Of a stretch of DNA of 64,000 nucleotides, positions 1 through 64,000 are shown piece by piece. How positions within the stretch are numbered: position 1 is the first letter of the stretch; each line of letters starts with the position of its first letter. Below the pieces are notes generated by a model. The model made no database searches. It saw only the letters and a list, made by a program, of their open reading frames with translations, and was not told the origin of the DNA. The stretch comes from Myxococcota bacterium (GTDB lineage: Bacteria > Myxococcota_A > Bradymonadia > UBA7976 > UBA1532): positions 62,001 to 126,000 of the forward strand of contig CAUJDF010000058.1 of NCBI GenBank assembly GCA_963169045.1, given 5' to 3'. The position numbers were made by a program, and so were the translations under genes.

Positions 1-1733
1 TTGATGAAGTTGCGGTTCGTCTCGACGGACTTGATCCCGAGCTTGATGTCTCGGCCCTGGCCTGCCAGCGAGGCGAGCGTGAACCGCAGCGAGTCGGCGC
101 CGAGATCGCGGGACACGTCGAGCGGGTCGATGACGTTGCCCTTCGTCTTCGACATCTTCTGGCCGTGCTCGTCGCGCACCATCGCGTGCAGGAACACGGT
201 GCTGAACGGCACCTCGCCCATGAAGTGGATGCCCATCATCATCATGCGGGCGACCCAGAAGAACAGGATGTCGAACCCGGTCTCCATGACCGTTCCCGGG
301 TAGAACGTGCGGAGATCGAGGGTGTCGTCGGGCCAGCCGAGGGTGCTGAAGGGCCACAGGCCGCTCGAGAACCACGTGTCGAGCACGTCAGGGTCGCGCT
401 CGATGCGTGCGGAGCCGCACTTCGCGCAGGCGGCCGGATCGGCACGCGAGACGGTCACCTCCTGGCAGTCGGCGCAGTACCACGCGGGGATCTGGTGGCC
501 CCACCAGAGCTGACGGGAGATGCACCAGTCCTGGATGTTGTCCATCCAGTGGAACCAGGTCTTCTCCCACATCTCGGGCAGGATGACCGTGCGCCGATCG
601 CGGACGGCCGCCGAGGCCTCGTCGGCGAGCGGCTTCGCCTTGACGTACCACTGCTTCGAGAGCATCGGCTCGACGACGGTGCCGCTGCGCTGGCACGTGC
701 CGACGTTGAGCTTGTGCGGCTCGATCTTCACCAGCAGGCCGGCGGCCTCGAGGTCGCGCACGATCTGCTCGCGCGCGGCGAAGCGGTCCAGGCCGCGGTA
801 CTTCTCGGGCGCGTTCGCGTTGAGCTTCGCGTCGAGATCGAGCACCGAGATCATCGGCAGGCCGTGGCGCCTGCCGGTCTCGAAGTCGTTGAAGTCGTGG
901 GCCGGCGTCACCTTGACCGCGCCGGTGCCGAACGCCGGGTCGACGAGGATCGCGTCGGCGACGATCGGGATGCGCCGGCCGGTGAGCGGCAGAGAAATCA
1001 TCTTGCCGATCAAGTGCTTGTAACGCGGATCGTCGGGGTGCACCGCGACCGCCGTGTCGCCGAGCATCGTCTCGGGGCGCGTCGTCGCCACCACCAGGCG
1101 CTCGTCGCTGTCGGCCACCGGGTAGGCGATGTGCCACAGGGAGCCGTCGCGCTCCTCGTAGACCACCTCGAGGTCGGAGAGCACCGTCTGGCAGCCCACC
1201 GACCAGTTGATCAGTCGCTCGCCGCGGTAGACCAGGCCCTCTTCGTACAGGCGCACGAAGACCTCGCGCACCGCGCGCGACAGGCCCTCGTCCATCGTGA
1301 AGCGCTCGCGGCTCCAGTCGACCGACGAGCCGAGCGCCTCCATCTGCTTCGTGATGCGGGCGTGGTAGACGGCCTTCCACTCCCACACCTTCTCGATGAA
1401 CGCGTCCCGGCCGAGGTCGAGGCGGCTCTGCCCCTGCTTCGCCAGCTCGCGCTCGACGACCATCTGCGTGGCGATGCCCGCGTGGTCGGTGCCCGGCAGC
1501 CACAACGCGTTGTAGCCGCACATGCGCTTCCAGCGGACGAGCGTGTCCTGGATCGTGGCGACGAGCGCGTGCCCCATGTGCAGGCTGCCGGTGACGTTCG
1601 GCGGCGGCAGCATGATCACGTAGGGCGGCTTCTCGCTCGGCGCCTCGGCCTGGAAGTAACCGGCCGCCTTCCACTGGGCGTACCAGCGCGGCTCGACGTC
1701 GCGGTGGTCGTAGTTCTTGCTGAGCTCGCTCAT
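1..1733 (-). CDS. valS: Valine-tRNA ligase, 3' part cut by window edge
   Basis: Class I aminoacyl-tRNA synthetase that charges tRNA-Val in the cytoplasm and edits misactivated threonine. The frame is open from the ATG at 1733 to the window edge, giving about 577 N-terminal residues of a protein usually near 900. The signature [13 protein letters not shown] (HIGH motif) lies at about residues 43-55. WNR-like editing-domain text such as [10 protein letters not shown] follows, and the KMSKT form of the KMSKS loop lies close to the left edge. The C-terminal anticodon-binding and coiled-coil parts lie outside. It is co-directional with and 92 nt downstream of a receiver gene, so the two may be cotranscribed. 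Identification is secure. Confidence 0.96.
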
Positions 1734-1825
1734 GGGGCCTCTCCAGCGGCCGGCGCGGCCGCCGTTGGCTGAAGGTCGAAGATGCGCGGGATGCGAACGA
1801 GGTGGGAGGCGCCCGGCGCGACCGG

Positions 1826-2632
1826 TCAGTCCTGCGCCAGGCGCTCGCGTACGACGCGGGCGATCTCTTCTTTGAGGAGGGCCTCGGCCAGGGACGGCAC
1901 GACCTCCCACACGATGCGCTCGATCACGTCCTTGGCCACGGCGGCCACGGCCTCGCGCAGCGCGTCCTCGCCGACGCTCACCGGGCCGGCGGGCTCGGCG
2001 GCGGGCGCGCGCGGCGCCGGCGCCTCGGGACGCTGGAACGGGCGCGTCGCCTCGGCGGCGTCGAAGGCGCTCGGGGCCTGGGCGGAGGCGATGCTCTGCG
2101 CGGCGGCGGCGGGCGCCACCGGGGCGGCGACGATCGCCGGCGAGGGCGCGGCGGGCGCCACCGGGATCCTCTCGGCGGCGGGCGCCTCCGGGGGCTTCGG
2201 CGGCTGCGGCTTGCGCGCGAGCGGCACCTTCGGTCCCTGGTTGCGGAAGAGCTCGCCGTCGGGGGCGAGCTGGCCGGTCGTCACCTGGTAGATGGCGTCG
2301 AGCAGGTCCTGGGTGGCGAAGGGCTTCGTGACGTGGCCGTCGGCACCCACCTGTCGGGCGCGCAGCTCGTCGAGCCGCTGGTTCAGGCCGGCGAGGAGCA
2401 GCACCTTGACGCCGCCGATCTCGGCCTTGATGCGCCGCGTGAGCTCGTAGCCGTCGATGCCCGGCAGCGACGTATCGGCGAGCACGAGCGCCGGACGCGC
2501 GCTGCGCACCGCGCCGAGCGCAGCCTCACCGTCTTCGGCGACGCTGAGTTGGAAGGGGTGACGGGCCAGGGCGATCTCGACCATCCGGCGAACGGTCTTG
2601 GAGTCCTCGGCCAGGACGATCGTTGCTTGCAT
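1826..2632 (-). CDS. Response regulator, receiver domain plus Pro/Ala linker and C-terminal helix
   Basis: 268 aa. An N-terminal receiver domain (about residues 3-120) has the acidic pair ED near residue 9, a phosphoacceptor Asp in LADTSLPG and the conserved Lys in VTKPF. The usual Thr/Ser after beta-4 is Ala (LLLAG). A long Ala/Pro-rich linker follows, then a C-terminal amphipathic segment containing [13 protein letters not shown]. From memory this tail type recurs in myxobacterial single-domain regulators, and it probably mediates protein contact. There is no DNA-binding or enzymatic output domain. The gene is divergent from the diguanylate cyclase at 2779 and upstream of valS. Cognate kinase unknown; the hybrid kinase at 6491 is a nearby candidate. 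Confidence 0.85.
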
Positions 2633-2778
2633 CGGCGCCTCCGAATCGTGTCGCGATTAGCACGCGCCCCGGGGAGCGTCAAGAACCAGACGAGACGCGC
2701 CCCGACGCCGCTTGCGCCCCCCGGAGGCCGCTGCTACTTATGAGAGGTTGTGACCCCACGGCAGGTGGAACGGAAGAC

Positions 2779-4197
2779 GTGACGGAGACGCCGCTCCCCG
2801 AACGCGAGCATGGTGCCGGCCGCGTCCTCGTGGCCGACGACGACTGGTTCTCGCGCCAGGTGTACGCGGACTGCCTGGTGCAGGGCGGTCACGAGGTCGT
2901 CACCGCCGCCGACGCCGAGCAGGCCCTCGCGCGCCTGCGCGGCGAGCGCTTCGACCTGCTCGTCACCGACGTGGTCATGCCCGGCATGGACGGCCTCGAG
3001 CTGCTCGAGCGCGCCAAGGAGCTGCGCCCGCACCTCGACGTCATCGTGCTGACCGGCCTCGACTCGGTCGACGCCGCCGTGCGCGCCATGCGCGGCGGCG
3101 CCCACCACTACCTCGTCAAACCGGTGACTCCCGAGGCGCTGCTCCTCACGGTGCGGCGCTGCCTCGAGCGCCGGCGCCTCGTGCACGAGAACGCCGAGCT
3201 GCGCCGGAGCTTCGACCTCTTCGAGACGACCCAGCGCCTGCTGGCGTGCCTCGAGCGCGACCGGCTCGTGCCGATGGCGCTCGACGCGCTGCACGAGGTG
3301 GCCCACGCCGACGCCTCCTTCTTCTGTGTGGGCGAGCCCGACGGGGCGGCGTTCGAGGTGGTCGCGCGGCGCGGCCTCGAGCCTGTGCAGGCCGCCTGGC
3401 TGGCCGATCGGCTGGCGGGGTCCGCGCCGGCGATCGGCGTCGGCGGCGCGAGCATCGTCGAGCCGGTGACGCTGCTGCCGCAGGGCGGCGAGCTGACGCG
3501 GGCGGTGCTCGTCCCGCTCGGACGCCGCAACGCGCCGGCCTGGGTGGCGGCGCTGCGCGCGGCGCCCTTCGATGCGACCGCGCTCGGCGACCTGACCTTC
3601 CTCGCGCGCAACATCTCGCTCGCGCTCGAGAACTCGGCGCGCTACGTCCACGCGCGAGCGATGGCCCACGTCGACTCGCTCACCGGCCTCTACAACGCCC
3701 GCTATCTCGAGCTGGCCATCGAGCGCGAGATCGCGCGCCGCCAGAAGGCGGGCGCGCCGTTCAGCGTCCTCTTCATGGACCTCGACCACTTCAAGTCGGT
3801 CAACGACCGCTTCGGCCACACCGTCGGCAGCAAGGTGCTCGCCGAGATGGGGCGTCTGCTCAAGCGGCAGGTGCGCGAGCAGGACGTGCTCGTCCGCTAT
3901 GGCGGCGACGAGTTCGTGGCGGTGATCGGCGACGCGACGACCGACGACGCGTTCAGCGCCGGCGAGCGCATCCGCAGGACCGTCGAGCAGCACCGCTTCC
4001 TCGCGCGCGAGGGCCTCGGGCTGCGCCTGTCGGTGTGCGTCGGCGTCGCCACCTGGCCGCACCACGCGCGCACGAAGGAAGAGCTCCTGCACTGCGCCGA
4101 CCTCGCGATGTATCACGGCAAGCACCGCGACCGGAACGCGGTGTACGCCTTCGACGCCGTGCCCGAGACATCTCCCCCGCTCGCGCTCGAGGGCTGA
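2779..4197 (+). CDS. Response regulator diguanylate cyclase (REC-GAF-GGDEF)
   Basis: Predicted cytoplasmic enzyme making c-di-GMP from two GTP under phosphorelay control. An N-terminal receiver has the acidic triplet VADDD, phosphoacceptor Asp in VTDVVMPGMDG and Lys in LVKPV. A GAF-like region follows, then a GGDEF domain with an intact RYGGDEF active site and an RxxD inhibitory site (REQD) five residues upstream, so product inhibition is expected. I chose GTG 2779, which begins about 14 residues before the receiver. An in-frame ATG at 2740 is possible, but the TACTTAT just before it looks like a -10 box, which would favour a start downstream. It opens a co-directional signalling cluster that continues past a palindromic element. 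Confidence 0.87.
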   Translation: MTETPLPEREHGAGRVLVADDDWFSRQVYADCLVQGGHEVVTAADAEQALARLRGERFDLLVTDVVMPGMDGLELLERAKELRPHLDVIVLTGLDSVDAAVRAMRGGAHHYLVKPVTPEALLLTVRRCLERRRLVHENAELRRSFDLFETTQRLLACLERDRLVPMALDALHEVAHADASFFCVGEPDGAAFEVVARRGLEPVQAAWLADRLAGSAPAIGVGGASIVEPVTLLPQGGELTRAVLVPLGRRNAPAWVAALRAAPFDATALGDLTFLARNISLALENSARYVHARAMAHVDSLTGLYNARYLELAIEREIARRQKAGAPFSVLFMDLDHFKSVNDRFGHTVGSKVLAEMGRLLKRQVREQDVLVRYGGDEFVAVIGDATTDDAFSAGERIRRTVEQHRFLAREGLGLRLSVCVGVATWPHHARTKEELLHCADLAMYHGKHRDRNAVYAFDAVPETSPPLALEG

Positions 4198-4401
4198 CAG
4201 CGGCGGGCGTCCAGGTTGGCGACGCCTCGCTTGTCCGGCGAGGCGATGGCCCCTTCGGGGCGAGCCCACGGCCCCGTCATGTCGAGGGCCTCGGCTCCGT
4301 TGCGAACCCTCGCCGTCGGCTCGGCGATGACTGCGGGTTCGCGCCTGGGCCTCGCCTCACCGTCCGGCGCGATCCTTCGTCAACTTGAACGCCCGCCGCT
4401 G
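4198..4401. repeat. 204-bp imperfect palindromic, MITE-like element
   Basis: The segment between the two cyclase genes begins with CAGCGGCGGGCGT (4198-4210) and ends with its exact reverse complement (4389-4401). The similarity continues inward with small gaps, so the whole segment can fold into a long imperfect hairpin. A perfect 8-bp inner stem with a 7-nt loop sits at 4223-4245. Both ends are flanked by TGA (4195-4197, which is also the upstream stop codon, and 4402-4404), a possible 3-bp target duplication. No convincing reading frame lies inside. It could be a non-autonomous transposable element or a large structured terminator/attenuator. Confidence 0.55.
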
Positions 4402-4476
4402 TGAGCTTTACGGACGCAAATCGGCGGGATTATCCTCGGCCGGATCGGCCAGCGGCGGCCCCGGACGGACGCACTT

Positions 4477-6051
4477 TTGACCCAGCCCATCGCCATCCTG
4501 CTCGTCGAAGACAACATCGACGACGTCGACGTGCTCCGCCGATACATCCGCCGCGCGGCGGGCAGCTTCCGGGTCGAGATCGCCTACAACGGCGCCGACG
4601 CGCTCGAGAAGGCACGGGTCCACCCCTTCGACGTCGTCCTCGTCGACCAGCACCTGCCCGACCTGCCCGGCGAGAAGCTGATCGCGCGCCTGCGCGAGGT
4701 CGTGCCGGAGCTGCCGGCGGTGATGTTGACGGGCCACGGCGACGAGCGCCTCGCCGTCGAGGTGATGAAGGCCGGCGCCTACGACTACCTGCGCAAGGAC
4801 GACCTCGAGCCGCAGGTGCTCCTCCGCACGCTGCACAACGTGCTCGAGCGGGCCCGCCTCGAGGCCGAGGTGCGCCGCGCCAACGAGCGCCTGCTCGAGT
4901 GGGCCATCCGCGACGGCCTCACCGGCCTGTACAACCACCGTCACTTCCAGGAGCTGCTGCGCACCGAGTTCGCGCGCGCGCTGCGCTCCGGCCGGCCGCT
5001 GGCCTGCCTGCTGCTCGACCTCGACCACTTCAAGCAGGTCAACGACACCTACGGGCACCCGTTCGGCGACGAGGTGCTCAAGATGCTCGCGCGCACGCTA
5101 CAGGCCGAGGCGCGCAAAGGTGACGTGATCGCGCGCTACGGCGGCGAGGAGTTCGTGCTGGCGCTGCCCGACACCGACGCCGGCGGCGCGCAGACGCTCG
5201 CCGAGCGCATCTGCCAGCGCGTCGCCGCCGAGCCGTTCGTGCACGACGGGCACACGACGCCGGTCACCGTCTCGATCGGCGTGTCGAGCACCGCCGATCC
5301 GCGCGTCCGGTCCGAGCGTGAGCTCGTCAAGCTGGCCGACGGGGCGCTGTACTCGGCCAAGCGGCAGGGCCGCAACCGTGTCTGCCTCGCCGACGAGCCC
5401 GACGGGGCGCTCGGCCCGATCACGACGCCGCCGCCGCTCCAGGTGCCCCGGGCCGAGATGCGGGCCCAGGTGCGGCGGCTGTTCGTCGACAGCCTGCTGC
5501 AGGTGCTCGAGCTGGCGGAGAGCGGCGCCGACCACCGCGACCACTCGCGGCGCGTCGCCGACCTGGCGACACAGTTCGGCCGCGTGCTCGGCATGAACGA
5601 GGACGAGCTCGACGTCCTGCAGACGGCGGCGCTCCTGCACGACATCGGGCGCGTCGGGATCAGCGACACCGTGTGGCTGAAGCCCGGGCCGCTCTCCGAC
5701 GAAGAGAGGGCGAAGGTCGACCAGCACGCCGCGATGGGCGAGCAGGTGCTGCGCCGGGCCGACTTCCTCGAGCGGGAGCGACGCGCCATCCGTCATCATC
5801 ACGAGCGCTGGGACGGCGGCGGGCACCCCGACGGGCTGGCCGGCGAGGCGATCCCGCTCGCCGCGCGCGTGATCGCGATCTGCGACGGCTTCGAGGCCAT
5901 GACCGCGCCCCGGGCGTGGCGCGGCGCGTTCTCCATCGACGAGGCGATGCGCACGCTGGTACAGGGGGCGGGGACGGTCTACGATCCCGAGCTGGTGCAG
6001 CGCTTCTTCGAGGTGGTGCGCCAGGCCCAGCGCACGGAAGAGCGCCGATGA
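4477..6051 (+). CDS. REC-GGDEF-HD-GYP bifunctional c-di-GMP protein
   Basis: 524 aa with three domains. The receiver (about 1-125) has EDN, phosphoacceptor LVDQHLP and Lys in LRKDD. The diguanylate cyclase (about 140-300) has RYGGEEF and an RKGD I-site. The HD-GYP phosphodiesterase (about 335-515) has LLHDIGRVG, HAAMGE and HHHERWDGGGHPDG. The usual GYP reads GHP here; metal ligands otherwise look present. Having both making and breaking domains on one receiver suggests phosphorylation sets the c-di-GMP balance. Start is TTG 4477, just before the receiver. Its stop overlaps the next ATG (ATGA), indicating coupling with the lone receiver and the hybrid kinase. Confidence 0.9.
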   Translation: MTQPIAILLVEDNIDDVDVLRRYIRRAAGSFRVEIAYNGADALEKARVHPFDVVLVDQHLPDLPGEKLIARLREVVPELPAVMLTGHGDERLAVEVMKAGAYDYLRKDDLEPQVLLRTLHNVLERARLEAEVRRANERLLEWAIRDGLTGLYNHRHFQELLRTEFARALRSGRPLACLLLDLDHFKQVNDTYGHPFGDEVLKMLARTLQAEARKGDVIARYGGEEFVLALPDTDAGGAQTLAERICQRVAAEPFVHDGHTTPVTVSIGVSSTADPRVRSERELVKLADGALYSAKRQGRNRVCLADEPDGALGPITTPPPLQVPRAEMRAQVRRLFVDSLLQVLELAESGADHRDHSRRVADLATQFGRVLGMNEDELDVLQTAALLHDIGRVGISDTVWLKPGPLSDEERAKVDQHAAMGEQVLRRADFLERERRAIRHHHERWDGGGHPDGLAGEAIPLAARVIAICDGFEAMTAPRAWRGAFSIDEAMRTLVQGAGTVYDPELVQRFFEVVRQAQRTEERR

Positions 6052-6494
6052 CGTCCGCTCCGCAGCCGATCGACCTCATGCTCGTCGAAGACGACGAGAA
6101 CGACGTGCGCATCACGCGCCGCGCGCTGAAGAAGAGCGGGCTCGAGGGCGAGCTCATCGTGACCCGCGACGGCCAGGAGGCGCTCGACTACCTGTTCGGG
6201 CGGCCGCCCTTCGACGACCCGGCGCGCCACCGGCGGCCGGGGCTCGTCCTGCTGGACATCAACATCCCGAAGGTCAATGGCATCGAAGTGTTGCGCGCGA
6301 TCAAAGAAGATCCGGCGTTGCGCTCGATCCCCATCCTCATGCTGACGACGTCGACGCGTCAGGAGGACGTGGCCGCCGCCTATGCGCACGGCGCCAACGG
6401 TTTCATCTGCAAGCCGATCCAGTTCTCGCGCTTCGTCGAGGTGATCCGCGCCCTCGGCGAGTACTGGAGCCTGGTGGCGCGCGTTCCCACATGA
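6048..6494 (+). CDS. Single-domain response regulator (Rcp1-like)
   Basis: 148 aa, only a receiver domain. It has the EDDEND acidic cluster, a phosphoacceptor Asp in LLDINIPKVNG, a Thr-rich MLTTST strand end and the Lys in ICKPIQF. The insertion before the Asp strand and the xINxP pattern resemble the Rcp1/CheY-like family that pairs with phytochrome-type or hybrid kinases. It has no output domain, so it probably shuttles phosphate or binds a target directly. ATG 6048 overlaps the upstream stop and its own stop overlaps the kinase start (ATGA at 6491), so it sits in the middle of a coupled three-gene operon. Confidence 0.9.
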   Translation: MTSAPQPIDLMLVEDDENDVRITRRALKKSGLEGELIVTRDGQEALDYLFGRPPFDDPARHRRPGLVLLDINIPKVNGIEVLRAIKEDPALRSIPILMLTTSTRQEDVAAAYAHGANGFICKPIQFSRFVEVIRALGEYWSLVARVPT

Positions 6495-8638
6495 ACCTCA
6501 TCGTTCCGCTCGAACACGGGCGCATCCTGCTCATCGACGACGACGTCGACTACCACGTCATCCTCAGCCGGCACCTGACGCTCGCCGGGCACGAGGTGAT
6601 CACGGCCTCGACCGGCTCCGAGGGGCTCGCCGCCGTCGAGCGCCACCGGCCCGACGTCGTGCTGCTCGACTACAGCCTGCCCTCGATGGACGGCCTCGAG
6701 GTGTGCCGGCAGATGCGGCAGGACCCGGCCAACCGCTTCCTGCCGGTCATCCTGCTGACGGGGCACTCGTCGACGGAGCTCACCGAGCGGGCCGTGGCCG
6801 CCGGCGTCGACGACTTCATCGACAAGGGCGCCTCGGAGCAGGCGCTGCTGGTGCGCATCCACGCCGCGCTGCGCAGCAAGCGGCTCGCCGACGTGGCGGT
6901 GCAGCGGTACGACGAGCTGTCGTTCCTCGCCGAGGTCACCGACGACTTCAACCGCTCGCTCGAGGAGGACGACGTCCTGCTCGCGGCGGCGAATGCGCTC
7001 GAGCGCTTCCACCCCGCCGGCCTGCACGTGCTGCTGGTACCGCCCGACGCGCCGCCGGCCCTCCGCTCGTTCTGCGCGATCGCGCCGGCCCACGGGGACG
7101 CGCTCGTCGCGACGCTGGTCGAGCGCGCGCGCTCGGCCCTGTCGATCCACGTGGAGCTCGAGGAGCTGCGCCTCTTTCACAAGCCGGTCGACTGGGAGCA
7201 GCCGCGTCGCCCCGAGCTCATCGGGCGCGCGCTGCGGGCCGGCCGCCTCCTGCGCGCGTACGTGGCGCTGCAGCCGGGCGTGCCGCTCGACGCGCCGGGC
7301 CAGCGCATCTTCGACGGCCTCGCCGACCGCCTGGCCATCCCGCTCGAGAACGCCCGCCTCTACCAGGCGCTGCGCGAGAAGAACGAAGAGCTGCACCGCA
7401 CGATGACCGCGAACCGTCGCGCCCAGGCGACGATGGTGCACCAGGAGAAGATGGCGAGCATCGGCCAGCTCGCCGCCGGCGTCGCGCACGAGATCAACAA
7501 CCCGCTCGCGTTCGTGATCAGCAACCTCAACGTGCTCGGCGAGTACGTCAACGACCTGCGGGAGCTGCTCGCGCTCTACCAGAGCGGCCGGCTGCGCGAG
7601 GCCCAGCAGTACGAAGAGCGCATCGACCCCGTCTTCTTGCTGAAGGACCTCGAGTCGCTCGTCGGCGAGACCATCGAGGGCGCCAACCGCGTCCACCAGA
7701 TCGTGCGCGACCTGCGCACGTTCTCGCACAACACGAGCAACGAGTCGTTCGACGAGGTCAGCCTCCAGAGCGTGATCGAGAGTGCGCTCAACATCCTGCA
7801 CGGCGAGCTGAAGACACGCGCCGCCGTGCAGCGCGACCTGCAGCCGGTGCCGTCGGTGCGCGGCAGCCGCAGCCAGCTCGGGCAGGTGATCCTGAACCTT
7901 GTGATGAACGCGGCGCAGGCGATCCAGCCCGACACCGACGGACGCATCGTCGTGCGGCTGTTCCAGCTGCCGGGCGAGGTGGGCATCCAGGTCGAGGACA
8001 ACGGCTGCGGCATCCCCGAGGAGCAGCAGGCGCGCATCTTCGAGCCGTTCGTGACGACGAAGCGGGCCGGCGAGGGCACCGGCCTCGGTCTCGCGATCGT
8101 CGACGACATCGTGCGGCGGCACGGCGGGCGCGTCGAGGTGCAGAGCCGGCCCGGCGAGGGCAGCCGGTTCACGGTGCTGCTGCCGGCGCGCAGCACGATG
8201 CCGATCCCGCTCATCGTCGCGCAGCCCGGCCCCCCCGAGGAGCCCGAGGGCATCGCGCTGTTCATCGACGACGAGCGCTTCCTGCTCAGCGCCTGCCGGC
8301 GCGCGTTCGGTCGCTCGGTCAAGGTGCTCACCGCCCAGGGCGGCGAGGAGGCGATCGCGCTGCTGCAGACGACGCCCGAGATCGACGTCATCCTGTGCGA
8401 CCTCATCATGCCGCGCGTCGGCGGCATCGATGTGTACAGCTGGGTGAGAGCCCATCGACCGGAGCTGCGCGATCGCTTCGTGATCGTCACCGGCGGGCAG
8501 CACGGCGACCGCTCGCGGGAGTTCCTGCAGCGCACCGAGCTGCCGGTGGTCTACAAGCCCTTCAACGTCGCCGAGGTGGCGCAGCTCATCAAGCGCTACG
8601 TGAAGGCGCGCAAGGACGCCCAGGAAGCGCAACCGTAA
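6491..8638 (+). CDS. Hybrid sensor histidine kinase (REC-GAF-like-HisKA-HATPase-REC)
   Basis: 715 aa, no membrane segment seen, so probably cytoplasmic. The N-terminal receiver has DDDVD, LLDYSLPSMDG and DKGAS. A GAF-like sensory region (about 150-300) follows. The kinase core has H-box GVAHEINNPLAF, N-box LNLVMNAAQA, G1 DNGCGIP and G2 GTGLGLAI. A C-terminal receiver has DDER, LCDLIMPRVGG and YKPFN. Receivers at both ends make it a relay hub that could serve the neighbouring receiver proteins. It is the last gene of the c-di-GMP operon and ends 5 nt before the convergent kinase gene. Confidence 0.92.
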   Translation: MNLIVPLEHGRILLIDDDVDYHVILSRHLTLAGHEVITASTGSEGLAAVERHRPDVVLLDYSLPSMDGLEVCRQMRQDPANRFLPVILLTGHSSTELTERAVAAGVDDFIDKGASEQALLVRIHAALRSKRLADVAVQRYDELSFLAEVTDDFNRSLEEDDVLLAAANALERFHPAGLHVLLVPPDAPPALRSFCAIAPAHGDALVATLVERARSALSIHVELEELRLFHKPVDWEQPRRPELIGRALRAGRLLRAYVALQPGVPLDAPGQRIFDGLADRLAIPLENARLYQALREKNEELHRTMTANRRAQATMVHQEKMASIGQLAAGVAHEINNPLAFVISNLNVLGEYVNDLRELLALYQSGRLREAQQYEERIDPVFLLKDLESLVGETIEGANRVHQIVRDLRTFSHNTSNESFDEVSLQSVIESALNILHGELKTRAAVQRDLQPVPSVRGSRSQLGQVILNLVMNAAQAIQPDTDGRIVVRLFQLPGEVGIQVEDNGCGIPEEQQARIFEPFVTTKRAGEGTGLGLAIVDDIVRRHGGRVEVQSRPGEGSRFTVLLPARSTMPIPLIVAQPGPPEEPEGIALFIDDERFLLSACRRAFGRSVKVLTAQGGEEAIALLQTTPEIDVILCDLIMPRVGGIDVYSWVRAHRPELRDRFVIVTGGQHGDRSREFLQRTELPVVYKPFNVAEVAQLIKRYVKARKDAQEAQP

Positions 8639-8642
8639 TCGG

Positions 8643-10196
<1,554 letters not shown>

Positions 10197-10240
10197 GATA
10201 GACTCCTGCGGCCGCCCCTGTTATAGCCCATCCCCGAACG

Positions 10241-10265
10241 GGGCGCCCGTCCGGGACGGGCGCCC
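10241..10265. promoter_or_regulatory. Perfect 25-bp palindrome between divergent genes
   Basis: GGGCGCCCGTCC (10241-10252) and its exact reverse complement (10254-10265) are separated by one base. It lies between the divergent kinase (start 10196) and lipoprotein (start 10295) genes. It covers the expected -35 position for a TATAAC box at 10225-10220 on the minus strand. The placement suggests an operator for a dimeric regulator, or an mRNA hairpin in the lipoprotein leader. Confidence 0.5.
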
Positions 10266-10294
10266 GCCGCGATTTGTTCCCAAGGTCGGGTGGG

Positions 10295-13200
10295 ATGGGA
10301 CGCTTCTCCTTGCGCGTGGCGCTGTCGCTCCTGTGGGCCGCGTGCGGCGCCGCGGGCTGTCTCGACCTGCAGGCCGACAAGCCCGCTTGCTTCGGCGATG
10401 CCTGCGGCGGCACGGTGACGCTCGATCTCGCGCCGTGCCTCGGCGGTGCGGACGCCTCGGCGTGCCGCGGGCGCGTCGACGCGCTCGTCGCGGGCGAGGG
10501 CGACAATGCCTGCCTCGTCCTCGAGACGCTCGAGGGTGAGGTCCAGCGCTCCGCGCGGCGCTGGGCCGATGGCGCGCTGACGGAGGGCGCGCCGCTCGCG
10601 TTGCCCCCGCCGGGGAGCCGCCTTCGGGCGGCGCTGTTCTTCCTGCGGACCGGCGATCCGTGCGGCGGGCTGCGCGTCGACGCGCCGTGCGACGGGGCGT
10701 GCATCCTGAAGCTGGGCGCGGTCGAGGGCGTGGCCGCGCGCGCGGGCGGCCTGACGTTCGACTTCCGCGACGGCGATGCGTGCGCGGTCGCCTGGGCCGC
10801 CGGCGCGGCGCCCGCCGAGACGTGCGATCTGCGCGACGAGGACTGTGACGGTCGGGCGGACGAGGACTTCCCGACGCTCGGCGACGCGTGCAGCGACGGC
10901 GAGGGCGCGTGCGAGCGCTCCGGGTTCGTGGTGTGCCACGAGGGGGCGGCGCGGTGCAGCGCCGTCGCGGCGCGCCCCGAAGAGTGCGCGCCCGCCTGCG
11001 AGGGGGGGGAGTGCTGCGACGCCGGCGCGGCGCCGCGGGCCTGCGGCGACGACGGCGTCTGCGCGGGGACGCGCGCCTGCATCGTGGCTGACGGCGCGGT
11101 GCAAGGCACGTGGGGTCCGTGCCTCGACGCCGATGGCATGCCGGTGCCAGAAGCCGGCGACCTCGCCGAGCGCTGCAACGGCCTGGACGACGACTGCGAC
11201 GGCGACGTCGACGAGGGCTTCGGCGTCGCGCAGCGGTGCACGGTCGGCCGCGGCGTCTGCGAGCGCGTGGGGGCGCTGGTCTGCCGCGCGGACGGCTCGG
11301 CGGAATGCGACGCCATCGCCGGCGTCGGGAGCGACGAGATCTGCGACGGCCTCGACAACGACTGCGACGACAGCACCGACGAGGGGCTCGGTCTCGGCGA
11401 GGCCTGCCACCATGGCATCGGCGCCTGCCGCCACGAGGGCATGACTGTCTGCGACGCCGGCGGCGGGGTCGTGTGCAACGCGAGCGCCGGCCCGGCGAGC
11501 GACGAGCTCTGCGGCGACGCGGCCGACAACGACTGTGACGGCAGCACCGACGAGGGCTTCGACGAGGTCGGCACGTCGTGCACGGTCGGCGTCGGCGTCT
11601 GCGAGCAGACGGGCCAGTTCGTCTGCGACCCGCGCGACGCCACGCGGACGACATGCGATCGCCAGCCCGGCATGCCGCGCGACGAGGTGTGCGACCTGCT
11701 CGACAACGACTGCGACACGCAGGTGGACGAAGACTTCAACCTGCAGTTCGACGCCGCGAACTGCGGCCGGTGCGGCTCCGTGTGCGACCTGCCCAACGCG
11801 CGGCCGCGCTGCGAGGCGGGCGAGTGCACGATCGAAGCGCTCGACTGCCTCGGCGGCTTCCGCGACCAGGACGGGGTGGTCGGGAACGGCTGCGAGTGCA
11901 ATCCGAACGCGCCGGATGCGCCCGATCCCGGCCCGATCTTCACCGACGGAAACTGCGACGGCGTCGACGGGGACGCGGAACGCTCCGTGTTCGTCTCGAC
12001 CGCGCACGGGAGCGACCATGCCGGCACCGGACGCATCGACGGGCCCTACCGCACGCTCCTGCACGCCGTGTCCGTGGCGCGGCTCGTCGACGCCGCGGTG
12101 TTGGCGGATGCCGGTACCTACGACCTCGACGGCGAGACGCTGGTGGTGCCAGCGGGCGTGAGCATCCACGGCGGGTACCGCTACGACCCGATCGGCCACA
12201 CCTGGAGCCGCGGGACGCGCGAAGTCAACCCGACGATCATCACCGGTGCGTCCGTCGTTCTGCGTTACGAGGACCTGCACGAGACCACGATGCTCGACAA
12301 CGTCGTCGTCCGCGCGGACGACGCGGCGATGGACGAGAGCTCGGTCGCGCTCCTCGCGGTGAACGTCGGCGACCACCTCGTGCTGCGCAACGTGCGCGCC
12401 GAGGCCGGGCGGGGCGGACGCGGGACCGACGGCGAGGACGGGCGCGCCGGATCGCTGACGGCGGCGCCCGGGCTGCGCGGGCTGTCGATCGACGACGCCT
12501 CCTGTGCGGGGTGCGGCGGAAGCGGCGGCGTCAACAACGCCTGCCCGAGCGGCACGGCGGGTGGCCGCGGCGGCGATGGCATGCGCGCCCGCAACGCAGC
12601 CGGGGCGGCACGCGCGGGCGATCCCGGCGCGGGGGACGGCGCCGGCAGCGGCGGGCCGCCCGGCGGGCCGCTGGCGAGCGGCGGCGATGGCGACCCGGGC
12701 GATGACGGGCCGCACGGCCAGAACGCAGTGTCGTCGGCGCCCGAAGGCCGCATGGACGACGTGATCCGCGATGGCAGTCCGGCGCTCCTCTGGCTCCCGC
12801 GGCTGAGCGGCGTCGCCGGCACCGGGACGCCGGGCAGCGGCGGTGGGGGCGGCGGCGGCGGCGGCGCGATCAACGCCGCCAGCGGTATCGGCGGCGGCGG
12901 CGGCGGCGGCGGCGCGGGCGGCTGCGCCGGGTCGGGCGGCCGCGCCGCGAGCGGCGGTGGCGGCTCGTTCGCCCTGCAGGTGGTCGGCGGGAGCGTCCAT
13001 CTCCGCGAGTGCGAGCTCGTCGCGGGCGAGGGCGGCGACGGCGGCGAAGGCGGGACGGGCGGCACCGGCGCGCCCGGCTCGACCGGGAGCCCGGGCGGCG
13101 GCCGCGGCAGCTGCCCGAACTGCGGCACGGGCGGCGACGGCGGCGACGGCGGCCGCGGCGGCTGCGGCGGCAACTCCGGCGGCGGCGCCGGCGGTCCCAG

Positions 13201-13486
13201 CTTCGCGCTCTTCCGCGTCTCAACGAACCAGCTTCCCGAGAACCTCGCGCTGTCGACCGTCGTGTACGAGACGGTCGAGGGCGAGGCCGTCGCCGAGCCG
13301 GCGGTCGCGGCGGCGCGCACGCTCCTGCCCGGGCAACCCGGACGCGGCGGCGCCGGCGGCGGCGTCGAGGGCTGCGGGGCCGCGGCCGCCTCGGGCCGCG
13401 AAGGCTACGGCGGCCCCGAAGGCTGCTGCCGCCGCAGCGCGCCGTCGCCGGACTGCGGCGATCTCACCGTCTGCGAGGTGCAGTGA
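10295..13486 (+). CDS. Secreted Cys-rich MopE-type lipoprotein with Gly-rich C-terminal half
   Basis: 1063 aa. A lipoprotein signal ends in a CGAAGC lipobox. The first half is Cys-rich and contains several copies of the MopE-type metal-binding motif, such as LDDDCDGDVDEGF and LDNDCDDSTDEG. About residue 560 onward is a DUF1565-like start (YVSTAHGSDHAGTG form) typical of parallel beta-helix surface proteins, and then long Gly-rich stretches with Cys pairs. It is predicted to sit on the outer surface and bind Ca or Cu ions; function unknown. ATG 10295 was preferred to the upstream TTG because it directly precedes the signal peptide. Its stop overlaps the start of the next gene. Confidence 0.88.
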   Translation: MGRFSLRVALSLLWAACGAAGCLDLQADKPACFGDACGGTVTLDLAPCLGGADASACRGRVDALVAGEGDNACLVLETLEGEVQRSARRWADGALTEGAPLALPPPGSRLRAALFFLRTGDPCGGLRVDAPCDGACILKLGAVEGVAARAGGLTFDFRDGDACAVAWAAGAAPAETCDLRDEDCDGRADEDFPTLGDACSDGEGACERSGFVVCHEGAARCSAVAARPEECAPACEGGECCDAGAAPRACGDDGVCAGTRACIVADGAVQGTWGPCLDADGMPVPEAGDLAERCNGLDDDCDGDVDEGFGVAQRCTVGRGVCERVGALVCRADGSAECDAIAGVGSDEICDGLDNDCDDSTDEGLGLGEACHHGIGACRHEGMTVCDAGGGVVCNASAGPASDELCGDAADNDCDGSTDEGFDEVGTSCTVGVGVCEQTGQFVCDPRDATRTTCDRQPGMPRDEVCDLLDNDCDTQVDEDFNLQFDAANCGRCGSVCDLPNARPRCEAGECTIEALDCLGGFRDQDGVVGNGCECNPNAPDAPDPGPIFTDGNCDGVDGDAERSVFVSTAHGSDHAGTGRIDGPYRTLLHAVSVARLVDAAVLADAGTYDLDGETLVVPAGVSIHGGYRYDPIGHTWSRGTREVNPTIITGASVVLRYEDLHETTMLDNVVVRADDAAMDESSVALLAVNVGDHLVLRNVRAEAGRGGRGTDGEDGRAGSLTAAPGLRGLSIDDASCAGCGGSGGVNNACPSGTAGGRGGDGMRARNAAGAARAGDPGAGDGAGSGGPPGGPLASGGDGDPGDDGPHGQNAVSSAPEGRMDDVIRDGSPALLWLPRLSGVAGTGTPGSGGGGGGGGGAINAASGIGGGGGGGGAGGCAGSGGRAASGGGGSFALQVVGGSVHLRECELVAGEGGDGGEGGTGGTGAPGSTGSPGGGRGSCPNCGTGGDGGDGGRGGCGGNSGGGAGGPSFALFRVSTNQLPENLALSTVVYETVEGEAVAEPAVAAARTLLPGQPGRGGAGGGVEGCGAAAASGREGYGGPEGCCRRSAPSPDCGDLTVCEVQ

Positions 13487-14286
13487 TGCGTTCGCTCGTC
13501 GTCGTCCTCGCCGCCGCGCTGGCGCTGCCGGGAACGGCCCTCGCCGGCGACGCGGCCGCGGCGGCGGCGCTCAAGGCGCGGGCCGACGCGTCGTTCAACG
13601 CCGGCGACTTCCCGACGGCGCTCCTGTTGCTCGAGCAGGCCTACCAGGCCGATCCGCAGCCGGGCTTCTTCGCCAACCAGGGCCTCGTGCTCGAGCGACT
13701 CGGCGACTTCGCGCGCGCCGCCGCGGCCTTCGACCGCTACCTGGCCTCCGATCCGCCGCCGGAGAAGCGCGCGGTCATCGAGGCCAAGCTCAACCACCTG
13801 CGACCCGAGGTCGTCGTCTCGAGCGAGCCGGCGGGCGCCGACGTGCACGTCGACAGCGCGCCCGTGCCGCTCGGCCGCACGCCGCTGAAGACGCGCCTGC
13901 TCACCGGCGCGCACTTCGTCGAGCTGCGCCTCGAGGGCCACGAGGTGGCGCGCAGCGAGCTGCGCCTGGAGCCCGGCCAGCCCGCCACGGTGCGGCTCGT
14001 CCTGGTGCCGCGCGCCGCGCCGCCGCCGCCCCCCGCCGCCGACGACCGCCGCGCCACCTGGGGCTGGGTCGGCGTCGGCACCGGCGCGGCCGCGCTCGCG
14101 ACCTCGACGGTCTTCTACTTCCTCGCCCGGAGCGAGCTCGACGCCCGCGACGGCGCCACGAGCGAGCAGGCATGGGACGACCACCAGTCCGCCGCCGAGC
14201 TGCGCGCCGGGGTCCACTACGGCGCCGCCGGCGTCGGCGCGGCCGCGCTCTCGCTCGGCCTCTACCTGCTGCTCACGCACCAGTAG
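13486..14286 (+). CDS. Exported TPR-PEGA protein with C-terminal membrane helices
   Basis: 266 aa. A Sec signal peptide (about 1-21, cleavage after ALA) precedes TPR-like helices (about 25-100), one PEGA domain (about 105-185, with VVVSSEPAGADVHV) and two C-terminal hydrophobic helices (about 195-215 and 245-262) around a short polar loop. It has the same architecture as the protein at 20686. Such proteins are often encoded beside Ser/Thr kinases in myxobacteria and may anchor or sense envelope components; the role is inferred. It overlaps the lipoprotein stop by one base. Its last three codons lie inside a 32-bp direct repeat shared with the ferredoxin gene end. Confidence 0.82.
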   Translation: MRSLVVVLAAALALPGTALAGDAAAAAALKARADASFNAGDFPTALLLLEQAYQADPQPGFFANQGLVLERLGDFARAAAAFDRYLASDPPPEKRAVIEAKLNHLRPEVVVSSEPAGADVHVDSAPVPLGRTPLKTRLLTGAHFVELRLEGHEVARSELRLEPGQPATVRLVLVPRAAPPPPPAADDRRATWGWVGVGTGAAALATSTVFYFLARSELDARDGATSEQAWDDHQSAAELRAGVHYGAAGVGAAALSLGLYLLLTHQ

Positions 14287-14309
14287 TCGGCGCGCACCGT
14301 CACGTCGCC
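14278..14309. repeat. 32-bp direct repeat, copy 1
   Basis: This segment is identical to 14350-14381, 72 bp downstream. It contains the last codons and the stop of the TPR-PEGA gene. On the minus strand it would encode the C-terminal DVTVRADYW of the ferredoxin, so it looks like a duplicate of that gene's 3' end. The flanks do not match. Confidence 0.8.
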
Positions 14310-14348
14310 GGCCTTGCGGGCGCTGGTCGGCGCCTGGCGTTCGTCCAC

Positions 14349-14621
14349 TCACCAGTAGTCGGCGCGCACCGTCACGTCGCCCAGGACGCGCGCGAGGCAC
14401 GCGATGCGCCACGGACCGGGCTCGGCGATGCGCGCCAGCAGGCGCCGCTCGCGCGCATCGGGCGGCGCCATCTCGCCCTCGACCCGCAGCCGGCAGGCGA
14501 CGCACACCCCGAGGCCGCGGCACGAGTAGCCGATCGGCCGGTTCGCGCGCAGCACCGCGCCGAGAAGGCGCGTCCCGCGCGGCACCTGCATCGTGGCGCC
14601 GTCCGGCAGGAAGGTGATCAC
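14349..14621 (-). CDS. Plant-type [2Fe-2S] ferredoxin
   Basis: 90 aa electron carrier. The cluster ligands are visible as SCRGLGVCVAC (C-x5-C-x2-C) and a distal Cys in IACLARV, matching the plant/adrenodoxin-like pattern. Length is normal for the family. Start GTG 14621 overlaps the phosphoesterase stop (GTGA), so the two are probably cotranslated; GTG 14627 is also possible. A flavin reductase that could serve as partner is encoded much further away at 32213, and no direct link is shown. The last codons lie in the 32-bp repeat. Confidence 0.85.
   Translation of the reverse strand: MITFLPDGATMQVPRGTRLLGAVLRANRPIGYSCRGLGVCVACRLRVEGEMAPPDARERRLLARIAEPGPWRIACLARVLGDVTVRADYW
14350..14381. repeat. 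32-bp direct repeat, copy 2
   Basis: Second copy of the 32-bp repeat (see 14278-14309). It forms the functional 3' end of the ferredoxin gene on the minus strand. Confidence 0.8.
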
Positions 14622-15664
14622 GGGCACGCCGGACGCTCGATCGTGAACGTGTCGATCACGTGCGGCGGGCGCAGGTTCCCGGTGCGCGTCGCACGGGCAG
14701 TGCCGACCAGCCGGCCGCCGGCGATCTCGATCTCGACGAAGTGCTGCGCGCCGCTGAACGCGCGCGACGAGGCCACGTCGGCGGGGCGCTCGGCGGGATC
14801 CGCGTCGCGCGCGGGCCCGCGGAACGGCGCCGTGTAGGGGCTCGCGCCGCCGGTGGTGACGTAGAGCGTGCCGTCGTCGGCGCACCGGCGGGCGGCCCCC
14901 GTCCCCTTCGAGGGGCAGAAGCGCTCGTAGTTGTGGTCGTGGCCGGCGAGGACGAGGTCGACGCCGTGCCGGTCGAACACGGGGACGAGCGCGTGGTTGA
15001 AGCGCCGGTCGTCGCTGCCGTGCGACCCGTTCGACCACGTGGGGCGGTGCATCACCACGATCTTCCAGGGGATTCCGGCGGCGCCGGCGAGCAGGCGGTC
15101 GAGCTCGGCGGCGAGCGGCTCGATGCGCGGGACCTCGGTGTCGAGGCCGACGACGAAGGCCGCGCCGAGGTCGACGCCGAAGACGGGGCCGGGGGCGAGG
15201 CCGAGCGCCTCGAAGTGCGGGCCGCGGTCGTGATTGCCGCGCACCGCGATCAGCGGTGGCCACGGCGGCAGGACCCGCAGCAGGTGCAGCCACTCGTCGA
15301 GGCGGCGGCCGTTCTTCACGAGGTCGCCGGTGTGCAGCACGAAGTCGGGTCGGTGCGTCAGGGCCTCGGCGAGGATGGGCGCGAAGTACGCGGACGGGCC
15401 GACGCCGTCGACGCCGGCGCGGCTGTCGCCCATCGCGACGAAGCGCAGCGGCGCGCAGCGGTCGCGCGGACGCGGCGGCACGGTGAAGCGCACGTCGCCG
15501 ACGACGACGTCGTGCGGGCGGTCGCCGTCGAAGCGCACGACGCCGGGCGGCTGCGCGTGGCCGTCGATCGTGACGGGCGCCGCGCCCTCGAAGCGGACGG
15601 CCCAGCCGTCGCCGTCGGGCAGCGTGCGGACGCCGAAGACCAACGCGAGGAGGAGGGAGAGCAC
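14618..15664 (-). CDS. Calcineurin-like metallophosphoesterase (purple acid phosphatase type), exported
   Basis: 348 aa. A short hydrophobic N-terminus suggests export. The dimetal phosphoesterase motifs appear in order: GDSRAG, HTGDLV, GNHDRG, VMHRPTW and GHDHNYER. The last motif is typical of purple-acid-phosphatase-like enzymes. It probably hydrolyses phosphate esters outside the cytoplasm; substrate unknown. The N-terminal 70 residues form a small beta domain, as in Fn3-like caps of this family. A 41-bp tandem repeat and a 9-bp-stem hairpin lie upstream of its start. Coupled to the ferredoxin gene by a 4-nt overlap. Confidence 0.88.
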   Translation of the reverse strand: MLSLLLALVFGVRTLPDGDGWAVRFEGAAPVTIDGHAQPPGVVRFDGDRPHDVVVGDVRFTVPPRPRDRCAPLRFVAMGDSRAGVDGVGPSAYFAPILAEALTHRPDFVLHTGDLVKNGRRLDEWLHLLRVLPPWPPLIAVRGNHDRGPHFEALGLAPGPVFGVDLGAAFVVGLDTEVPRIEPLAAELDRLLAGAAGIPWKIVVMHRPTWSNGSHGSDDRRFNHALVPVFDRHGVDLVLAGHDHNYERFCPSKGTGAARRCADDGTLYVTTGGASPYTAPFRGPARDADPAERPADVASSRAFSGAQHFVEIEIAGGRLVGTARATRTGNLRPPHVIDTFTIERPACP

Positions 15665-15716
15665 GGCGGCAGGATGCGCGGGCCGGCGGCGGCGGGCAAG
15701 CGTGTCGCCCGGGCGC

Positions 15717-15742
15717 GCCGCCGTCCGTCGCGCGACGGCGGC
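15717..15742. promoter_or_regulatory. Hairpin (9-bp stem, 8-nt loop) upstream of phosphoesterase gene
   Basis: GCCGCCGTC at 15717-15725 pairs perfectly with 15734-15742. It lies 53 nt upstream of the minus-strand phosphoesterase start and directly before the 41-bp tandem repeats. It could be a leader structure or operator; high GC makes chance occurrence plausible. Confidence 0.35.
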
Positions 15743-15744
15743 GA

Positions 15745-15908
15745 CCCTCCCGATCGCTCCATCTCGCGATTTCGCCCGCCGAGAGCCCTTCCGATCACTC
15801 CATCTCGCGATTTCGCCCGCCGAGAGCCCTCCCGATCACTCCATCTCGCGATTGCGCCCGCCGAAAGCCCTCCCGATCACTCACTCTCGCGATTTCGCCC
15901 GCTGCGGC
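15745..15908. repeat. Four tandem 41-bp repeats (minisatellite)
   Basis: Units start at 15745, 15786, 15827 and 15868, each beginning CCCT and containing ATCTCGCGATT with a core TCGCGA palindrome. Units 2 and 3 are almost identical; 1 and 4 carry a few changes, and unit 4 diverges at its end. There are no spacers, so it is not CRISPR. It fills most of the 327-bp intergenic gap 15665-15991 between the divergent phosphoesterase and GNAT genes. Confidence 0.85.
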
Positions 15909-15991
15909 TCGGGTCTCGCCCGTCGGCCGCCCTGCGACGCTTCGCCGCGCGCGGCTTGATCGGGGCGCCGCACCTGGCCGAGGCTTCGCGC

Positions 15992-16501
15992 ATGCGTCAC
16001 GCCGTCCGCCCCGCCACGCCCGCCGACGTCCCGCTCATCCTCGCGCTCATCCGCGAGCTCGCCGACTACGAGCGGCTGGCCCACGAGGTCGTCGCCACCG
16101 AGGACGCGCTCGCCGAGCACCTCTTCGGCGCGCGCCCCGCCGCCGAGGTCCTGATCGGCGAATGCGACGGCGAGGCGGTCGGATTCGCCTTGTATTTCCA
16201 GAGCTTCTCGACGTTCCTCGCGCGCCCCGGCCTGTACCTCGAGGACCTGTTCGTGCGCCCCGCCTTCCGCGGCCGCGGCCTCGGGGCGCGCCTGCTCGTC
16301 GAGCTCGCCGCCCTCGCCGTCCAGCGCGGCTGCGGGCGCCTCGAGTGGAGCGTGCTCGACTGGAACGAGCCCGCGCTCGCGTTCTATCGCCGCCTCGGGG
16401 CCGCCCCGATGGCCGAGTGGACCGTCCAGCGGCTCGCCGGCGACGCGCTGCGGGCCGTCGCCGCGCGCCGCGACGTTGCGCCCCATTCGCGGACGGGGTG
16501 A
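15992..16501 (+). CDS. GNAT-family N-acetyltransferase
   Basis: 169 aa with the full GNAT fold. The acetyl-CoA loop is FRGRGLGARLL (R/Q-x-x-G-x-G/A), preceded by LYLEDLFVRP and followed by WNEPALAFYRRLGA. The N-terminus (RPATPADVPLILALIRELADYE) resembles the spermidine/spermine acetyltransferase-like branch, so a polyamine or amino-group substrate is likely but unproved. Cytoplasmic. ATG 15992 directly precedes the fold. It ends 11 nt before the kinase gene at 16513, so it may head that operon. Confidence 0.9.
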   Translation: MRHAVRPATPADVPLILALIRELADYERLAHEVVATEDALAEHLFGARPAAEVLIGECDGEAVGFALYFQSFSTFLARPGLYLEDLFVRPAFRGRGLGARLLVELAALAVQRGCGRLEWSVLDWNEPALAFYRRLGAAPMAEWTVQRLAGDALRAVAARRDVAPHSRTG

Positions 16502-16512
16502 GAATCGCCGCC

Positions 16513-18082
<1,570 letters not shown>

Positions 18083-18102
<20 letters not shown>

Positions 18103-20689
18103 CGCCGTCGCCGCGCTGCTGCTGGGGAGCTGCGCCGAGCTGCCGGCCATCGAGCCGGACACCTGCGGCAACGGCGTCGTCGAGGCGCCCGAGCAGTGCG
18201 ACGGGTTCGGCACCCTCGGCCACGAGACCGTCTGCGGGCGTCCTGACGACGCGCTGCGCGCCTGCCAGTACGTCTGCACCGACGAGACCACGAAGTGCCC
18301 CGCCGGCTGGGGCTGCGACGCCAACCGCATCTGCCGCTTCCCCACCGGCGCGTACCGGCCGCCGGTCGCCGCGCCCGCCGGACTGCGCGACGTGGCCGTG
18401 GGCGACGTCGACGGCGACGGGCCGCGCGACGTGGTGGGCCTGACGACGAAGGGCGCGGCCGTGCAGGCGTGGTACGGCCAGGGCGACGGCGCGCTCGGCG
18501 CCCGCTTCCACGCGTCGATCGGCGAGGCCACCGGGACGCCGGGCTACGGCGATCTCGACGGCGACGGCCTGCTCGACGCCGTCGTGCCGCAGGGCCCCGG
18601 CCTGTACGTGCTGCTCGCCCGCCGCGAGCGCGTCATGGAGCCCGTCGCCTACAGCTCGATCCAGCTGCCGCCGTTCCGCGACGAGACGCAGGTGCTGCCG
18701 GTCTCGCTGCCGGCGGCGTACTCGGCGCCGGCGATGTTCGGCCGGCTCGGCCGCCAGATGATCCTGCGCTTCATCGATCCCACCAGCCCCGAGCGGGACG
18801 CCCCGGTCCTGCAGTTGGGTCCGCACTTCGTGGAGCAGCTCGCCGGGCGCATCCCGCGGATCGACCTGCACGGCGGCGGCACCGACGCGCCGGCCGAGGA
18901 GCTGGCGCTCGGCTTCCTCGGCGAGCCCGAGGCGGTCGTGGTCGCCGCGATGGTGGGGGCGCGCCTCGCCGACGTCGTGCCGGTCCGCACGACGACGGTG
19001 GCGCTGCCGGGCCGGCTGCACATCGACGGGAGAACGACGCCGATCGCGCCCGGCGACGACGACGCCTTCGAGCGCGCGGCGCTGCGCTTCGCCGAGATGA
19101 ACGGCGACGACCGCCCCGACCTGCTCGCATCCGTCCTGCAGGGCGGCGTGCAGGCGGTGGCCGTGGCGTTCGGGCGGGGCGACGGCACCTTCGAGCCCGC
19201 GATGCTCGATCCCCGCTTCGACGCGATCGCGAGCCCGCCGCCCGCGGGCGCCTGCCCCGGCGAGCACCTCCGCGGCGGATCGCCCTGGCCGCTCGCCGCC
19301 GGCGACCTCGACGGCGACGGCATCGCCGACTTCGTGACCGGCGACGGCGTCTACCTCAGCAAGGCGATCGCGGAGGGCGTCTACACCCTCTGCCGCACGG
19401 CGAAGGGCGACTTCCGCCGCGCCGCCCTCGTCGACTTCAACCGCGACGGCCGGCTCGACATCGCCTCGTCGCCGTCCGACGTCCCGGGCGTCGAGATACG
19501 GCTCAACGACGGCGCGGGCACCTTCAGCCGCCGCTTCGTCGACACCGCCTCGCCGCCGGCCATCCTCCGCGTCGGAGACTTCGACGGCGACTTCGTCGGC
19601 GACGTGGCCTTCGTCGAGCGGACCGACGACGCCGACGACCGCCTCTCGGTCCTGTTCGGCGCCGTCGACGGCGCGCCGGACGCGCCCGTGGAGATGGGGC
19701 GGCTGCGGGCCATCGAGTACATCGAGCCGGGTTACACGCCCGTCGGCGAAGCCGATCTGACGAACGACCTCATGGTGCAGTCGAGCGCGGAGCGCGGCGG
19801 TCAGGGCGCGCGCTCCATCGCGATCATGATCGGCACGCCGCAGCGCCGCATGCTGTCGCCCTTCCTGCTGCGCCGGGCGGGCCGCGACGGCGCCGACCAG
19901 CAGGAGCACGCCGCCGCCGTGGTCGTCGGCCGCTTCCACACGCCCGACCTCGAGGACGCGCTCCCCGACCTGCTCGCCATCGCCTGGGCCGACGGCGACC
20001 GCGCGCCGGTGCCCAACCTCTGGCTCGCGCGCGGCCGCGGCGGCGCCGAGTTCAACGTCGAGGACGTTCGCGTCGTATCGCCGACCTGCGCGCCCGACTT
20101 CGGGTGGCGCGGCGCCGCCTTCGCGGCGGGCGACCTCGACGGCGACCGCGCCGACGAGCTGGTCGCCGTCGAGCGCGCCGACGCCGCCCGGGCGCTCGTG
20201 CTCCGCCTGAAGGGGAGCGCCAACGCGGCGGCGATCGAATGCGCGTTCGTGCCGCTCCCCGTCGCCCTCGCGGGCCGCCCGCAGATCGCGCTCGAGGATC
20301 TCGACGGCGACGGAGCGCGCGACCTGCTCGTCGCCGCGCGCGGCCCGGGCGGGGCCTCGGGCGGTGTGGCGGTGGCCTGGAACGACGGCGGGCGCCTCGG
20401 CGAGGCGGTCGCGCTGCCCATCCCGCCGTCGACGACCGTCCTCGGCGCGGCGGCGCTCAACGCCGACGGAGACGCCGCCCCCGAGATCGCGGCGCTGACG
20501 ACGGCTGGCACCTTCCTCCTCGATCTGACCGGCCGCGAGGCGACCCTCGCGGCGTCCCCGGCGCTGCCGCCCTCGCGGACGGGCGTGTGGCTGCAGGCGG
20601 CGGACACCGACGGCGACGGCCTGACCGACCTGGTCGTCGGCGGCGAGGCGCAGATCGAGGTCCACCGCGCGGTGCCGAGCGGACCATGA
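18083..20689 (+). CDS. FG-GAP/VCBS-repeat surface lipoprotein
   Basis: 868 aa. A lipoprotein signal ends in LLLGSC. A Cys-rich region with the NGVVEAPEQCDG form (a myxobacterial Cys-rich repeat header) leads into many FG-GAP/VCBS-type Ca-binding repeats, for example GDVDGDGPRDVV, GDLDGDGLLDAV, GDLDGDGIADFV and EDLDGDGARDLL, predicted to form a beta-propeller. Probably displayed on the cell surface, binding a carbohydrate or protein partner. It overlaps the kinase gene by 20 nt and the TPR-PEGA gene by 4 nt, so the three are translationally linked. Confidence 0.9.
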
Positions 20690-21888
20690 GAACGCGCATC
20701 GCATGGATCTCGCTGCTCTTCCTGGCGAGCGTCGCGCGCGCGCAGCCGGGGGACATCGACCAGGCGCGGCGCTACTTCGAGGCCGGCCGCCAGGCGTACG
20801 AGTCCGGGCAGTACGTGGCGGCGATCGACGCCTTCGACGAGGCCTACCGCCTCGTGCCGCGTCCGCAGATCGTCTTCTCCACCGCCCAGGCCGCACGCCG
20901 GCAGTTCTCGGTCGACCGCGATCCGCGCTGGCTCAAGCGCGCGGTCACGCTCTACCGGCAGTACCTCGTCGAGGTGCCGCAGGGCGGCCGCCGCGCCGAC
21001 GCCGCGCAGTATGTCGGCGACCTCGAGCCGCTGCTCGTCCGGCTCGAGGAGGAGTCGCGCCGCGCCGGCCGCGGCGCGCTCGAGGCCATGCCCGCCCGCG
21101 CCGAGGAGACGCAGCTCATGATCACCTCGCGCACGCCGGGCGCGCGCGCGAGCATCGACGAGGCGGCGCCGCTCGACGTCCCCGTCGTCCGCACGGTCGC
21201 CGCCGGCAAGCACCGCGTGCGCGTGGAGGCGCCCGGCCACTTCGCCGACGAAGTGGAGAGCGTGGCCGTGAAGGGCCGCCTCGTCGTCGCCGAGGTCACG
21301 CTGAAGGAGATGCCCGCCGTCGTCACGCTCACCGCGCCCGAGGGCGCCTTGGTCACCGTCGACGGCCGCCCCGCCGGCGAGGCGCCGCTGGCGGTGCCGC
21401 TCGAGCTGCCGGCGGGCCGCCACTTCCTGGCGGTCACCCGCGACGGCCACTACCCGTACACACGCGAGCTCGCCGTCCAGCGCGGCGAGCAGGTGCAGGT
21501 CGCCGCCGACCTCGAGACGACCACCCAGCGCGTCGTCGCCTTCGGCGTGCTCGGCGGCGCCGCCGCGCTCCTCGCCGCCGGCGGCGCGACGACGTGGCTC
21601 GCGCTCGACGCCCAGGGCGACGCCGAGGACCTGCTCGGCGAGCGCGACGCGCGCAACCTCACCGCCGCCGAGCGCGACCGCTATGCCGACCTGCGCGCCG
21701 ATCGCGACGACTGGCGCACGCGCTCCACGTGGCTCTACGCCGGCGGCGCGGCGCTCGCCGTCGGCGGCGCCCTGCTGTATCTCGTCGATTCGCCTCGGGT
21801 TTCGGCGCCCCCGCCCGCCGTCGAGGCGCCGGTCACGCCCGCGCCCGCTCCCGGCGATCTCGGCATGGGGCTCGGCGGCCGCTTCTGA
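20686..21888 (+). CDS. Exported TPR and double-PEGA protein with C-terminal membrane helices
   Basis: 400 aa. A signal peptide (about 1-19, ARA-QPG) precedes TPR-like helices (about 22-130), two PEGA domains (about 145-215 and 218-280) and two hydrophobic helices (about 285-305 and 345-365) flanking a charged loop. It ends in a Pro/Ala tail. It is a longer version of the protein at 13486 with one extra PEGA unit. ATG 20686 overlaps the FG-GAP gene stop. Probable envelope-anchored partner of the kinase/lipoprotein pair; function not established. Confidence 0.85.
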   Translation: MRTRIAWISLLFLASVARAQPGDIDQARRYFEAGRQAYESGQYVAAIDAFDEAYRLVPRPQIVFSTAQAARRQFSVDRDPRWLKRAVTLYRQYLVEVPQGGRRADAAQYVGDLEPLLVRLEEESRRAGRGALEAMPARAEETQLMITSRTPGARASIDEAAPLDVPVVRTVAAGKHRVRVEAPGHFADEVESVAVKGRLVVAEVTLKEMPAVVTLTAPEGALVTVDGRPAGEAPLAVPLELPAGRHFLAVTRDGHYPYTRELAVQRGEQVQVAADLETTTQRVVAFGVLGGAAALLAAGGATTWLALDAQGDAEDLLGERDARNLTAAERDRYADLRADRDDWRTRSTWLYAGGAALAVGGALLYLVDSPRVSAPPPAVEAPVTPAPAPGDLGMGLGGRF

Positions 21889-21889
21889 C

Positions 21890-22694
21890 GTGGCGCACGC
21901 GGCGCACTTCCTCGAGCGCCTGAGCCCCGTGCGCATGGAGCAGGCGGACATCGCGCTCGCACGGCGGCTCGCCGATGTCGACGCCGAGCTGCGGGCGATG
22001 CGCGACGCCGAGGCGAGCACCGAGAGCCAGGGCGGCGCCCGCGCGCTCTTGAGCCGCCTCGGCGTCCTCGCGCATCGCCCACCGCTTCTTCGACGAGTGG
22101 ATCGAGGCCCACCGGGCCCCCCTCGCCGAGTCGGAGGCGCTCTTCCTGAGCTTCGGCCTCGCGGCGCTCGCGCTGCGGGCGCCCGACCGGCGGGACGCCG
22201 TCATCGAGGCGCTGCGCCGGCAGCTCCCGGCGGAGCTCCACGGCCTCGCCCCCGCGCGCCGCACGAGCCCGTGGACGGAGGTCACGATCCTGTCGCTGCT
22301 CGCGGTGCTCGAAGAACCGGAGGCGCTCGGTCCGCGGGCCGTCGAAGGGATCAAGGCGTTCTCCGGCGGCATCGACGACGAGTCGCTGCGGCGCGCGGGC
22401 GTCTCGCCAGCGCTGATGCTGGGCGGGAACCTGTACACGATCAGCGCCGGCGGCACGATGTCGTGGCTGATGCCGGCGGTCGTCGCCGCCGACGCCTTCG
22501 AGCTCTACGTGCCCGCCGACCTGCTCGGCCACTGGCCGAGGCGGATGCCCGACGAAGGCATCCTCGAGCACCTCGGGGAGGTGCAGGACGTCCTCGGGAC
22601 GCACACGCCGAAGCGGGCGGAGGCGAAGCCCGGGCGCAACGACCCGTGCGCGTGCGGCAGCGTCAGGAAGTACAAGCGGTGCTGCGCGACTTGA
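21890..22694 (+). pseudogene. SEC-C motif protein gene with a frameshift
   Basis: The frame from GTG 21890 encodes AHFLERLSPVRMEQADIALARR and onward. It loses protein-like character near 22060, where the +1 frame continues with RFFDEWIEAHRAPLAESE through to the C-terminal SEC-C zinc motif PGRNDPCACGS...KRCC. The downstream frame has a stop at 22050-22052 and no start codon before 22305, so the two halves were one gene. The break is a +1 shift in about 22053-22090. Either a real mutation, a sequencing error or (unlikely) programmed frameshifting. It begins 1 nt after the TPR-PEGA stop. SEC-C motifs bind zinc, as in SecA tails. Confidence 0.75.
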
Positions 22695-22799
22695 GCCTCT
22701 CGGCGGCGCTCGCGCAGCCGAGCCGGGCCCGTGGGGTGCCCCCGAAGTTCCGCACGCTTCGTCGCGGCCCTCGGGCGCGCGAACTTCGCTGTCAGACCA

Positions 22800-24242
22800 C
22801 TAGAACATCGACCAGAGGTACTGGTTCGTCACCTCGTGGTGGAACTGGATCTCGGGCACCTTGATCAGGCTGCCGAGCGCCTTGGGGCAGCGGTCGGCCT
22901 GCATCTGCTTGACCTCGGCGTACTTGCCCTGCACCGCCTCGCCGAGCAGCTCGCCCATGTACTTGCTCGACTTGAACAGCCGGATGGCGTCGTAGATGTT
23001 GTCGGGCAGAAAGCGCGTCCGCGTGCGCTTCGACTCGTCGGCCGCGGGCTGCGGGCCCTCGAGCGCCGTGCGGGCCAGCGTGTAGAACACGAGGTAGGGG
23101 TTGGCGTCGGGGGCCACCGAGCGCACCTCGATGCGCGCCGAGCGCTCGTTGCCGGTCGGGATGCGCACCATCGCGCCGCGGTTGTTCGGCGACGACTTGA
23201 TCTGGTTGGGCGCCTCGTAGTGCGGGTCGAGGCGGCGATACGCGTTCACCGACGGGTTGAGCACGAGGCAGATGTCATCGGCGCTCGTCAGGATGCGATC
23301 GATGGCATCGGTGCCAATGGGCGACAGACCGTCCTTGCCGTCGGCCTGCCAGAACAGGTTCTTGCCGCCGCGCGCGAACGACATGTTGGTGTGCATGCCG
23401 CTGCCGTTGATGCCGGTCACGGGCTTGGGCAGGAACGACGCCGTCATGTCGAGGTTCCGCGCCACCTGGCGGCACAGCAGCTTGTAGAGCTGGACCTGGT
23501 CGGCGGTGATGAGCGCCTCGGAGTACGTGAAGTTCATCTCGAACTGGCTCGGCGCCACCTCGGGGTGGTCCTTCTCGTTGCCGAAGCCCATCGCGCGCTG
23601 CACCTCGGCGGCGGTGTCGATGAACTTGCGCAGCTGGTCGCCGGGCAGCGAGTGGTAGTAGCCGCCGGTGGAGACGTACTCGAACTTGTGCGTCTCGTGG
23701 TAGCGGCGCTCGGCGTCGGCGCCGCGGAAGAGAAAGCCCTCGATCTCCGGCGCGATGTGGCAGACGGTGCCGTCCTTTGCGAACAGCTGCTCCGCCCACA
23801 GCTTCAGGCGGCCGCGCAGGTCGGAGGGGTACAGCGAGCCGTCGCGGTCGCGCACCTCGCTGAACGCGAGCACCTTGCCCGGCCCGAACACGTCGGTGGG
23901 CAGCCAGTAGAACGCCGACCAGTCGATCGCGAGGCGCAGATCGGACTCGTGCTGGGCCGAGAAGCCGCGCACCGAGGAGCCGTCGAAGGTCAGGTTGTCC
24001 TGCGACTTGAGCAGGAACTTCTTGTCGTAGTCGAGCATGTGCAGCCGACCTTCGACGTCGGTGAAGCACACGGTGACGGCCTTGATGCGCTTCTCGTCGG
24101 CCAGGTACTTGATGCGCTCCTCGCGCAGCTGGTCGGCGGGCACGCGGTCGAGCCGCTGCTGCTTGACCTCGAGGTTGAGCTCTTCGAGCCGCTCGTAGGG
24201 GATCTCGAGGAAGTCGCGCAGGTACGTCGGCGTCACGGTCAT
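22800..24242 (-). CDS. glnA: Glutamine synthetase, type I
   Basis: 480 aa ATP-dependent ligase making glutamine from glutamate and ammonia. Signatures are FDGSSVRGF, the central EFEMNFTYS-like region (SQFEMNF), the glutamate/ATP site KPVTGINGSGMHTN, and NRGAMVRIP with IEVRS. Length fits the GSI group. A strong ribosome site (AAGGAGAG) precedes ATG 24242. I could not place the canonical adenylylation Tyr motif with confidence. Small dyads at 24301-24333 lie in its upstream region. It is convergent with the SEC-C gene and stands alone. Confidence 0.95.
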   Translation of the reverse strand: MTVTPTYLRDFLEIPYERLEELNLEVKQQRLDRVPADQLREERIKYLADEKRIKAVTVCFTDVEGRLHMLDYDKKFLLKSQDNLTFDGSSVRGFSAQHESDLRLAIDWSAFYWLPTDVFGPGKVLAFSEVRDRDGSLYPSDLRGRLKLWAEQLFAKDGTVCHIAPEIEGFLFRGADAERRYHETHKFEYVSTGGYYHSLPGDQLRKFIDTAAEVQRAMGFGNEKDHPEVAPSQFEMNFTYSEALITADQVQLYKLLCRQVARNLDMTASFLPKPVTGINGSGMHTNMSFARGGKNLFWQADGKDGLSPIGTDAIDRILTSADDICLVLNPSVNAYRRLDPHYEAPNQIKSSPNNRGAMVRIPTGNERSARIEVRSVAPDANPYLVFYTLARTALEGPQPAADESKRTRTRFLPDNIYDAIRLFKSSKYMGELLGEAVQGKYAEVKQMQADRCPKALGSLIKVPEIQFHHEVTNQYLWSMF

Positions 24243-24300
24243 CGGACTCTCTCCTTGGGTCGAACGCGGCCCTCTCTCTACCCGATCTGAATCATCTTTG

Positions 24301-24333
24301 GCGAGATTTGTTACTCGCGGGCCAAGAATTGGC
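24301..24333. promoter_or_regulatory. Two short dyads upstream of glutamine synthetase
   Basis: GCGAG/CTCGC (24301-24305 and 24314-24318) and GCCAA-GAA-TTGGC (24321-24333) sit 59-91 nt upstream of the gene start in an unusually AT-richer patch. They may mark the promoter and a regulator site. I found no clear -24/-12 sigma-54 element. Confidence 0.3.
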
Positions 24334-24349
24334 ATAACCAGCCACCATC

Positions 24350-24475
24350 GAAGCGCTGGCGGCTTCATCGATCGCAAGACGCGCGACGACGCGTGCAATC
24401 GCCGTCCGATGACGCGCCGCCGGCTCCGCTGGTTGCTGCTCGCCCTCGCGATGACCGTCCGCCGCATCGAGTCGC
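24350..24475 (+). pseudogene. Degraded copy of the ABC-transporter lipoprotein leader
   Basis: This stretch is clearly similar to 28331-28463, which holds the upstream region and signal peptide of the transporter binding-protein gene. Both share CAATCGCCGTCCGATGACG around the start codon, then codons for LRWLLLALAMT and an ESS/ESP-like region. In this copy the lipobox Cys is replaced (MTVRR instead of MTACR), the -10-like TACAAT is TGCAAT, and the mature protein is absent. It is a leftover of a segmental duplication. Confidence 0.7.
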
Positions 24476-24522
24476 CCTCCGCACGACAGCATCGTCCCGC
24501 GCTCGCGACTTGCGGTGCGGCG

Positions 24523-25226
24523 ATGCGAGACGAGGCGCACACGAGGGTCCGCCCTCCTCCCCGGGCAGCGAGGGCGCTGTTGGCCGTCCTCCTGGTGACC
24601 GGCTGCGAGCGACGGCGCCGGCGGCGCGGGCGGCGCGGGCGGCGCGGGTGGGGGAGGCGCTGGCGCTGGTGCTGCGGGCGGCGGCGGTTCGGGAGGCGCG
24701 CCGGCGGGCGACGAGGCCGCCTTCGCATGCGAGAGGGACGGCCAGAGCGGCAGGAGCGGCCAGGAGCTCCGGGGCGCCTTCGACGAGGGCGCGTTCGAGG
24801 ACGACGAGAGCGGCTGCGTCTCCAGTGGGGGCACCGTCGTCGCGGCCTGTCCGACGAGCGACGTCGTCGGCGACTCGCCGACCAGACGCCGCCGGCTGCG
24901 TGACGACCGAGCCGGGCGACAGCGACGTCTGCGGTCCGCGCGGCGTGCCCGGGGGCGGCGATGGTGGCGGCGGCTCGCCCGCCTGTGCCGGCGGCGAGGT
25001 CCCTTGCCCGGCCCGCGGCGGCGCCCCGGAAGGCTGCAGGCCCGCCTCCGTCGCGTGCGGAACCGTCGTCGGCTGCGAAGACGCCCCCGCGGCCTGCACA
25101 GCTTCGGGCGCCGCGGCGCGGTGCGCCACCGGCGGATGCGTGACGCCCGCGAGCGACGAGTCCGCCGCCGAGCGCTGCACGGACGGCGTCGACAACGATG
25201 GCAACGGCTTCGCCGACCGATCGTAG
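24523..25226 (+). pseudogene. Decayed Cys/Gly-rich lipoprotein gene with two frameshifts
   Basis: From ATG 24523 a signal peptide with lipobox LLVTGC can be read. Just after it (about 24610) the sensible frame shifts to one encoding a Gly/Ala linker, then ACERDGQSG and ESGCVSSGG. Near 24885 it shifts again to a frame with GCVTTEPGDSDVCG, further Cys-rich text and a terminal RCTDGVDNDGNGFADRS stop, which is a MopE-like motif. No single frame explains the region. Most likely a relic of a secreted metal-binding lipoprotein; sequencing errors in GC-rich DNA would be an alternative. Confidence 0.45.
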
Positions 25227-25244
25227 ACCGCCCGCTCCGCTGCG

Positions 25245-26216
25245 CTACTCGCCGAGGGTGGCGCGGCGAAGCGGCGCCGGCAGACGACGCAGCGCGCGCA
25301 CGAGCGTCCAGCTTGCGAGATAGGTGGCGGAGGCCACCACCGCCACCTCGCTGGCGCCGACCCAGGTCCAGCCCTGGCGGCGCATCGCGCCGTAGAGCAG
25401 CAGCAGCACGCTCGTGTGGGCGAGGTAGATGCCGTACGTGTCGCGGGCGGCGGGGCTCGCGACATGACGCCGGTCGAGGCGGCCGAGAACGGCGACGAGC
25501 GCGAGCGCGGCGGATGTCTGGAACGGGAGGCCGCTGATCAGGAACTGGTGCCGCGGGTCGAAGCCGAAGCGCGCGTTCTGCGCGTCGTAGGCGGCGACCG
25601 CGAGGAGCCAGGAGGCGGCCGCGGCGCAAAGCAGCCACGGCCACGCCGCCTCGAGGCGCTCGCGGGCGCCCGGCAAGCGGCGGAGGGCGGCGCCCAGGGC
25701 GTAGAAGCCGCCCCACATCGGACCGGCGCGACGCAGCTCCACCTCGAAGGTGCCGTCGCCCGGCCCGGCGGTCCAGAGCAGCGCCTCCGAGACGGCGTAG
25801 CCGACGACCGTCAGCGCGCACGCGAGGGCGAAGGCGAGCCGCTGGCATCGCCAGCGGGCGGCGAGGGCGTCGAGGGCGTGGAGCTGCAGCAGCGCGAAGA
25901 CGAAGTAAAGCTGCCATGCGCCAGTGAAGAGCAGACGCAGCGCCTCGCCGACGCCGAGATCGCGACCCTCTGCGCCGAGGGCGAGCAGGGCGGCGTTCCA
26001 GAGCAGGAAGGGCGGCACGAGCCGCGCGAACCGGCGCCCGAGGTCCTCGGGGCGCGCGAAGTACCCGGCCAGCAGCAGGAAAGTGGGCACGGTGGCCGTG
26101 AAGACGGGCCCGAAACGGATGCCGCCCGGCCACCAGGTGGTCATGTCGGCCCGCAGGTGCATGTCGACGTGGACCAGCACCACGAGCGCGCACGCCAGGA
26201 CGCGGGCGGCGTTCAA
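25245..26216 (-). CDS. Membrane acyltransferase family 3 (OafA/YrhL-like)
   Basis: 323 aa polytopic membrane protein with about nine to ten hydrophobic helices. The N-terminus NAARVLACALVVLVHV carries the acyltransferase-3 pattern, with the catalytic-type His in the first helix. The motif DTYGIYLAHTSVL near the C-terminus is also typical. Such enzymes O-acetylate cell-surface sugars using cytoplasmic acyl-CoA. The start appears to be TTG 26216, because the helix begins immediately. It lacks the SGNH domain found in longer relatives. Neighbours do not indicate a substrate. Confidence 0.8.
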   Translation of the reverse strand: MNAARVLACALVVLVHVDMHLRADMTTWWPGGIRFGPVFTATVPTFLLLAGYFARPEDLGRRFARLVPPFLLWNAALLALGAEGRDLGVGEALRLLFTGAWQLYFVFALLQLHALDALAARWRCQRLAFALACALTVVGYAVSEALLWTAGPGDGTFEVELRRAGPMWGGFYALGAALRRLPGARERLEAAWPWLLCAAAASWLLAVAAYDAQNARFGFDPRHQFLISGLPFQTSAALALVAVLGRLDRRHVASPAARDTYGIYLAHTSVLLLLYGAMRRQGWTWVGASEVAVVASATYLASWTLVRALRRLPAPLRRATLGE

Positions 26217-26226
26217 GAGAAGCTCG

Positions 26227-26694
26227 TCAGTTCCCCGTCGGTCTCCGGACCGGGGCGGGGGCGACCGCCGGCGCGGGGGCGACCGCCGGCGCGGGGGCGG
26301 CCCTCGGCGTGGCGGCGGGCCGGACCGCGCCCTGCGGCGTCGTCGCCGCCGACTTCAACACGCCCTGATCGTCGGCCTCGAGCGTCACCACCTGGCCCGA
26401 CGCGGCGTGCTTGACCTCGAAGCGCTTGCCCGGCTCGAGGATCTTCACCTCGATCGCGTCGCCCTCCCTCAGACCGGTCATGCCGAACGCGGCGAGCTTC
26501 GCCGCGCCGACCAGCTCGGCCTTCACCACGTCGCCGGCGCGCACCCGGGCCGGCGCCTCGCCCTGGGGCCGCACACCGATGCTGTCGTAGGCCGCCCGTC
26601 CGTGGAGGGCTCGCCCGATGCGGCCGGCCTGGGCCGCGCCCGCGGCGAGCGTCGCCGCGAACACCACCGCCATCATTCGCGAAGTGCGCTTCAT
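26227..26694 (-). CDS. Small exported protein of unknown function
   Basis: 155 aa. A clear Sec signal peptide (about 1-23, ending AAQA) precedes about 85 residues of a compact beta-rich region (PARVRAGDVVKAELVG, REGDAIEVKILEPGK) and an Ala/Pro tail with tandem PAPAVA repeats. I do not recognise a specific family; the two short beta units resemble SAF-like folds only loosely. ATG 26694 has an excellent ribosome site (GGAGGAAGG) upstream. It ends 10 nt before the acyltransferase start on the same strand, so the two are probably cotranscribed, and it is divergent from 26767. Confidence 0.7.
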   Translation of the reverse strand: MKRTSRMMAVVFAATLAAGAAQAGRIGRALHGRAAYDSIGVRPQGEAPARVRAGDVVKAELVGAAKLAAFGMTGLREGDAIEVKILEPGKRFEVKHAASGQVVTLEADDQGVLKSAATTPQGAVRPAATPRAAPAPAVAPAPAVAPAPVRRPTGN

Positions 26695-26766
26695 GATCCT
26701 TCCTCCTCGGCCCATGCACATACGACACCGACGGCCGGCGCGCCAGACGAGATACGCTCCCGACCC

Positions 26767-27981
26767 ATGAATGCCTCCCTCCTGCTCGCGCTGCTGTTCG
26801 CCCTGCCTGACCTCGCGGCATGGGAACGGGTCCTCGATCCCGCGCCCGAAGAGGCCGACGCCGTGGTCGCCTGGTGGCCGCGGATCACGCAGGCCGCGTG
26901 CGCCCTCGCCCGACGCCCCGCCGACGACGCCACGCGCGAGGCGTGGATCGCCCTGCACCGCGTCGAGACCTCGCTCTACCCCGCGCTCGACCGCGTCGCC
27001 GCGGCGGCAGACGTGCCGCTCTTCTTCGACACCGACCACCACCGGGCCGCCCTCCGCTGGGCGGCCGACGCGCTGCGGCGGGGCGCCTCGGCGCCGGTGC
27101 TGGTGCACGTCGACAGCCACCCCGACCTCGGCGAGCTGCCCGCAGCGGCGGTCGACGCGGCGCGCCGGCGCGATCCCGCCGGCCTCGCCGCGTTGGTCCG
27201 CAACGTCAACCAGCCGGTCGCCCTGTCGGTCCTCGTGTCCGGCGCAGAACAGGTCGTGTGGTACAAGCCGGCCTGGGCCGTCCTCGCCGGCGAGCTCGAC
27301 GTGACGCTGGTCCTCGCCCGCCCGCGCGATCGCAGCCGCCCCGTGGCCTCGACGGGGGGGTGCGCGCGGGACTGCCTCGCGTTCTTTCACGAGCCGGCCG
27401 ACGGCCGCCGCCTGCGCGACGCCCTCGGCGATCCCGCCCTCCGGGCCGAGCTCGGCGCGCTCGAGCTCCGCCCCGGCGAGCGCCCGGTCGACGCCCACTT
27501 CGAGGACGCAAGGCGCGTGCGTCTCACCGCCGGCGCCGATCCGCGCCGGCTCGCACGGGCGGTCGGCGCCCGCCCGTTCGTGCTCAGCCTGGACCTCGAC
27601 GCGTTCGCGACCAACGGCGTGCCGGGCTCGCCGGGCGATCCGTGCTCGCCCGGGCGGGTCGCGCCGCAGTGCGACGGCGTCCCGCGCGATCCGGCCCTCC
27701 GGTTGGCCGCCTACGCCGCCGAGCGCCGCGCGATCGACGCCCGGCTGTCGGCGTTCGCCGAGCTGCTCGGCGCGCTCCGCGAGGCCGGCGCCCGCCCGGT
27801 CGGGGCGTTCGTCGCCGCCTCCGCCTTCTTGCCGCGGTCGGCCTGCGCCGATTGCCGTAGCGGGCTCGACTTCACGCCGGTGGAGTGGGTCGCCTTCGTC
27901 CGGCACCGGGCGGTGGCCGCGTGGGCCGCGGCCTTCCCCGACGCCGTCGCGTCGCCGCTGGCCACGCCGTGCCCGCCCTGA
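26767..27981 (+). CDS. UPF0489-like / arginase-fold-like protein
   Basis: 404 aa with a short hydrophobic N-terminus that may be a signal peptide. Motifs FFDTDHHRA, VLVHVDSHPDLG and LSLDLDAFA match the Asp/His metal-ligand pattern of the UPF0489 family, which is thought to share a ureohydrolase-type fold. That assignment is from memory of the family and moderately secure. Five or six Cys in the later part (CARDCLAF, CADCRSG) may form disulfides. Start ATG 26767 is 72 nt from the divergent exported-protein gene. Function unknown. Confidence 0.6.
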   Translation: MNASLLLALLFALPDLAAWERVLDPAPEEADAVVAWWPRITQAACALARRPADDATREAWIALHRVETSLYPALDRVAAAADVPLFFDTDHHRAALRWAADALRRGASAPVLVHVDSHPDLGELPAAAVDAARRRDPAGLAALVRNVNQPVALSVLVSGAEQVVWYKPAWAVLAGELDVTLVLARPRDRSRPVASTGGCARDCLAFFHEPADGRRLRDALGDPALRAELGALELRPGERPVDAHFEDARRVRLTAGADPRRLARAVGARPFVLSLDLDAFATNGVPGSPGDPCSPGRVAPQCDGVPRDPALRLAAYAAERRAIDARLSAFAELLGALREAGARPVGAFVAASAFLPRSACADCRSGLDFTPVEWVAFVRHRAVAAWAAAFPDAVASPLATPCPP

Positions 27982-28394
27982 CCGGCCCGCCGCCGACCCG
28001 CGCGGGCGGCGACAGCCGGCGCCTGCGTGGTTTTTACCTGCTCTCGTTCCTGGCCGAGCGCCTGCCGGCGACGTCGTGCTCGATGGCATGCCCATCCCGC
28101 TTGATGACACCACTCATCCACTCGAGCTCGGTATCGCTCGAACGTCGGCCGTCCCGTCGAACGCGGCGCGCAGGCGCATGGCCCCGCGGTGAGCCCCCAG
28201 ACGCCCGGGGTCGCCGCCCCGCCCGTGGCGCAGCCGCAGCCGGTGTCCTCCGCCTCGTCCGACGGGCACCGTGCCGAGGGCGTTGATGGCGCCGATGGCC
28301 CGGGAGGCAGGGACGCGTCGTCGGGTCCATCGGGGCTTTTGCTGGCGGTTTCGTGGGTCGCGAAAGTCGCGACGTCGCCTACAATCGCCGTCCG
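27982..28394. other. 413-bp gap without a clear gene
   Basis: No convincing frame. The minus strand around 28200-28240 could encode DTGCGCATGG, reminiscent of a myxobacterial Cys-containing sorting tail, but it lacks the following membrane helix and Arg cluster. The right end holds a -10-like TACAAT (28380-28385) ten bases before the transporter ATG and is the parent of the copy at 24350-24475. Confidence 0.5.
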
Positions 28395-28463
28395 ATGACG
28401 TTCCGCCCCCTTCGCTGGTTGTTGCTCGCCCTCGCGATGACCGCCTGCCGCGTCGAGTCGGTC
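28331..28463. repeat. Parent copy of the duplicated transporter leader
   Basis: Upstream region plus signal-peptide codons of the binding-protein gene, similar over about 130 bp to 24350-24475. This copy keeps the lipobox and an intact downstream gene. Confidence 0.65.
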
Positions 28464-29432
28464 TCGCCGCGGGCCGCCGAGCGCGGCGCCGGCGAGGCCG
28501 GCGAGCCGTCGGGCGACCTGTGGGTCTACACCTCGATGTTCCCGACGGTGCTCGAGGACGTCGACGCGCTCGCGAAGCGCACGCTGCCGAAGGTCACCGT
28601 CCACTGGTTCAACGGCGGCTCCGAGAAGGTGGCCAACAAGCTCGAAGGCGAGTTCGCCGCCGGCGGCACCAAGGCCGACGTGCTCGCCATCTCCGACCCC
28701 TTCCTCTACGAGCGCTACAAGGAAGAGAAGCGCTGGCTGCGCTACGCCCCGCCCGATGCGCTGCGCCTGCCCCGCGCAATGCTCGACGAGGACGCCCACT
28801 ACTTCGCGCACCGCGTCTCGGTGATGATCCTCGCCCACGAGGCCGACGCGCCGGAGCCGCTGCCGCGCACCTTCCGCGAGCTCACCGATCCGCGCTTCCT
28901 CGGCGCCGTCGCCGTCGGCGACCCGCTGACCTCGGGCACCAACTTCACCTGGACGACCTTCCTCGGCCGCAAGTACGGCCCGGAGTACTTCGCCGAGCTG
29001 CGGGCCAACGGCGCCGTCGTCGCCGGCGGGAACGCCGCCGTCCAGCAGAAGATCGAGACGGGCGAGGTGAAGGTCGGGGTCCTGTTGCTCGAGAACGTGC
29101 TGCACGTCCGCGAGAAGGGCGGCGGGCTCGCCTTCCGCTGGCCCGAGGACGGCGCCGTCACGATCCCCGGCTACGCCGCCATCTTCGCCGGCACCGCCAA
29201 CCCGGTCGCGGCGAAGGCCTTCATGGACATGCTGCTCTCGCCCGAGGGGCAGCGGGCGATGGTCCGCGGGCGCATGTACGCCACCGATCCGCGCCTCGAC
29301 GGACCGCACGGCGAGGGCAACCTCGCGATCCTGCTCGAGAAGTCGCTCCCCTGGGACGAGGCGCAGCGCCATTACGGGCTCACCGAGGGCGCGGCGGTGA
29401 AGACCGCGTTCATGAAGGCGTTCGGGCAGTGA
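28395..29432 (+). CDS. ABC-importer substrate-binding lipoprotein (Fe3+/polyamine class)
   Basis: 345 aa. A lipoprotein signal ends in LLALAMTAC. The mature part has the periplasmic binding fold of the iron(III)/spermidine/2-aminoethylphosphonate superfamily: LWVYTSMFPTV at the start, ADVLAISDPFL, TSGTNFTW and the C-terminal PVAAKAFMDMLLSPEGQ. It delivers substrate to the permease encoded next. The exact substrate cannot be read from the sequence, although Fe3+ is common for single double-domain permease partners. ATG 28395 lies ten bases after a TACAAT box, so translation may be nearly leaderless. Its stop overlaps the permease start (GTGA). Confidence 0.88.
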   Translation: MTFRPLRWLLLALAMTACRVESVSPRAAERGAGEAGEPSGDLWVYTSMFPTVLEDVDALAKRTLPKVTVHWFNGGSEKVANKLEGEFAAGGTKADVLAISDPFLYERYKEEKRWLRYAPPDALRLPRAMLDEDAHYFAHRVSVMILAHEADAPEPLPRTFRELTDPRFLGAVAVGDPLTSGTNFTWTTFLGRKYGPEYFAELRANGAVVAGGNAAVQQKIETGEVKVGVLLLENVLHVREKGGGLAFRWPEDGAVTIPGYAAIFAGTANPVAAKAFMDMLLSPEGQRAMVRGRMYATDPRLDGPHGEGNLAILLEKSLPWDEAQRHYGLTEGAAVKTAFMKAFGQ

Positions 29433-31078
29433 AGCGCCTCGCGCTGCCCGGCCTGACGCTGGGGCTGCTCGCCGCGTTCGCCGCCGGGCCGGTGGTGTGG
29501 CTCGTCGCGCGCAGCCTCGCTTCGGTGGGGGGCGACGCCTTCGCCGAGCTGGCGACGCCCGCCGGCCGCACCGCCGTGCTCAACACGCTGAAGGCCTCCG
29601 GCGGCGCCGCCACCTTCGCGCTCGCGCTCGGCCTGCCACTGTCGCTGCTGCTCTACCGCACCGACGTGCCCTTCCGGCGCGGCTTCACGCTGCTGCTCAC
29701 CCTGCCCTCGGCCATCCCGCCGTTCATCTGGGCCCTCGGCTGGGTGGCGCTCGCGAGCCCCAAGGTCGGTTACCTCGGCCCGCTCGTGCCCTTCGACATC
29801 TACTCGACGACGGGCATGGCCTTCGTGCTCGGCGGGGCGGGGCTGCCCTTCGTGCTGCTCGCGGCCGGCGCGGCCATCCAGCGCATCGACCCGACGCTCG
29901 AGGAGGCCGCGCGCATGAGCGGCGCCGGCCCGCTGCGCGCCTCGCTCGGCGTGACGCTGCCGCTCATCTGGCCCGCGCTGCTCGCGGGGACGGGCCTCGT
30001 CTTCCTCTTCTCGGCCTCGGCCTTCGGCGTGCCCTACCTGCTCGGCTTCTCGGCGACGCCGCCGACCACCGTCCTCACCACGCGCATCTACAGCGCGATG
30101 CTGATGGGCGGCCCCGACAACTTCGCCCGCGCCATCGGCCTGTCGACGGTGCTGCTCGGGCTGTCGATCGTCGTGCTGGCCCTCAACGGCTTCTTCGGGC
30201 GGCGCGGCCGCGTCCGCCTGCTCGCCGGCAAGGGCCTGGCCTCGCGGCCCTGGACGCTCGGCCGCCTCCGCCCGTTCGCCCTCGGCTTCGTGGTCCTCGT
30301 GGTGCTCGTCCTCGTGGCGCTGCCGCTGCTGGCCGTCTTCTTGACCTCGGTGCAGAAGAGCTTCGGCGGCGGCCTCGGCGCCGACAACCTGACGTTCGCG
30401 CACTGGGGCGAGGTGCTGGCGAACCCGCGCACCCTGCGGGCCGCGCGCTGGAGCCTGCTGCTCGCCCTCTTTGCCGCCACGCTCGTCTGCCTGCTCGCCG
30501 TCGCGGTCGCCGTGCTGCGGCGCCGGCCCGGCTGGCTCGGCCGCCTCACCGAGACGGTGGCCATGTGGCCCTACGCCATCCCCGGCACCGTCTTCGCGAT
30601 GGCGCTCATCGTCGCCTTCTCGCGGGATCTGCGCTTCATCCTGTTCGAGCGCGTGGCCTTCGTGCTCACGCTCGGCGACACGTTCTGGCTGATGCTCGTG
30701 GCCTACGCCGCCAAGCACCTGGCGCTCGGGACGCGCGGCGCGACCGAGGCGCTCGCGCAGCTCGATCCCTCGCTCGAAGAGGCGGCGCGCATCGCCGGCG
30801 CCGGTCCTCGCCGCGCCTTCCGCGACGCGATGTTGCCGCTCTTGCGCCCCGCCCTCGCGACCGCGTTCGCCCTGGTCTTCCTGACGAGCGCGACGGAGCT
30901 GACCATGTCGGTGATGCTGCTGCCCCCGGGCACGGACCTGCTCGGGACGCTGCTCTTCGAGCTGACGACGTACGCCGATCCCACCGCCGCCGCGGTGCTC
31001 GCCTGCGCCTTCGTGGCGCTCGTCGTCGCCGGCCTCGGCGTGTTGGCGATCGCGCGGCGCCCCAGGGTGGCGGCGTGA
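29429..31078 (+). CDS. ABC-importer permease, fused double domain (FbpB-type)
   Basis: 549 aa inner-membrane protein with about 12 helices arranged as two BPD_transp_1 halves. Each half has an EAA loop that contacts the ATPase: EEAARMSGAGPL and EEAARIAGAGPR. Fusion of two permease halves is typical of FbpB/iron and some thiamine systems. GTG 29429 overlaps the binding-protein stop and its own stop overlaps the ATPase start, so the three genes form one coupled operon. Confidence 0.93.
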   Translation: MKRLALPGLTLGLLAAFAAGPVVWLVARSLASVGGDAFAELATPAGRTAVLNTLKASGGAATFALALGLPLSLLLYRTDVPFRRGFTLLLTLPSAIPPFIWALGWVALASPKVGYLGPLVPFDIYSTTGMAFVLGGAGLPFVLLAAGAAIQRIDPTLEEAARMSGAGPLRASLGVTLPLIWPALLAGTGLVFLFSASAFGVPYLLGFSATPPTTVLTTRIYSAMLMGGPDNFARAIGLSTVLLGLSIVVLALNGFFGRRGRVRLLAGKGLASRPWTLGRLRPFALGFVVLVVLVLVALPLLAVFLTSVQKSFGGGLGADNLTFAHWGEVLANPRTLRAARWSLLLALFAATLVCLLAVAVAVLRRRPGWLGRLTETVAMWPYAIPGTVFAMALIVAFSRDLRFILFERVAFVLTLGDTFWLMLVAYAAKHLALGTRGATEALAQLDPSLEEAARIAGAGPRRAFRDAMLPLLRPALATAFALVFLTSATELTMSVMLLPPGTDLLGTLLFELTTYADPTAAAVLACAFVALVVAGLGVLAIARRPRVAA

Positions 31079-32097
31079 TCGAGCTCGCCGACATCCACAA
31101 GAGCTACGGCGCGACGAAGGTCGTGCGCGGCCTCACGCTGCGCATCGCCCCCGGCGAGCTCGTCTCGCTGCTCGGCCCCTCGGGCTGCGGCAAGACGACG
31201 ACGCTGCGCATGATCGCCGGCCTCGAGCGCCCCGAGTCGGGCCGCATCGCCATCGACGACCGCGAGGTCTGCGGCCCGCGCACCTTCGTCCCGCCCGAGA
31301 AGCGCGCGCTCGGCATGGTGTTCCAGAGCTACGCCGTCTGGCCGCACCGCAGCGTCGAAGCCAACGTCGCCTATCCCCTCGTCTTGCAGAAGGTGCCCGC
31401 CGCGGAGCGCGAAGAGCGCGTCGTCGAGGCCCTGCGCTGGGTGCGCCTCGACCACCTGCGCCACCGCATGCCGCACGCGCTCTCCGGCGGCCAGCTCCAG
31501 CGCGTGGCCCTGGCGCGCGCGCTCGTGTCGCGGCCGCGGGTGCTGCTGCTCGACGAGCCCTTGTCCAACCTCGACGCCGCGCTGCGCGAGGAGCTGCGCG
31601 CCGAGATCGCCGCGCTGCGCGCCCGCCTCGGCACCACGATGGTGTTCGTGACGCACGACCAGTCCGAGGCGCTGGCGCTGTCCGACCGCGTGGCGGTGAT
31701 GAACCGCGGCGTCATCGAGCAGATCGCCTCGCCCGAGGCGCTCTACCTCGAGCCGGCGACGCCGTTCGTGGCCGGCTTCGTCGGCGGCTCGAACCTGCTC
31801 GAGGGCGAGGCGCGCGGCGGCGCCTTCCACACCGGCGGGGTGGCGTTCGTGCTGCCCTCCGCCCTTCAGGACGCGACCGGACCGGGCACGCTGGCCGTGC
31901 GCCCCGCCGACCTGCGCGTCGGCGCCGGCGAGGTGTCGCTGCCGCTCTCGGCGCGCCTCTTCCTCGGCCACGCCGTCGAGTATCGCTTCCCCTTCGGTGA
32001 CGGGCTGCTGCGCGCGGTCGGGCCGGCGTGCGAGGCGAAGGCCGGCGACCGCGTGGCCGTGCGCCTCGACGGGGCGACGTTCTTCCCGCGGCGCTGA
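31075..32097 (+). CDS. ABC-importer ATPase (FbpC/PotA-type)
   Basis: 340 aa cytoplasmic ATPase energising the adjacent importer. Walker A GPSGCGKTT, Q-loop VFQSYAVWPH, signature LSGGQLQRVALARAL, Walker B VLLLDEPLSNLD and H-loop THDQSEAL are all intact. A C-terminal TOBE-like beta region (about 275-340) is present, as in Fe3+/polyamine/sugar transporters. Start GTG 31075 overlaps the permease stop (GTGA). Confidence 0.95.
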   Translation: MIELADIHKSYGATKVVRGLTLRIAPGELVSLLGPSGCGKTTTLRMIAGLERPESGRIAIDDREVCGPRTFVPPEKRALGMVFQSYAVWPHRSVEANVAYPLVLQKVPAAEREERVVEALRWVRLDHLRHRMPHALSGGQLQRVALARALVSRPRVLLLDEPLSNLDAALREELRAEIAALRARLGTTMVFVTHDQSEALALSDRVAVMNRGVIEQIASPEALYLEPATPFVAGFVGGSNLLEGEARGGAFHTGGVAFVLPSALQDATGPGTLAVRPADLRVGAGEVSLPLSARLFLGHAVEYRFPFGDGLLRAVGPACEAKAGDRVAVRLDGATFFPRR

Positions 32098-32212
32098 TCC
32101 CATCGCGATCGACGGTCCCGCCCCTGCGTTGCGTCGGCGGACCGATGGATGTCAGCCGAGAGAGACGGCGAGCGCGTCCGTGGGATGCAAGCGCCCTGAC
32201 TGCGGCACGTGC

Positions 32213-32881
32213 TCAGTAGTTGGTGCGGACGCGCTCGGGCCGCGCCCCGAGTCGCAGCGCCGCCGCGCGCACGCCCTCCACCATCGCCGGGACGCCGCAC
32301 GCGAACACCCACGCGTCGGACAGGTCGGGCGCGTCGGCGGCGAGCGCGTCCTGCACATAGCCGCGGCGGCCGCTCCACGCGGCGCCGGGCCGGCTCAGCA
32401 CGAGGTGCACCGCGGCGCCGCTCGCGAGCACGTCGCCGAGGAACACGAACTCGTCGGCCTGGCGGCAGCCGGCGTAGACGAGGGCGCGCGGGCCGGCGGC
32501 CTCGGCGACGGGGCGCAACGCCGCGAGGCCGCTGCCGGTGGCGGCGAGCACGATGGGCACGCCGCCGGCGAGCGCCTCGCCGACCGGGAAGCCGGGCCCC
32601 TGCGCCGGCGAGAGGCGCACCGCCGCGCCCACCGGCAGGTCGAGCAGGGCGTCGGCCACCGCCCCCCCCCGCTGGACGTAGAACTCGAACGGCCCGCGGC
32701 CCGGCGCCGTCGTGATCGCGAAGCAGCCCGTGCGGTCGCCGACGGTGATGCGGCAGAACTGGCCGGGGCGCAGGTGGGAGGCGCGCGCGCTGTCGGGCAC
32801 CTGGATGCGCACGACGTCGCCGCGCCACGTCTCGGCGCGGCGCTCGTGGAGCCGACCGACGACGAGGGGGGGAGCGTTCAT
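32213..32881 (-). CDS. Ferredoxin-NADP reductase-like flavoprotein
   Basis: 222 aa. An N-terminal beta-barrel FAD domain has RPGQFCRITV, followed by a NAD(P)-binding domain with ATGSGLAAL, GCRQADEFVF and a C-terminal FACGVPAMVEGVR. It has the length and order of the ferredoxin reductase/dihydroorotate dehydrogenase PyrK-like superfamily but lacks the Cys cluster of PyrK. The classic RxYS flavin motif is not obvious, so FAD versus FMN preference is unclear. Predicted cytoplasmic electron transfer between NAD(P)H and a small carrier. Divergent from the glycosyltransferase gene with 120 bp between; partner unknown. Confidence 0.78.
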   Translation of the reverse strand: MNAPPLVVGRLHERRAETWRGDVVRIQVPDSARASHLRPGQFCRITVGDRTGCFAITTAPGRGPFEFYVQRGGAVADALLDLPVGAAVRLSPAQGPGFPVGEALAGGVPIVLAATGSGLAALRPVAEAAGPRALVYAGCRQADEFVFLGDVLASGAAVHLVLSRPGAAWSGRRGYVQDALAADAPDLSDAWVFACGVPAMVEGVRAAALRLGARPERVRTNY

Positions 32882-33001
32882 GAGTCTCCCTCGGTTCCGT
32901 GACGGAAGTGGGATGCGGCGCGTCCCGGCGAGGTTCGCGCGGAACCGGCGGCGCGGCCCCGGCGTCCCCATCCCGTCGAGACGTTCGGGGCGAGGCGCAG
33001 G

Positions 33002-34567
33002 ATGGCGACTCCGCGTTCCCGGACCGCGGCGCACGCGGCGCTGCTGGTCGCGGTCTGGCTCGTGTTGCGTATGGTCTTCTTCGAGGGTCTGTGGGGGTAC
33101 GACGACCTCGATCACATCCACTATGCCATGGACCCGGGGCGGCCGGCCGATGTGTTCCAGGCCCGCCTCATGCTCAATGGCATGCTCGCCGCCGTCTACC
33201 AGCTGTTCGGCGCCGCCGAGTGGGTGTGGGCGCTGCCGACGCTGCTGGCGTCGCTCGCCTTCGTGCTCGCCACGTGGCTGACGGCGCGCCGCCTGTTCGC
33301 CTCGGAGGGCGCCGCGCTCGCCGCCGGCCTGCTCGCCGCCACGCTCCTGCTCGACGTGACGCACTCGACGGACCCCGGCGGCAGCCCGCTCGCCAACGCG
33401 TTCGCCACCGCCGGCACCGGCCTGCTGCTCACCGGCGAGGGGCGCCGCCGCCTCGTGCTCGCCGCCGTCGTGCTCGCCGGCGGCATGATCGCCCACCTCG
33501 CCACCGCGCTGTACGTGCTGCCGCTGCTCGTCGCCTGGGCGCTCCATGACGGCCGCCGCTTCGGCGAGGCGTTGCTCATGTTCGGCGTCGTGGCCGCCAC
33601 CTACCTGATCGTGGACTGCACCCTGTTCGCGATCCTGCTCGGCGATCCGCTCGGACACTACCGCCTGCTCGTCGGCACGCACCTGTCGGTGCAGCCGTAC
33701 CTCGACGTCCCGCCGCGCCTTGCCGACGGCTCGCTCAACCCGTGGTTCTTCGGCTGGAGCGTGCGCGGCCTCCTTTTCACCAAGCACTTCGGGCTGTTGC
33801 TCGGCATGGCGCTGCTCGCCGGCGCGCTCCTCTGGCGCCGCTGGGACCGGCCCGCCCGCCTGATGGTGCTGGCCCTCGGCGCCGGCTGGCTCTACCTCAG
33901 CTTCGGCAGCCAGCACCCGCTCGGCTGGGCGCCGCTCGCCAAGGCGGAGCGCTACTGGTATCCGCTGGCGCTGCCCGCCATCCTGCTCGCGGTGCGCGTG
34001 TTCGGCGAGCTCCGCCGGCCCGCGGCCCGCCTCGCCTGGGCCGGGGCGCTCGTGCTGCCCGTGCCGCCGCTGCTGCTGGCGGCGGGGTCGTGGGGCCAGA
34101 ACGTCGAGATCTCGCGGGAGCTCGCCACCATCGCCGCGGCGCACCCGGAGCGGACGTTCGTCACCGATCCGCACACCTACGACGAGATCTTCCTGCTCGG
34201 CGCGCGTTCGGCGCCGCCCAACGTGGCGATCCTGGACGACGGCACCCCGGACCTGCGCCGCGGCGAGCGGCCGCCCCGCGTGGCGCCGGCGCCCGGCGTC
34301 TGGTACGCGCTCGTCAACCCGATGCACCTGCACCGCGAGCGCGCCCGCGCCTTCGCGGCGTTCGTGCGCGCCCACATGACGTCGCAGCCGGTGACCCCGC
34401 CGACCTGGCGTCTCATCGCCGCGCTGCTGCCCGAAGGCATCCGGGACGCACGCCCCGCGCTACAGCGGAAGCCACCGGCCGAGGTTGCGCGTTTCCCCGA
34501 CGTGCCATCGCTCGACCGGGGCGCTTTGCCCCAGGCCGGGGCAACACACCCCGAAGCGGGACGCTGA
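33002..34567 (+). CDS. GT-C fold membrane glycosyltransferase (ArnT/PMT-like)
   Basis: 521 aa with about ten to eleven membrane helices. The first periplasmic loop contains YDDLDH, the acidic motif typical of GT-C enzymes that use polyprenyl-phosphate sugars. A large soluble C-terminal part follows the last helix. It likely transfers a sugar to lipid, glycan or protein on the periplasmic side. ATG 33002 directly precedes a positive N-terminus and the first helix. It heads a run of glycan-type genes (methyltransferase, flavoprotein, flippase). Confidence 0.82.
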   Translation: MATPRSRTAAHAALLVAVWLVLRMVFFEGLWGYDDLDHIHYAMDPGRPADVFQARLMLNGMLAAVYQLFGAAEWVWALPTLLASLAFVLATWLTARRLFASEGAALAAGLLAATLLLDVTHSTDPGGSPLANAFATAGTGLLLTGEGRRRLVLAAVVLAGGMIAHLATALYVLPLLVAWALHDGRRFGEALLMFGVVAATYLIVDCTLFAILLGDPLGHYRLLVGTHLSVQPYLDVPPRLADGSLNPWFFGWSVRGLLFTKHFGLLLGMALLAGALLWRRWDRPARLMVLALGAGWLYLSFGSQHPLGWAPLAKAERYWYPLALPAILLAVRVFGELRRPAARLAWAGALVLPVPPLLLAAGSWGQNVEISRELATIAAAHPERTFVTDPHTYDEIFLLGARSAPPNVAILDDGTPDLRRGERPPRVAPAPGVWYALVNPMHLHRERARAFAAFVRAHMTSQPVTPPTWRLIAALLPEGIRDARPALQRKPPAEVARFPDVPSLDRGALPQAGATHPEAGR

Positions 34568-34632
34568 CCCGGCCGTCTCACGGCGGGTACGCGCCTTGCT
34601 GACACCCCGCGCTCGCGAGAGGAGGAGGAGCC

Positions 34633-35622
34633 ATGCAGGCATTGCGCTGGGCCCCGACGCCGGACGGGCTCGCCATGGAGCCGGCCCGCTGCTGTCTTTG
34701 CGGGCTCGATGACTCGGATCCGGTCGCCGTCGGCGAGGACTTCGAGTACCGGACGTCGCCCGAAGTGTTCCGCGCCGTGCGCTGCCGTCGGTGCGACCTC
34801 GTCTATCTCAACCCGCGGCCGGCGCCGACCGAGCTGTCGCGCATCTACCCCGCCGACTACCACGCCTACGACTTCTCGCCCGAGAGCTTCGGCCTGGTGC
34901 ACGCCGTCCGCCGGCGGCTCGAGGCGCGCCGGATGCTCGCGTGGTGCGCGGGCCTGCCCGACGACGCGCGCATCCTCGACGTGGGCTGCGGCGACGGCTT
35001 CCACCTCGAGGTGCTCAAGGAGTTCGGGCGTCCGGGCTGGCGGCTCGAAGGCATCGACCCCGATCCGCGCGCCGTGGAGGCGGGCGCCCGCCGCGGCCTC
35101 ACGGTGCACCGGGGCACCGTGCAGACGCTCGACCTGCCGCGGTCCACCTATGACCTCGCGCTGCACATCATGACCCTGGAGCACGTCGACGATCCCATCG
35201 GCGTCCTCGAAGGCATCCACGATGTGTTGCGCCCGGGCGGACGCTGCGTGATCGTCACCGACAACGTGGAGTCGCCCGACTTCCGTCTGTTCGGCGGCCG
35301 TCACTGGGGCGGCTACCACTTCCCGCGGCACCTCCATCTGTTCAGCAAGAAGACGCTCGGCGCCGCCGCGGCGCGCGTCGGCTTCGAGGTGGAGTCCCTG
35401 CGGACGATCGTCAGCCCGGTGAACTGGGTCTATTCGATCCGCAACCTGCTCGTCGACCTGCAGGGGCCGGAGTGGCTCGTCGAGCGCTTCAGCCTGCGGT
35501 CGCCGGGCGCGCTGGCGGCGTTCACGGTCCTCGACGCGGTCAACGCGCGCGTGGGGCGCGGCGCGGTGCTCAACGCCGTGCTGCGCCGGCCACCCCTCCA
35601 CGTCTCCGCCAAGGCGAACTAG
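34633..35622 (+). CDS. SAM-dependent methyltransferase with N-terminal zinc-binding header
   Basis: 329 aa. Cys pairs CCLCG and CRRCDLVYLNPRP form a zinc header as in sugar C-methyltransferase-like enzymes. The class I SAM fold follows, with ILDVGCGDGFHLEVL (motif I), IDPDP, and HIMTLEHVDDP. It probably methylates a sugar nucleotide or lipid-linked glycan, judged from its place between a GT-C enzyme and a flippase. Start ATG 34633 is behind a GAGGAGGAG ribosome site. The flavoprotein gene follows after 14 nt. Confidence 0.87.
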   Translation: MQALRWAPTPDGLAMEPARCCLCGLDDSDPVAVGEDFEYRTSPEVFRAVRCRRCDLVYLNPRPAPTELSRIYPADYHAYDFSPESFGLVHAVRRRLEARRMLAWCAGLPDDARILDVGCGDGFHLEVLKEFGRPGWRLEGIDPDPRAVEAGARRGLTVHRGTVQTLDLPRSTYDLALHIMTLEHVDDPIGVLEGIHDVLRPGGRCVIVTDNVESPDFRLFGGRHWGGYHFPRHLHLFSKKTLGAAAARVGFEVESLRTIVSPVNWVYSIRNLLVDLQGPEWLVERFSLRSPGALAAFTVLDAVNARVGRGAVLNAVLRRPPLHVSAKAN

Positions 35623-35636
35623 GCCAAGAGGTAGGC

Positions 35637-37052
35637 ATGCGTTCCCACAAGACTCCGCCCGTCGCGATCGTGGGTGGCGGCATCGCGGGCCTCACGGCCG
35701 CGCGGGCCTTGCGCGAGCGGGCGATCCCGGTGCGGATCTTCGAGGCGGGCACCGAGCTCGCCGGCCTCGCGCGCAGCTTCAAGGACGAGCAGGGCTTCAG
35801 CTTCGACTTCGGGGCCCACTTCGTCACCAACCGCCTCGCCGCGGCGCTCGACATGGGCGCCGTGTGCCGGACGGTGCCGCGCTACGGCGAGGTGGTGCGC
35901 AAGGGCGGCCGCTACTCGGCCTACCCGCTCGGCCTGCTGGCGAACCCGCGCCACGACCTGAGCGCCGCCTCGGCGCGGCTGCGGGCGCTGTTCGACCGCA
36001 CGCCGCCGCGGGACGCCGCCGAGGCCTTCCGCCGCGAGTACGGCGAGGCCTTCGCCGACGAGATCGCGCTGCCGCTCGTCGAGGCCTGGGCCGGCGCCCC
36101 CGCGGACCGCCTCGCGCCCTCGGTGCTGCAGAAGCTGCCCGGCAGCATCCTGCGCACGCTGCTCATGCGCGCCGCCGGGCGCCTGACCCATCGCGCGGTG
36201 GCCATCGGCTACTGTCGCGAGCAGCCCGAGTCGCCGCACGTCTGGCACGTCTATCCCGAGGGCGGCATGGGCGCGCTCTGCGCCCGCCTCGCCGAGGGCC
36301 TCGAGGAGACGGTCTCGCTGCAGTCGCGCGTCGAGAAGATATACGTCGTCGACGGGCGCGCGGTCGGCCTGCGCGTGAACGGCAAGGACTTCGACGCCGC
36401 CGCCGTGATCAGCACCGCGCCGATCCACGTGCTGCCGAAGCTGGTGGAGGGCACCGACGCGCTCGCGCCGTTCGCGGCGTTCAAGTTCCGCGCGATGACC
36501 TTCTGCAACCTGCACCTGCACGGGCGCGGTCTGTTGCCCGACGTGGTGGTGTGGCTGCCGGAGCGCGGCTTCCGCACGTTCCGCGTGACGGAGGCCACCC
36601 AGTCGATGCCTTGGCTCGCGCCCGAGGGCAAGACGACGCTCACCATCGACGTCGGCTGCCACGCCGGCGACGCGTGGTGGCAGCTGTCCGAGGAGGCGGT
36701 GATCGACCGCTGCCTCGACGACGTGCGCCCGCTCGTGCCGGACGTGCGCGAGCGCCTGATCGGCGGGCGCGTGTTGCGCACGCCGATCGCCTACCCCGTC
36801 TTCCTGCGCGAGTACGAGAACGCGCGCCGCCGCCTCTCCGAGGACGGCACCGGCGTCGCGGGCCTGCTCAGCGTCGGGCGCAACGGTGAGTTCGACCATC
36901 TGTTGATGGAGGATGTGTATTACCGGACGCTCGACCGCGCCCGGCGTCTCGCCGACGAGCTGCGGCGCGCGCCGGCCCCGCGCAACGCCCCCTCCCCGAC
37001 GCCGGCGCGCCGCCGCGGCAAGGCCGCCGTGGCGAGCCGCGCGGTGTCGTGA
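35637..37052 (+). CDS. FAD-dependent amine-oxidase/UDP-galactopyranose-mutase-like flavoprotein
   Basis: 471 aa. An N-terminal Rossmann dinucleotide motif (VGGGIAGLTAARAL, acidic residue in IFEAG) with a GG-type region (FGAHFVTNRL) marks the protoporphyrinogen oxidase/UGM/amine-oxidase superfamily. A C-terminal FAD-binding end with GVAGLLSVGRNGEFDHLLMEDVYY resembles UGM-like proteins of polysaccharide clusters. Given its neighbours, sugar-ring or prenyl-glycan modification is plausible, but the reaction is unknown. The Pro/Arg-rich tail seems disordered. Its stop overlaps the flippase GTG. Confidence 0.8.
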   Translation: MRSHKTPPVAIVGGGIAGLTAARALRERAIPVRIFEAGTELAGLARSFKDEQGFSFDFGAHFVTNRLAAALDMGAVCRTVPRYGEVVRKGGRYSAYPLGLLANPRHDLSAASARLRALFDRTPPRDAAEAFRREYGEAFADEIALPLVEAWAGAPADRLAPSVLQKLPGSILRTLLMRAAGRLTHRAVAIGYCREQPESPHVWHVYPEGGMGALCARLAEGLEETVSLQSRVEKIYVVDGRAVGLRVNGKDFDAAAVISTAPIHVLPKLVEGTDALAPFAAFKFRAMTFCNLHLHGRGLLPDVVVWLPERGFRTFRVTEATQSMPWLAPEGKTTLTIDVGCHAGDAWWQLSEEAVIDRCLDDVRPLVPDVRERLIGGRVLRTPIAYPVFLREYENARRRLSEDGTGVAGLLSVGRNGEFDHLLMEDVYYRTLDRARRLADELRRAPAPRNAPSPTPARRRGKAAVASRAVS

Positions 37053-38629
37053 AGTCGATCCCGCCGGCGAATCTGGTAAGTTCCGGCGCGATGGCCGATC
37101 CCGCAGTGACCGATAGATCCGCGCCCCCGAAGAACGAGGACGTCGCCGCCACCACCGGCCGCGGCTTCCTCGTCATCACCGGCGCCAAGCTCTGGTTCAT
37201 GGTCGGCGGGTTCCTGATCAGCTTCGGCCTGCCGCTGATCTTCGACGCGCCCACCTACGGCGACTACGGCGATCTGAACAACATCCTCAGCATCCTGAGC
37301 ATGGTGATGATCACCGGCGTCCTGCAGCCGGTGTCGCGGTTCGTCGCCGCCGATCCGGAGCGCTGCGGCGGCGTGCTGCGTCAGGCGCTGCGGCTGATGC
37401 TGCCGGTGAGCCTGCTCGTGAGCGGCGGTTTCGTGCTCCTCGCCCCGTGGCTCGCCGCCGAGCGCCTCAGCCCCGACCTGGTGCTCGCCTACCGCCTCGC
37501 CGGCGTGATCCTGTTCTTCTACGGCCTGTACTCGGTCTTCATCGGGGTGCTGAACGGCCGCAAGCGGTTCCTGCCCCAGGCGATGTTCGACATGGGCTTC
37601 ACCACGCTCAAGGCGCTGTTCGTGGTGGGCTTCGCCGCGATCGGCTGGGGCGTCCAGGGGGCCTTCGGCGGCTTCGCGCTGGCGGCGGCGGTGATCATGG
37701 CGCTGGCGGCCCTCAGTGTGCGCCGCGAGGTCTCACCCGGCCCGCCGGCCCCCGGGTTCGTCCCCTTCGCGCTCCAGGTGATGCTCTACACCTTCGTCGC
37801 CAACCTCGTGTTCAAGCTGGACATGGTGCTGCTGCAGCCCGCCGCGGAGGCGGTGTTCGGCCGGCTCGGCGTCGCCGACGTGCCCGAGGCCGTCCGCCTC
37901 GCCAAGGGCCAGTACACGCTCGCGGTCCAGGTGGCGCGCGTGCCCTGGCAGGTGACGCTGGCGATCACCTTCGTCATCTTCCCGCTCGTCAGCCAGTCGA
38001 CCTTCGCGCAGGACAAAGAGCGGACGCTGCTCTACATCCGGCAGACGCTGCGCTACGGGATGATCCTCGTCGGCGCCGCCGCGGTGGTGCTGACGGCGGT
38101 GCCCCGGGCGCCGTTCGCGATCTTCAAGCCGGAGTACGCGCCCGCCGCCGAGGCGCTGGCGTGGCTCGCGCCGGCCTACTTCCTGTTCGCGGTGTGGAAC
38201 ATCGTCAACACCATCCTGACGTCGGCGGGGCGGTCGAAGACGGTGCTGGCCATCGGCCTGGTCTCGGTGGGCGTCGTGACGCTGCTGTACTGGCAGGTGC
38301 TCCCGCGCGCCGGCGACGGGATCGCGCTGCTCGACCTCACCGGCATCACGACGCTCGCCGCGTTCGCGCTCGGCCTGGCGCTCGGCCTCGGCACGCTCTG
38401 GAAGCTCTACGGACCGCCGATCCCGTTCGGCACCGCGGCGCGCGTGCTCGGCATCGGCGGCGCGCTCGTCGTCGCCGGGCACCTGCTGCCACCGATGGGC
38501 AAGATCGCCTCGCTGGCGGTGGCGGTCGCGGTGGGCCTCGCTTTCCTGGTCGGCCTCGTGCTGACCCGCGAGTTCGGCCCCGAGGACCGCGCTCGCCTCG
38601 AAAAGGTGCTCAAGCGGAGACGGGCGTGA
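37049..38629 (+). CDS. Polysaccharide/lipid-linked glycan flippase (MOP superfamily)
   Basis: 526 aa from GTG 37049, about 14 membrane helices. The pattern of an N-terminal GRGFLVITGAKLWFM helix, polysaccharide-synthase-type repeats and Arg/Lys at loop ends fits Wzx-like flippases that move undecaprenyl-linked glycans across the inner membrane. GTG 37049 overlaps the upstream stop (GTGA). ATG 37091 is an alternative that removes a poorly conserved-looking 14 residues. With the GT-C enzyme, methyltransferase and flavoprotein it forms an envelope-glycan operon. Confidence 0.85.
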   Translation: MKSIPPANLVSSGAMADPAVTDRSAPPKNEDVAATTGRGFLVITGAKLWFMVGGFLISFGLPLIFDAPTYGDYGDLNNILSILSMVMITGVLQPVSRFVAADPERCGGVLRQALRLMLPVSLLVSGGFVLLAPWLAAERLSPDLVLAYRLAGVILFFYGLYSVFIGVLNGRKRFLPQAMFDMGFTTLKALFVVGFAAIGWGVQGAFGGFALAAAVIMALAALSVRREVSPGPPAPGFVPFALQVMLYTFVANLVFKLDMVLLQPAAEAVFGRLGVADVPEAVRLAKGQYTLAVQVARVPWQVTLAITFVIFPLVSQSTFAQDKERTLLYIRQTLRYGMILVGAAAVVLTAVPRAPFAIFKPEYAPAAEALAWLAPAYFLFAVWNIVNTILTSAGRSKTVLAIGLVSVGVVTLLYWQVLPRAGDGIALLDLTGITTLAAFALGLALGLGTLWKLYGPPIPFGTAARVLGIGGALVVAGHLLPPMGKIASLAVAVAVGLAFLVGLVLTREFGPEDRARLEKVLKRRRA

Positions 38630-39054
38630 ACCGACGCGTGGTCGTGGTGGGGATGCTGCTGGCGCTCGCCGGCTGCGGCGGCCTCAAGGGCAAGGAGGAC
38701 GACCTGCCCGAGCAGGTGCGCCGCTTCAACGAGGCGGTGCGCTGGCAGAACTACGAGGCCGCGGCGGCGTTCGTGCCCATCGAGCGCCGCGAGGCCTTCG
38801 TCGACGCGCGCCAGAAAGAGGCGGCGAACCGCCGGCTCGCCAACTACGCGGTCCGCCGCGTGCGCCAGGGCCCACTGCCCCGCGGCGAGGCCATCGTCGT
38901 CGTCGAGACGGCCTGGTACGGCCTGGCCGATCCCACGGTGGTCAACGAGCTGCGCTACCAGCGGTGGCGCTTCGACAAGCGGCGTTGGTGGATGGTGGAG
39001 GAGACGAGCGAGGATCCGGGTCCGCCGGCGGCGCCGGCCCCCCCGGCCGAGTAG
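38626..39054 (+). CDS. Small lipoprotein of unknown function
   Basis: 142 aa. The signal peptide ends in LLALAGC. The mature part is mostly alpha/beta with many Arg and Trp residues (YQRWRFDKRRWWMVEET) and ends Pro/Ala-rich. The shape recalls small NTF2-like periplasmic proteins, but I cannot assign a family. GTG 38626 overlaps the flippase stop, so it is the last gene of the glycan operon. A GC-rich hairpin immediately after the stop probably terminates transcription. Confidence 0.75.
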   Translation: MNRRVVVVGMLLALAGCGGLKGKEDDLPEQVRRFNEAVRWQNYEAAAAFVPIERREAFVDARQKEAANRRLANYAVRRVRQGPLPRGEAIVVVETAWYGLADPTVVNELRYQRWRFDKRRWWMVEETSEDPGPPAAPAPPAE

Positions 39055-39071
39055 CGCGTCGGGCGACGCGC
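39054..39071. terminator. Hairpin between convergent genes
   Basis: GCGCGTC (39054-39060) and its exact complement (39065-39071) with a 4-nt loop begin at the last base of the lipoprotein stop codon and lie 12 nt from the end of ssb on the other strand. It could act in both directions. There is no T-tract, so activity is inferred. Confidence 0.5.
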
Positions 39072-39082
39072 GTGGCGCGACG

Positions 39083-39631
39083 TCAGAAGGGGATGGGATC
39101 GTCGTCGAAGCCGCCGCCGGGGCCGGGGCCGCCGCCGCCGGGGCCCTGATCGCCGCCCCAGCCGCCGCCGCCGCCCTGACCGCCGCGCCCTCCGCCGCCC
39201 TGACCGCCGCGCCCGCCGCCGCCACCGGCCCCGCCGCCGCCCCAGCCGCCGCGGCCACCGCCACCCTCACCGCCGCCACCGCCCCCACCGCCGCCCCCAC
39301 CGCCGCCGGCGAGGAAGACGACGTTGCTGGCGATGACCTCCCAGACCTTGCGGTTCTGGCCTTCCTTGTCGGTGTACTCGCGGCTCTGCAGCCTACCCTC
39401 GACGTAGACCTGGCGGCCCTTCGACAGGTAGTTGCCGCAGTGCTCGGCGGTCTTGCCCCACACGGTGACGTGGTGCCACTCGGTGCGCTCCTGGCGCTGA
39501 CCGTCCTTGTCGTTGTAGACCTCGCTCGTCGCGATGCGCAGCGACGCGACGGGCTGGCCGCTCTGCGTATAGCGCACCTCGGGATCGGCCCCCAGGTTGC
39601 CGACCAGAATCACCTTGTTCACACCCGACAT
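39083..39631 (-). CDS. ssb: Single-stranded DNA-binding protein
   Basis: 182 aa. The OB-fold (about 1-110) starts [18 protein letters not shown] and contains [14 protein letters not shown] and [12 protein letters not shown] long Gly-rich disordered linker leads to the acidic tip DDDPIPF, which recruits repair and replication proteins. Binds ssDNA as a tetramer. The Gly tract is longer than usual but of normal type. A GGAGG ribosome site lies just upstream of ATG 39631. Confidence 0.97.
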
Positions 39632-39657
39632 CGGGGTCCCTCCGAGAAAGCGGTGCA

Positions 39658-39686
39658 GGATCGCACCGGGTCGAAAAACGTGTCAA
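39658..39686 (-). promoter_or_regulatory. Candidate ssb promoter
   Basis: A perfect TTGACA -35 lies on the minus strand at 39686-39681. With 17-nt spacing the -10 would be CGATCC (39663-39658), which is weak, so support rests mainly on the -35 and on its position before ssb. Confidence 0.35.
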
Positions 39687-39735
39687 ACGTTCCTTCGGAC
39701 AGCCGCGGCTCATGTCGCAGGTTTTTTCGTACCGA

Positions 39736-39763
39736 TTGAAAATTGAGCAATCTTCGCTAGATT
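39736..39763 (+). promoter_or_regulatory. Sigma-70-type promoter of pcnB
   Basis: TTGAAA (39736-39741), 16-nt spacer, TAGATT (39758-39763). The expected start of transcription is about 39770, only a few bases before ATG 39773, so the mRNA would be nearly leaderless. The AT-rich patch stands out from the surroundings. Confidence 0.55.
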
Positions 39764-39772
39764 CCACGGCCG

Positions 39773-41011
39773 ATGTCCGGACTGGTTCCCCGACGCTCCA
39801 CGGCCCACCCGATCACGGCGGGCTACATCGACGACGACGCCTTCAAGGTGCTCCGTCGGCTGCAACAGTTCGGGTACGACGCCTACCTCGTCGGCGGCAG
39901 CGTACGCGACCTGTGCCTCGGCATGCGCCCGAAGGACTTCGACGTCGCGACGAGCGCGAGCCCCGGCGACGTCCGCAAGCTCTTCCGCAATTGTCGTCTC
40001 ATCGGTCGGCGCTTCCGCCTCGCCCACGTGCTCTTCGGCGGCAACAAGGTCATCGAGGTGGCCACCTTCCGGGCCCAACCGCCCGAAGAGGCCCACGGCG
40101 AGCTCATCACCGACGACAACGAGTTCGGCACGCCCGAGAGCGACGCGCTGCGGCGCGACTTCACGGTCAACGCGCTCTTCTACGACCAGCAGACGAACGA
40201 GATCATCGACTTCGTCGGCGGCCTCGGCGACCTCGAGCACCGCGTGCTGCGTTGCATCGGCGATCCGTCGGTGCGCTTCCGCGAGGATCCCATCCGCATG
40301 TTGCGGGCGGTCAAGTTCGCGGCGCGCCTCGACTTTTCGCTGCCGACCGCCGATCGCGACGCGATCCTCGCCCACCGCTTCGAGCTGAGCAAGGCGGCGA
40401 TCCCGCGGCTGCTCGAAGAGGTGCTGCGCATGCTCTGGGGCGGGCAGGCGGCGCGCTCGTTCACCATGCTCGAGGACCTGCGGCTGCTCGAGCTGCTGCT
40501 GCCCGAGGTCTCCGGCTTCCTCGGCCGCGACGCGTCCGACCCCTGGTCGCCGACGCGGGAGCTGCTGCGCGGCGTCGACCACCGCTGCGAGGGCCGACAG
40601 GAGATGAGCGGCGGCGTGCTGCTCGCTGCGCTGTTCTGGCCCATCTACTCGACGCTGGTCGAGCACCTGCCGCGCCGCCCGCGGGCTCGGCAGCTCAAGA
40701 CGCTCGCCGAGACGGTGGTCGGGCCGGCGGCGGTGCGCCTGCGCATCCCGCGGCGCGAGATCGCGACGCTGATCGCGGTGCTCGAGGGCCAGTACCGCTT
40801 CGAGGAGGTCAAGCGGAAGCGCGCGATGCGCGCCGCGTTCGCCCGCAGCCCGCACTTCTCGGCGCTGCTCGACTTCGTCGACCTGCGCGCCCGCGCCGGC
40901 GAGCTGGCCGAAGCCGGCCTCAAGGAGTGGCACGACCTCGCGGAGGAGCACCCCGGCCGCCGCCACGGCGAGATGTGGGTGCGCGCGCCGCGGCGCCGCG
41001 TCCGCCGGTAG
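39773..41011 (+). CDS. pcnB: Poly(A) polymerase / CCA-adding-type nucleotidyltransferase
   Basis: 412 aa class II nucleotidyltransferase adding A residues to RNA 3' ends, which promotes decay, or repairing tRNA CCA ends. LVGGSVRDLCLGMRPKDFDVAT gives the metal-binding D-x-D; RRDFTVNALFYD and LRAVKFAARLDF are the nucleotide-binding core. The Arg-rich C-terminal extension after about residue 320 favours PcnB over a CCA enzyme. No HD domain is present. Transcribed from the promoter at 39736 with almost no leader. Confidence 0.85.
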   Translation: MSGLVPRRSTAHPITAGYIDDDAFKVLRRLQQFGYDAYLVGGSVRDLCLGMRPKDFDVATSASPGDVRKLFRNCRLIGRRFRLAHVLFGGNKVIEVATFRAQPPEEAHGELITDDNEFGTPESDALRRDFTVNALFYDQQTNEIIDFVGGLGDLEHRVLRCIGDPSVRFREDPIRMLRAVKFAARLDFSLPTADRDAILAHRFELSKAAIPRLLEEVLRMLWGGQAARSFTMLEDLRLLELLLPEVSGFLGRDASDPWSPTRELLRGVDHRCEGRQEMSGGVLLAALFWPIYSTLVEHLPRRPRARQLKTLAETVVGPAAVRLRIPRREIATLIAVLEGQYRFEEVKRKRAMRAAFARSPHFSALLDFVDLRARAGELAEAGLKEWHDLAEEHPGRRHGEMWVRAPRRRVRR

Positions 41012-41093
41012 CGCCGAGGCCCGCCGCCGCACATTCGTTCAGGCGTGCGCCCCCGCGGCCGACGGTGGTAGGAGTCGCCAGGCAGACATCGCC

Positions 41094-42347
41094 GTGAGCC
41101 AGACGCCTCCCGCACCGCCGATCCCCGCACCGGCGCCGCCGACCGCGACGGCACGGCCGACCCACGGCCAGCGCGTCGCGCTCGCGTCCGGCCTCGCGCT
41201 CGGCGTCCTCGGCGCCGCGCTGCCGGCGATGGCGGCGCTGTACGCGCTGTCGCTCTCGCTCGGCGCGCTGGCCTGGTCCGAGGTGCTGCAGCACACCGGC
41301 GGCCTCGAGCCCTCGACGTTCGGCGGCGGCCTGTGGACGAGCGCGGCGGCGAACGGCGGCGTCCTGCTGTGGTGCGCCCTCCGCCGGCTGCGGTCGGGCA
41401 GGACGCCCGACTCGGCCGACCTCCGGCCGCTCGGCGCGCTCATCGGGCTGTATGCGGCGGGCATCGCGCTCGTGGTCCTCGACCTGACGCGCGCCGCGGA
41501 CGTGCCCGACGTGCTGACCACCTTCGTCGTGCTCGGCTGGGCCGAGCTGTGGACGGCGCTCGTCCCGATCGTGGGCCTCTACCTGCTCGGCATCGGCGTG
41601 GCGGCGCTGTGGCGCGCCGGCGCGGGATCGCCGGGCGGCGCGCGCCGGGTGACGGGCCTCGCCGGCGCGCTCGGGGCCGGCGGCGCCCTTTTGACCGCCG
41701 CGCTCCTCGCCGGTGCGAGCCTCGGATACGAGGATCAGGGCGGCGAGCCGGCGCCGCTCACCGTCCCGGGCGTCGAGGGGGCGCGTCAGGTCGCCGCCGA
41801 GATCGCCGCCGGGCTGGTGGCGCCGCGGCTGCCCGAACCGGACGCCGGGCCGGCGGACGCGTTCCAGGAGTGCGCCGAGGAGCTTGCGCGCGCCGTCGAC
41901 CGCAACGGCCGCAAGACGCTCGACAATACGCGGGCGCTCCTGGTGCGCGACGGCCTCGACCTCGCCGACGCCGAGGACGTGACCATGCGGACGCTGCTCA
42001 AGATCTGCGAGAAGTACCGGCACAAGCAGCCGCGCATCCGCTACTTCGTCAAGGCGGCGCGCCGCAACGGCTGGAAGCTGCAGCAGCGCCAGCGCCGGGA
42101 GCCCGTCTGGGACGACGTCGGCCTGCTCGCCGAGGCGCCCGACGACAGCGACGCGATCGAGGCCGACCTCGCCCGGATGCGCGCCGCGCGCGACGCGCTG
42201 CCCGGCCCCGACCAGGCCCTGCTCGAGATGCACTTCGAACAGGGGCTGACGTTCGAGGCGATCGCGGAGCGGCTCGGGCAGCCGGCGCCGACGCTGCGGC
42301 AGCGCGCGAAGCGCGTCCGCGATCGGCTGCGCGCGGCGCTCGAGTAG
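41094..42347 (+). CDS. Membrane protein fused to an ECF-like sigma factor domain
   Basis: 417 aa from GTG 41094. About residues 25-215 hold four or five hydrophobic helices. After a linker, about residues 253-417 look like an ECF sigma factor: a region 2-like part with DLADAEDVTMRTLLKICEK and RYFVKAARRNGWKLQQRQRR, and a region 4-like helix-turn-helix with LTFEAIAERLGQPAPTLRQR. This suggests a sigma factor tethered to the membrane, released or activated by an envelope signal. An odd helix count would place the sigma part outside, so four helices or an unseen one are needed. There is no anti-sigma neighbour. It lies directly upstream of the viperin operon. Confidence 0.75.
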   Translation: MSQTPPAPPIPAPAPPTATARPTHGQRVALASGLALGVLGAALPAMAALYALSLSLGALAWSEVLQHTGGLEPSTFGGGLWTSAAANGGVLLWCALRRLRSGRTPDSADLRPLGALIGLYAAGIALVVLDLTRAADVPDVLTTFVVLGWAELWTALVPIVGLYLLGIGVAALWRAGAGSPGGARRVTGLAGALGAGGALLTAALLAGASLGYEDQGGEPAPLTVPGVEGARQVAAEIAAGLVAPRLPEPDAGPADAFQECAEELARAVDRNGRKTLDNTRALLVRDGLDLADAEDVTMRTLLKICEKYRHKQPRIRYFVKAARRNGWKLQQRQRREPVWDDVGLLAEAPDDSDAIEADLARMRAARDALPGPDQALLEMHFEQGLTFEAIAERLGQPAPTLRQRAKRVRDRLRAALE

Positions 42348-42407
42348 AAAAAAAACGCAGGGCGCGTGTCACGAAAGGCGGCGCCGAGGCTGGAGACGTC
42401 GGAACGC

Positions 42408-42428
42408 CCGCGGACGAGGGGTCCGCGG
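42408..42428 (+). promoter_or_regulatory. Leader hairpin before the viperin ribosome site
   Basis: CCGCGGAC (42408-42415) and its exact complement (42421-42428) with a 5-nt loop lie eight bases upstream of the ribosome site GGGAGG near 42436-42441. It may be a terminator of the sigma-fusion gene, an attenuator, or a translational control element. The 103-bp gap also begins with an A8 run just after the sigma-fusion stop. Confidence 0.45.
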
Positions 42429-42450
42429 CCGCACCGGGAGGTCTTCCGCC

Positions 42451-43338
42451 ATGCGCGCCCACGCGCTGCCCGCGCCGGCCACGCTGCCGCCGTCGGTCAA
42501 CTACCACCTGCTCATCCCGTGCAACATGCGCTGCCTCGGCTGCTTCGCCACGTTCCACGACGTGCGCGCGGGGCTGCCGAAGGGCCTGCTGCCGCGCGCC
42601 GAGTCGCTGGCGCTCGTGCGCGCGCTCGCGCGCCGCTTCGAGAAGGTCACCTTCGCCGGCGGCGAGCCGACGCTGTGTCCCTGGCTCGACGAGATGCTCG
42701 CCGTCGCGCGCGCCGAGGGCGCGACGACGATGCTGGTCACGAACGGCTCGCGGCTGACGCGCGAATGGCTCGCGCGCGCGGCGCTCGACTGGCTGACGCT
42801 GAGCATCGACAGCCCGGACCCGGCGACCCACGTGGCGCTCGGCCGCGCGGTGAACGGGCGCGCGCTGCCCGTCGAGCGCTACGTCGCCGTGGCCGACGCG
42901 GCCCGCGCCCTCGGCATCGGCGTGAAGGTCAACACGGTCGTCTCGGCGCGCAACGCGGACGAGGACTTCTCGGCGCTCATCGCGCGCCTGCGTCCCGAGC
43001 GCTGGAAAGTGCTGCAGATGCTGCCGGTCGACGGACAGAACGACGGGCGCGTGGAGCCGCTGCTCATCGAGCGCGCGCGCTTCGACGCGTTCGTCGCGCG
43101 GCACCGTCCGGTCGGCACCGTCATGGTGCCCGAGGACAACGAGGCGATGACGGGGAGCTACGCGATGGTGGATCCGCAGGGCCGGTTCTTCGACAACACC
43201 GAGGGTCGATATCGCTACAGCGCGCCCATCCTCGCGGCGGGCATCGACGCGGCGTGGCGCGAGGTGCGCTTCGAGGCCGGGCGCTTCGCCGCGCGCGGCG
43301 GGCAGTACGACTGGGCGCGGACGACGGAGGGGGCGTGA
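42451..43338 (+). CDS. Prokaryotic viperin (ddh-nucleotide synthase, antiviral radical SAM enzyme)
   Basis: 295 aa. The radical SAM cluster motif is C24-x3-C28-x2-C31 in SVNYHLLIPCNMRCLGCF, matching viperin's SVNYH...CN..C..CF. Further viperin-specific blocks follow: FAGGEP (68-73), TNGS, IDSPD, KVNTVVSARNADED, RWKVLQMLPVDGQND, TVMVPEDNEAM, GSYAMVD, RFFDN and the C-terminal RGGQYDW. These blocks align in order with human viperin from memory. Characterised viperins convert CTP, GTP or UTP to 3'-deoxy-3',4'-didehydro forms that terminate viral RNA synthesis. Usual length for bacterial forms. The ribosome site GGGAGG supports ATG 42451. Its stop overlaps the MoxR gene start, so the ATPase and VWA proteins are probably functional partners. 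Confidence 0.93.
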   Translation: MRAHALPAPATLPPSVNYHLLIPCNMRCLGCFATFHDVRAGLPKGLLPRAESLALVRALARRFEKVTFAGGEPTLCPWLDEMLAVARAEGATTMLVTNGSRLTREWLARAALDWLTLSIDSPDPATHVALGRAVNGRALPVERYVAVADAARALGIGVKVNTVVSARNADEDFSALIARLRPERWKVLQMLPVDGQNDGRVEPLLIERARFDAFVARHRPVGTVMVPEDNEAMTGSYAMVDPQGRFFDNTEGRYRYSAPILAAGIDAAWREVRFEAGRFAARGGQYDWARTTEGA

Positions 43339-44921
43339 TGACCGGGGCGATGGACCTGACGACGAAGCTGCGGGCGGTGCGCGACGGGCTGCTCGAGGGC
43401 CTGGTGGAGCGCGAGGTGGCCATCCGGCTGGCGCTGCTGGCCGCCCTCGCCGGCGAGCACCTGCTGCTGATCGGGCCGCCGGGGACGGCGAAGAGCGAGC
43501 TGGCGCGCCGGCTGCGCCTGGCGTTCGCGGACGCGGCGCTGTTCGAGCGGCTGCTGACGCGGTTCACGGTGCCGGAGGAGCTGTTCGGCCCGCTGTCGAT
43601 CAAGGCGCTCGAGGAGGACCGCTACGAGCGGCAGACCGAGGGCTACCTGCCGGCGGCCCAGGTGGCGTTCCTCGACGAGATCTTCAAGGCCAACAGCGCC
43701 ATCCTCAACGCGCTGCTGACGCTGCTCAACGAGCGCGAGTTCGACAACGGGACGCGGCGCGTGCGGACGCCGCTCGTGGCTGCGATCGGGGCGAGCAACG
43801 AGCTGCCCGAGGGCGAGGAGCTCGACGCGCTCTACGACCGCTTCCTGCTGCGGATGCACGTGGTCCCCGTGTCGGACGCGGCGTTCCCGGCGCTGCTGGC
43901 GCTGCGCGGGCGCGCGGAGCCGGTCGTGCCGCGCCTGACCGTCGAGGACCTGCGCCGCGTGCAGATGGACGCCGAGGCCGTCGAGGTGCCCGAGGACGTG
44001 GTGGCGCTCCTCTGCGAGCTGCGGACGTGGTGCGCCGCCGAGCGGATCGCCGTGTCGGACCGGCGCTGGCGCAAGGTCGTGAAATTGCTACAGGTCTCGG
44101 CGCTGACGAACGGGCGCCGCGCGGTGTCGGTGTGGGACTGCTGGCTGCTGCAGTTCTGCCTGTGGGAGAGGCCGGAGCAGCAGGCGGCGCTGTATGCGTG
44201 GTACGCGGCGCGGGTGGGGGCGAGCGCGGCGTGGGATCCGGCGAAGCTGACGCGCATCGTCGTCGCCTGGGAGGGCAAGCTGCAGCGCGACCGGGACGCG
44301 CGGTCGCAGGCGCGCGACGCCGAGGGGCGGCCGCTCTACAAAGGCAACGACGGCAAGCCGACGACCGACGTCCAGGCGCGGGGTCAGGCGCGCCGCGGCA
44401 CGGAGCCGCTGTACCTCGCGCCGCCGGACTCGGCGGACGCCCGCGGCAACTGGATCCACGACCGCACTGGCGGCGGCGCGGGCTACACGCGCGATGCCCT
44501 GAAGGACCTGCAGCTCCCGCACCAAGGCCGCCGGTTTCGGGAATGGAGCGGGCAGACCGCCTACCTGGCCGACGAGAGCAACTGGCTCATGGAGGACGTC
44601 GACCTGCCGCCCTCCATGGAGCCGACGCGCCAGAAGCCGGAGTACGTCGAGCGCTGCCTGCACGACCTCGACGGGCTCGCCGAGAACGTGCGGCGCTACC
44701 AGGCGGCGCTCGCGGCGCACATCGCCTCGCTCGACGCCGACATTCGCGCGCACCTCTGGGTGACGCCGGAGTTCGCGGGGCCCGCGGCCGCCTCGCTGCA
44801 GGGCACCGCGAAGGAGGTCGAGGGGCTGCTGCGCCGCGTCGCCGCCGCGCGCGAGGGCTTCACGATGCTGCCGCGCGAGGTCGAGCCGCCCGCCCCGCGC
44901 CCCCAGGTCGAGGTGAAGTGA
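43338..44921 (+). CDS. MoxR AAA+ ATPase, RavA-like
   Basis: 527 aa cytoplasmic hexameric-type ATPase. Walker A GPPGTAKS (46-53), Walker B FLDEI (111-115) within FLDEIFKANSAILNALLTLL, the sensor/arginine region NELPEGEELDALYDRFLLR, and ERIAVSDRRWRK in the lid all match E. coli RavA in order. The C-terminal 230 residues correspond in place to the LARA/triple-helical region but look different, with an Asp/Arg/Gly-rich stretch. MoxR ATPases paired with VWA proteins act as chaperones that activate metalloenzymes (as NorQD and CbbQO do). ATG 43338 overlaps the viperin stop by one base, and its stop overlaps the VWA start (GTGA). Probable remodeller for, or effector with, viperin. Confidence 0.92.
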   Translation: MTGAMDLTTKLRAVRDGLLEGLVEREVAIRLALLAALAGEHLLLIGPPGTAKSELARRLRLAFADAALFERLLTRFTVPEELFGPLSIKALEEDRYERQTEGYLPAAQVAFLDEIFKANSAILNALLTLLNEREFDNGTRRVRTPLVAAIGASNELPEGEELDALYDRFLLRMHVVPVSDAAFPALLALRGRAEPVVPRLTVEDLRRVQMDAEAVEVPEDVVALLCELRTWCAAERIAVSDRRWRKVVKLLQVSALTNGRRAVSVWDCWLLQFCLWERPEQQAALYAWYAARVGASAAWDPAKLTRIVVAWEGKLQRDRDARSQARDAEGRPLYKGNDGKPTTDVQARGQARRGTEPLYLAPPDSADARGNWIHDRTGGGAGYTRDALKDLQLPHQGRRFREWSGQTAYLADESNWLMEDVDLPPSMEPTRQKPEYVERCLHDLDGLAENVRRYQAALAAHIASLDADIRAHLWVTPEFAGPAAASLQGTAKEVEGLLRRVAAAREGFTMLPREVEPPAPRPQVEVK

Positions 44922-46435
44922 CCGTGTTCGACGCACGCGCGCTCGACCGGCGCTACGCCTTCCTCGACGACCTGCCGGCGCACCTGCTGCCGGACGTCGT
45001 CACGCTCCCGCTCGACGGCCCGCTCGAGCAGCGGATCGCCGGCGTGCGCCGCTGGCGCGACGCCCTGCTCGCGGGCACGCTGCCGCCGCCCGACACGTGG
45101 CCGCCGCCGGAGATCGCGGCGCCGGCCCGCCGCGCGCTCGCCGACATGGACCTCGCGCGCTTCTGTCGCGACCAGCCCGAGCTCGTCGACGCGCTGCTCG
45201 CCGACGTCCTCGCCGCCTGGGCGCGGCGCGGCGAGACCTTCGCGTCCGAGGTGGCGGCGCAGCTGGCCGAGCTGGCCGCGCTCGAGCGCCGGCGGGCCGA
45301 CGCAGCCGAGGGCGAGCGCGCGAAGCGCGAGCGACGCCCGGCGCGCCCCGTGGCCGTCGACGAGGCCGCGCTGCGCGAGGCGGCGGCCCGCGCCGTCCGC
45401 GAGCGCGCCGTGGAGGCCGATCCGGACCTGCTCGCCGCGTGGGGCGAGCGCGCGCGCCTGTGGTCCGAGATCGCGGACGTCTTCGGCGACCTCGGCGAGA
45501 TGCTCGGCCGCGGCTGGGACCTCTCGCGCGGCGTCCTCCGCCAGACCGGCTGGACGGACCTGCTGCGCCTCCGCGCGCTCGTCGAGCAGCTGCCGCAGCT
45601 CCGCGACATCGTCCGCGCGCTCGGCCGCCTGCACGCCCGCGACGACGGCGAGTCGATCGCCGACCGGCTGCTCGTCCCGGTGCGGCGCCTCGAGGAGGAG
45701 CGGCGCGAGGTCCGCACGCCGCTCGCCCCCACCGAGACGCGCGGCGTCGAGCGCTCGGGCGAGGTCGCGCGCATGCTCCCGCTCGAGGCCGCCCTGCTCG
45801 GCCACCCGCGCCTGCGCCTCCTGTGGCACGCGCGGCGCGCCGAGCGCACCCTGCTCACCTACCGCTTCGAGGGGCTCGTCGCCGAGCGCGTCCTCGTGGA
45901 GCGCGAGGCGCACGACGAGACCGAGGGCCGCCGCCCGCGCCCCGAGCGCGGCCCGATCGTCGCGATCGTCGACACCTCCGGCTCCATGCATGGGCTGCCG
46001 GAGCGCGTCGCCAAGGCGATCGTGCTCGAGGCGCTGCGCACGGCGCACGCCGAGCGCCGCCGCTGCTTCCTCTACGCATACAGCGGCCCCGGCGAGGTGC
46101 TCGAGCACGCGCTCGACGTGTCGCCCGAGGGCGTCGGCCGGCTGCTGCAGTTCCTCGCCTTCTCGTTCGGCGGCGGCAACGACGAGGCGGGTGTGCTGAG
46201 GCGCGTCCTCGCGCGCCTCGAGGCGCCGGACTGGCGGCGCGCCGACGTCCTGTTCGTCAGCGACGGCGAGTGGCCCGTGCCGCCCGGGCTCGTCGAACCG
46301 GTCGCCCGCGCGCGCGACGCCGGCGCGCGTTTCCACGGCGTCCAGATCGGCAACCGCGGCCCCACCGGCCTCCACGCGCTCTGCGATCCGGTGCACGTCT
46401 TCGAGGACTGGGCGACCGCCGGCGGCTGGCGCTGA
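44918..46435 (+). CDS. VWA-domain protein, ViaA-like
   Basis: 505 aa. The N-terminal 330 residues are helical and charged; the C-terminal VWA domain (about 345-500) has an intact MIDAS, DTSGSMHG (about 352-359), then FSFGGGNDEAG and LFVSDGEW. The order and wording resemble E. coli ViaA (length 483 aa there, from memory), the partner of RavA. The VWA binds a client through Mg2+ and hands it to the ATPase. GTG 44918 overlaps the ATPase stop. Last gene of the viperin operon; followed by a hairpin at 46441 that separates it from the convergent peroxiredoxin gene. Confidence 0.9.
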   Translation: MTVFDARALDRRYAFLDDLPAHLLPDVVTLPLDGPLEQRIAGVRRWRDALLAGTLPPPDTWPPPEIAAPARRALADMDLARFCRDQPELVDALLADVLAAWARRGETFASEVAAQLAELAALERRRADAAEGERAKRERRPARPVAVDEAALREAAARAVRERAVEADPDLLAAWGERARLWSEIADVFGDLGEMLGRGWDLSRGVLRQTGWTDLLRLRALVEQLPQLRDIVRALGRLHARDDGESIADRLLVPVRRLEEERREVRTPLAPTETRGVERSGEVARMLPLEAALLGHPRLRLLWHARRAERTLLTYRFEGLVAERVLVEREAHDETEGRRPRPERGPIVAIVDTSGSMHGLPERVAKAIVLEALRTAHAERRRCFLYAYSGPGEVLEHALDVSPEGVGRLLQFLAFSFGGGNDEAGVLRRVLARLEAPDWRRADVLFVSDGEWPVPPGLVEPVARARDAGARFHGVQIGNRGPTGLHALCDPVHVFEDWATAGGWR

Positions 46436-46440
46436 CCGCC

Positions 46441-46456
46441 GCGGGCAGCAGCCCGC
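46441..46456. terminator. Hairpin between convergent viperin operon and bcp
   Basis: GCGGGC-AGCA-GCCCGC, six perfect base pairs, sits between the VWA stop (46435) and the end of the peroxiredoxin gene (46466). No T-tract is present; likely a bidirectional end signal. Confidence 0.5.
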
Positions 46457-46465
46457 TTGCGTGTC

Positions 46466-46915
46466 TCAAAGATCCGCGAGGATGCGCTCCGCGTGCCCCA
46501 TCACCTCGACGTCCGGATAGACCTTCGCCACCACGCCGTCGCGCAGCAGGAACGTCGTGCGCGCCACGCCGAGGAACTTGTGGCCCTTCCATTCCTGCTC
46601 GCCCCAGACGCCGAACGCCTCGCACAGCGTGTGCTCGGGATCGGCGAGCAGGCGGAACGGCAGGCGGTACTTGTCGCGGAACGCCGCGTGGCTCGCCTGG
46701 TCGTCGGGGCTGACGCCCACCACCTCGGCGCCGCGCTCGCGGAAGGCGTCGAGGCCATCGCGGAACGCGCACGCCTGCTTCGTGCAGCCGGGCGTGTCGT
46801 CCTTGGGATAGAAGTACAGCACCACCGTCCGCCCGCGCAGGTCGGCGTCGGTCATGCGGGCGCCGTCCTGGTCGACGAGGTCGAACGACGGCGCGCGGTC
46901 GCCTTCACGCAGCAT
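46466..46915 (-). CDS. bcp: Thioredoxin-dependent peroxiredoxin, BCP/PrxQ type
   Basis: 149 aa cytoplasmic peroxidase reducing H2O2 and organic peroxides. The peroxidatic Cys is in DDTPGCTKQACAFRD, with the resolving Cys five residues later, the atypical 2-Cys arrangement of BCP. The thioredoxin fold follows with GVSPDDQASHAAF and a conserved KFLGVARTTFLL end. Full length for the family. No regulatory signal seen apart from the shared hairpin. Convergent with the viperin operon. Confidence 0.96.
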   Translation of the reverse strand: MLREGDRAPSFDLVDQDGARMTDADLRGRTVVLYFYPKDDTPGCTKQACAFRDGLDAFRERGAEVVGVSPDDQASHAAFRDKYRLPFRLLADPEHTLCEAFGVWGEQEWKGHKFLGVARTTFLLRDGVVAKVYPDVEVMGHAERILADL

Positions 46916-46933
46916 GGCACCCTCCCTTGTGGG

Positions 46934-48991
46934 TCAGGCGATAACACGGTCACCGGTGCCGTACAACGCGGCGACGTCGGCCTCGATGGCCTCGCGCAGC
47001 GCCGCCGCCTCCCCGGCGTGGGGGCCCCCGGCGGCCCCGTCGCGCGGCGCGCCTTCGAGCGCCTGCAGGCGCAGGGCGCGCCCGGCGAGCGCCGCCACGG
47101 CGGGCGCGTCCGGGGCCACCGGAGGCAGCGGGAGGTCGCGCAGCTCGGCCACCTTGATCTGCGGGAAGAGCCGGTCGTCCTCCTGGCAGCGGGCGCGGAA
47201 GAGCGCGGCGACGACCCGGCTGTTCACGAACGCCAGCAACGCGCCGGGCGGCCACGGTTGTCCCGGCAGCAGGCGCGCCACGTAGACCGACTGGTCGCAG
47301 TACAGCGGCGCCTCGGTGTAGGCCGCGCAGAGCGTCTCCCCGAGGATCTTGCGCACGAGCAGGCGCGGCCCGTCGAAGAAGCGCGGGTGCCGCGGTTCCT
47401 TGAGCCACGGGCCGTAGCGCACGTAGCGCGTCCCGCGCCACCACAGGCGGTACGGACCGAGGTCGCGCCCGCAGAGCTCCGGGGCGAGGCCCTCGCCCGG
47501 CTTGCCGGCGTGGTGGACGCGCGCCCGGATCTCCGCCGGCGTGTGCATGCAGCGGTGATACGGGTTGATGCCGCGCGTCACCTCCGCCACGTCGCCGAGC
47601 GTCGTCGTCCAGGCGCTCGCGCGGTCGAGCAGGTCCGCCGCCGCCGTCGTGCGCGCGAGCGCCAGCGGGGCCTCGGGCTGCGCCGCGTCGTAGACCAGCG
47701 CCCCGCCGGCCCCGCCGGCGATCGGCACCCGGTCCGGCGTCCGTCCGCCACGCCGCACGTGCACCGCCACCGTCTCCACACCGGCCCCGAAGGCCTCGGC
47801 CGGCAGCTCGACCACCCGCTCGAGCCCGTTGTGGGCCAACAGGAGGCGCCGCAGCGCGCCCCCGCGCAGCACGCTCATCCACGCGTTCGGCACCACCATG
47901 ACCACCGCGCCGCCCGGACGCGTCGCCGCGAGCGCCAGCTCGAGGAAGAGCGGGTACGGGTCGAGCTGGTACTCGGCGACGGTGTAGGCGCGGCGGTACA
48001 GCGCGTCGTTGCCGGCGAGCGCGCCGAGCCGGCCGGCGCGGTAGGGCGGGTTGCCGACCACGAGGTCGAACGGCCCGCCGAACGCCGCGAGCACGTCGAG
48101 CGCGGCGCCTGCCGCCGCCGGCCCCGCCGCCTCGCCCGCGCCCGACCGGCCGTCGTCCCCGCGCGCCGCCGGCGCCCCCGCGCCCGACCGGCCGTCGTCC
48201 CCGCGCGCCGCCGGCGCCCCCGCGCCCGCCCGGCCGTCGTCCCCGCGCGCCGCCGGCGCCCCCGCGCCCGCCCGGCCGTCGTCCCCGCGCGCCGCCGGCG
48301 CCCCCGCGTCCGCCCGGCCGTCGTCCCCGCGCGCCGCCGGCGCCCCCGCGCCCGCCCGACCGTCGGCGGCGGCGGCGTCGAAGAGCGCGAGCTGCCGCGG
48401 CGGCTCGGCGCCCGCGACGCGCCGCCGCGCGAGGCCGAGCAGCGGATCGCCGCAGCGGATGTCTCCGCGGCCGCCCGCGAGCCACAGCGCCGCCCGGCAG
48501 ACGGCGACGGCGAGCGGATCGGTGTCGGCGCCGCAAACGACCTCGGCCCCGCGCGCGAGCGCGCCGAGCAGGAACCGCCCGCCGCCGCAAGCCGGGTCGA
48601 GGACGCGCCCGCCGACCGACACGCCGTCGAGCGCGCGCGCCACGAGGTCGGCGGGCGTGTAGTAGCGGCCGGCGGCGCGGCGCCCCTCGCCGGGATCGGC
48701 CGCGGCGTAGGCGTCGCCGAGGCGTCCGGGATCGGCCGCCACCGCCGCCCCGTCGAGCAGCGCCCAGGCGACCCCGAGGCGTCCGGGATCGGCCGCCACC
48801 GCCGCCCTGTCGAGCACCGCCCTCGCGTCCCCGGGTGCGACCGGCGTCGCGTCGAACAGCGCGCTCCCCGACGCGCGCTTCAGCCGGGGCGCGGTGTCGC
48901 GCCACCACTCGCCGACGTCCGCCCCCGGCCCGCCGACGAGCCCGCGCTCCACCGCCGCCCGCGCCGCCCACAGCGCGAGCCAGGCGCGCAC
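46934..48991 (-). CDS. N6-adenine DNA methyltransferase with TaqI-type target-recognition domain
   Basis: 685 aa from GTG 48991. Motif X-like RYYTPADLVARALD and motif I VLDPACGGGRF (SAM binding) are followed, after a repetitive insertion, by motif IV VVGNPPY (catalytic NPPY of adenine methyltransferases). The C-terminal region YCDQSVYVARL...LLAFVNSRVVAALF and FPQIKVAELRDLPLP matches a TaqI-like specificity domain. No endonuclease domain is visible, so it is either orphan or its nuclease lies elsewhere. Two tandem repeat arrays lie inside the gene. The start is uncertain: a different frame upstream (49236-49018) also looks protein-like, so the N-terminus may be frameshifted. Confidence 0.82.
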   Translation of the reverse strand: MRAWLALWAARAAVERGLVGGPGADVGEWWRDTAPRLKRASGSALFDATPVAPGDARAVLDRAAVAADPGRLGVAWALLDGAAVAADPGRLGDAYAAADPGEGRRAAGRYYTPADLVARALDGVSVGGRVLDPACGGGRFLLGALARGAEVVCGADTDPLAVAVCRAALWLAGGRGDIRCGDPLLGLARRRVAGAEPPRQLALFDAAAADGRAGAGAPAARGDDGRADAGAPAARGDDGRAGAGAPAARGDDGRAGAGAPAARGDDGRSGAGAPAARGDDGRSGAGEAAGPAAAGAALDVLAAFGGPFDLVVGNPPYRAGRLGALAGNDALYRRAYTVAEYQLDPYPLFLELALAATRPGGAVVMVVPNAWMSVLRGGALRRLLLAHNGLERVVELPAEAFGAGVETVAVHVRRGGRTPDRVPIAGGAGGALVYDAAQPEAPLALARTTAAADLLDRASAWTTTLGDVAEVTRGINPYHRCMHTPAEIRARVHHAGKPGEGLAPELCGRDLGPYRLWWRGTRYVRYGPWLKEPRHPRFFDGPRLLVRKILGETLCAAYTEAPLYCDQSVYVARLLPGQPWPPGALLAFVNSRVVAALFRARCQEDDRLFPQIKVAELRDLPLPPVAPDAPAVAALAGRALRLQALEGAPRDGAAGGPHAGEAAALREAIEADVAALYGTGDRVIA
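48139..48366. repeat. In-frame 42-bp minisatellite inside the methyltransferase gene
   Basis: Five full 42-bp units start at 48139, 48181, 48223, 48265 and 48307, plus an 18-bp partial. Each encodes GAPAARGDDGRAGA with one or two changes. The array lies between motifs I and IV, so copy-number change would alter loop length without breaking the frame. No spacers, so not CRISPR. Confidence 0.93.
48717..48830. repeat. Tandem 57-bp duplication inside the methyltransferase gene
   Basis: Two units (48717-48773 and 48774-48830) share a nearly identical first 45 bp, including CGTCCGGGATCGGCC. They encode a 19-residue unit with AAVAADPGRLG twice. The reading frame is kept. Confidence 0.85.
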
Positions 48992-49286
48992 GTCGCCGCC
49001 GAGCGCCCGGCGCGCGCTCAACCCGGCACCCGCGCGGTCGGCGGACGCACACGCCCGCAGGGAGGCGTCCGCGTCCGACCCGCCTCGAGCGAAGCGCCGC
49101 CGGCGGCCGCCGGCCCGTCGCCGCCCACCGGGATCGAGGAGGCCGCGGGCTTCCGGCGCGGCGTCCGGGCGCCCCGGTCCGCCAGCGGCGCCGTCGCGGG
49201 AGGAACGCTCTCGTTCAGGTGCACGTTCAAGTTCACGACCGGCGCGGCGCGTCCCGCGAGCCGTGCTCGCCTCGTCGTCGCCCCGG

Positions 49287-50696
49287 TCAGCCGCCGAGCA
49301 GCCGCAGCGCGATCTGGGAGGAGACGTTGGCCTGAGCGAGCACGGCGACGTTGGCCTGCTCGCGCAGCCGCCCGAGCAGCAGGTTGGCCGACTCCTGGGC
49401 GAAGTCGGTGTCGACGATGCGGCTCTGCGCGGCGGCCACGTTCTCGGCCGCCCCGGAGAGGTTGTCGATGGCCGACTGGAAGCGGTTCTGCAGCGCCCCG
49501 AGCCGTGCGCGCCGGCCCGTGACCTGGGCGAGCGCGCGGTCGGCGATCTCGAGCGCCCGGTCCGCGCCCTCGGGGGTGCGCACGTCGATCGTCGACACCG
49601 ACGAACCCGGCGGCACACCCACGATGCCCGCCCCGAGCCCCGCGTCGGCCGGATCGGCGCCCGCCACGGTGAACTGCGCGTCGCTCGTGAGGGTGACGGT
49701 GCCGGTCGTCGTCCCGGTCTGCAGGCCGGTGGTCGCCCCCGCCGTCCCGGTCGCCTCGACGTCGATGTTGCGGCCGTCCTTCGCCGTCAGCGTCAGGCCG
49801 CCGTCCGCGTTGCGCGTGGCGACGACGCCCGTCTCGTCGGAGACGGCGTTGATGGCGCCACGCAGCGCGTCGCCGGCGTCGCCCGCCGCGACGTTCACGC
49901 CGGTGATCGTCACGCCATTGATCTCGAGGCGGTTCGCCGCGTCGAGCGTCCCGCCGCCGGCGGCGTCACCCTCGACCGCCGTCGAGTTCACCGTCGCGGT
50001 CACGCCCGTGTCGTCGGTCGACGCGTTGATCGCCGCTGCGAGCGCGATGGCGCTGCCGGTGCGCTGCGCCGTCGATCGGGTGTCGTCGGCGATCTGCGTG
50101 GCGCGGATGGCGACGCCGTTGATCGTCAGCTCGCCCGGCTGCAGGCCGGAGGCGTCGATGGCGCCGCTCGTCGCCACCGCCGCCCGCCCGAGGCTGCCGG
50201 CGCGCGCGTCGAACGCGCCCACCGAGACCGTCTCGCTCGAGCCGGCTCCGACCTGGAACGTGCGCGTCCCCGCGGTGCCGTCGAGCAGGCGCTGGCCGTT
50301 GAACGTCGTCGTGCCGCCGATGCGGTCGATCTCCGCGCCGAGCTGGTCGATCTCGCCCTGGATGGCCCGCCGGTCGGCCGCGCTCAGCGCGCCGTTGCCC
50401 GCCTGGACCGCGAGCTCGCGGATGCGCTGCAGCGCGTCGGTCGTCCCGGCGAGCGCGCCCTCTTCGGTCTGCGCGAGCGAGATGCCGTCGCTGGCATTGC
50501 GCACTGCCTGGTTCAGCCCGCGCAGCTGCGAGTTGAGACGGCTGCCGATGGCGAGCCCCGCCGCGTCGTCGGCCGCCGACTGCACGCGCAGCCCGCTCGA
50601 CAGCCGCGAGAACGAGCGCGAAACGATCGCCTGGTTGCGGCGCAGGGCGTTCAGCGCGTTCAGCGTGCGCTGGTTGTCGTTGATCCCGATGCCCAT
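49287..50696 (-). CDS. fliC: Flagellin
   Basis: 469 aa filament protein exported through the flagellar type III apparatus. The N-terminal D0/D1 helices (RLSSGLRVQSAADDAAGLAIGS, NDGISLAQTEEGAL form) and the C-terminal D1/D0 region (LGALQNRFQSAIDNLSGAAENV, ending SSQIALRLLGG) are complete. The centre holds Flagellin-IN-type motifs such as ELTINGVAIRA and LEINGVTITG, so the surface domain is modest in size. No other flagellar gene lies in the window. A -35/-10 pair lies upstream at 50745-50716. Divergent from sfsA. Confidence 0.95.
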   Translation of the reverse strand: MGIGINDNQRTLNALNALRRNQAIVSRSFSRLSSGLRVQSAADDAAGLAIGSRLNSQLRGLNQAVRNASDGISLAQTEEGALAGTTDALQRIRELAVQAGNGALSAADRRAIQGEIDQLGAEIDRIGGTTTFNGQRLLDGTAGTRTFQVGAGSSETVSVGAFDARAGSLGRAAVATSGAIDASGLQPGELTINGVAIRATQIADDTRSTAQRTGSAIALAAAINASTDDTGVTATVNSTAVEGDAAGGGTLDAANRLEINGVTITGVNVAAGDAGDALRGAINAVSDETGVVATRNADGGLTLTAKDGRNIDVEATGTAGATTGLQTGTTTGTVTLTSDAQFTVAGADPADAGLGAGIVGVPPGSSVSTIDVRTPEGADRALEIADRALAQVTGRRARLGALQNRFQSAIDNLSGAAENVAAAQSRIVDTDFAQESANLLLGRLREQANVAVLAQANVSSQIALRLLGG

Positions 50697-50715
50697 GAAT
50701 CCCCTCGTTCCCCGT

Positions 50716-50745
50716 ATTATCGTGCCGCCTGCGCGCCGGACTCAA
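50716..50745 (-). promoter_or_regulatory. Candidate flagellin promoter
   Basis: On the minus strand TTGAGT (50745-50740) and GATAAT (50721-50716) are 18 nt apart, 20 nt before the flagellin ATG. The sequence GCACGATAA also resembles a flagellar sigma-28 -10 (GCCGATAA) with one extra base, so the sigma factor is uncertain. Confidence 0.4.
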
Positions 50746-50773
50746 GACACCCACGGACGGGGAAAGACGTTTC

Positions 50774-51475
50774 ATGAGGTATTCCGCGCCCTTGCTCGAG
50801 GGTCGCTTCGTGCGCCGCTACAAGCGCTTCTTCGCCGACGTCGAGCTGCCGCACGGAGAGGTGGTCGTGAGCCACTGCCCCAACAGCGGCTCGATGGAGG
50901 GCTGCAAGACGCCGGGCGCGCGCGCCTGGGTGCGCCGGGCGGACGACCCGTCGCGCAAGCTCGCCTACACGCTCGAGCTCGTCGAGTCCTTCGGGGCGCT
51001 GACCTGTGTGAACACCGCCCTGCCGAACGGGCTCGTCGAGGAGGCGTTGCGCGAAGGCGCCGTGGCCGAGCTCGCCGGCTACGCCACCGTCCGCCGCGAG
51101 GTGAAGTACGGGCACGAGAATTCGCGCATCGACCTGCTGCTCGAGCGTGGCGAGGCGCGGTGCTTCGTCGAGGTGAAGAACGTGACGCTCGGCGACGGCG
51201 GCGCGGTCATCCGCTTCCCCGACGCGGTCACCGAGCGCGGGACGAAGCACCTGCGCGAGCTGATGGCGATGGCCGCCGCCGGGCACCGGGCCGTGCTGTT
51301 CTTCTGCGCGTCGCGCACCGACGCGCGCGTCGTCGCGCCCGCCGACCACATCGACCCCGTGTACGGCCGCACGCTGCGCGAGGCCGCGGCCGCCGGCGTC
51401 GAGATCCTCGCCTACCGCTGCGACGTCACGCCCGAGGAGGTCCGCGTCGCCGAGCGCATCCCCGTCGCGCTGTGA
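50774..51475 (+). CDS. sfsA: SfsA family protein (sugar fermentation stimulation)
   Basis: 233 aa, normal length. Family signatures include GRFVRRYKRFFADVEL, CPNSGSMEGCKTPG, ENSRIDLLLE, CFVEVKNVTL and FPDAVTERGTKHLREL. The E-x-K in VEVKN and the upstream Asp form a PD-(D/E)xK nuclease-like core, and an OB-like N-terminal domain binds nucleic acid. The cellular role is poorly defined; the name comes from maltose metabolism effects in E. coli. It has its own upstream region shared with the divergent flagellin gene. Confidence 0.95.
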   Translation: MRYSAPLLEGRFVRRYKRFFADVELPHGEVVVSHCPNSGSMEGCKTPGARAWVRRADDPSRKLAYTLELVESFGALTCVNTALPNGLVEEALREGAVAELAGYATVRREVKYGHENSRIDLLLERGEARCFVEVKNVTLGDGGAVIRFPDAVTERGTKHLRELMAMAAAGHRAVLFFCASRTDARVVAPADHIDPVYGRTLREAAAAGVEILAYRCDVTPEEVRVAERIPVAL

Positions 51476-51482
51476 CGTCAGG

Positions 51483-53333
51483 TCAGCGGGCGGCGAACGT
51501 GCCGTCGAGAAAGAGGACGGAACCGGCGACCGCGTCGGCGGAGCCGTAGCAGAGGATGTCGCACTGCTGCCGGTCGCCTACGAGGCGACAGTCCGACTCC
51601 CAGCTGATGTGGTCCTTCGTGTCCGTGTCGACGTTGTCGACAAAGACGAACGCCGCGTGGTCCGGAGCCGCGTTGCCGTCGAGCGGATGCGTGACGCGCA
51701 CCGATCCGCCGGTCTCGCAGCGGAAGGACTGGCGGCTGGCGACCACGTTCGACGGCCACGCGATGCCGGCGATGATCGCCCGGACGTAGCTGTCGCGGTT
51801 GCCGTGCTGCTCGCGCGCCGTGCCCCGCAGGCGGCCACCGGCGATCTCTGCCGTCGCGCTCCCCTCGAAGTCCACGTCGCCGCCGCCGTGGAAGCCGACG
51901 AGGGTCGCCAGCGCCGTGATGTCGCCGCCGCCATTGGCGGCGAAGGCAACGTCGTGGGCGGCCTCGTTGAAGGTCTGCAGCGCGAAGGAAGCGACGCGCC
52001 CCGGCCCGGGCATGCGGGCGACGACCAGGGCGTCCGCCGCGAAGGCGCAGGGATTGTCGTTGTGCCCGTGGTCGCAGCGGTCGACCCGGATGTCGAAGCG
52101 CATGCGCGATGGGCCAGCCCGGCTGACGGTCGTATCGAAGTCACAACGGTTGTCGCCGTGTTCGATCGCGGTGTTCACCGCCAGCAGCCCGATCGCCTCC
52201 GCGGCGCCCGCCGGGAAGTCGATCTCGACGGTGGTCAGGCCCGCGTTGCGGCCGACGCAGACCGGGCTCGAGGCGACGAAGACGCCGCAGCCCTCGTCCA
52301 CCAGCCCGTCGCAGTCCTCGTCGCGCGCCCCGTTGAAGCAGACTTCGGGCGTCGGCTCGCAGCCACCGCACTCGAGGCCCTCGTCCGCCCTGCCGTCGCA
52401 GTCGTCGTCCTCGCCGTTGCAGACCTCGGCCGGCACGTCGCCGCACCCGCCACACGCGTTGGTGACGCCCTCGTCCACGGCGCCGTCGCCATCCTCGTCC
52501 GCGCCGTCGCACGTCTCGTCGGGCGGGTACAGGGCGCGAATGCCCGCGATGTCGTCGGCGCCCAGGGTCCGCTGGCCGCTGTAGTTGGGCAGCATCACGG
52601 CGCCCGGGACGTCGCTGTGGGTGAGGCCGAGGGCGTGGCCGACCTCGTGGAGGACGACCGCCTCGTAGTCCAGCTGGCCGACGCCGGGGGAAGCGCTCCA
52701 CGTCCAACGCCGGCGATCGTTGAAGTGGATCTCGCCGAGCGGGCAGACCGGCTGACCGGGGTTCGGGAAGAACGCGTGGGCGAGCACGTTGCCGCCGAAG
52801 GCGCACTGGTCGCCGTGGTTGCCGGCGCCGTCGGGCATCACGGCCGAGAGCGTAATGTCGGCGGGCGCGCCGGCGGGCGCCTGGGTGAACGTCAGGCTCG
52901 ATTGCGACTGCCACCCGGCGAAGGCGGCGCTCGCCGCGCCCTCCGCCTCCATCTGGGTCAGGCCGGCGGGCGGGTTGGCGACCCGCCAGGTCAGATTCGT
53001 CCGGTTCCAGCGTCCGAACGTGCCGAAGGACAGCGGATTGGGGTGCGGGTCGAAGCCGTCGTAAACGAGGGCCTCCTCGGTGACGGCGCACTGACCGCCC
53101 TGGCATGCCTCGCCCAGCCGGCAGTCATCGTCGGCTTCGCACGCCGGCGAGACGGCGGCCTCCCCATCCTCGGCCTCGCCCGCGTCGGAGCCACCGGCAT
53201 CGGCGTCGCCGCCGGTCGTCTCCGTGAACGGCGGCGGATCGCCGTCCTCCGGCGCGCCTTCGGTCGCCGGCACGTCGCCCGTGCAGCTCGCCAGCATGGT
53301 GAGCAACCCCATGAACGTGCGTCCCAATCGCAT
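51483..53333 (-). CDS. Secreted matrixin-type metalloprotease lipoprotein with MopE motifs
   Basis: 616 aa. A lipoprotein signal ends in LLTMLASC. An Asp/Ala-rich linker and a Cys-rich header (CEADDDCRLGEACQGGQC) precede an M10-like catalytic domain with zinc site HEVGHALGLTH and Met-turn region AVMLPNYSG. MopE-type motifs follow (EDGDGAVDEG, NGEDDDCDGRADEG, DEDCDGLVDEG), then a beta-rich C-terminal domain with Cys pairs. It probably degrades extracellular protein while anchored in the outer membrane. An IS1595 element has inserted 151 bp upstream of the start. Confidence 0.9.
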   Translation of the reverse strand: MRLGRTFMGLLTMLASCTGDVPATEGAPEDGDPPPFTETTGGDADAGGSDAGEAEDGEAAVSPACEADDDCRLGEACQGGQCAVTEEALVYDGFDPHPNPLSFGTFGRWNRTNLTWRVANPPAGLTQMEAEGAASAAFAGWQSQSSLTFTQAPAGAPADITLSAVMPDGAGNHGDQCAFGGNVLAHAFFPNPGQPVCPLGEIHFNDRRRWTWSASPGVGQLDYEAVVLHEVGHALGLTHSDVPGAVMLPNYSGQRTLGADDIAGIRALYPPDETCDGADEDGDGAVDEGVTNACGGCGDVPAEVCNGEDDDCDGRADEGLECGGCEPTPEVCFNGARDEDCDGLVDEGCGVFVASSPVCVGRNAGLTTVEIDFPAGAAEAIGLLAVNTAIEHGDNRCDFDTTVSRAGPSRMRFDIRVDRCDHGHNDNPCAFAADALVVARMPGPGRVASFALQTFNEAAHDVAFAANGGGDITALATLVGFHGGGDVDFEGSATAEIAGGRLRGTAREQHGNRDSYVRAIIAGIAWPSNVVASRQSFRCETGGSVRVTHPLDGNAAPDHAAFVFVDNVDTDTKDHISWESDCRLVGDRQQCDILCYGSADAVAGSVLFLDGTFAAR

Positions 53334-53484
53334 GTCGACCCCCTGTCATGCCAGCCGGGCATCGAGTGCCCCCCGGCGGCCATCCTTCGGGCACGGTCGG
53401 AGCGTAGAGGGGTCGTCTCGCACGGGCCGCTGTGACGATCGGCACACGACGTCGCCGTGACTTCTGGCACGGCTCACCGCTGAA

Positions 53485-53492
53485 GACTTTTT
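53485..53492. repeat. Target-site duplication, left copy
   Basis: GACTTTTT, identical to 55096-55103, flanking the IS1595 element. Confidence 0.9.
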
Positions 53493-53523
53493 CATGCTTA
53501 TCCGGTTGGCTCACAAACGACTC

Positions 53524-54624
53524 CTACACGAGATCGTCCGCTGTCAAGCCTGATGCGCCCTCGGGAACCTCGACGCCGAAGTTCTCGCGCGCGTGCCATT
53601 CACCGTCGTAGAGCGCCCGGTATGTCGGCCCTTCCTGCTCGGCGCTGAGGCCGAGCAACGACCGGAACGACAGCGCCCGCGTGAACCGGCGGTTGAACCG
53701 AAAGGCGTACTCGTTCAGGTAGTTCTGCAGGTGCTTCTTCCGCACGCCGTGGAACGTCCCGATCAACCACGCCTTGAGATTCCCGATCACGAGGTGCACG
53801 AGCGGGATCCAGGCTTCGGCCGCTTCGGGCTCGCCACGGAGCGCCAGCGGTTCGTGCTTGTAGCCGAGCTTCTCCAACAGCGCATACTCCGCGCCAGCGT
53901 CCGACAGGATGACCGCTCCGGGCGCGATCCAGTCCTCGGCGAACTTCGCGATCGTCTCGGCGCTCTTGTTCGGAATCTGTCGCAGGCGAACGCGCCCGCC
54001 GTAGAACTTCTGCGTCTTGGGCTTCCCGCTGCGCGTCGTCGCGCCCGTCGCCGGCGGCTTGCCGGGGATCACCTCGATGGCGATCACGACCGGCACCTTC
54101 TTGGTCTTCCGGTACGGTCGCCGACCACCGTCCGGCGGCGCCTCGCCCTTGCCTTTGTGCTTCCCGCCGATCCAGGCGATGTCCAGCTCGACCGCGTACT
54201 CGGTTCCGATCTTGTCCCACGCGGGCCGCGCCATGCCGGCCCGGAGCTTGTGCAGCATCTGGAAGGCCGTCTCGTAACGCGGAATCCCGAGCTTCTTCTG
54301 CGCTTCGAGCGCGGACATGCCCGGCGTGCTCGTCGCGACGAGGCTGGCCGCCCAGAACCAGACGTGCAGCGACGTCTTGGTCCGGTGCAGGATCGTGTGC
54401 GCCGTGACGCTGGTCTCGTACAGACAGGCGCGGCATTTCAACGATCGGGGACGTGTCTGGACGCGGTACGGCTCATCGACGGCGCCGCACTTCGAGCAGG
54501 TGAAGCCCTCGGGCCAGCGTACGGCGATCAGATAGTCGATGCACGCGGTCTCGTTCGGGAACATCTGCTGGAACTCCAGCAGGTTCTCGGGGAAATCAGG
54601 GAGCGGGTTCGTTCGTGCCTTCAT
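53524..54624 (-). CDS. IS1595-family transposase
   Basis: 366 aa DDE-type transposase. The N-terminal zinc ribbon has CSKCG and LKCRAC, followed by ETSVTAHTILHRTKTSLHVWFWA, the IS1595/ISXO2 header. Catalytic residues are expected in VELDIAWIGGKHKG, ILSDAGAEY, and the C-terminal N-x-K-x-W region GNLKAWLIGTFHGV with HLQNYLNEYAFRFNRR. Full length and uninterrupted, so probably active. ATG 54624 overlaps the passenger stop. Confidence 0.96.
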   Translation of the reverse strand: MKARTNPLPDFPENLLEFQQMFPNETACIDYLIAVRWPEGFTCSKCGAVDEPYRVQTRPRSLKCRACLYETSVTAHTILHRTKTSLHVWFWAASLVATSTPGMSALEAQKKLGIPRYETAFQMLHKLRAGMARPAWDKIGTEYAVELDIAWIGGKHKGKGEAPPDGGRRPYRKTKKVPVVIAIEVIPGKPPATGATTRSGKPKTQKFYGGRVRLRQIPNKSAETIAKFAEDWIAPGAVILSDAGAEYALLEKLGYKHEPLALRGEPEAAEAWIPLVHLVIGNLKAWLIGTFHGVRKKHLQNYLNEYAFRFNRRFTRALSFRSLLGLSAEQEGPTYRALYDGEWHARENFGVEVPEGASGLTADDLV

Positions 54625-55031
54625 TCGCGCTCCATGCGTTCCTCGAACTCCGCTTCGGTCTCCCCGAGCTTTGGGTACGCGTCGTACCCCTCAAGGCCGC
54701 CAATCAGGCAAGACTGGTACTTGCAGAGGATTTTCCCTGGTCCGACAGGAACTTCCTTGGGGCGGAATCCGTGACCGACGTCACGCGCGAACCATTTCGG
54801 CACGCTCTTGCCGCAGTTGGCGCACTTGACGTGTGTCTTCTTCTGCCGTTCCTCGCGCAGTGCACCGCTGGCGTAGCGCACGATGAGGTAGACGACCGAG
54901 ACGGCGCAGATGATCCACGACAGCGCCCAGAGTACCGTCACCCACGGCGCGGGCTCTGGCCTAAACATGGCGACGCCCGCCATCGTCAGCAGCGCGAGGA
55001 TTGCAGCGAGAACGGGCAGAATCGGCGACAT
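54621..55031 (-). CDS. IS passenger: two-helix membrane protein with zinc ribbon
   Basis: 136 aa from ATG 55031, which follows a perfect AGGAGGT ribosome site. Two membrane helices (about 5-25 and 33-52) precede a cytoplasmic-looking part with CANCGKSVPKWF and a distal Cys in ILCKYQSCL, a probable zinc ribbon, and an acidic C-terminus. It lies inside the IS element, upstream of and overlapping the transposase gene (ATGA), so it moves with it. I recognise no family; IS1595 elements are known to carry varied passengers. Whether it helps transposition or the host is unknown. Confidence 0.75.
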   Translation of the reverse strand: MSPILPVLAAILALLTMAGVAMFRPEPAPWVTVLWALSWIICAVSVVYLIVRYASGALREERQKKTHVKCANCGKSVPKWFARDVGHGFRPKEVPVGPGKILCKYQSCLIGGLEGYDAYPKLGETEAEFEERMERE

Positions 55032-55095
55032 CGGCGCACCTCCTGTGCGCCTCACCGTGCCCGATCAGTTTTTGCGGGACAACCGGATAAGCATG

Positions 55096-55103
55096 GACTT
55101 TTT
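55096..55103. repeat. Target-site duplication, right copy
   Basis: GACTTTTT, identical to 53485-53492. Confidence 0.9.
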
Positions 55104-55141
55104 CACCACCGGGCGATGACGCCTTCCCGTACAGTCGCGGG

Positions 55142-56116
55142 ATGAATCCCGGGCTTCTCATCGGAGCCGTCGTTCGACAGACGATGGTGCTGATCGCGCA
55201 GCTGGCGACGACGGGGAAGCGGGCCGATCTGTCGCAGCTCGCCGACGACGTGTTTCAGCGACTCGTCGACGAGTTCAAGGCGCAGGGACTGACGACCAAG
55301 GCCATCGCCGACCTCTTCGGCCTCTCCCTCCGGACGTATCACAACAGAGCGGCGCGCCCCCTCGAGCATGGTCGCTCGCTGCTGTACGAGCGCCTGCTCG
55401 AGTACATCCGCGCGAACAGCCCGGCGGACCGCGCCTCCATCGAGCACGAGTTCCGGCGCGACGACCCGCTCATGGTCGCCGGCGTGCTCGCTGAGCTCCA
55501 GAAGTGCGGCATCGTCTATGTCAGCGGTACCGGCAAGCGCACCCGGTTCAAGTTCGACGCGCGCGCGTGCGAGCCGGAGGACGACGCCCCGGGCATCGAC
55601 GAGCTGGTGCGTGTCGTCGTCTTCCGCCTGTGTCCAGTGTCGTCCGGCCAGGTCGCCGCGACCGTGCGGCTCGACGAGAGCCGCGTCGATGCGGCGCTCG
55701 AACGTCTCGTCCGTTCGGGCAGGGTGCAGTCGGAGGTCGTCGACGGCGTCGCCCTCTACTCCTGCGACCAGCTCGACATCTCGCTCGACGCCGAGCAGGG
55801 ATGGGAGGCAGCCGTCTTCGATCACTACCAAGCGGTCGTCCAGGCCCTCGTGCGAAAGCTGCGGAACGGGCAGCGAGCGGCGCGCGCGGCGGACCGCGTC
55901 GGCGGACTCACCTATCTCTATGGCGTCTGGCCCGGGCATCCGCTCGAGGACGAGGTGTTCTCGAGCCTGTCTCGTGTCCGCACGGCAATGCGGGAACTGA
56001 GGGATCGCGTCGAGCGCTACAATGCGTCGCACCCGGTGCCAGCGACGGGACACCAGACGGTGATCTTCTACGCGGGTCAGACGTACGTCGATGAAGATGC
56101 GCTCGAGAGCGATTGA
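55142..56116 (+). CDS. Winged-helix putative regulator
   Basis: 324 aa, soluble. A helix-turn-helix (about 48-68, TTKAIADLFGLSLRTYHNRA) is followed by two winged-helix-like units (about 82-140 and 155-205, SSGQVAATVRLDESRVDAALE) and a helical C-terminus. It resembles a multi-wing DNA-binding protein rather than a one-component sensor. It overlaps the beta-helix lipoprotein gene by 26 nt, so it is translated with it and may control the operon. ATG 55142 starts 38 nt right of the IS target duplication. Family not recognised by name. Confidence 0.7.
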   Translation: MNPGLLIGAVVRQTMVLIAQLATTGKRADLSQLADDVFQRLVDEFKAQGLTTKAIADLFGLSLRTYHNRAARPLEHGRSLLYERLLEYIRANSPADRASIEHEFRRDDPLMVAGVLAELQKCGIVYVSGTGKRTRFKFDARACEPEDDAPGIDELVRVVVFRLCPVSSGQVAATVRLDESRVDAALERLVRSGRVQSEVVDGVALYSCDQLDISLDAEQGWEAAVFDHYQAVVQALVRKLRNGQRAARAADRVGGLTYLYGVWPGHPLEDEVFSSLSRVRTAMRELRDRVERYNASHPVPATGHQTVIFYAGQTYVDEDALESD

Positions 56117-57677
56117 ACTGCTCGTCGTCGCCGCGGTCACCGGCGGCTGCGGGGACGCTGCGTCCTCGCGTGCGTCCGCGCCGCTCCGATGCGAGGACGT
56201 CTTCACACCCCGCACCGGCGGCACTGACTGGACGGTGTGTCGAGGGGGCGCCTCGACTGACGCCGACGATGCCGTCGCCCTCCAGGCGGCGCTCGCGGCG
56301 GCCTGCCGGGGCGACCGCATCCGGCTCACCGGCCGGCGGTACGTCGGTTCGTTCGCCGTGCCGCCGGGGGTGGCGCTCGAGGGCGGCGGGGCGACCTTCG
56401 AAGGCCCGGTCGGTCGCGCCGCGCTCTGTGTCGGCACGGGCGGCGGTCTCCCGACGCGCGTGAGCGATGTCCGGATCCACGCCGACGGGGTCGGCGTCGT
56501 CGCCGGGCGCACTGCGGGCCTCGACGGCCCGGCGATCGCGTCGTTCGAGCGGGTCGACATCGTGGTCGCCCATGGTTACGGGCTCGTGGCCGACGGCCTC
56601 GACCGCCTGGATGTCCGCGCGCTCCGACTCGAGGGCGCGCTGGACGACGACGCCGCGGCCGCCATCCGCGGACCCATCGATCCGGGCCGATCCGCCGTCG
56701 CCGGGCTGCTGGCGGCCGGGGGCGACGTGCGCCTGGAGGCGGTCGAGGCGACCGGCTTTGCCGGCTTCGGCGTCGTCCTTCACGACGCGACGACCTCCTG
56801 GTCGGGCGGCGCGATCTCGGGCGTGCTCGGAACGAGCCTGCTCGTCGAAGCCGGCCGCGCGGACCTTGCCAATCTGCGCATCACCGAGGGCCGACGGGCC
56901 GCCGATCTCGAGCGGGCGCCGTTGACGAACGGGCTCGTCGTCACGGACGGCGCGAGCGTCACCACCCAGGACGTCCTGGTCCGCGACATTCCCGGCGTCG
57001 GCGTCCTGCAGGATGCGGCGACGAGCGTTCATCGCGACCTCGTGGTCGCCGACAACGACGACGCTGGCATCTGGGTTCAGAACTCGGCCGAGTTCGCGCT
57101 GCGCGTCGAGGGCGGCGCGTCGCGCGTCGAAGGCAATCGAGGCGCCGGCATCCTGTTTCGCGACTCGTCGGGGCTGGACCTCGAGTCGGTGTTCATCGGC
57201 GGAACGCGGGGCAAGCCGCAAGCGGACGGTCCTTTCGGCGTCACCGAGATCGGCGACGGCGCGCACATCGTCGGCGCGGCGGGCGATCTGCGGCTCGCCA
57301 CGGTCACCCTCCGCTCCAACGCCCGCAGCGGTCTGCTCGTCGACGGGACGGACGCGGAGGCGATGGCGTCGTATGCCTTCGAGGCGGTCGTCGTCGATGG
57401 CGACGGCGACCACGGCGTCGTCGTCCAGAATGGCGTCGACGTGCCGCGCGAGGGCCTCGCGGTCGCGACGGCGCTCGCCGAACGCGACGCGCAGCTCGCG
57501 GCCAGCGGCCAGACGCTCGCGGTCTTCACGCCGCTCGAGCGGATCGCGGGCACGGGCCTGGCCGCCGGCCTCATCGGCGTCGGCGGCCTCGTCACCGCCG
57601 ACGGCTCGATCGCCGCCGAGGTCGTCGTCAACGCCGACGGCAGGGTGGAGGACGTTGCCGGTGAGCGCCCCGACTGA
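56091..57677 (+). CDS. Parallel beta-helix lipoprotein
   Basis: 528 aa. A lipoprotein signal ends in VTGGC. The body is made of right-handed beta-helix coils with recurrent patterns such as GVGVVAGRTAG, GLVADGLDRL, GFGVVLHDAT and GAGILFRDSSG, and a header GDRIRLTGRRYVGSF typical of pectate-lyase-like folds. It is likely surface exposed and may bind or cleave polysaccharide, but catalytic residues are not evident. It overlaps both neighbours (26 nt and 17 nt), indicating a translation-coupled trio. Confidence 0.82.
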   Translation: MKMRSRAIELLVVAAVTGGCGDAASSRASAPLRCEDVFTPRTGGTDWTVCRGGASTDADDAVALQAALAAACRGDRIRLTGRRYVGSFAVPPGVALEGGGATFEGPVGRAALCVGTGGGLPTRVSDVRIHADGVGVVAGRTAGLDGPAIASFERVDIVVAHGYGLVADGLDRLDVRALRLEGALDDDAAAAIRGPIDPGRSAVAGLLAAGGDVRLEAVEATGFAGFGVVLHDATTSWSGGAISGVLGTSLLVEAGRADLANLRITEGRRAADLERAPLTNGLVVTDGASVTTQDVLVRDIPGVGVLQDAATSVHRDLVVADNDDAGIWVQNSAEFALRVEGGASRVEGNRGAGILFRDSSGLDLESVFIGGTRGKPQADGPFGVTEIGDGAHIVGAAGDLRLATVTLRSNARSGLLVDGTDAEAMASYAFEAVVVDGDGDHGVVVQNGVDVPREGLAVATALAERDAQLAASGQTLAVFTPLERIAGTGLAAGLIGVGGLVTADGSIAAEVVVNADGRVEDVAGERPD

Positions 57678-60336
57678 GCGCGCGCTGAGGATGCTGCTCG
57701 CCGCCGTCGGCCTGCATGGGGGTGCGGCAGCCTGCGACGGGGCCTCGTCGCCAGAGGTCGCGGCCGACGCCGCGGTCGGCGACGCCGCGCCCCCGGATGC
57801 CGCGACCGATGGCGGCCGGTGGCCCGCTCCGCCGGCGCCGCTGCGCCCTGCGCCGCCCGGCGCGTGTCCCGGCGACACGACGGCGGACGGGATCTGCGCG
57901 GCCGTGGGCCCGGCCCCCGTGCGTGCTCCGTGTCCCCCCGGGTGGACCTCCGTCGCAGCCGGCGCGCCGCCGGCCTCCTACTGTGCACCGCCCGAGACCG
58001 GGCCGGCACCGCCGGCGTGCCCGGTGGGCTCCGCGCCGGCCCTCACGGGCCCGGACTGCGCGCCCCACGGCGTCCCCTGCCCGGATGCCGGCGACGGCTG
58101 GGCCGACGACGCGGCCCTCCGCGCGCGGGCACCGGCGCACGGCGGTCGCATCTGGTTCGTGGCGGCGGACGCCGAGGGCGGCGACGGGAGCCGGGCCGCG
58201 CCCCTCGGGCGACTCGACGCGGCGTTGGCGTCGGCCGGCGCCGGGGACGTGATCGCGCTTGGCGCCGGGCACTACCGGCAGCGCGCGCGCATCGACGAGC
58301 GGGTCGCGGTCCTCGGCGCCTGCGTCTCGGCCACGCGGCTCGCCGCGGACGAGGCCGACGCATTCGCGCTCGAGGTCGTCGGCGCTTCCGCCGCGCTCGT
58401 GCGAGACCTGACCGTGGGTGAAGGCGGGCGCGGTCTGCGGATCGCGAACGCCTCCGCAGCCCTCGAGGCGCTCCGGGTCGACGGCGCTCGCCACACGGCG
58501 TTCCGCGTCGAGGGCGGCGCCGAAGTCTCGCTGCGGGAGGTCGTCGTCGTCGGCACGGACGCGGGACCCGACGTCGGCGAGGACGGCGGCGCGCTCGTCG
58601 TCCGCGGCGGCGCGAAGGTGACGGTGGAGCGCGCGACGCTCGCCGACAACGCGGGGCACGGCGTCTGGCTCGACGGCCGGGACACCGTGGGGATGCTGGA
58701 AGACGTGCTCGTCCACCGCACGCTGCCCGACGGCGATGGCCGGCTGGGCATCGGCATCGCCGTCGGCGACGGCTCGCAGCTGAACCTCGAACGCGTGCGC
58801 GTGTTCGAGAGCAGGCAAGCCGGGCTCTCGGCGGTGGGGCGGACGCGGCTTACGGGCGGCGACGTCTACGTCGGCGACACACTCGCGCTGTCGGTGCCCG
58901 ACGTCGCGTACGGGCTGTATGCGCGGGAGGGGGCGACGGTACGCCTCAAGCGGCTCGCCGTCATACGGAGCCGCTACGCGGGCGTCTCGGCGGCCGACCG
59001 CGGCACCTCCGTCGAGCTGCAATCCCTGGTCGTCCTGGGGATGGGACCGGACGCGAACGAATCCGGTCCCGGTGTGATCGCGACGGAGCGCGCGCGGGTC
59101 ACCGTGCGGGGCGGCCTGCTCCGGGAGAACCACGACCGGAGCGTCTACGCCGTGGGCGAGGGGACTCGACTCGAGTTGTGGGACGTGACGGTCGCCGACA
59201 CCTGGCCCGGGACCGGCGGCACGTTCGGCAGCGGCTACTGGATCGCGGACGGCGCGACCTTCCGCGGAGCGCGCCTCGAGTCGCTGCGGAACCGAGAGGT
59301 CGGCATGACGCTCGTCGGCCCCGTCGACGTCGAGCTGACGGACCTCGTGATCTCCGGGGCGCGGCGGGCCGACGACGGCGGTTTCGGATTCGGGCTCTCG
59401 GCCGAAGGCGGCGCAGCGGTCCGTCTTTCGCGGGTGGGGATCGACGGAAACGAGGGCCTGGGCATCGCCGCCTTCGACCCGGGCACCCACATCGAGCTCG
59501 ACGACCTGGCGCTGCGCGGCCCGGCGGGCGGAGACATCGGCCTGCAGGCCCTGGGCGGCGCCCTCGTCGAGCTCCGGCGGGCCGCGATCCGGGGCGCGAC
59601 CGGGGCCGGCGTCCTCGCATCGGGCCAAGGAACGGCGGTGACCCTCGAAGACGGCACGGTCGCGGAGACCCGCGCGACGTCACCCGCCGGCCTGTACGGC
59701 ATGGGCGTCGACGTGGAGGCGGGCGCTCGTTTCACCGGCGTCCGGCTCGCCCTGCGGGGCAATCGCACGTCCGGCCTGCTGGCCTCGGGCAGCGGCACCC
59801 GCGTCGAGCTCGAGGACCTGCTCGTCGAGGACACGGCGTCGCGCCCGGCCGACGGCAACGCCGGGCGGGGGATGACGCTGCAGCACGAAGCGACGGGCAC
59901 GCTCCGCCGCGTCGCGCTCCGCCGAAACCGGGAGCTCGGGCTCGTCGCGACGCGGGGCGCCACGCTGCAAGCGAGCGACGTGCGCATCTCCTCGACGTCG
60001 CCGGCGGCCTGCGCGACGGGGTCCTGCGCGTCCGAGCCCGGCGGGAGCGGGCTCGCGGTGCTCTTCGGCGCGGACGCTTCGGTGGAAGGGATCGTCTCCG
60101 AGGACAACGCGCTGGCGGGCATTCTCGTGTACGACGGTCACCTGGTCGCGCAACGGGGCCTCACGGCACGCAACCGCATCGGCGTCTCGTTCTCGCCGAC
60201 CGCCGGACGCATCGACGACGCGCTCCGCGAGTTCGCGTCGGTGGACGACGACGTGCCGCGCGACGAGGCGCGCCGCGCGGTGCCGTCCGCCGACACGCTC
60301 CCGCTCCCCGCCGCCGGCGGTCGGCCCGCCGAGTGA
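57661..60336 (+). CDS. Large exported parallel beta-helix protein
   Basis: 891 aa from GTG 57661. A hydrophobic N-terminus ending GGAAAC suggests a lipoprotein with a weak lipobox. A Cys/Pro-rich segment (about 60-150) precedes a DUF1565-like opening (WFVAADAEGGDG) and a long beta-helix with repeated coils (GHGVWLDGRD, GLGIAAFDPGT, GAGVLASGQGT, RTSGLLASGSGT). It is paralogous in style to the upstream protein. The gene overlaps the upstream stop by 17 nt and ends exactly against the convergent MopE gene. Predicted cell-surface role; enzymatic activity unproved. Confidence 0.82.
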   Translation: MSAPTERALRMLLAAVGLHGGAAACDGASSPEVAADAAVGDAAPPDAATDGGRWPAPPAPLRPAPPGACPGDTTADGICAAVGPAPVRAPCPPGWTSVAAGAPPASYCAPPETGPAPPACPVGSAPALTGPDCAPHGVPCPDAGDGWADDAALRARAPAHGGRIWFVAADAEGGDGSRAAPLGRLDAALASAGAGDVIALGAGHYRQRARIDERVAVLGACVSATRLAADEADAFALEVVGASAALVRDLTVGEGGRGLRIANASAALEALRVDGARHTAFRVEGGAEVSLREVVVVGTDAGPDVGEDGGALVVRGGAKVTVERATLADNAGHGVWLDGRDTVGMLEDVLVHRTLPDGDGRLGIGIAVGDGSQLNLERVRVFESRQAGLSAVGRTRLTGGDVYVGDTLALSVPDVAYGLYAREGATVRLKRLAVIRSRYAGVSAADRGTSVELQSLVVLGMGPDANESGPGVIATERARVTVRGGLLRENHDRSVYAVGEGTRLELWDVTVADTWPGTGGTFGSGYWIADGATFRGARLESLRNREVGMTLVGPVDVELTDLVISGARRADDGGFGFGLSAEGGAAVRLSRVGIDGNEGLGIAAFDPGTHIELDDLALRGPAGGDIGLQALGGALVELRRAAIRGATGAGVLASGQGTAVTLEDGTVAETRATSPAGLYGMGVDVEAGARFTGVRLALRGNRTSGLLASGSGTRVELEDLLVEDTASRPADGNAGRGMTLQHEATGTLRRVALRRNRELGLVATRGATLQASDVRISSTSPAACATGSCASEPGGSGLAVLFGADASVEGIVSEDNALAGILVYDGHLVAQRGLTARNRIGVSFSPTAGRIDDALREFASVDDDVPRDEARRAVPSADTLPLPAAGGRPAE

Positions 60337-63522
<3,186 letters not shown>

Positions 63523-63625
63523 CGTTCCCTCCGCCGCGTCCGCAGAGGGTCGCAGAGGGCCGCGAGACACGGCAACAACGCCCCGACCGGTTGCCCGCGC
63601 TCGCGCTCGGCCCGCGGCTCTCCGA

Positions 63626-63736
63626 GGGTCCGACCCTGCGACCCCCACGAACGGATCCCGCGCTCCTGGGTCCGACCCGGCGACCCCCACGAACGGATCC
63701 CGCGCTCCTGGGTCCGACCCTGCGACCCCCACGAGC
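63626..63736. repeat. Tandem 42-bp repeat, about 2.6 copies
   Basis: Units start at 63626, 63668 and 63710 with GGGTCCGACCC and contain CCCCCACGAACGGATCCC. The first two units differ at one or two bases; the third is partial. It fills the gap between the ABC ATPase end (63762) and the MopE lipoprotein start (63522). No spacers, so not CRISPR. Confidence 0.88.
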
Positions 63737-63761
63737 GTTCGCGCCCCGCGAGCCGGCGGCC

Positions 63762-64000
63762 TCACCGCCGCAGCGGCACCACGTACGGCACGCCTGCCTC
63801 CGGGTGCCGCCCGACCTCGGCCCGGATCCCGAACACGCGCTCGAGCAACCCGGCATCGATCACGCCGCCGGGCGCCCCCGCCGCGACCACCCGCCCCGCC
63901 TCGAGCACCACCACCCGGTCGCAGAACTGAGCGGCGAGGTTCACGTCGTGCAGGACGGCCACCACCGCCCGCCCCTCCGCCCGCAGCCGCGACGCGAGCG
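63762..64000 (-). CDS. ABC transporter ATPase (siderophore/heme/cobalamin type), 5' part off window
   Basis: Only the last 79 codons or so are present. VVAVLHDVNLAAQFCDRVVVLEAGRVVAAG contains the H-loop (LHD) with D-N-L-A-A, typical of FecE/HmuV/BtuD-type ATPases for iron-siderophore, heme or B12 uptake. The C-terminal segment EVGRHPEAGVPYVVPLRR also fits this group. Walker A, signature and Walker B lie beyond the right edge. Substrate cannot be chosen. Confidence 0.85.
   Translation of the reverse strand, partial: LASRLRAEGRAVVAVLHDVNLAAQFCDRVVVLEAGRVVAAGAPGGVIDAGLLERVFGIRAEVGRHPEAGVPYVVPLRR

Follow-up and report, generated by a model that had tools for sequence, protein, structure and literature searches.

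What is a protein that joins a membrane bundle to a sigma factor-like domain doing directly in front of a viperin operon, and on which side of the membrane does the sigma-like part lie? We addressed this question for one gene, here termed TM-sigma, in a stretch of DNA of 64,000 nucleotides from a Myxococcota bacterium (the whole stretch is henceforth referred to as the window). What triggers viperin, CBASS and BREX, and by what means infection is sensed at the level of the envelope, are largely unsettled questions. One family common to all three, with a testable topology, is a direct handle on triggering.

A membrane bundle and a sigma fold in front of a viperin operon

The gene and the operon that follows it comprise four features.

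41094..42347, plus strand: TM-sigma gene, 417 aa; proline-rich tail (predicted cytoplasmic), five-helix membrane bundle, sigma-2/sigma-4-like C-terminal domain
42451..43338, plus strand: prokaryotic viperin (radical SAM), 295 aa (NF038283, PADLOC pVip)
43338..44921, plus strand: MoxR/RavA-like AAA ATPase, 527 aa, its start overlapping the viperin stop (PF20030 bpMoxR)
44918..46435, plus strand: VWA protein (ViaA/CoxE-like), its start overlapping the MoxR stop (PF05762; similarity to NF008230 below the cut-off)

The viperin was detected with NF038283 (285 bits against a cut-off of 180) and the PADLOC pVip model (E=7e-84), and the ATPase with PF20030 bpMoxR (E=9.5e-60, 201.6 bits against 27). 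The MoxR and VWA genes (43338-46435) missed the NCBIfam equivalog cut-offs for RavA-ViaA (276.9 against 681 bits and 167.8 against 500 bits), and we read them as relatives of RavA-ViaA, not as members. Given the stop/start overlaps, viperin, MoxR and VWA look translationally coupled. TM-sigma is on the same strand, and its stop is separated from viperin by a gap of 103 bp. Two genes past the VWA gene, the minus-strand gene at 46934-49618 probably encodes an N6-adenine DNA methylase/restriction protein and contains a tandem repeat that stays in frame, GAPAARGDDGRA.

TM-sigma has a GTG start in the list of open reading frames. Its third-position GC is 0.92-1.00 over the whole gene, membrane half included, which indicates that the frame is coding over its full length, and the architecture of membrane bundle plus sigma-like domain recurs in at least 15 other loci. 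The AlphaFold model of the protein (16-row alignment, mean pLDDT 83, pTM 0.51) begins with five long helices, continues through a linker of low confidence and has more helices past residue 225. An earlier reading made from the sequence alone (the sequence-only reading) had described a 417-residue protein that starts with four or five helices and ends with region 2- and region 4-like parts. The coordinates, the TIGR02937 match and the AlphaFold and Foldseek results agree with this layout, and the helices in the model number five.

41163..41297, plus strand: helix 1, aa 24-68, modelled as a single long helix (AlphaFold)
41310..41393, plus strand: helix 2, aa 73-100, then the basic loop RRLRSGR (AlphaFold, sequence)
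41424..41486, plus strand: helix 3, aa 111-131, then the acidic loop DLTRAADVPD (AlphaFold, sequence)
41508..41627, plus strand: helix 4, aa 139-178, then the basic segment WRAGAGSPGGARR (AlphaFold, sequence)
41631..41726, plus strand: helix 5, the last, aa 180-211, uncharged core 186-212; basic before, acidic after (AlphaFold, charge counts)
41856..42098, plus strand: sigma region-2-like part, aa 255-335 (TIGR02937, AlphaFold helices, Foldseek)
42147..42341, plus strand: sigma region-4-like helix-turn-helix, aa 352-416 (PF04545/PF08281, superposition on 2h27)

HMM comparison with ECF families, a check that the sequence-only reading had proposed, upheld the sigma-like character of the C-terminal part. 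TIGR02937 (sigma70-ECF) matched residues 284-416 at E=2.5e-12 and 46.7 bits, above its curated cut-off of 42.9, and the Pfam models Sigma70_r4 (PF04545) and r4_2 (PF08281) both scored above cut-off in the C-terminal half. Structure prediction, likewise proposed there, recovered regions 2 and 4 of the ECF fold: the best Foldseek matches of the AlphaFold model were all ECF sigma factors (probability 1.00); their modest E-values (about 4e-3) probably reflect the lack of any match to the membrane half. In the model, region 4 superposes on the DNA-bound region 4 of sigma-E (2h27) at 1.0-1.1 Å. A structure model of the one-helix relative G366 again retrieved ECF sigma factors with probability 1.00, and a profile of nine members matched solved ECF sigma structures at E=1.5e-13.

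The TM-sigma family and its defence neighbours

Among 379 genomes of the window's phylum, we found 16 intact members (the window G000, G008, G011, G198, two in G352, G041, G020, G126, G350, G026, G293, G366, G354, G368 and G176). The queries were the whole protein and, separately, its membrane and sigma parts, and the searches were also run from the viperin side; G176 was the last to be found. In the class that was searched completely (57 genomes), members scored E of about 1e-44 or better as against 1e-16 for ordinary ECFs, and the split copy of G012 scored 9e-21. Three damaged copies stand outside the 16. In G012 (L009) the membrane and sigma halves are in different frames, and in G019 (L021) the sigma part is lost to a deletion that runs into the next gene. 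G066 (L023) was considered as a soluble member and rejected as a broken copy, a short MKK-hydrophobic start and the first cysteine motif lying upstream in another frame. No relatives were detected in the viral contigs or in the plasmids searched, and a single scan of genome contigs returned only three loci, with nothing beyond those matching G008, G011 and G012. The search for other membrane-sigma fusions suggested in the sequence-only reading has yielded the same architecture in at least 15 other loci, mostly beside defence genes. TM-sigma proteins appear to be an undescribed family: a literature search that covered mainly open-access papers returned no earlier account of viperin, CBASS or BREX operons with such a protein.

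In the phylum, 36 viperins were found, and eight of them have a TM-sigma member (one a remnant) at most one gene away. Viperin is directly beside the member in G000, G012, G352, G041, G126 and G350 and divergent from it in G020; in G019 it comes after a beta-CASP gene that adjoins the TM-sigma remnant. Where a genome was seen to have both genes, they were adjacent in eight out of nine cases, which is not chance for a family that fewer than 20 of the 379 genomes carry. Other members keep different company. In G008, SAVED-EAD5, TM-sigma, a SMODS cyclase and E1-E2 form a type II CBASS operon. TM-sigma is followed in order by a beta-CASP nuclease, PglZ, BrxD and BrxHI in G198, lies downstream of a PglZ-like, BrxD and helicase set in G293, and is divergent from BrxD and a helicase in G026, with a TauD-like enzyme and bpMoxR-VWA thereafter. 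It stands beside GmrSD and a GajB-like helicase, then a B12 radical-SAM enzyme, in G366, and precedes a DUF4258 gene, a Mokosh-like helicase, a PLD nuclease and a CARF-RtcR regulator in G176. The neighbours of the members in G354 and G368 and of the second G352 copy were checked and none is a recognised defence gene, and the G011 contig stops just after TM-sigma. With members beside viperin, type II CBASS, BREX-type and Mokosh-like genes, the link of the family to defence is strong; the association with the viperin operon that the sequence-only reading had pointed to is supported and extends to these other systems.

Several further features of these loci were recorded. Beta-CASP/metallo-beta-lactamase genes lie directly 3' of TM-sigma at L020:6464-8500, L021:7520-8719 and L023:6596-8473; they may encode an effector or belong to the module. 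Small DUF4258-like genes occur near TM-sigma in three unrelated defence loci (L055:9341-9613, L095:5813-6220 and L122:8944-9414; two called by sequence only and one by a weak Pfam match), and their product is possibly a toxin-like partner. In G354 and G368, TM-sigma is paired with a conserved protein that is about 155 aa long and has no known domain (L096:8359-8823, L097:8450-8965). At L093:1774-4816 (G026), compared with 42451-44921 of the window, a TauD-like dioxygenase occupies the slot of viperin before the same bpMoxR-VWA pair. Two viperins (L055:7929-9344 and L058:1982-3478) carry a C-terminal nucleotide kinase fusion, deoxynucleotide monophosphate kinase-like and thymidylate kinase-like, respectively.

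Predicted topology, cysteines and the polymerase contact

The helix matching helix 5 of the window protein is the sole membrane helix found in all members. Helices number one (G366), three (G041, G020, G026 and the second G352 copy) or five (the rest), as counted partly by a simple hydrophobicity scan, in which a few members have helices fused together or split; the last helix of G366 is its only membrane segment. Summed over 15 members, the 20-residue flank before the last helix contains 63 K/R and 7 D/E, as against 22 K/R and 69 D/E in the flank after it. Net charge drops across this helix in 15 of 15 members, which are related, so that this count is not independent from one member to another, nor are the cysteine and glutamine counts below. 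G176, found once the charge rule was set, has four K/R and no D/E before the helix and none and seven after it, which brings the step to all 16 intact members. The last segment is an uncharged run of 18-33 residues in every member, whereas a run of at least 19 occurs in only 4 of 36 soluble controls, though these are far longer in total.

Under the positive-inside rule, the basic-to-acidic step across the last helix places the sigma-like domain most likely outside the cytoplasm. This placement depends solely on the last segment being a genuine single span; charge rules can fail, and the helix is just moderately hydrophobic in G008 and G026. The sequence-only reading had a cytoplasmic sigma part in mind and left unsettled how many helices would keep it there. 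The count is now one, three or five, always odd, and together with the charge step in 16 of 16 members it predicts the opposite side of the membrane, an outcome that the reading itself had named as grounds for refuting its proposal.

Two cysteine codons in the window mark the most conserved residues of the family.

41871..41873, plus strand: Cys260 codon, invariant in the family (alignments)
42006..42008, plus strand: Cys305 codon, invariant where its part of the protein is retained (alignments)

In an alignment of 16 sequences, only the column of Cys260 is invariant; Cys305 is missing from none of the sequences in which that part is kept, and both were invariant in further comparisons. The domains of 15 members contain 2, 4, 4, 4, 4, 5, 4, 8, 6, 4, 6, 4, 6, 6 and 4 cysteines. 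The number is thus even in 14 of 15 (p=5e-4) and, with the eight of G176, in 15 of 16; G041, with five, is the sole odd member. The mean for ordinary ECFs from this phylum is 1.3 cysteines. The additional cysteines are gained or lost pairwise, and the window protein is without both of the second pair. We infer from these paired, even numbers a disulphide pattern in the sigma-like domain, and hence an oxidising compartment.

The glutamine of region 2.2 is a contact of sigma factors with core RNA polymerase, and its position is one that we take to be Q406 of sigma-70 and Q80 of sigma-32. The window protein has methionine there. The glutamine is present in 2 of 15 members as against 14 of 15 ordinary ECFs (Fisher p=2e-5), and with G176, the 16th member, which has valine, it is lost in 14 of 16. 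The helix-turn-helix with basic residues is retained in most members. From these residues, polymerase binding by the sigma-like domain appears doubtful, because the glutamine is lost, and nucleic-acid binding plausible, because the helix-turn-helix is kept.

Candidate functions and known relatives

In our judgement the chances are about even that the window protein is an ECF/sigma-70-derived, disulphide-held ectodomain on a membrane bundle, acting as an envelope sensor that fronts anti-phage operons. TM-sigma would be their portable front part: during infection the ectodomain, its helix-turn-helix retained but its polymerase-contact residue lost, would bind nucleic acid or some component of the phage, the bundle would relay a signal inwards, and the co-encoded effectors (in the window, viperin with MoxR-VWA) would then act. 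The fold, the bundle, the family and its defence link are computational results, the outside location and the disulphides are predicted from sequence statistics, and the ligand and the inward signalling are the parts that we infer. The more specific proposal of a sigma-70 factor turned into an extracytoplasmic, disulphide-stabilised receptor for nucleic acid or phage, used interchangeably at the front of viperin, CBASS, BREX-type and Mokosh-like modules, is put forward tentatively and is rather doubtful. A sigma fold that is truly outside would be a novel use of a very well known transcription fold, and a receptor of this kind would be a bacterial counterpart, in logic only, of the outward-facing nucleic-acid receptors of animal immunity.

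A real possibility, if on the improbable side, is that proposed by the sequence-only reading, a self-tethered cytoplasmic sigma factor whose last segment does not cross the membrane and which, freed by phage damage, proteolysis or a cysteine redox or metal switch, transcribes the neighbouring defence operon. The sigma-like fold with regions 2 and 4 and the operon link agree with this proposal, and its best argument is that the gene fronts unrelated effector operons, once divergently from viperin (G020), as a regulator would. There is also precedent in ECF36 members with three or four N-terminal helices (PMC8999054), and the same paper describes cytoplasmic ECFs that carry conserved, functional cysteines (CorE, ECF57), so that cytoplasmic metal or redox sites are a possible role for the cysteines here. 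The topology, the cysteine pairing and the glutamine loss tell against it: the charge step is found in 16 of 16 members, the last segment is uncharged in all of them, modelled as a helix in the window protein and the only membrane segment of G366, cysteine numbers are even, and most members lack the polymerase-contacting glutamine. As these are predictions, they weaken the proposal. A sigma-70 promoter and terminator scan of 40950-42520 gave nothing useful, with no promoter-like site before viperin, and is blind to ECF promoters. Either outcome, inside or outside, is informative. If inside, the protein would apparently be the first membrane-tethered sigma factor at the head of defence operons of several kinds, though its novelty would then shrink to that of another form of membrane-tethered sigma factor.

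It is unlikely that the protein is instead a stand-alone envelope defence whose outward domain grips phage DNA or protein and blocks entry, with no signal to its neighbours. A DNA-binding fold predicted to face outwards and an occurrence in several kinds of defence island would suit such a role, but the gene mostly sits tightly at the operon front (103 bp before viperin) and not loosely in islands. That it travels with defence islands as a passenger, its role having nothing to do with phage, is less likely again: the copies in G354 and G368 and the second one in G352 fit this idea, whereas the viperin adjacency in eight of nine genomes does not, nor does G176, from a later search and again at the head of a defence cluster (Mokosh-like). 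A chance frame or fusion artefact in GC-rich DNA, conceivable in a window rich in long spurious ORFs, was ruled out to a negligible residue by the homologues, with the architecture kept in 15 other loci of diverse families, and by coding third-position GC throughout.

We compared the putative envelope sensor with known systems. TM-sigma shares with the ECF sigma factors (TIGR02937 superfamily) the region 2 and 4 fold, their order and a sigma-E-like helix-turn-helix; it differs in standing behind a membrane bundle, in its predicted outside location, in its paired cysteines and in having mostly lost the glutamine. The view in the sequence-only reading that sigma factors are normally separate from membrane parts was too strong, as ECF48/52/53, IutY and some ECF36 are fused (PMC8999054). 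Membrane helices are N-terminal to sigma, as in TM-sigma, in ECF36 with an N-terminal extension and DUF2275; PMC8999054 regards the extensions as fused anti-sigma factors, with sigma cytoplasmic. A Pfam search of the window protein at E≤1 gave no match to DUF2275. ECF48/52/53 (SCO4117) and IutY likewise hold a membrane-bound sigma within one protein, with a cytoplasmic N-terminal sigma and the membrane part afterwards (PMC8999054 and PMC5826349); the order in TM-sigma is the reverse. The ECF52-type layout of N-terminal sigma, zinc finger, TM and outer domain does not apply, the order being reversed and no zinc-finger match being obtained in TM-sigma. The passages of PMC8999054 and PMC5826349 that we consulted report no defence link for ECF36, ECF48/52/53 or IutY.

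Among defence systems, the gene downstream of TM-sigma belongs to pVip, whereas TM-sigma is no described pVip component, and no PADLOC model matches it. Another gene of defence operons, CapW, is to our knowledge not membrane-bound. CapW is a WYL-domain transcription factor of CBASS and, like TM-sigma, a regulator-like gene within a defence operon, but it is not sigma-like (PMC9122588). The MoxR-VWA ternary conflict systems (PMC7159879) have a bpMoxR-type ATPase and VWA pair like that downstream of the window viperin; no third component of theirs (beta-propeller, VMAP or iSTAND) was identified adjoining the pair in the window, and TM-sigma may take the sensor place. An ECF sigma gene has been noted next to EACC2-caspase conflict systems (PMC8195603). 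In a second, different pairing, at the second viperin locus of G352 (L059:8502-14495), a sigma factor again accompanies viperin and CBASS genes: the viperin there comes after SAVED, DncV-like cyclase, soluble ECF sigma factor and Ser/Thr kinase genes.
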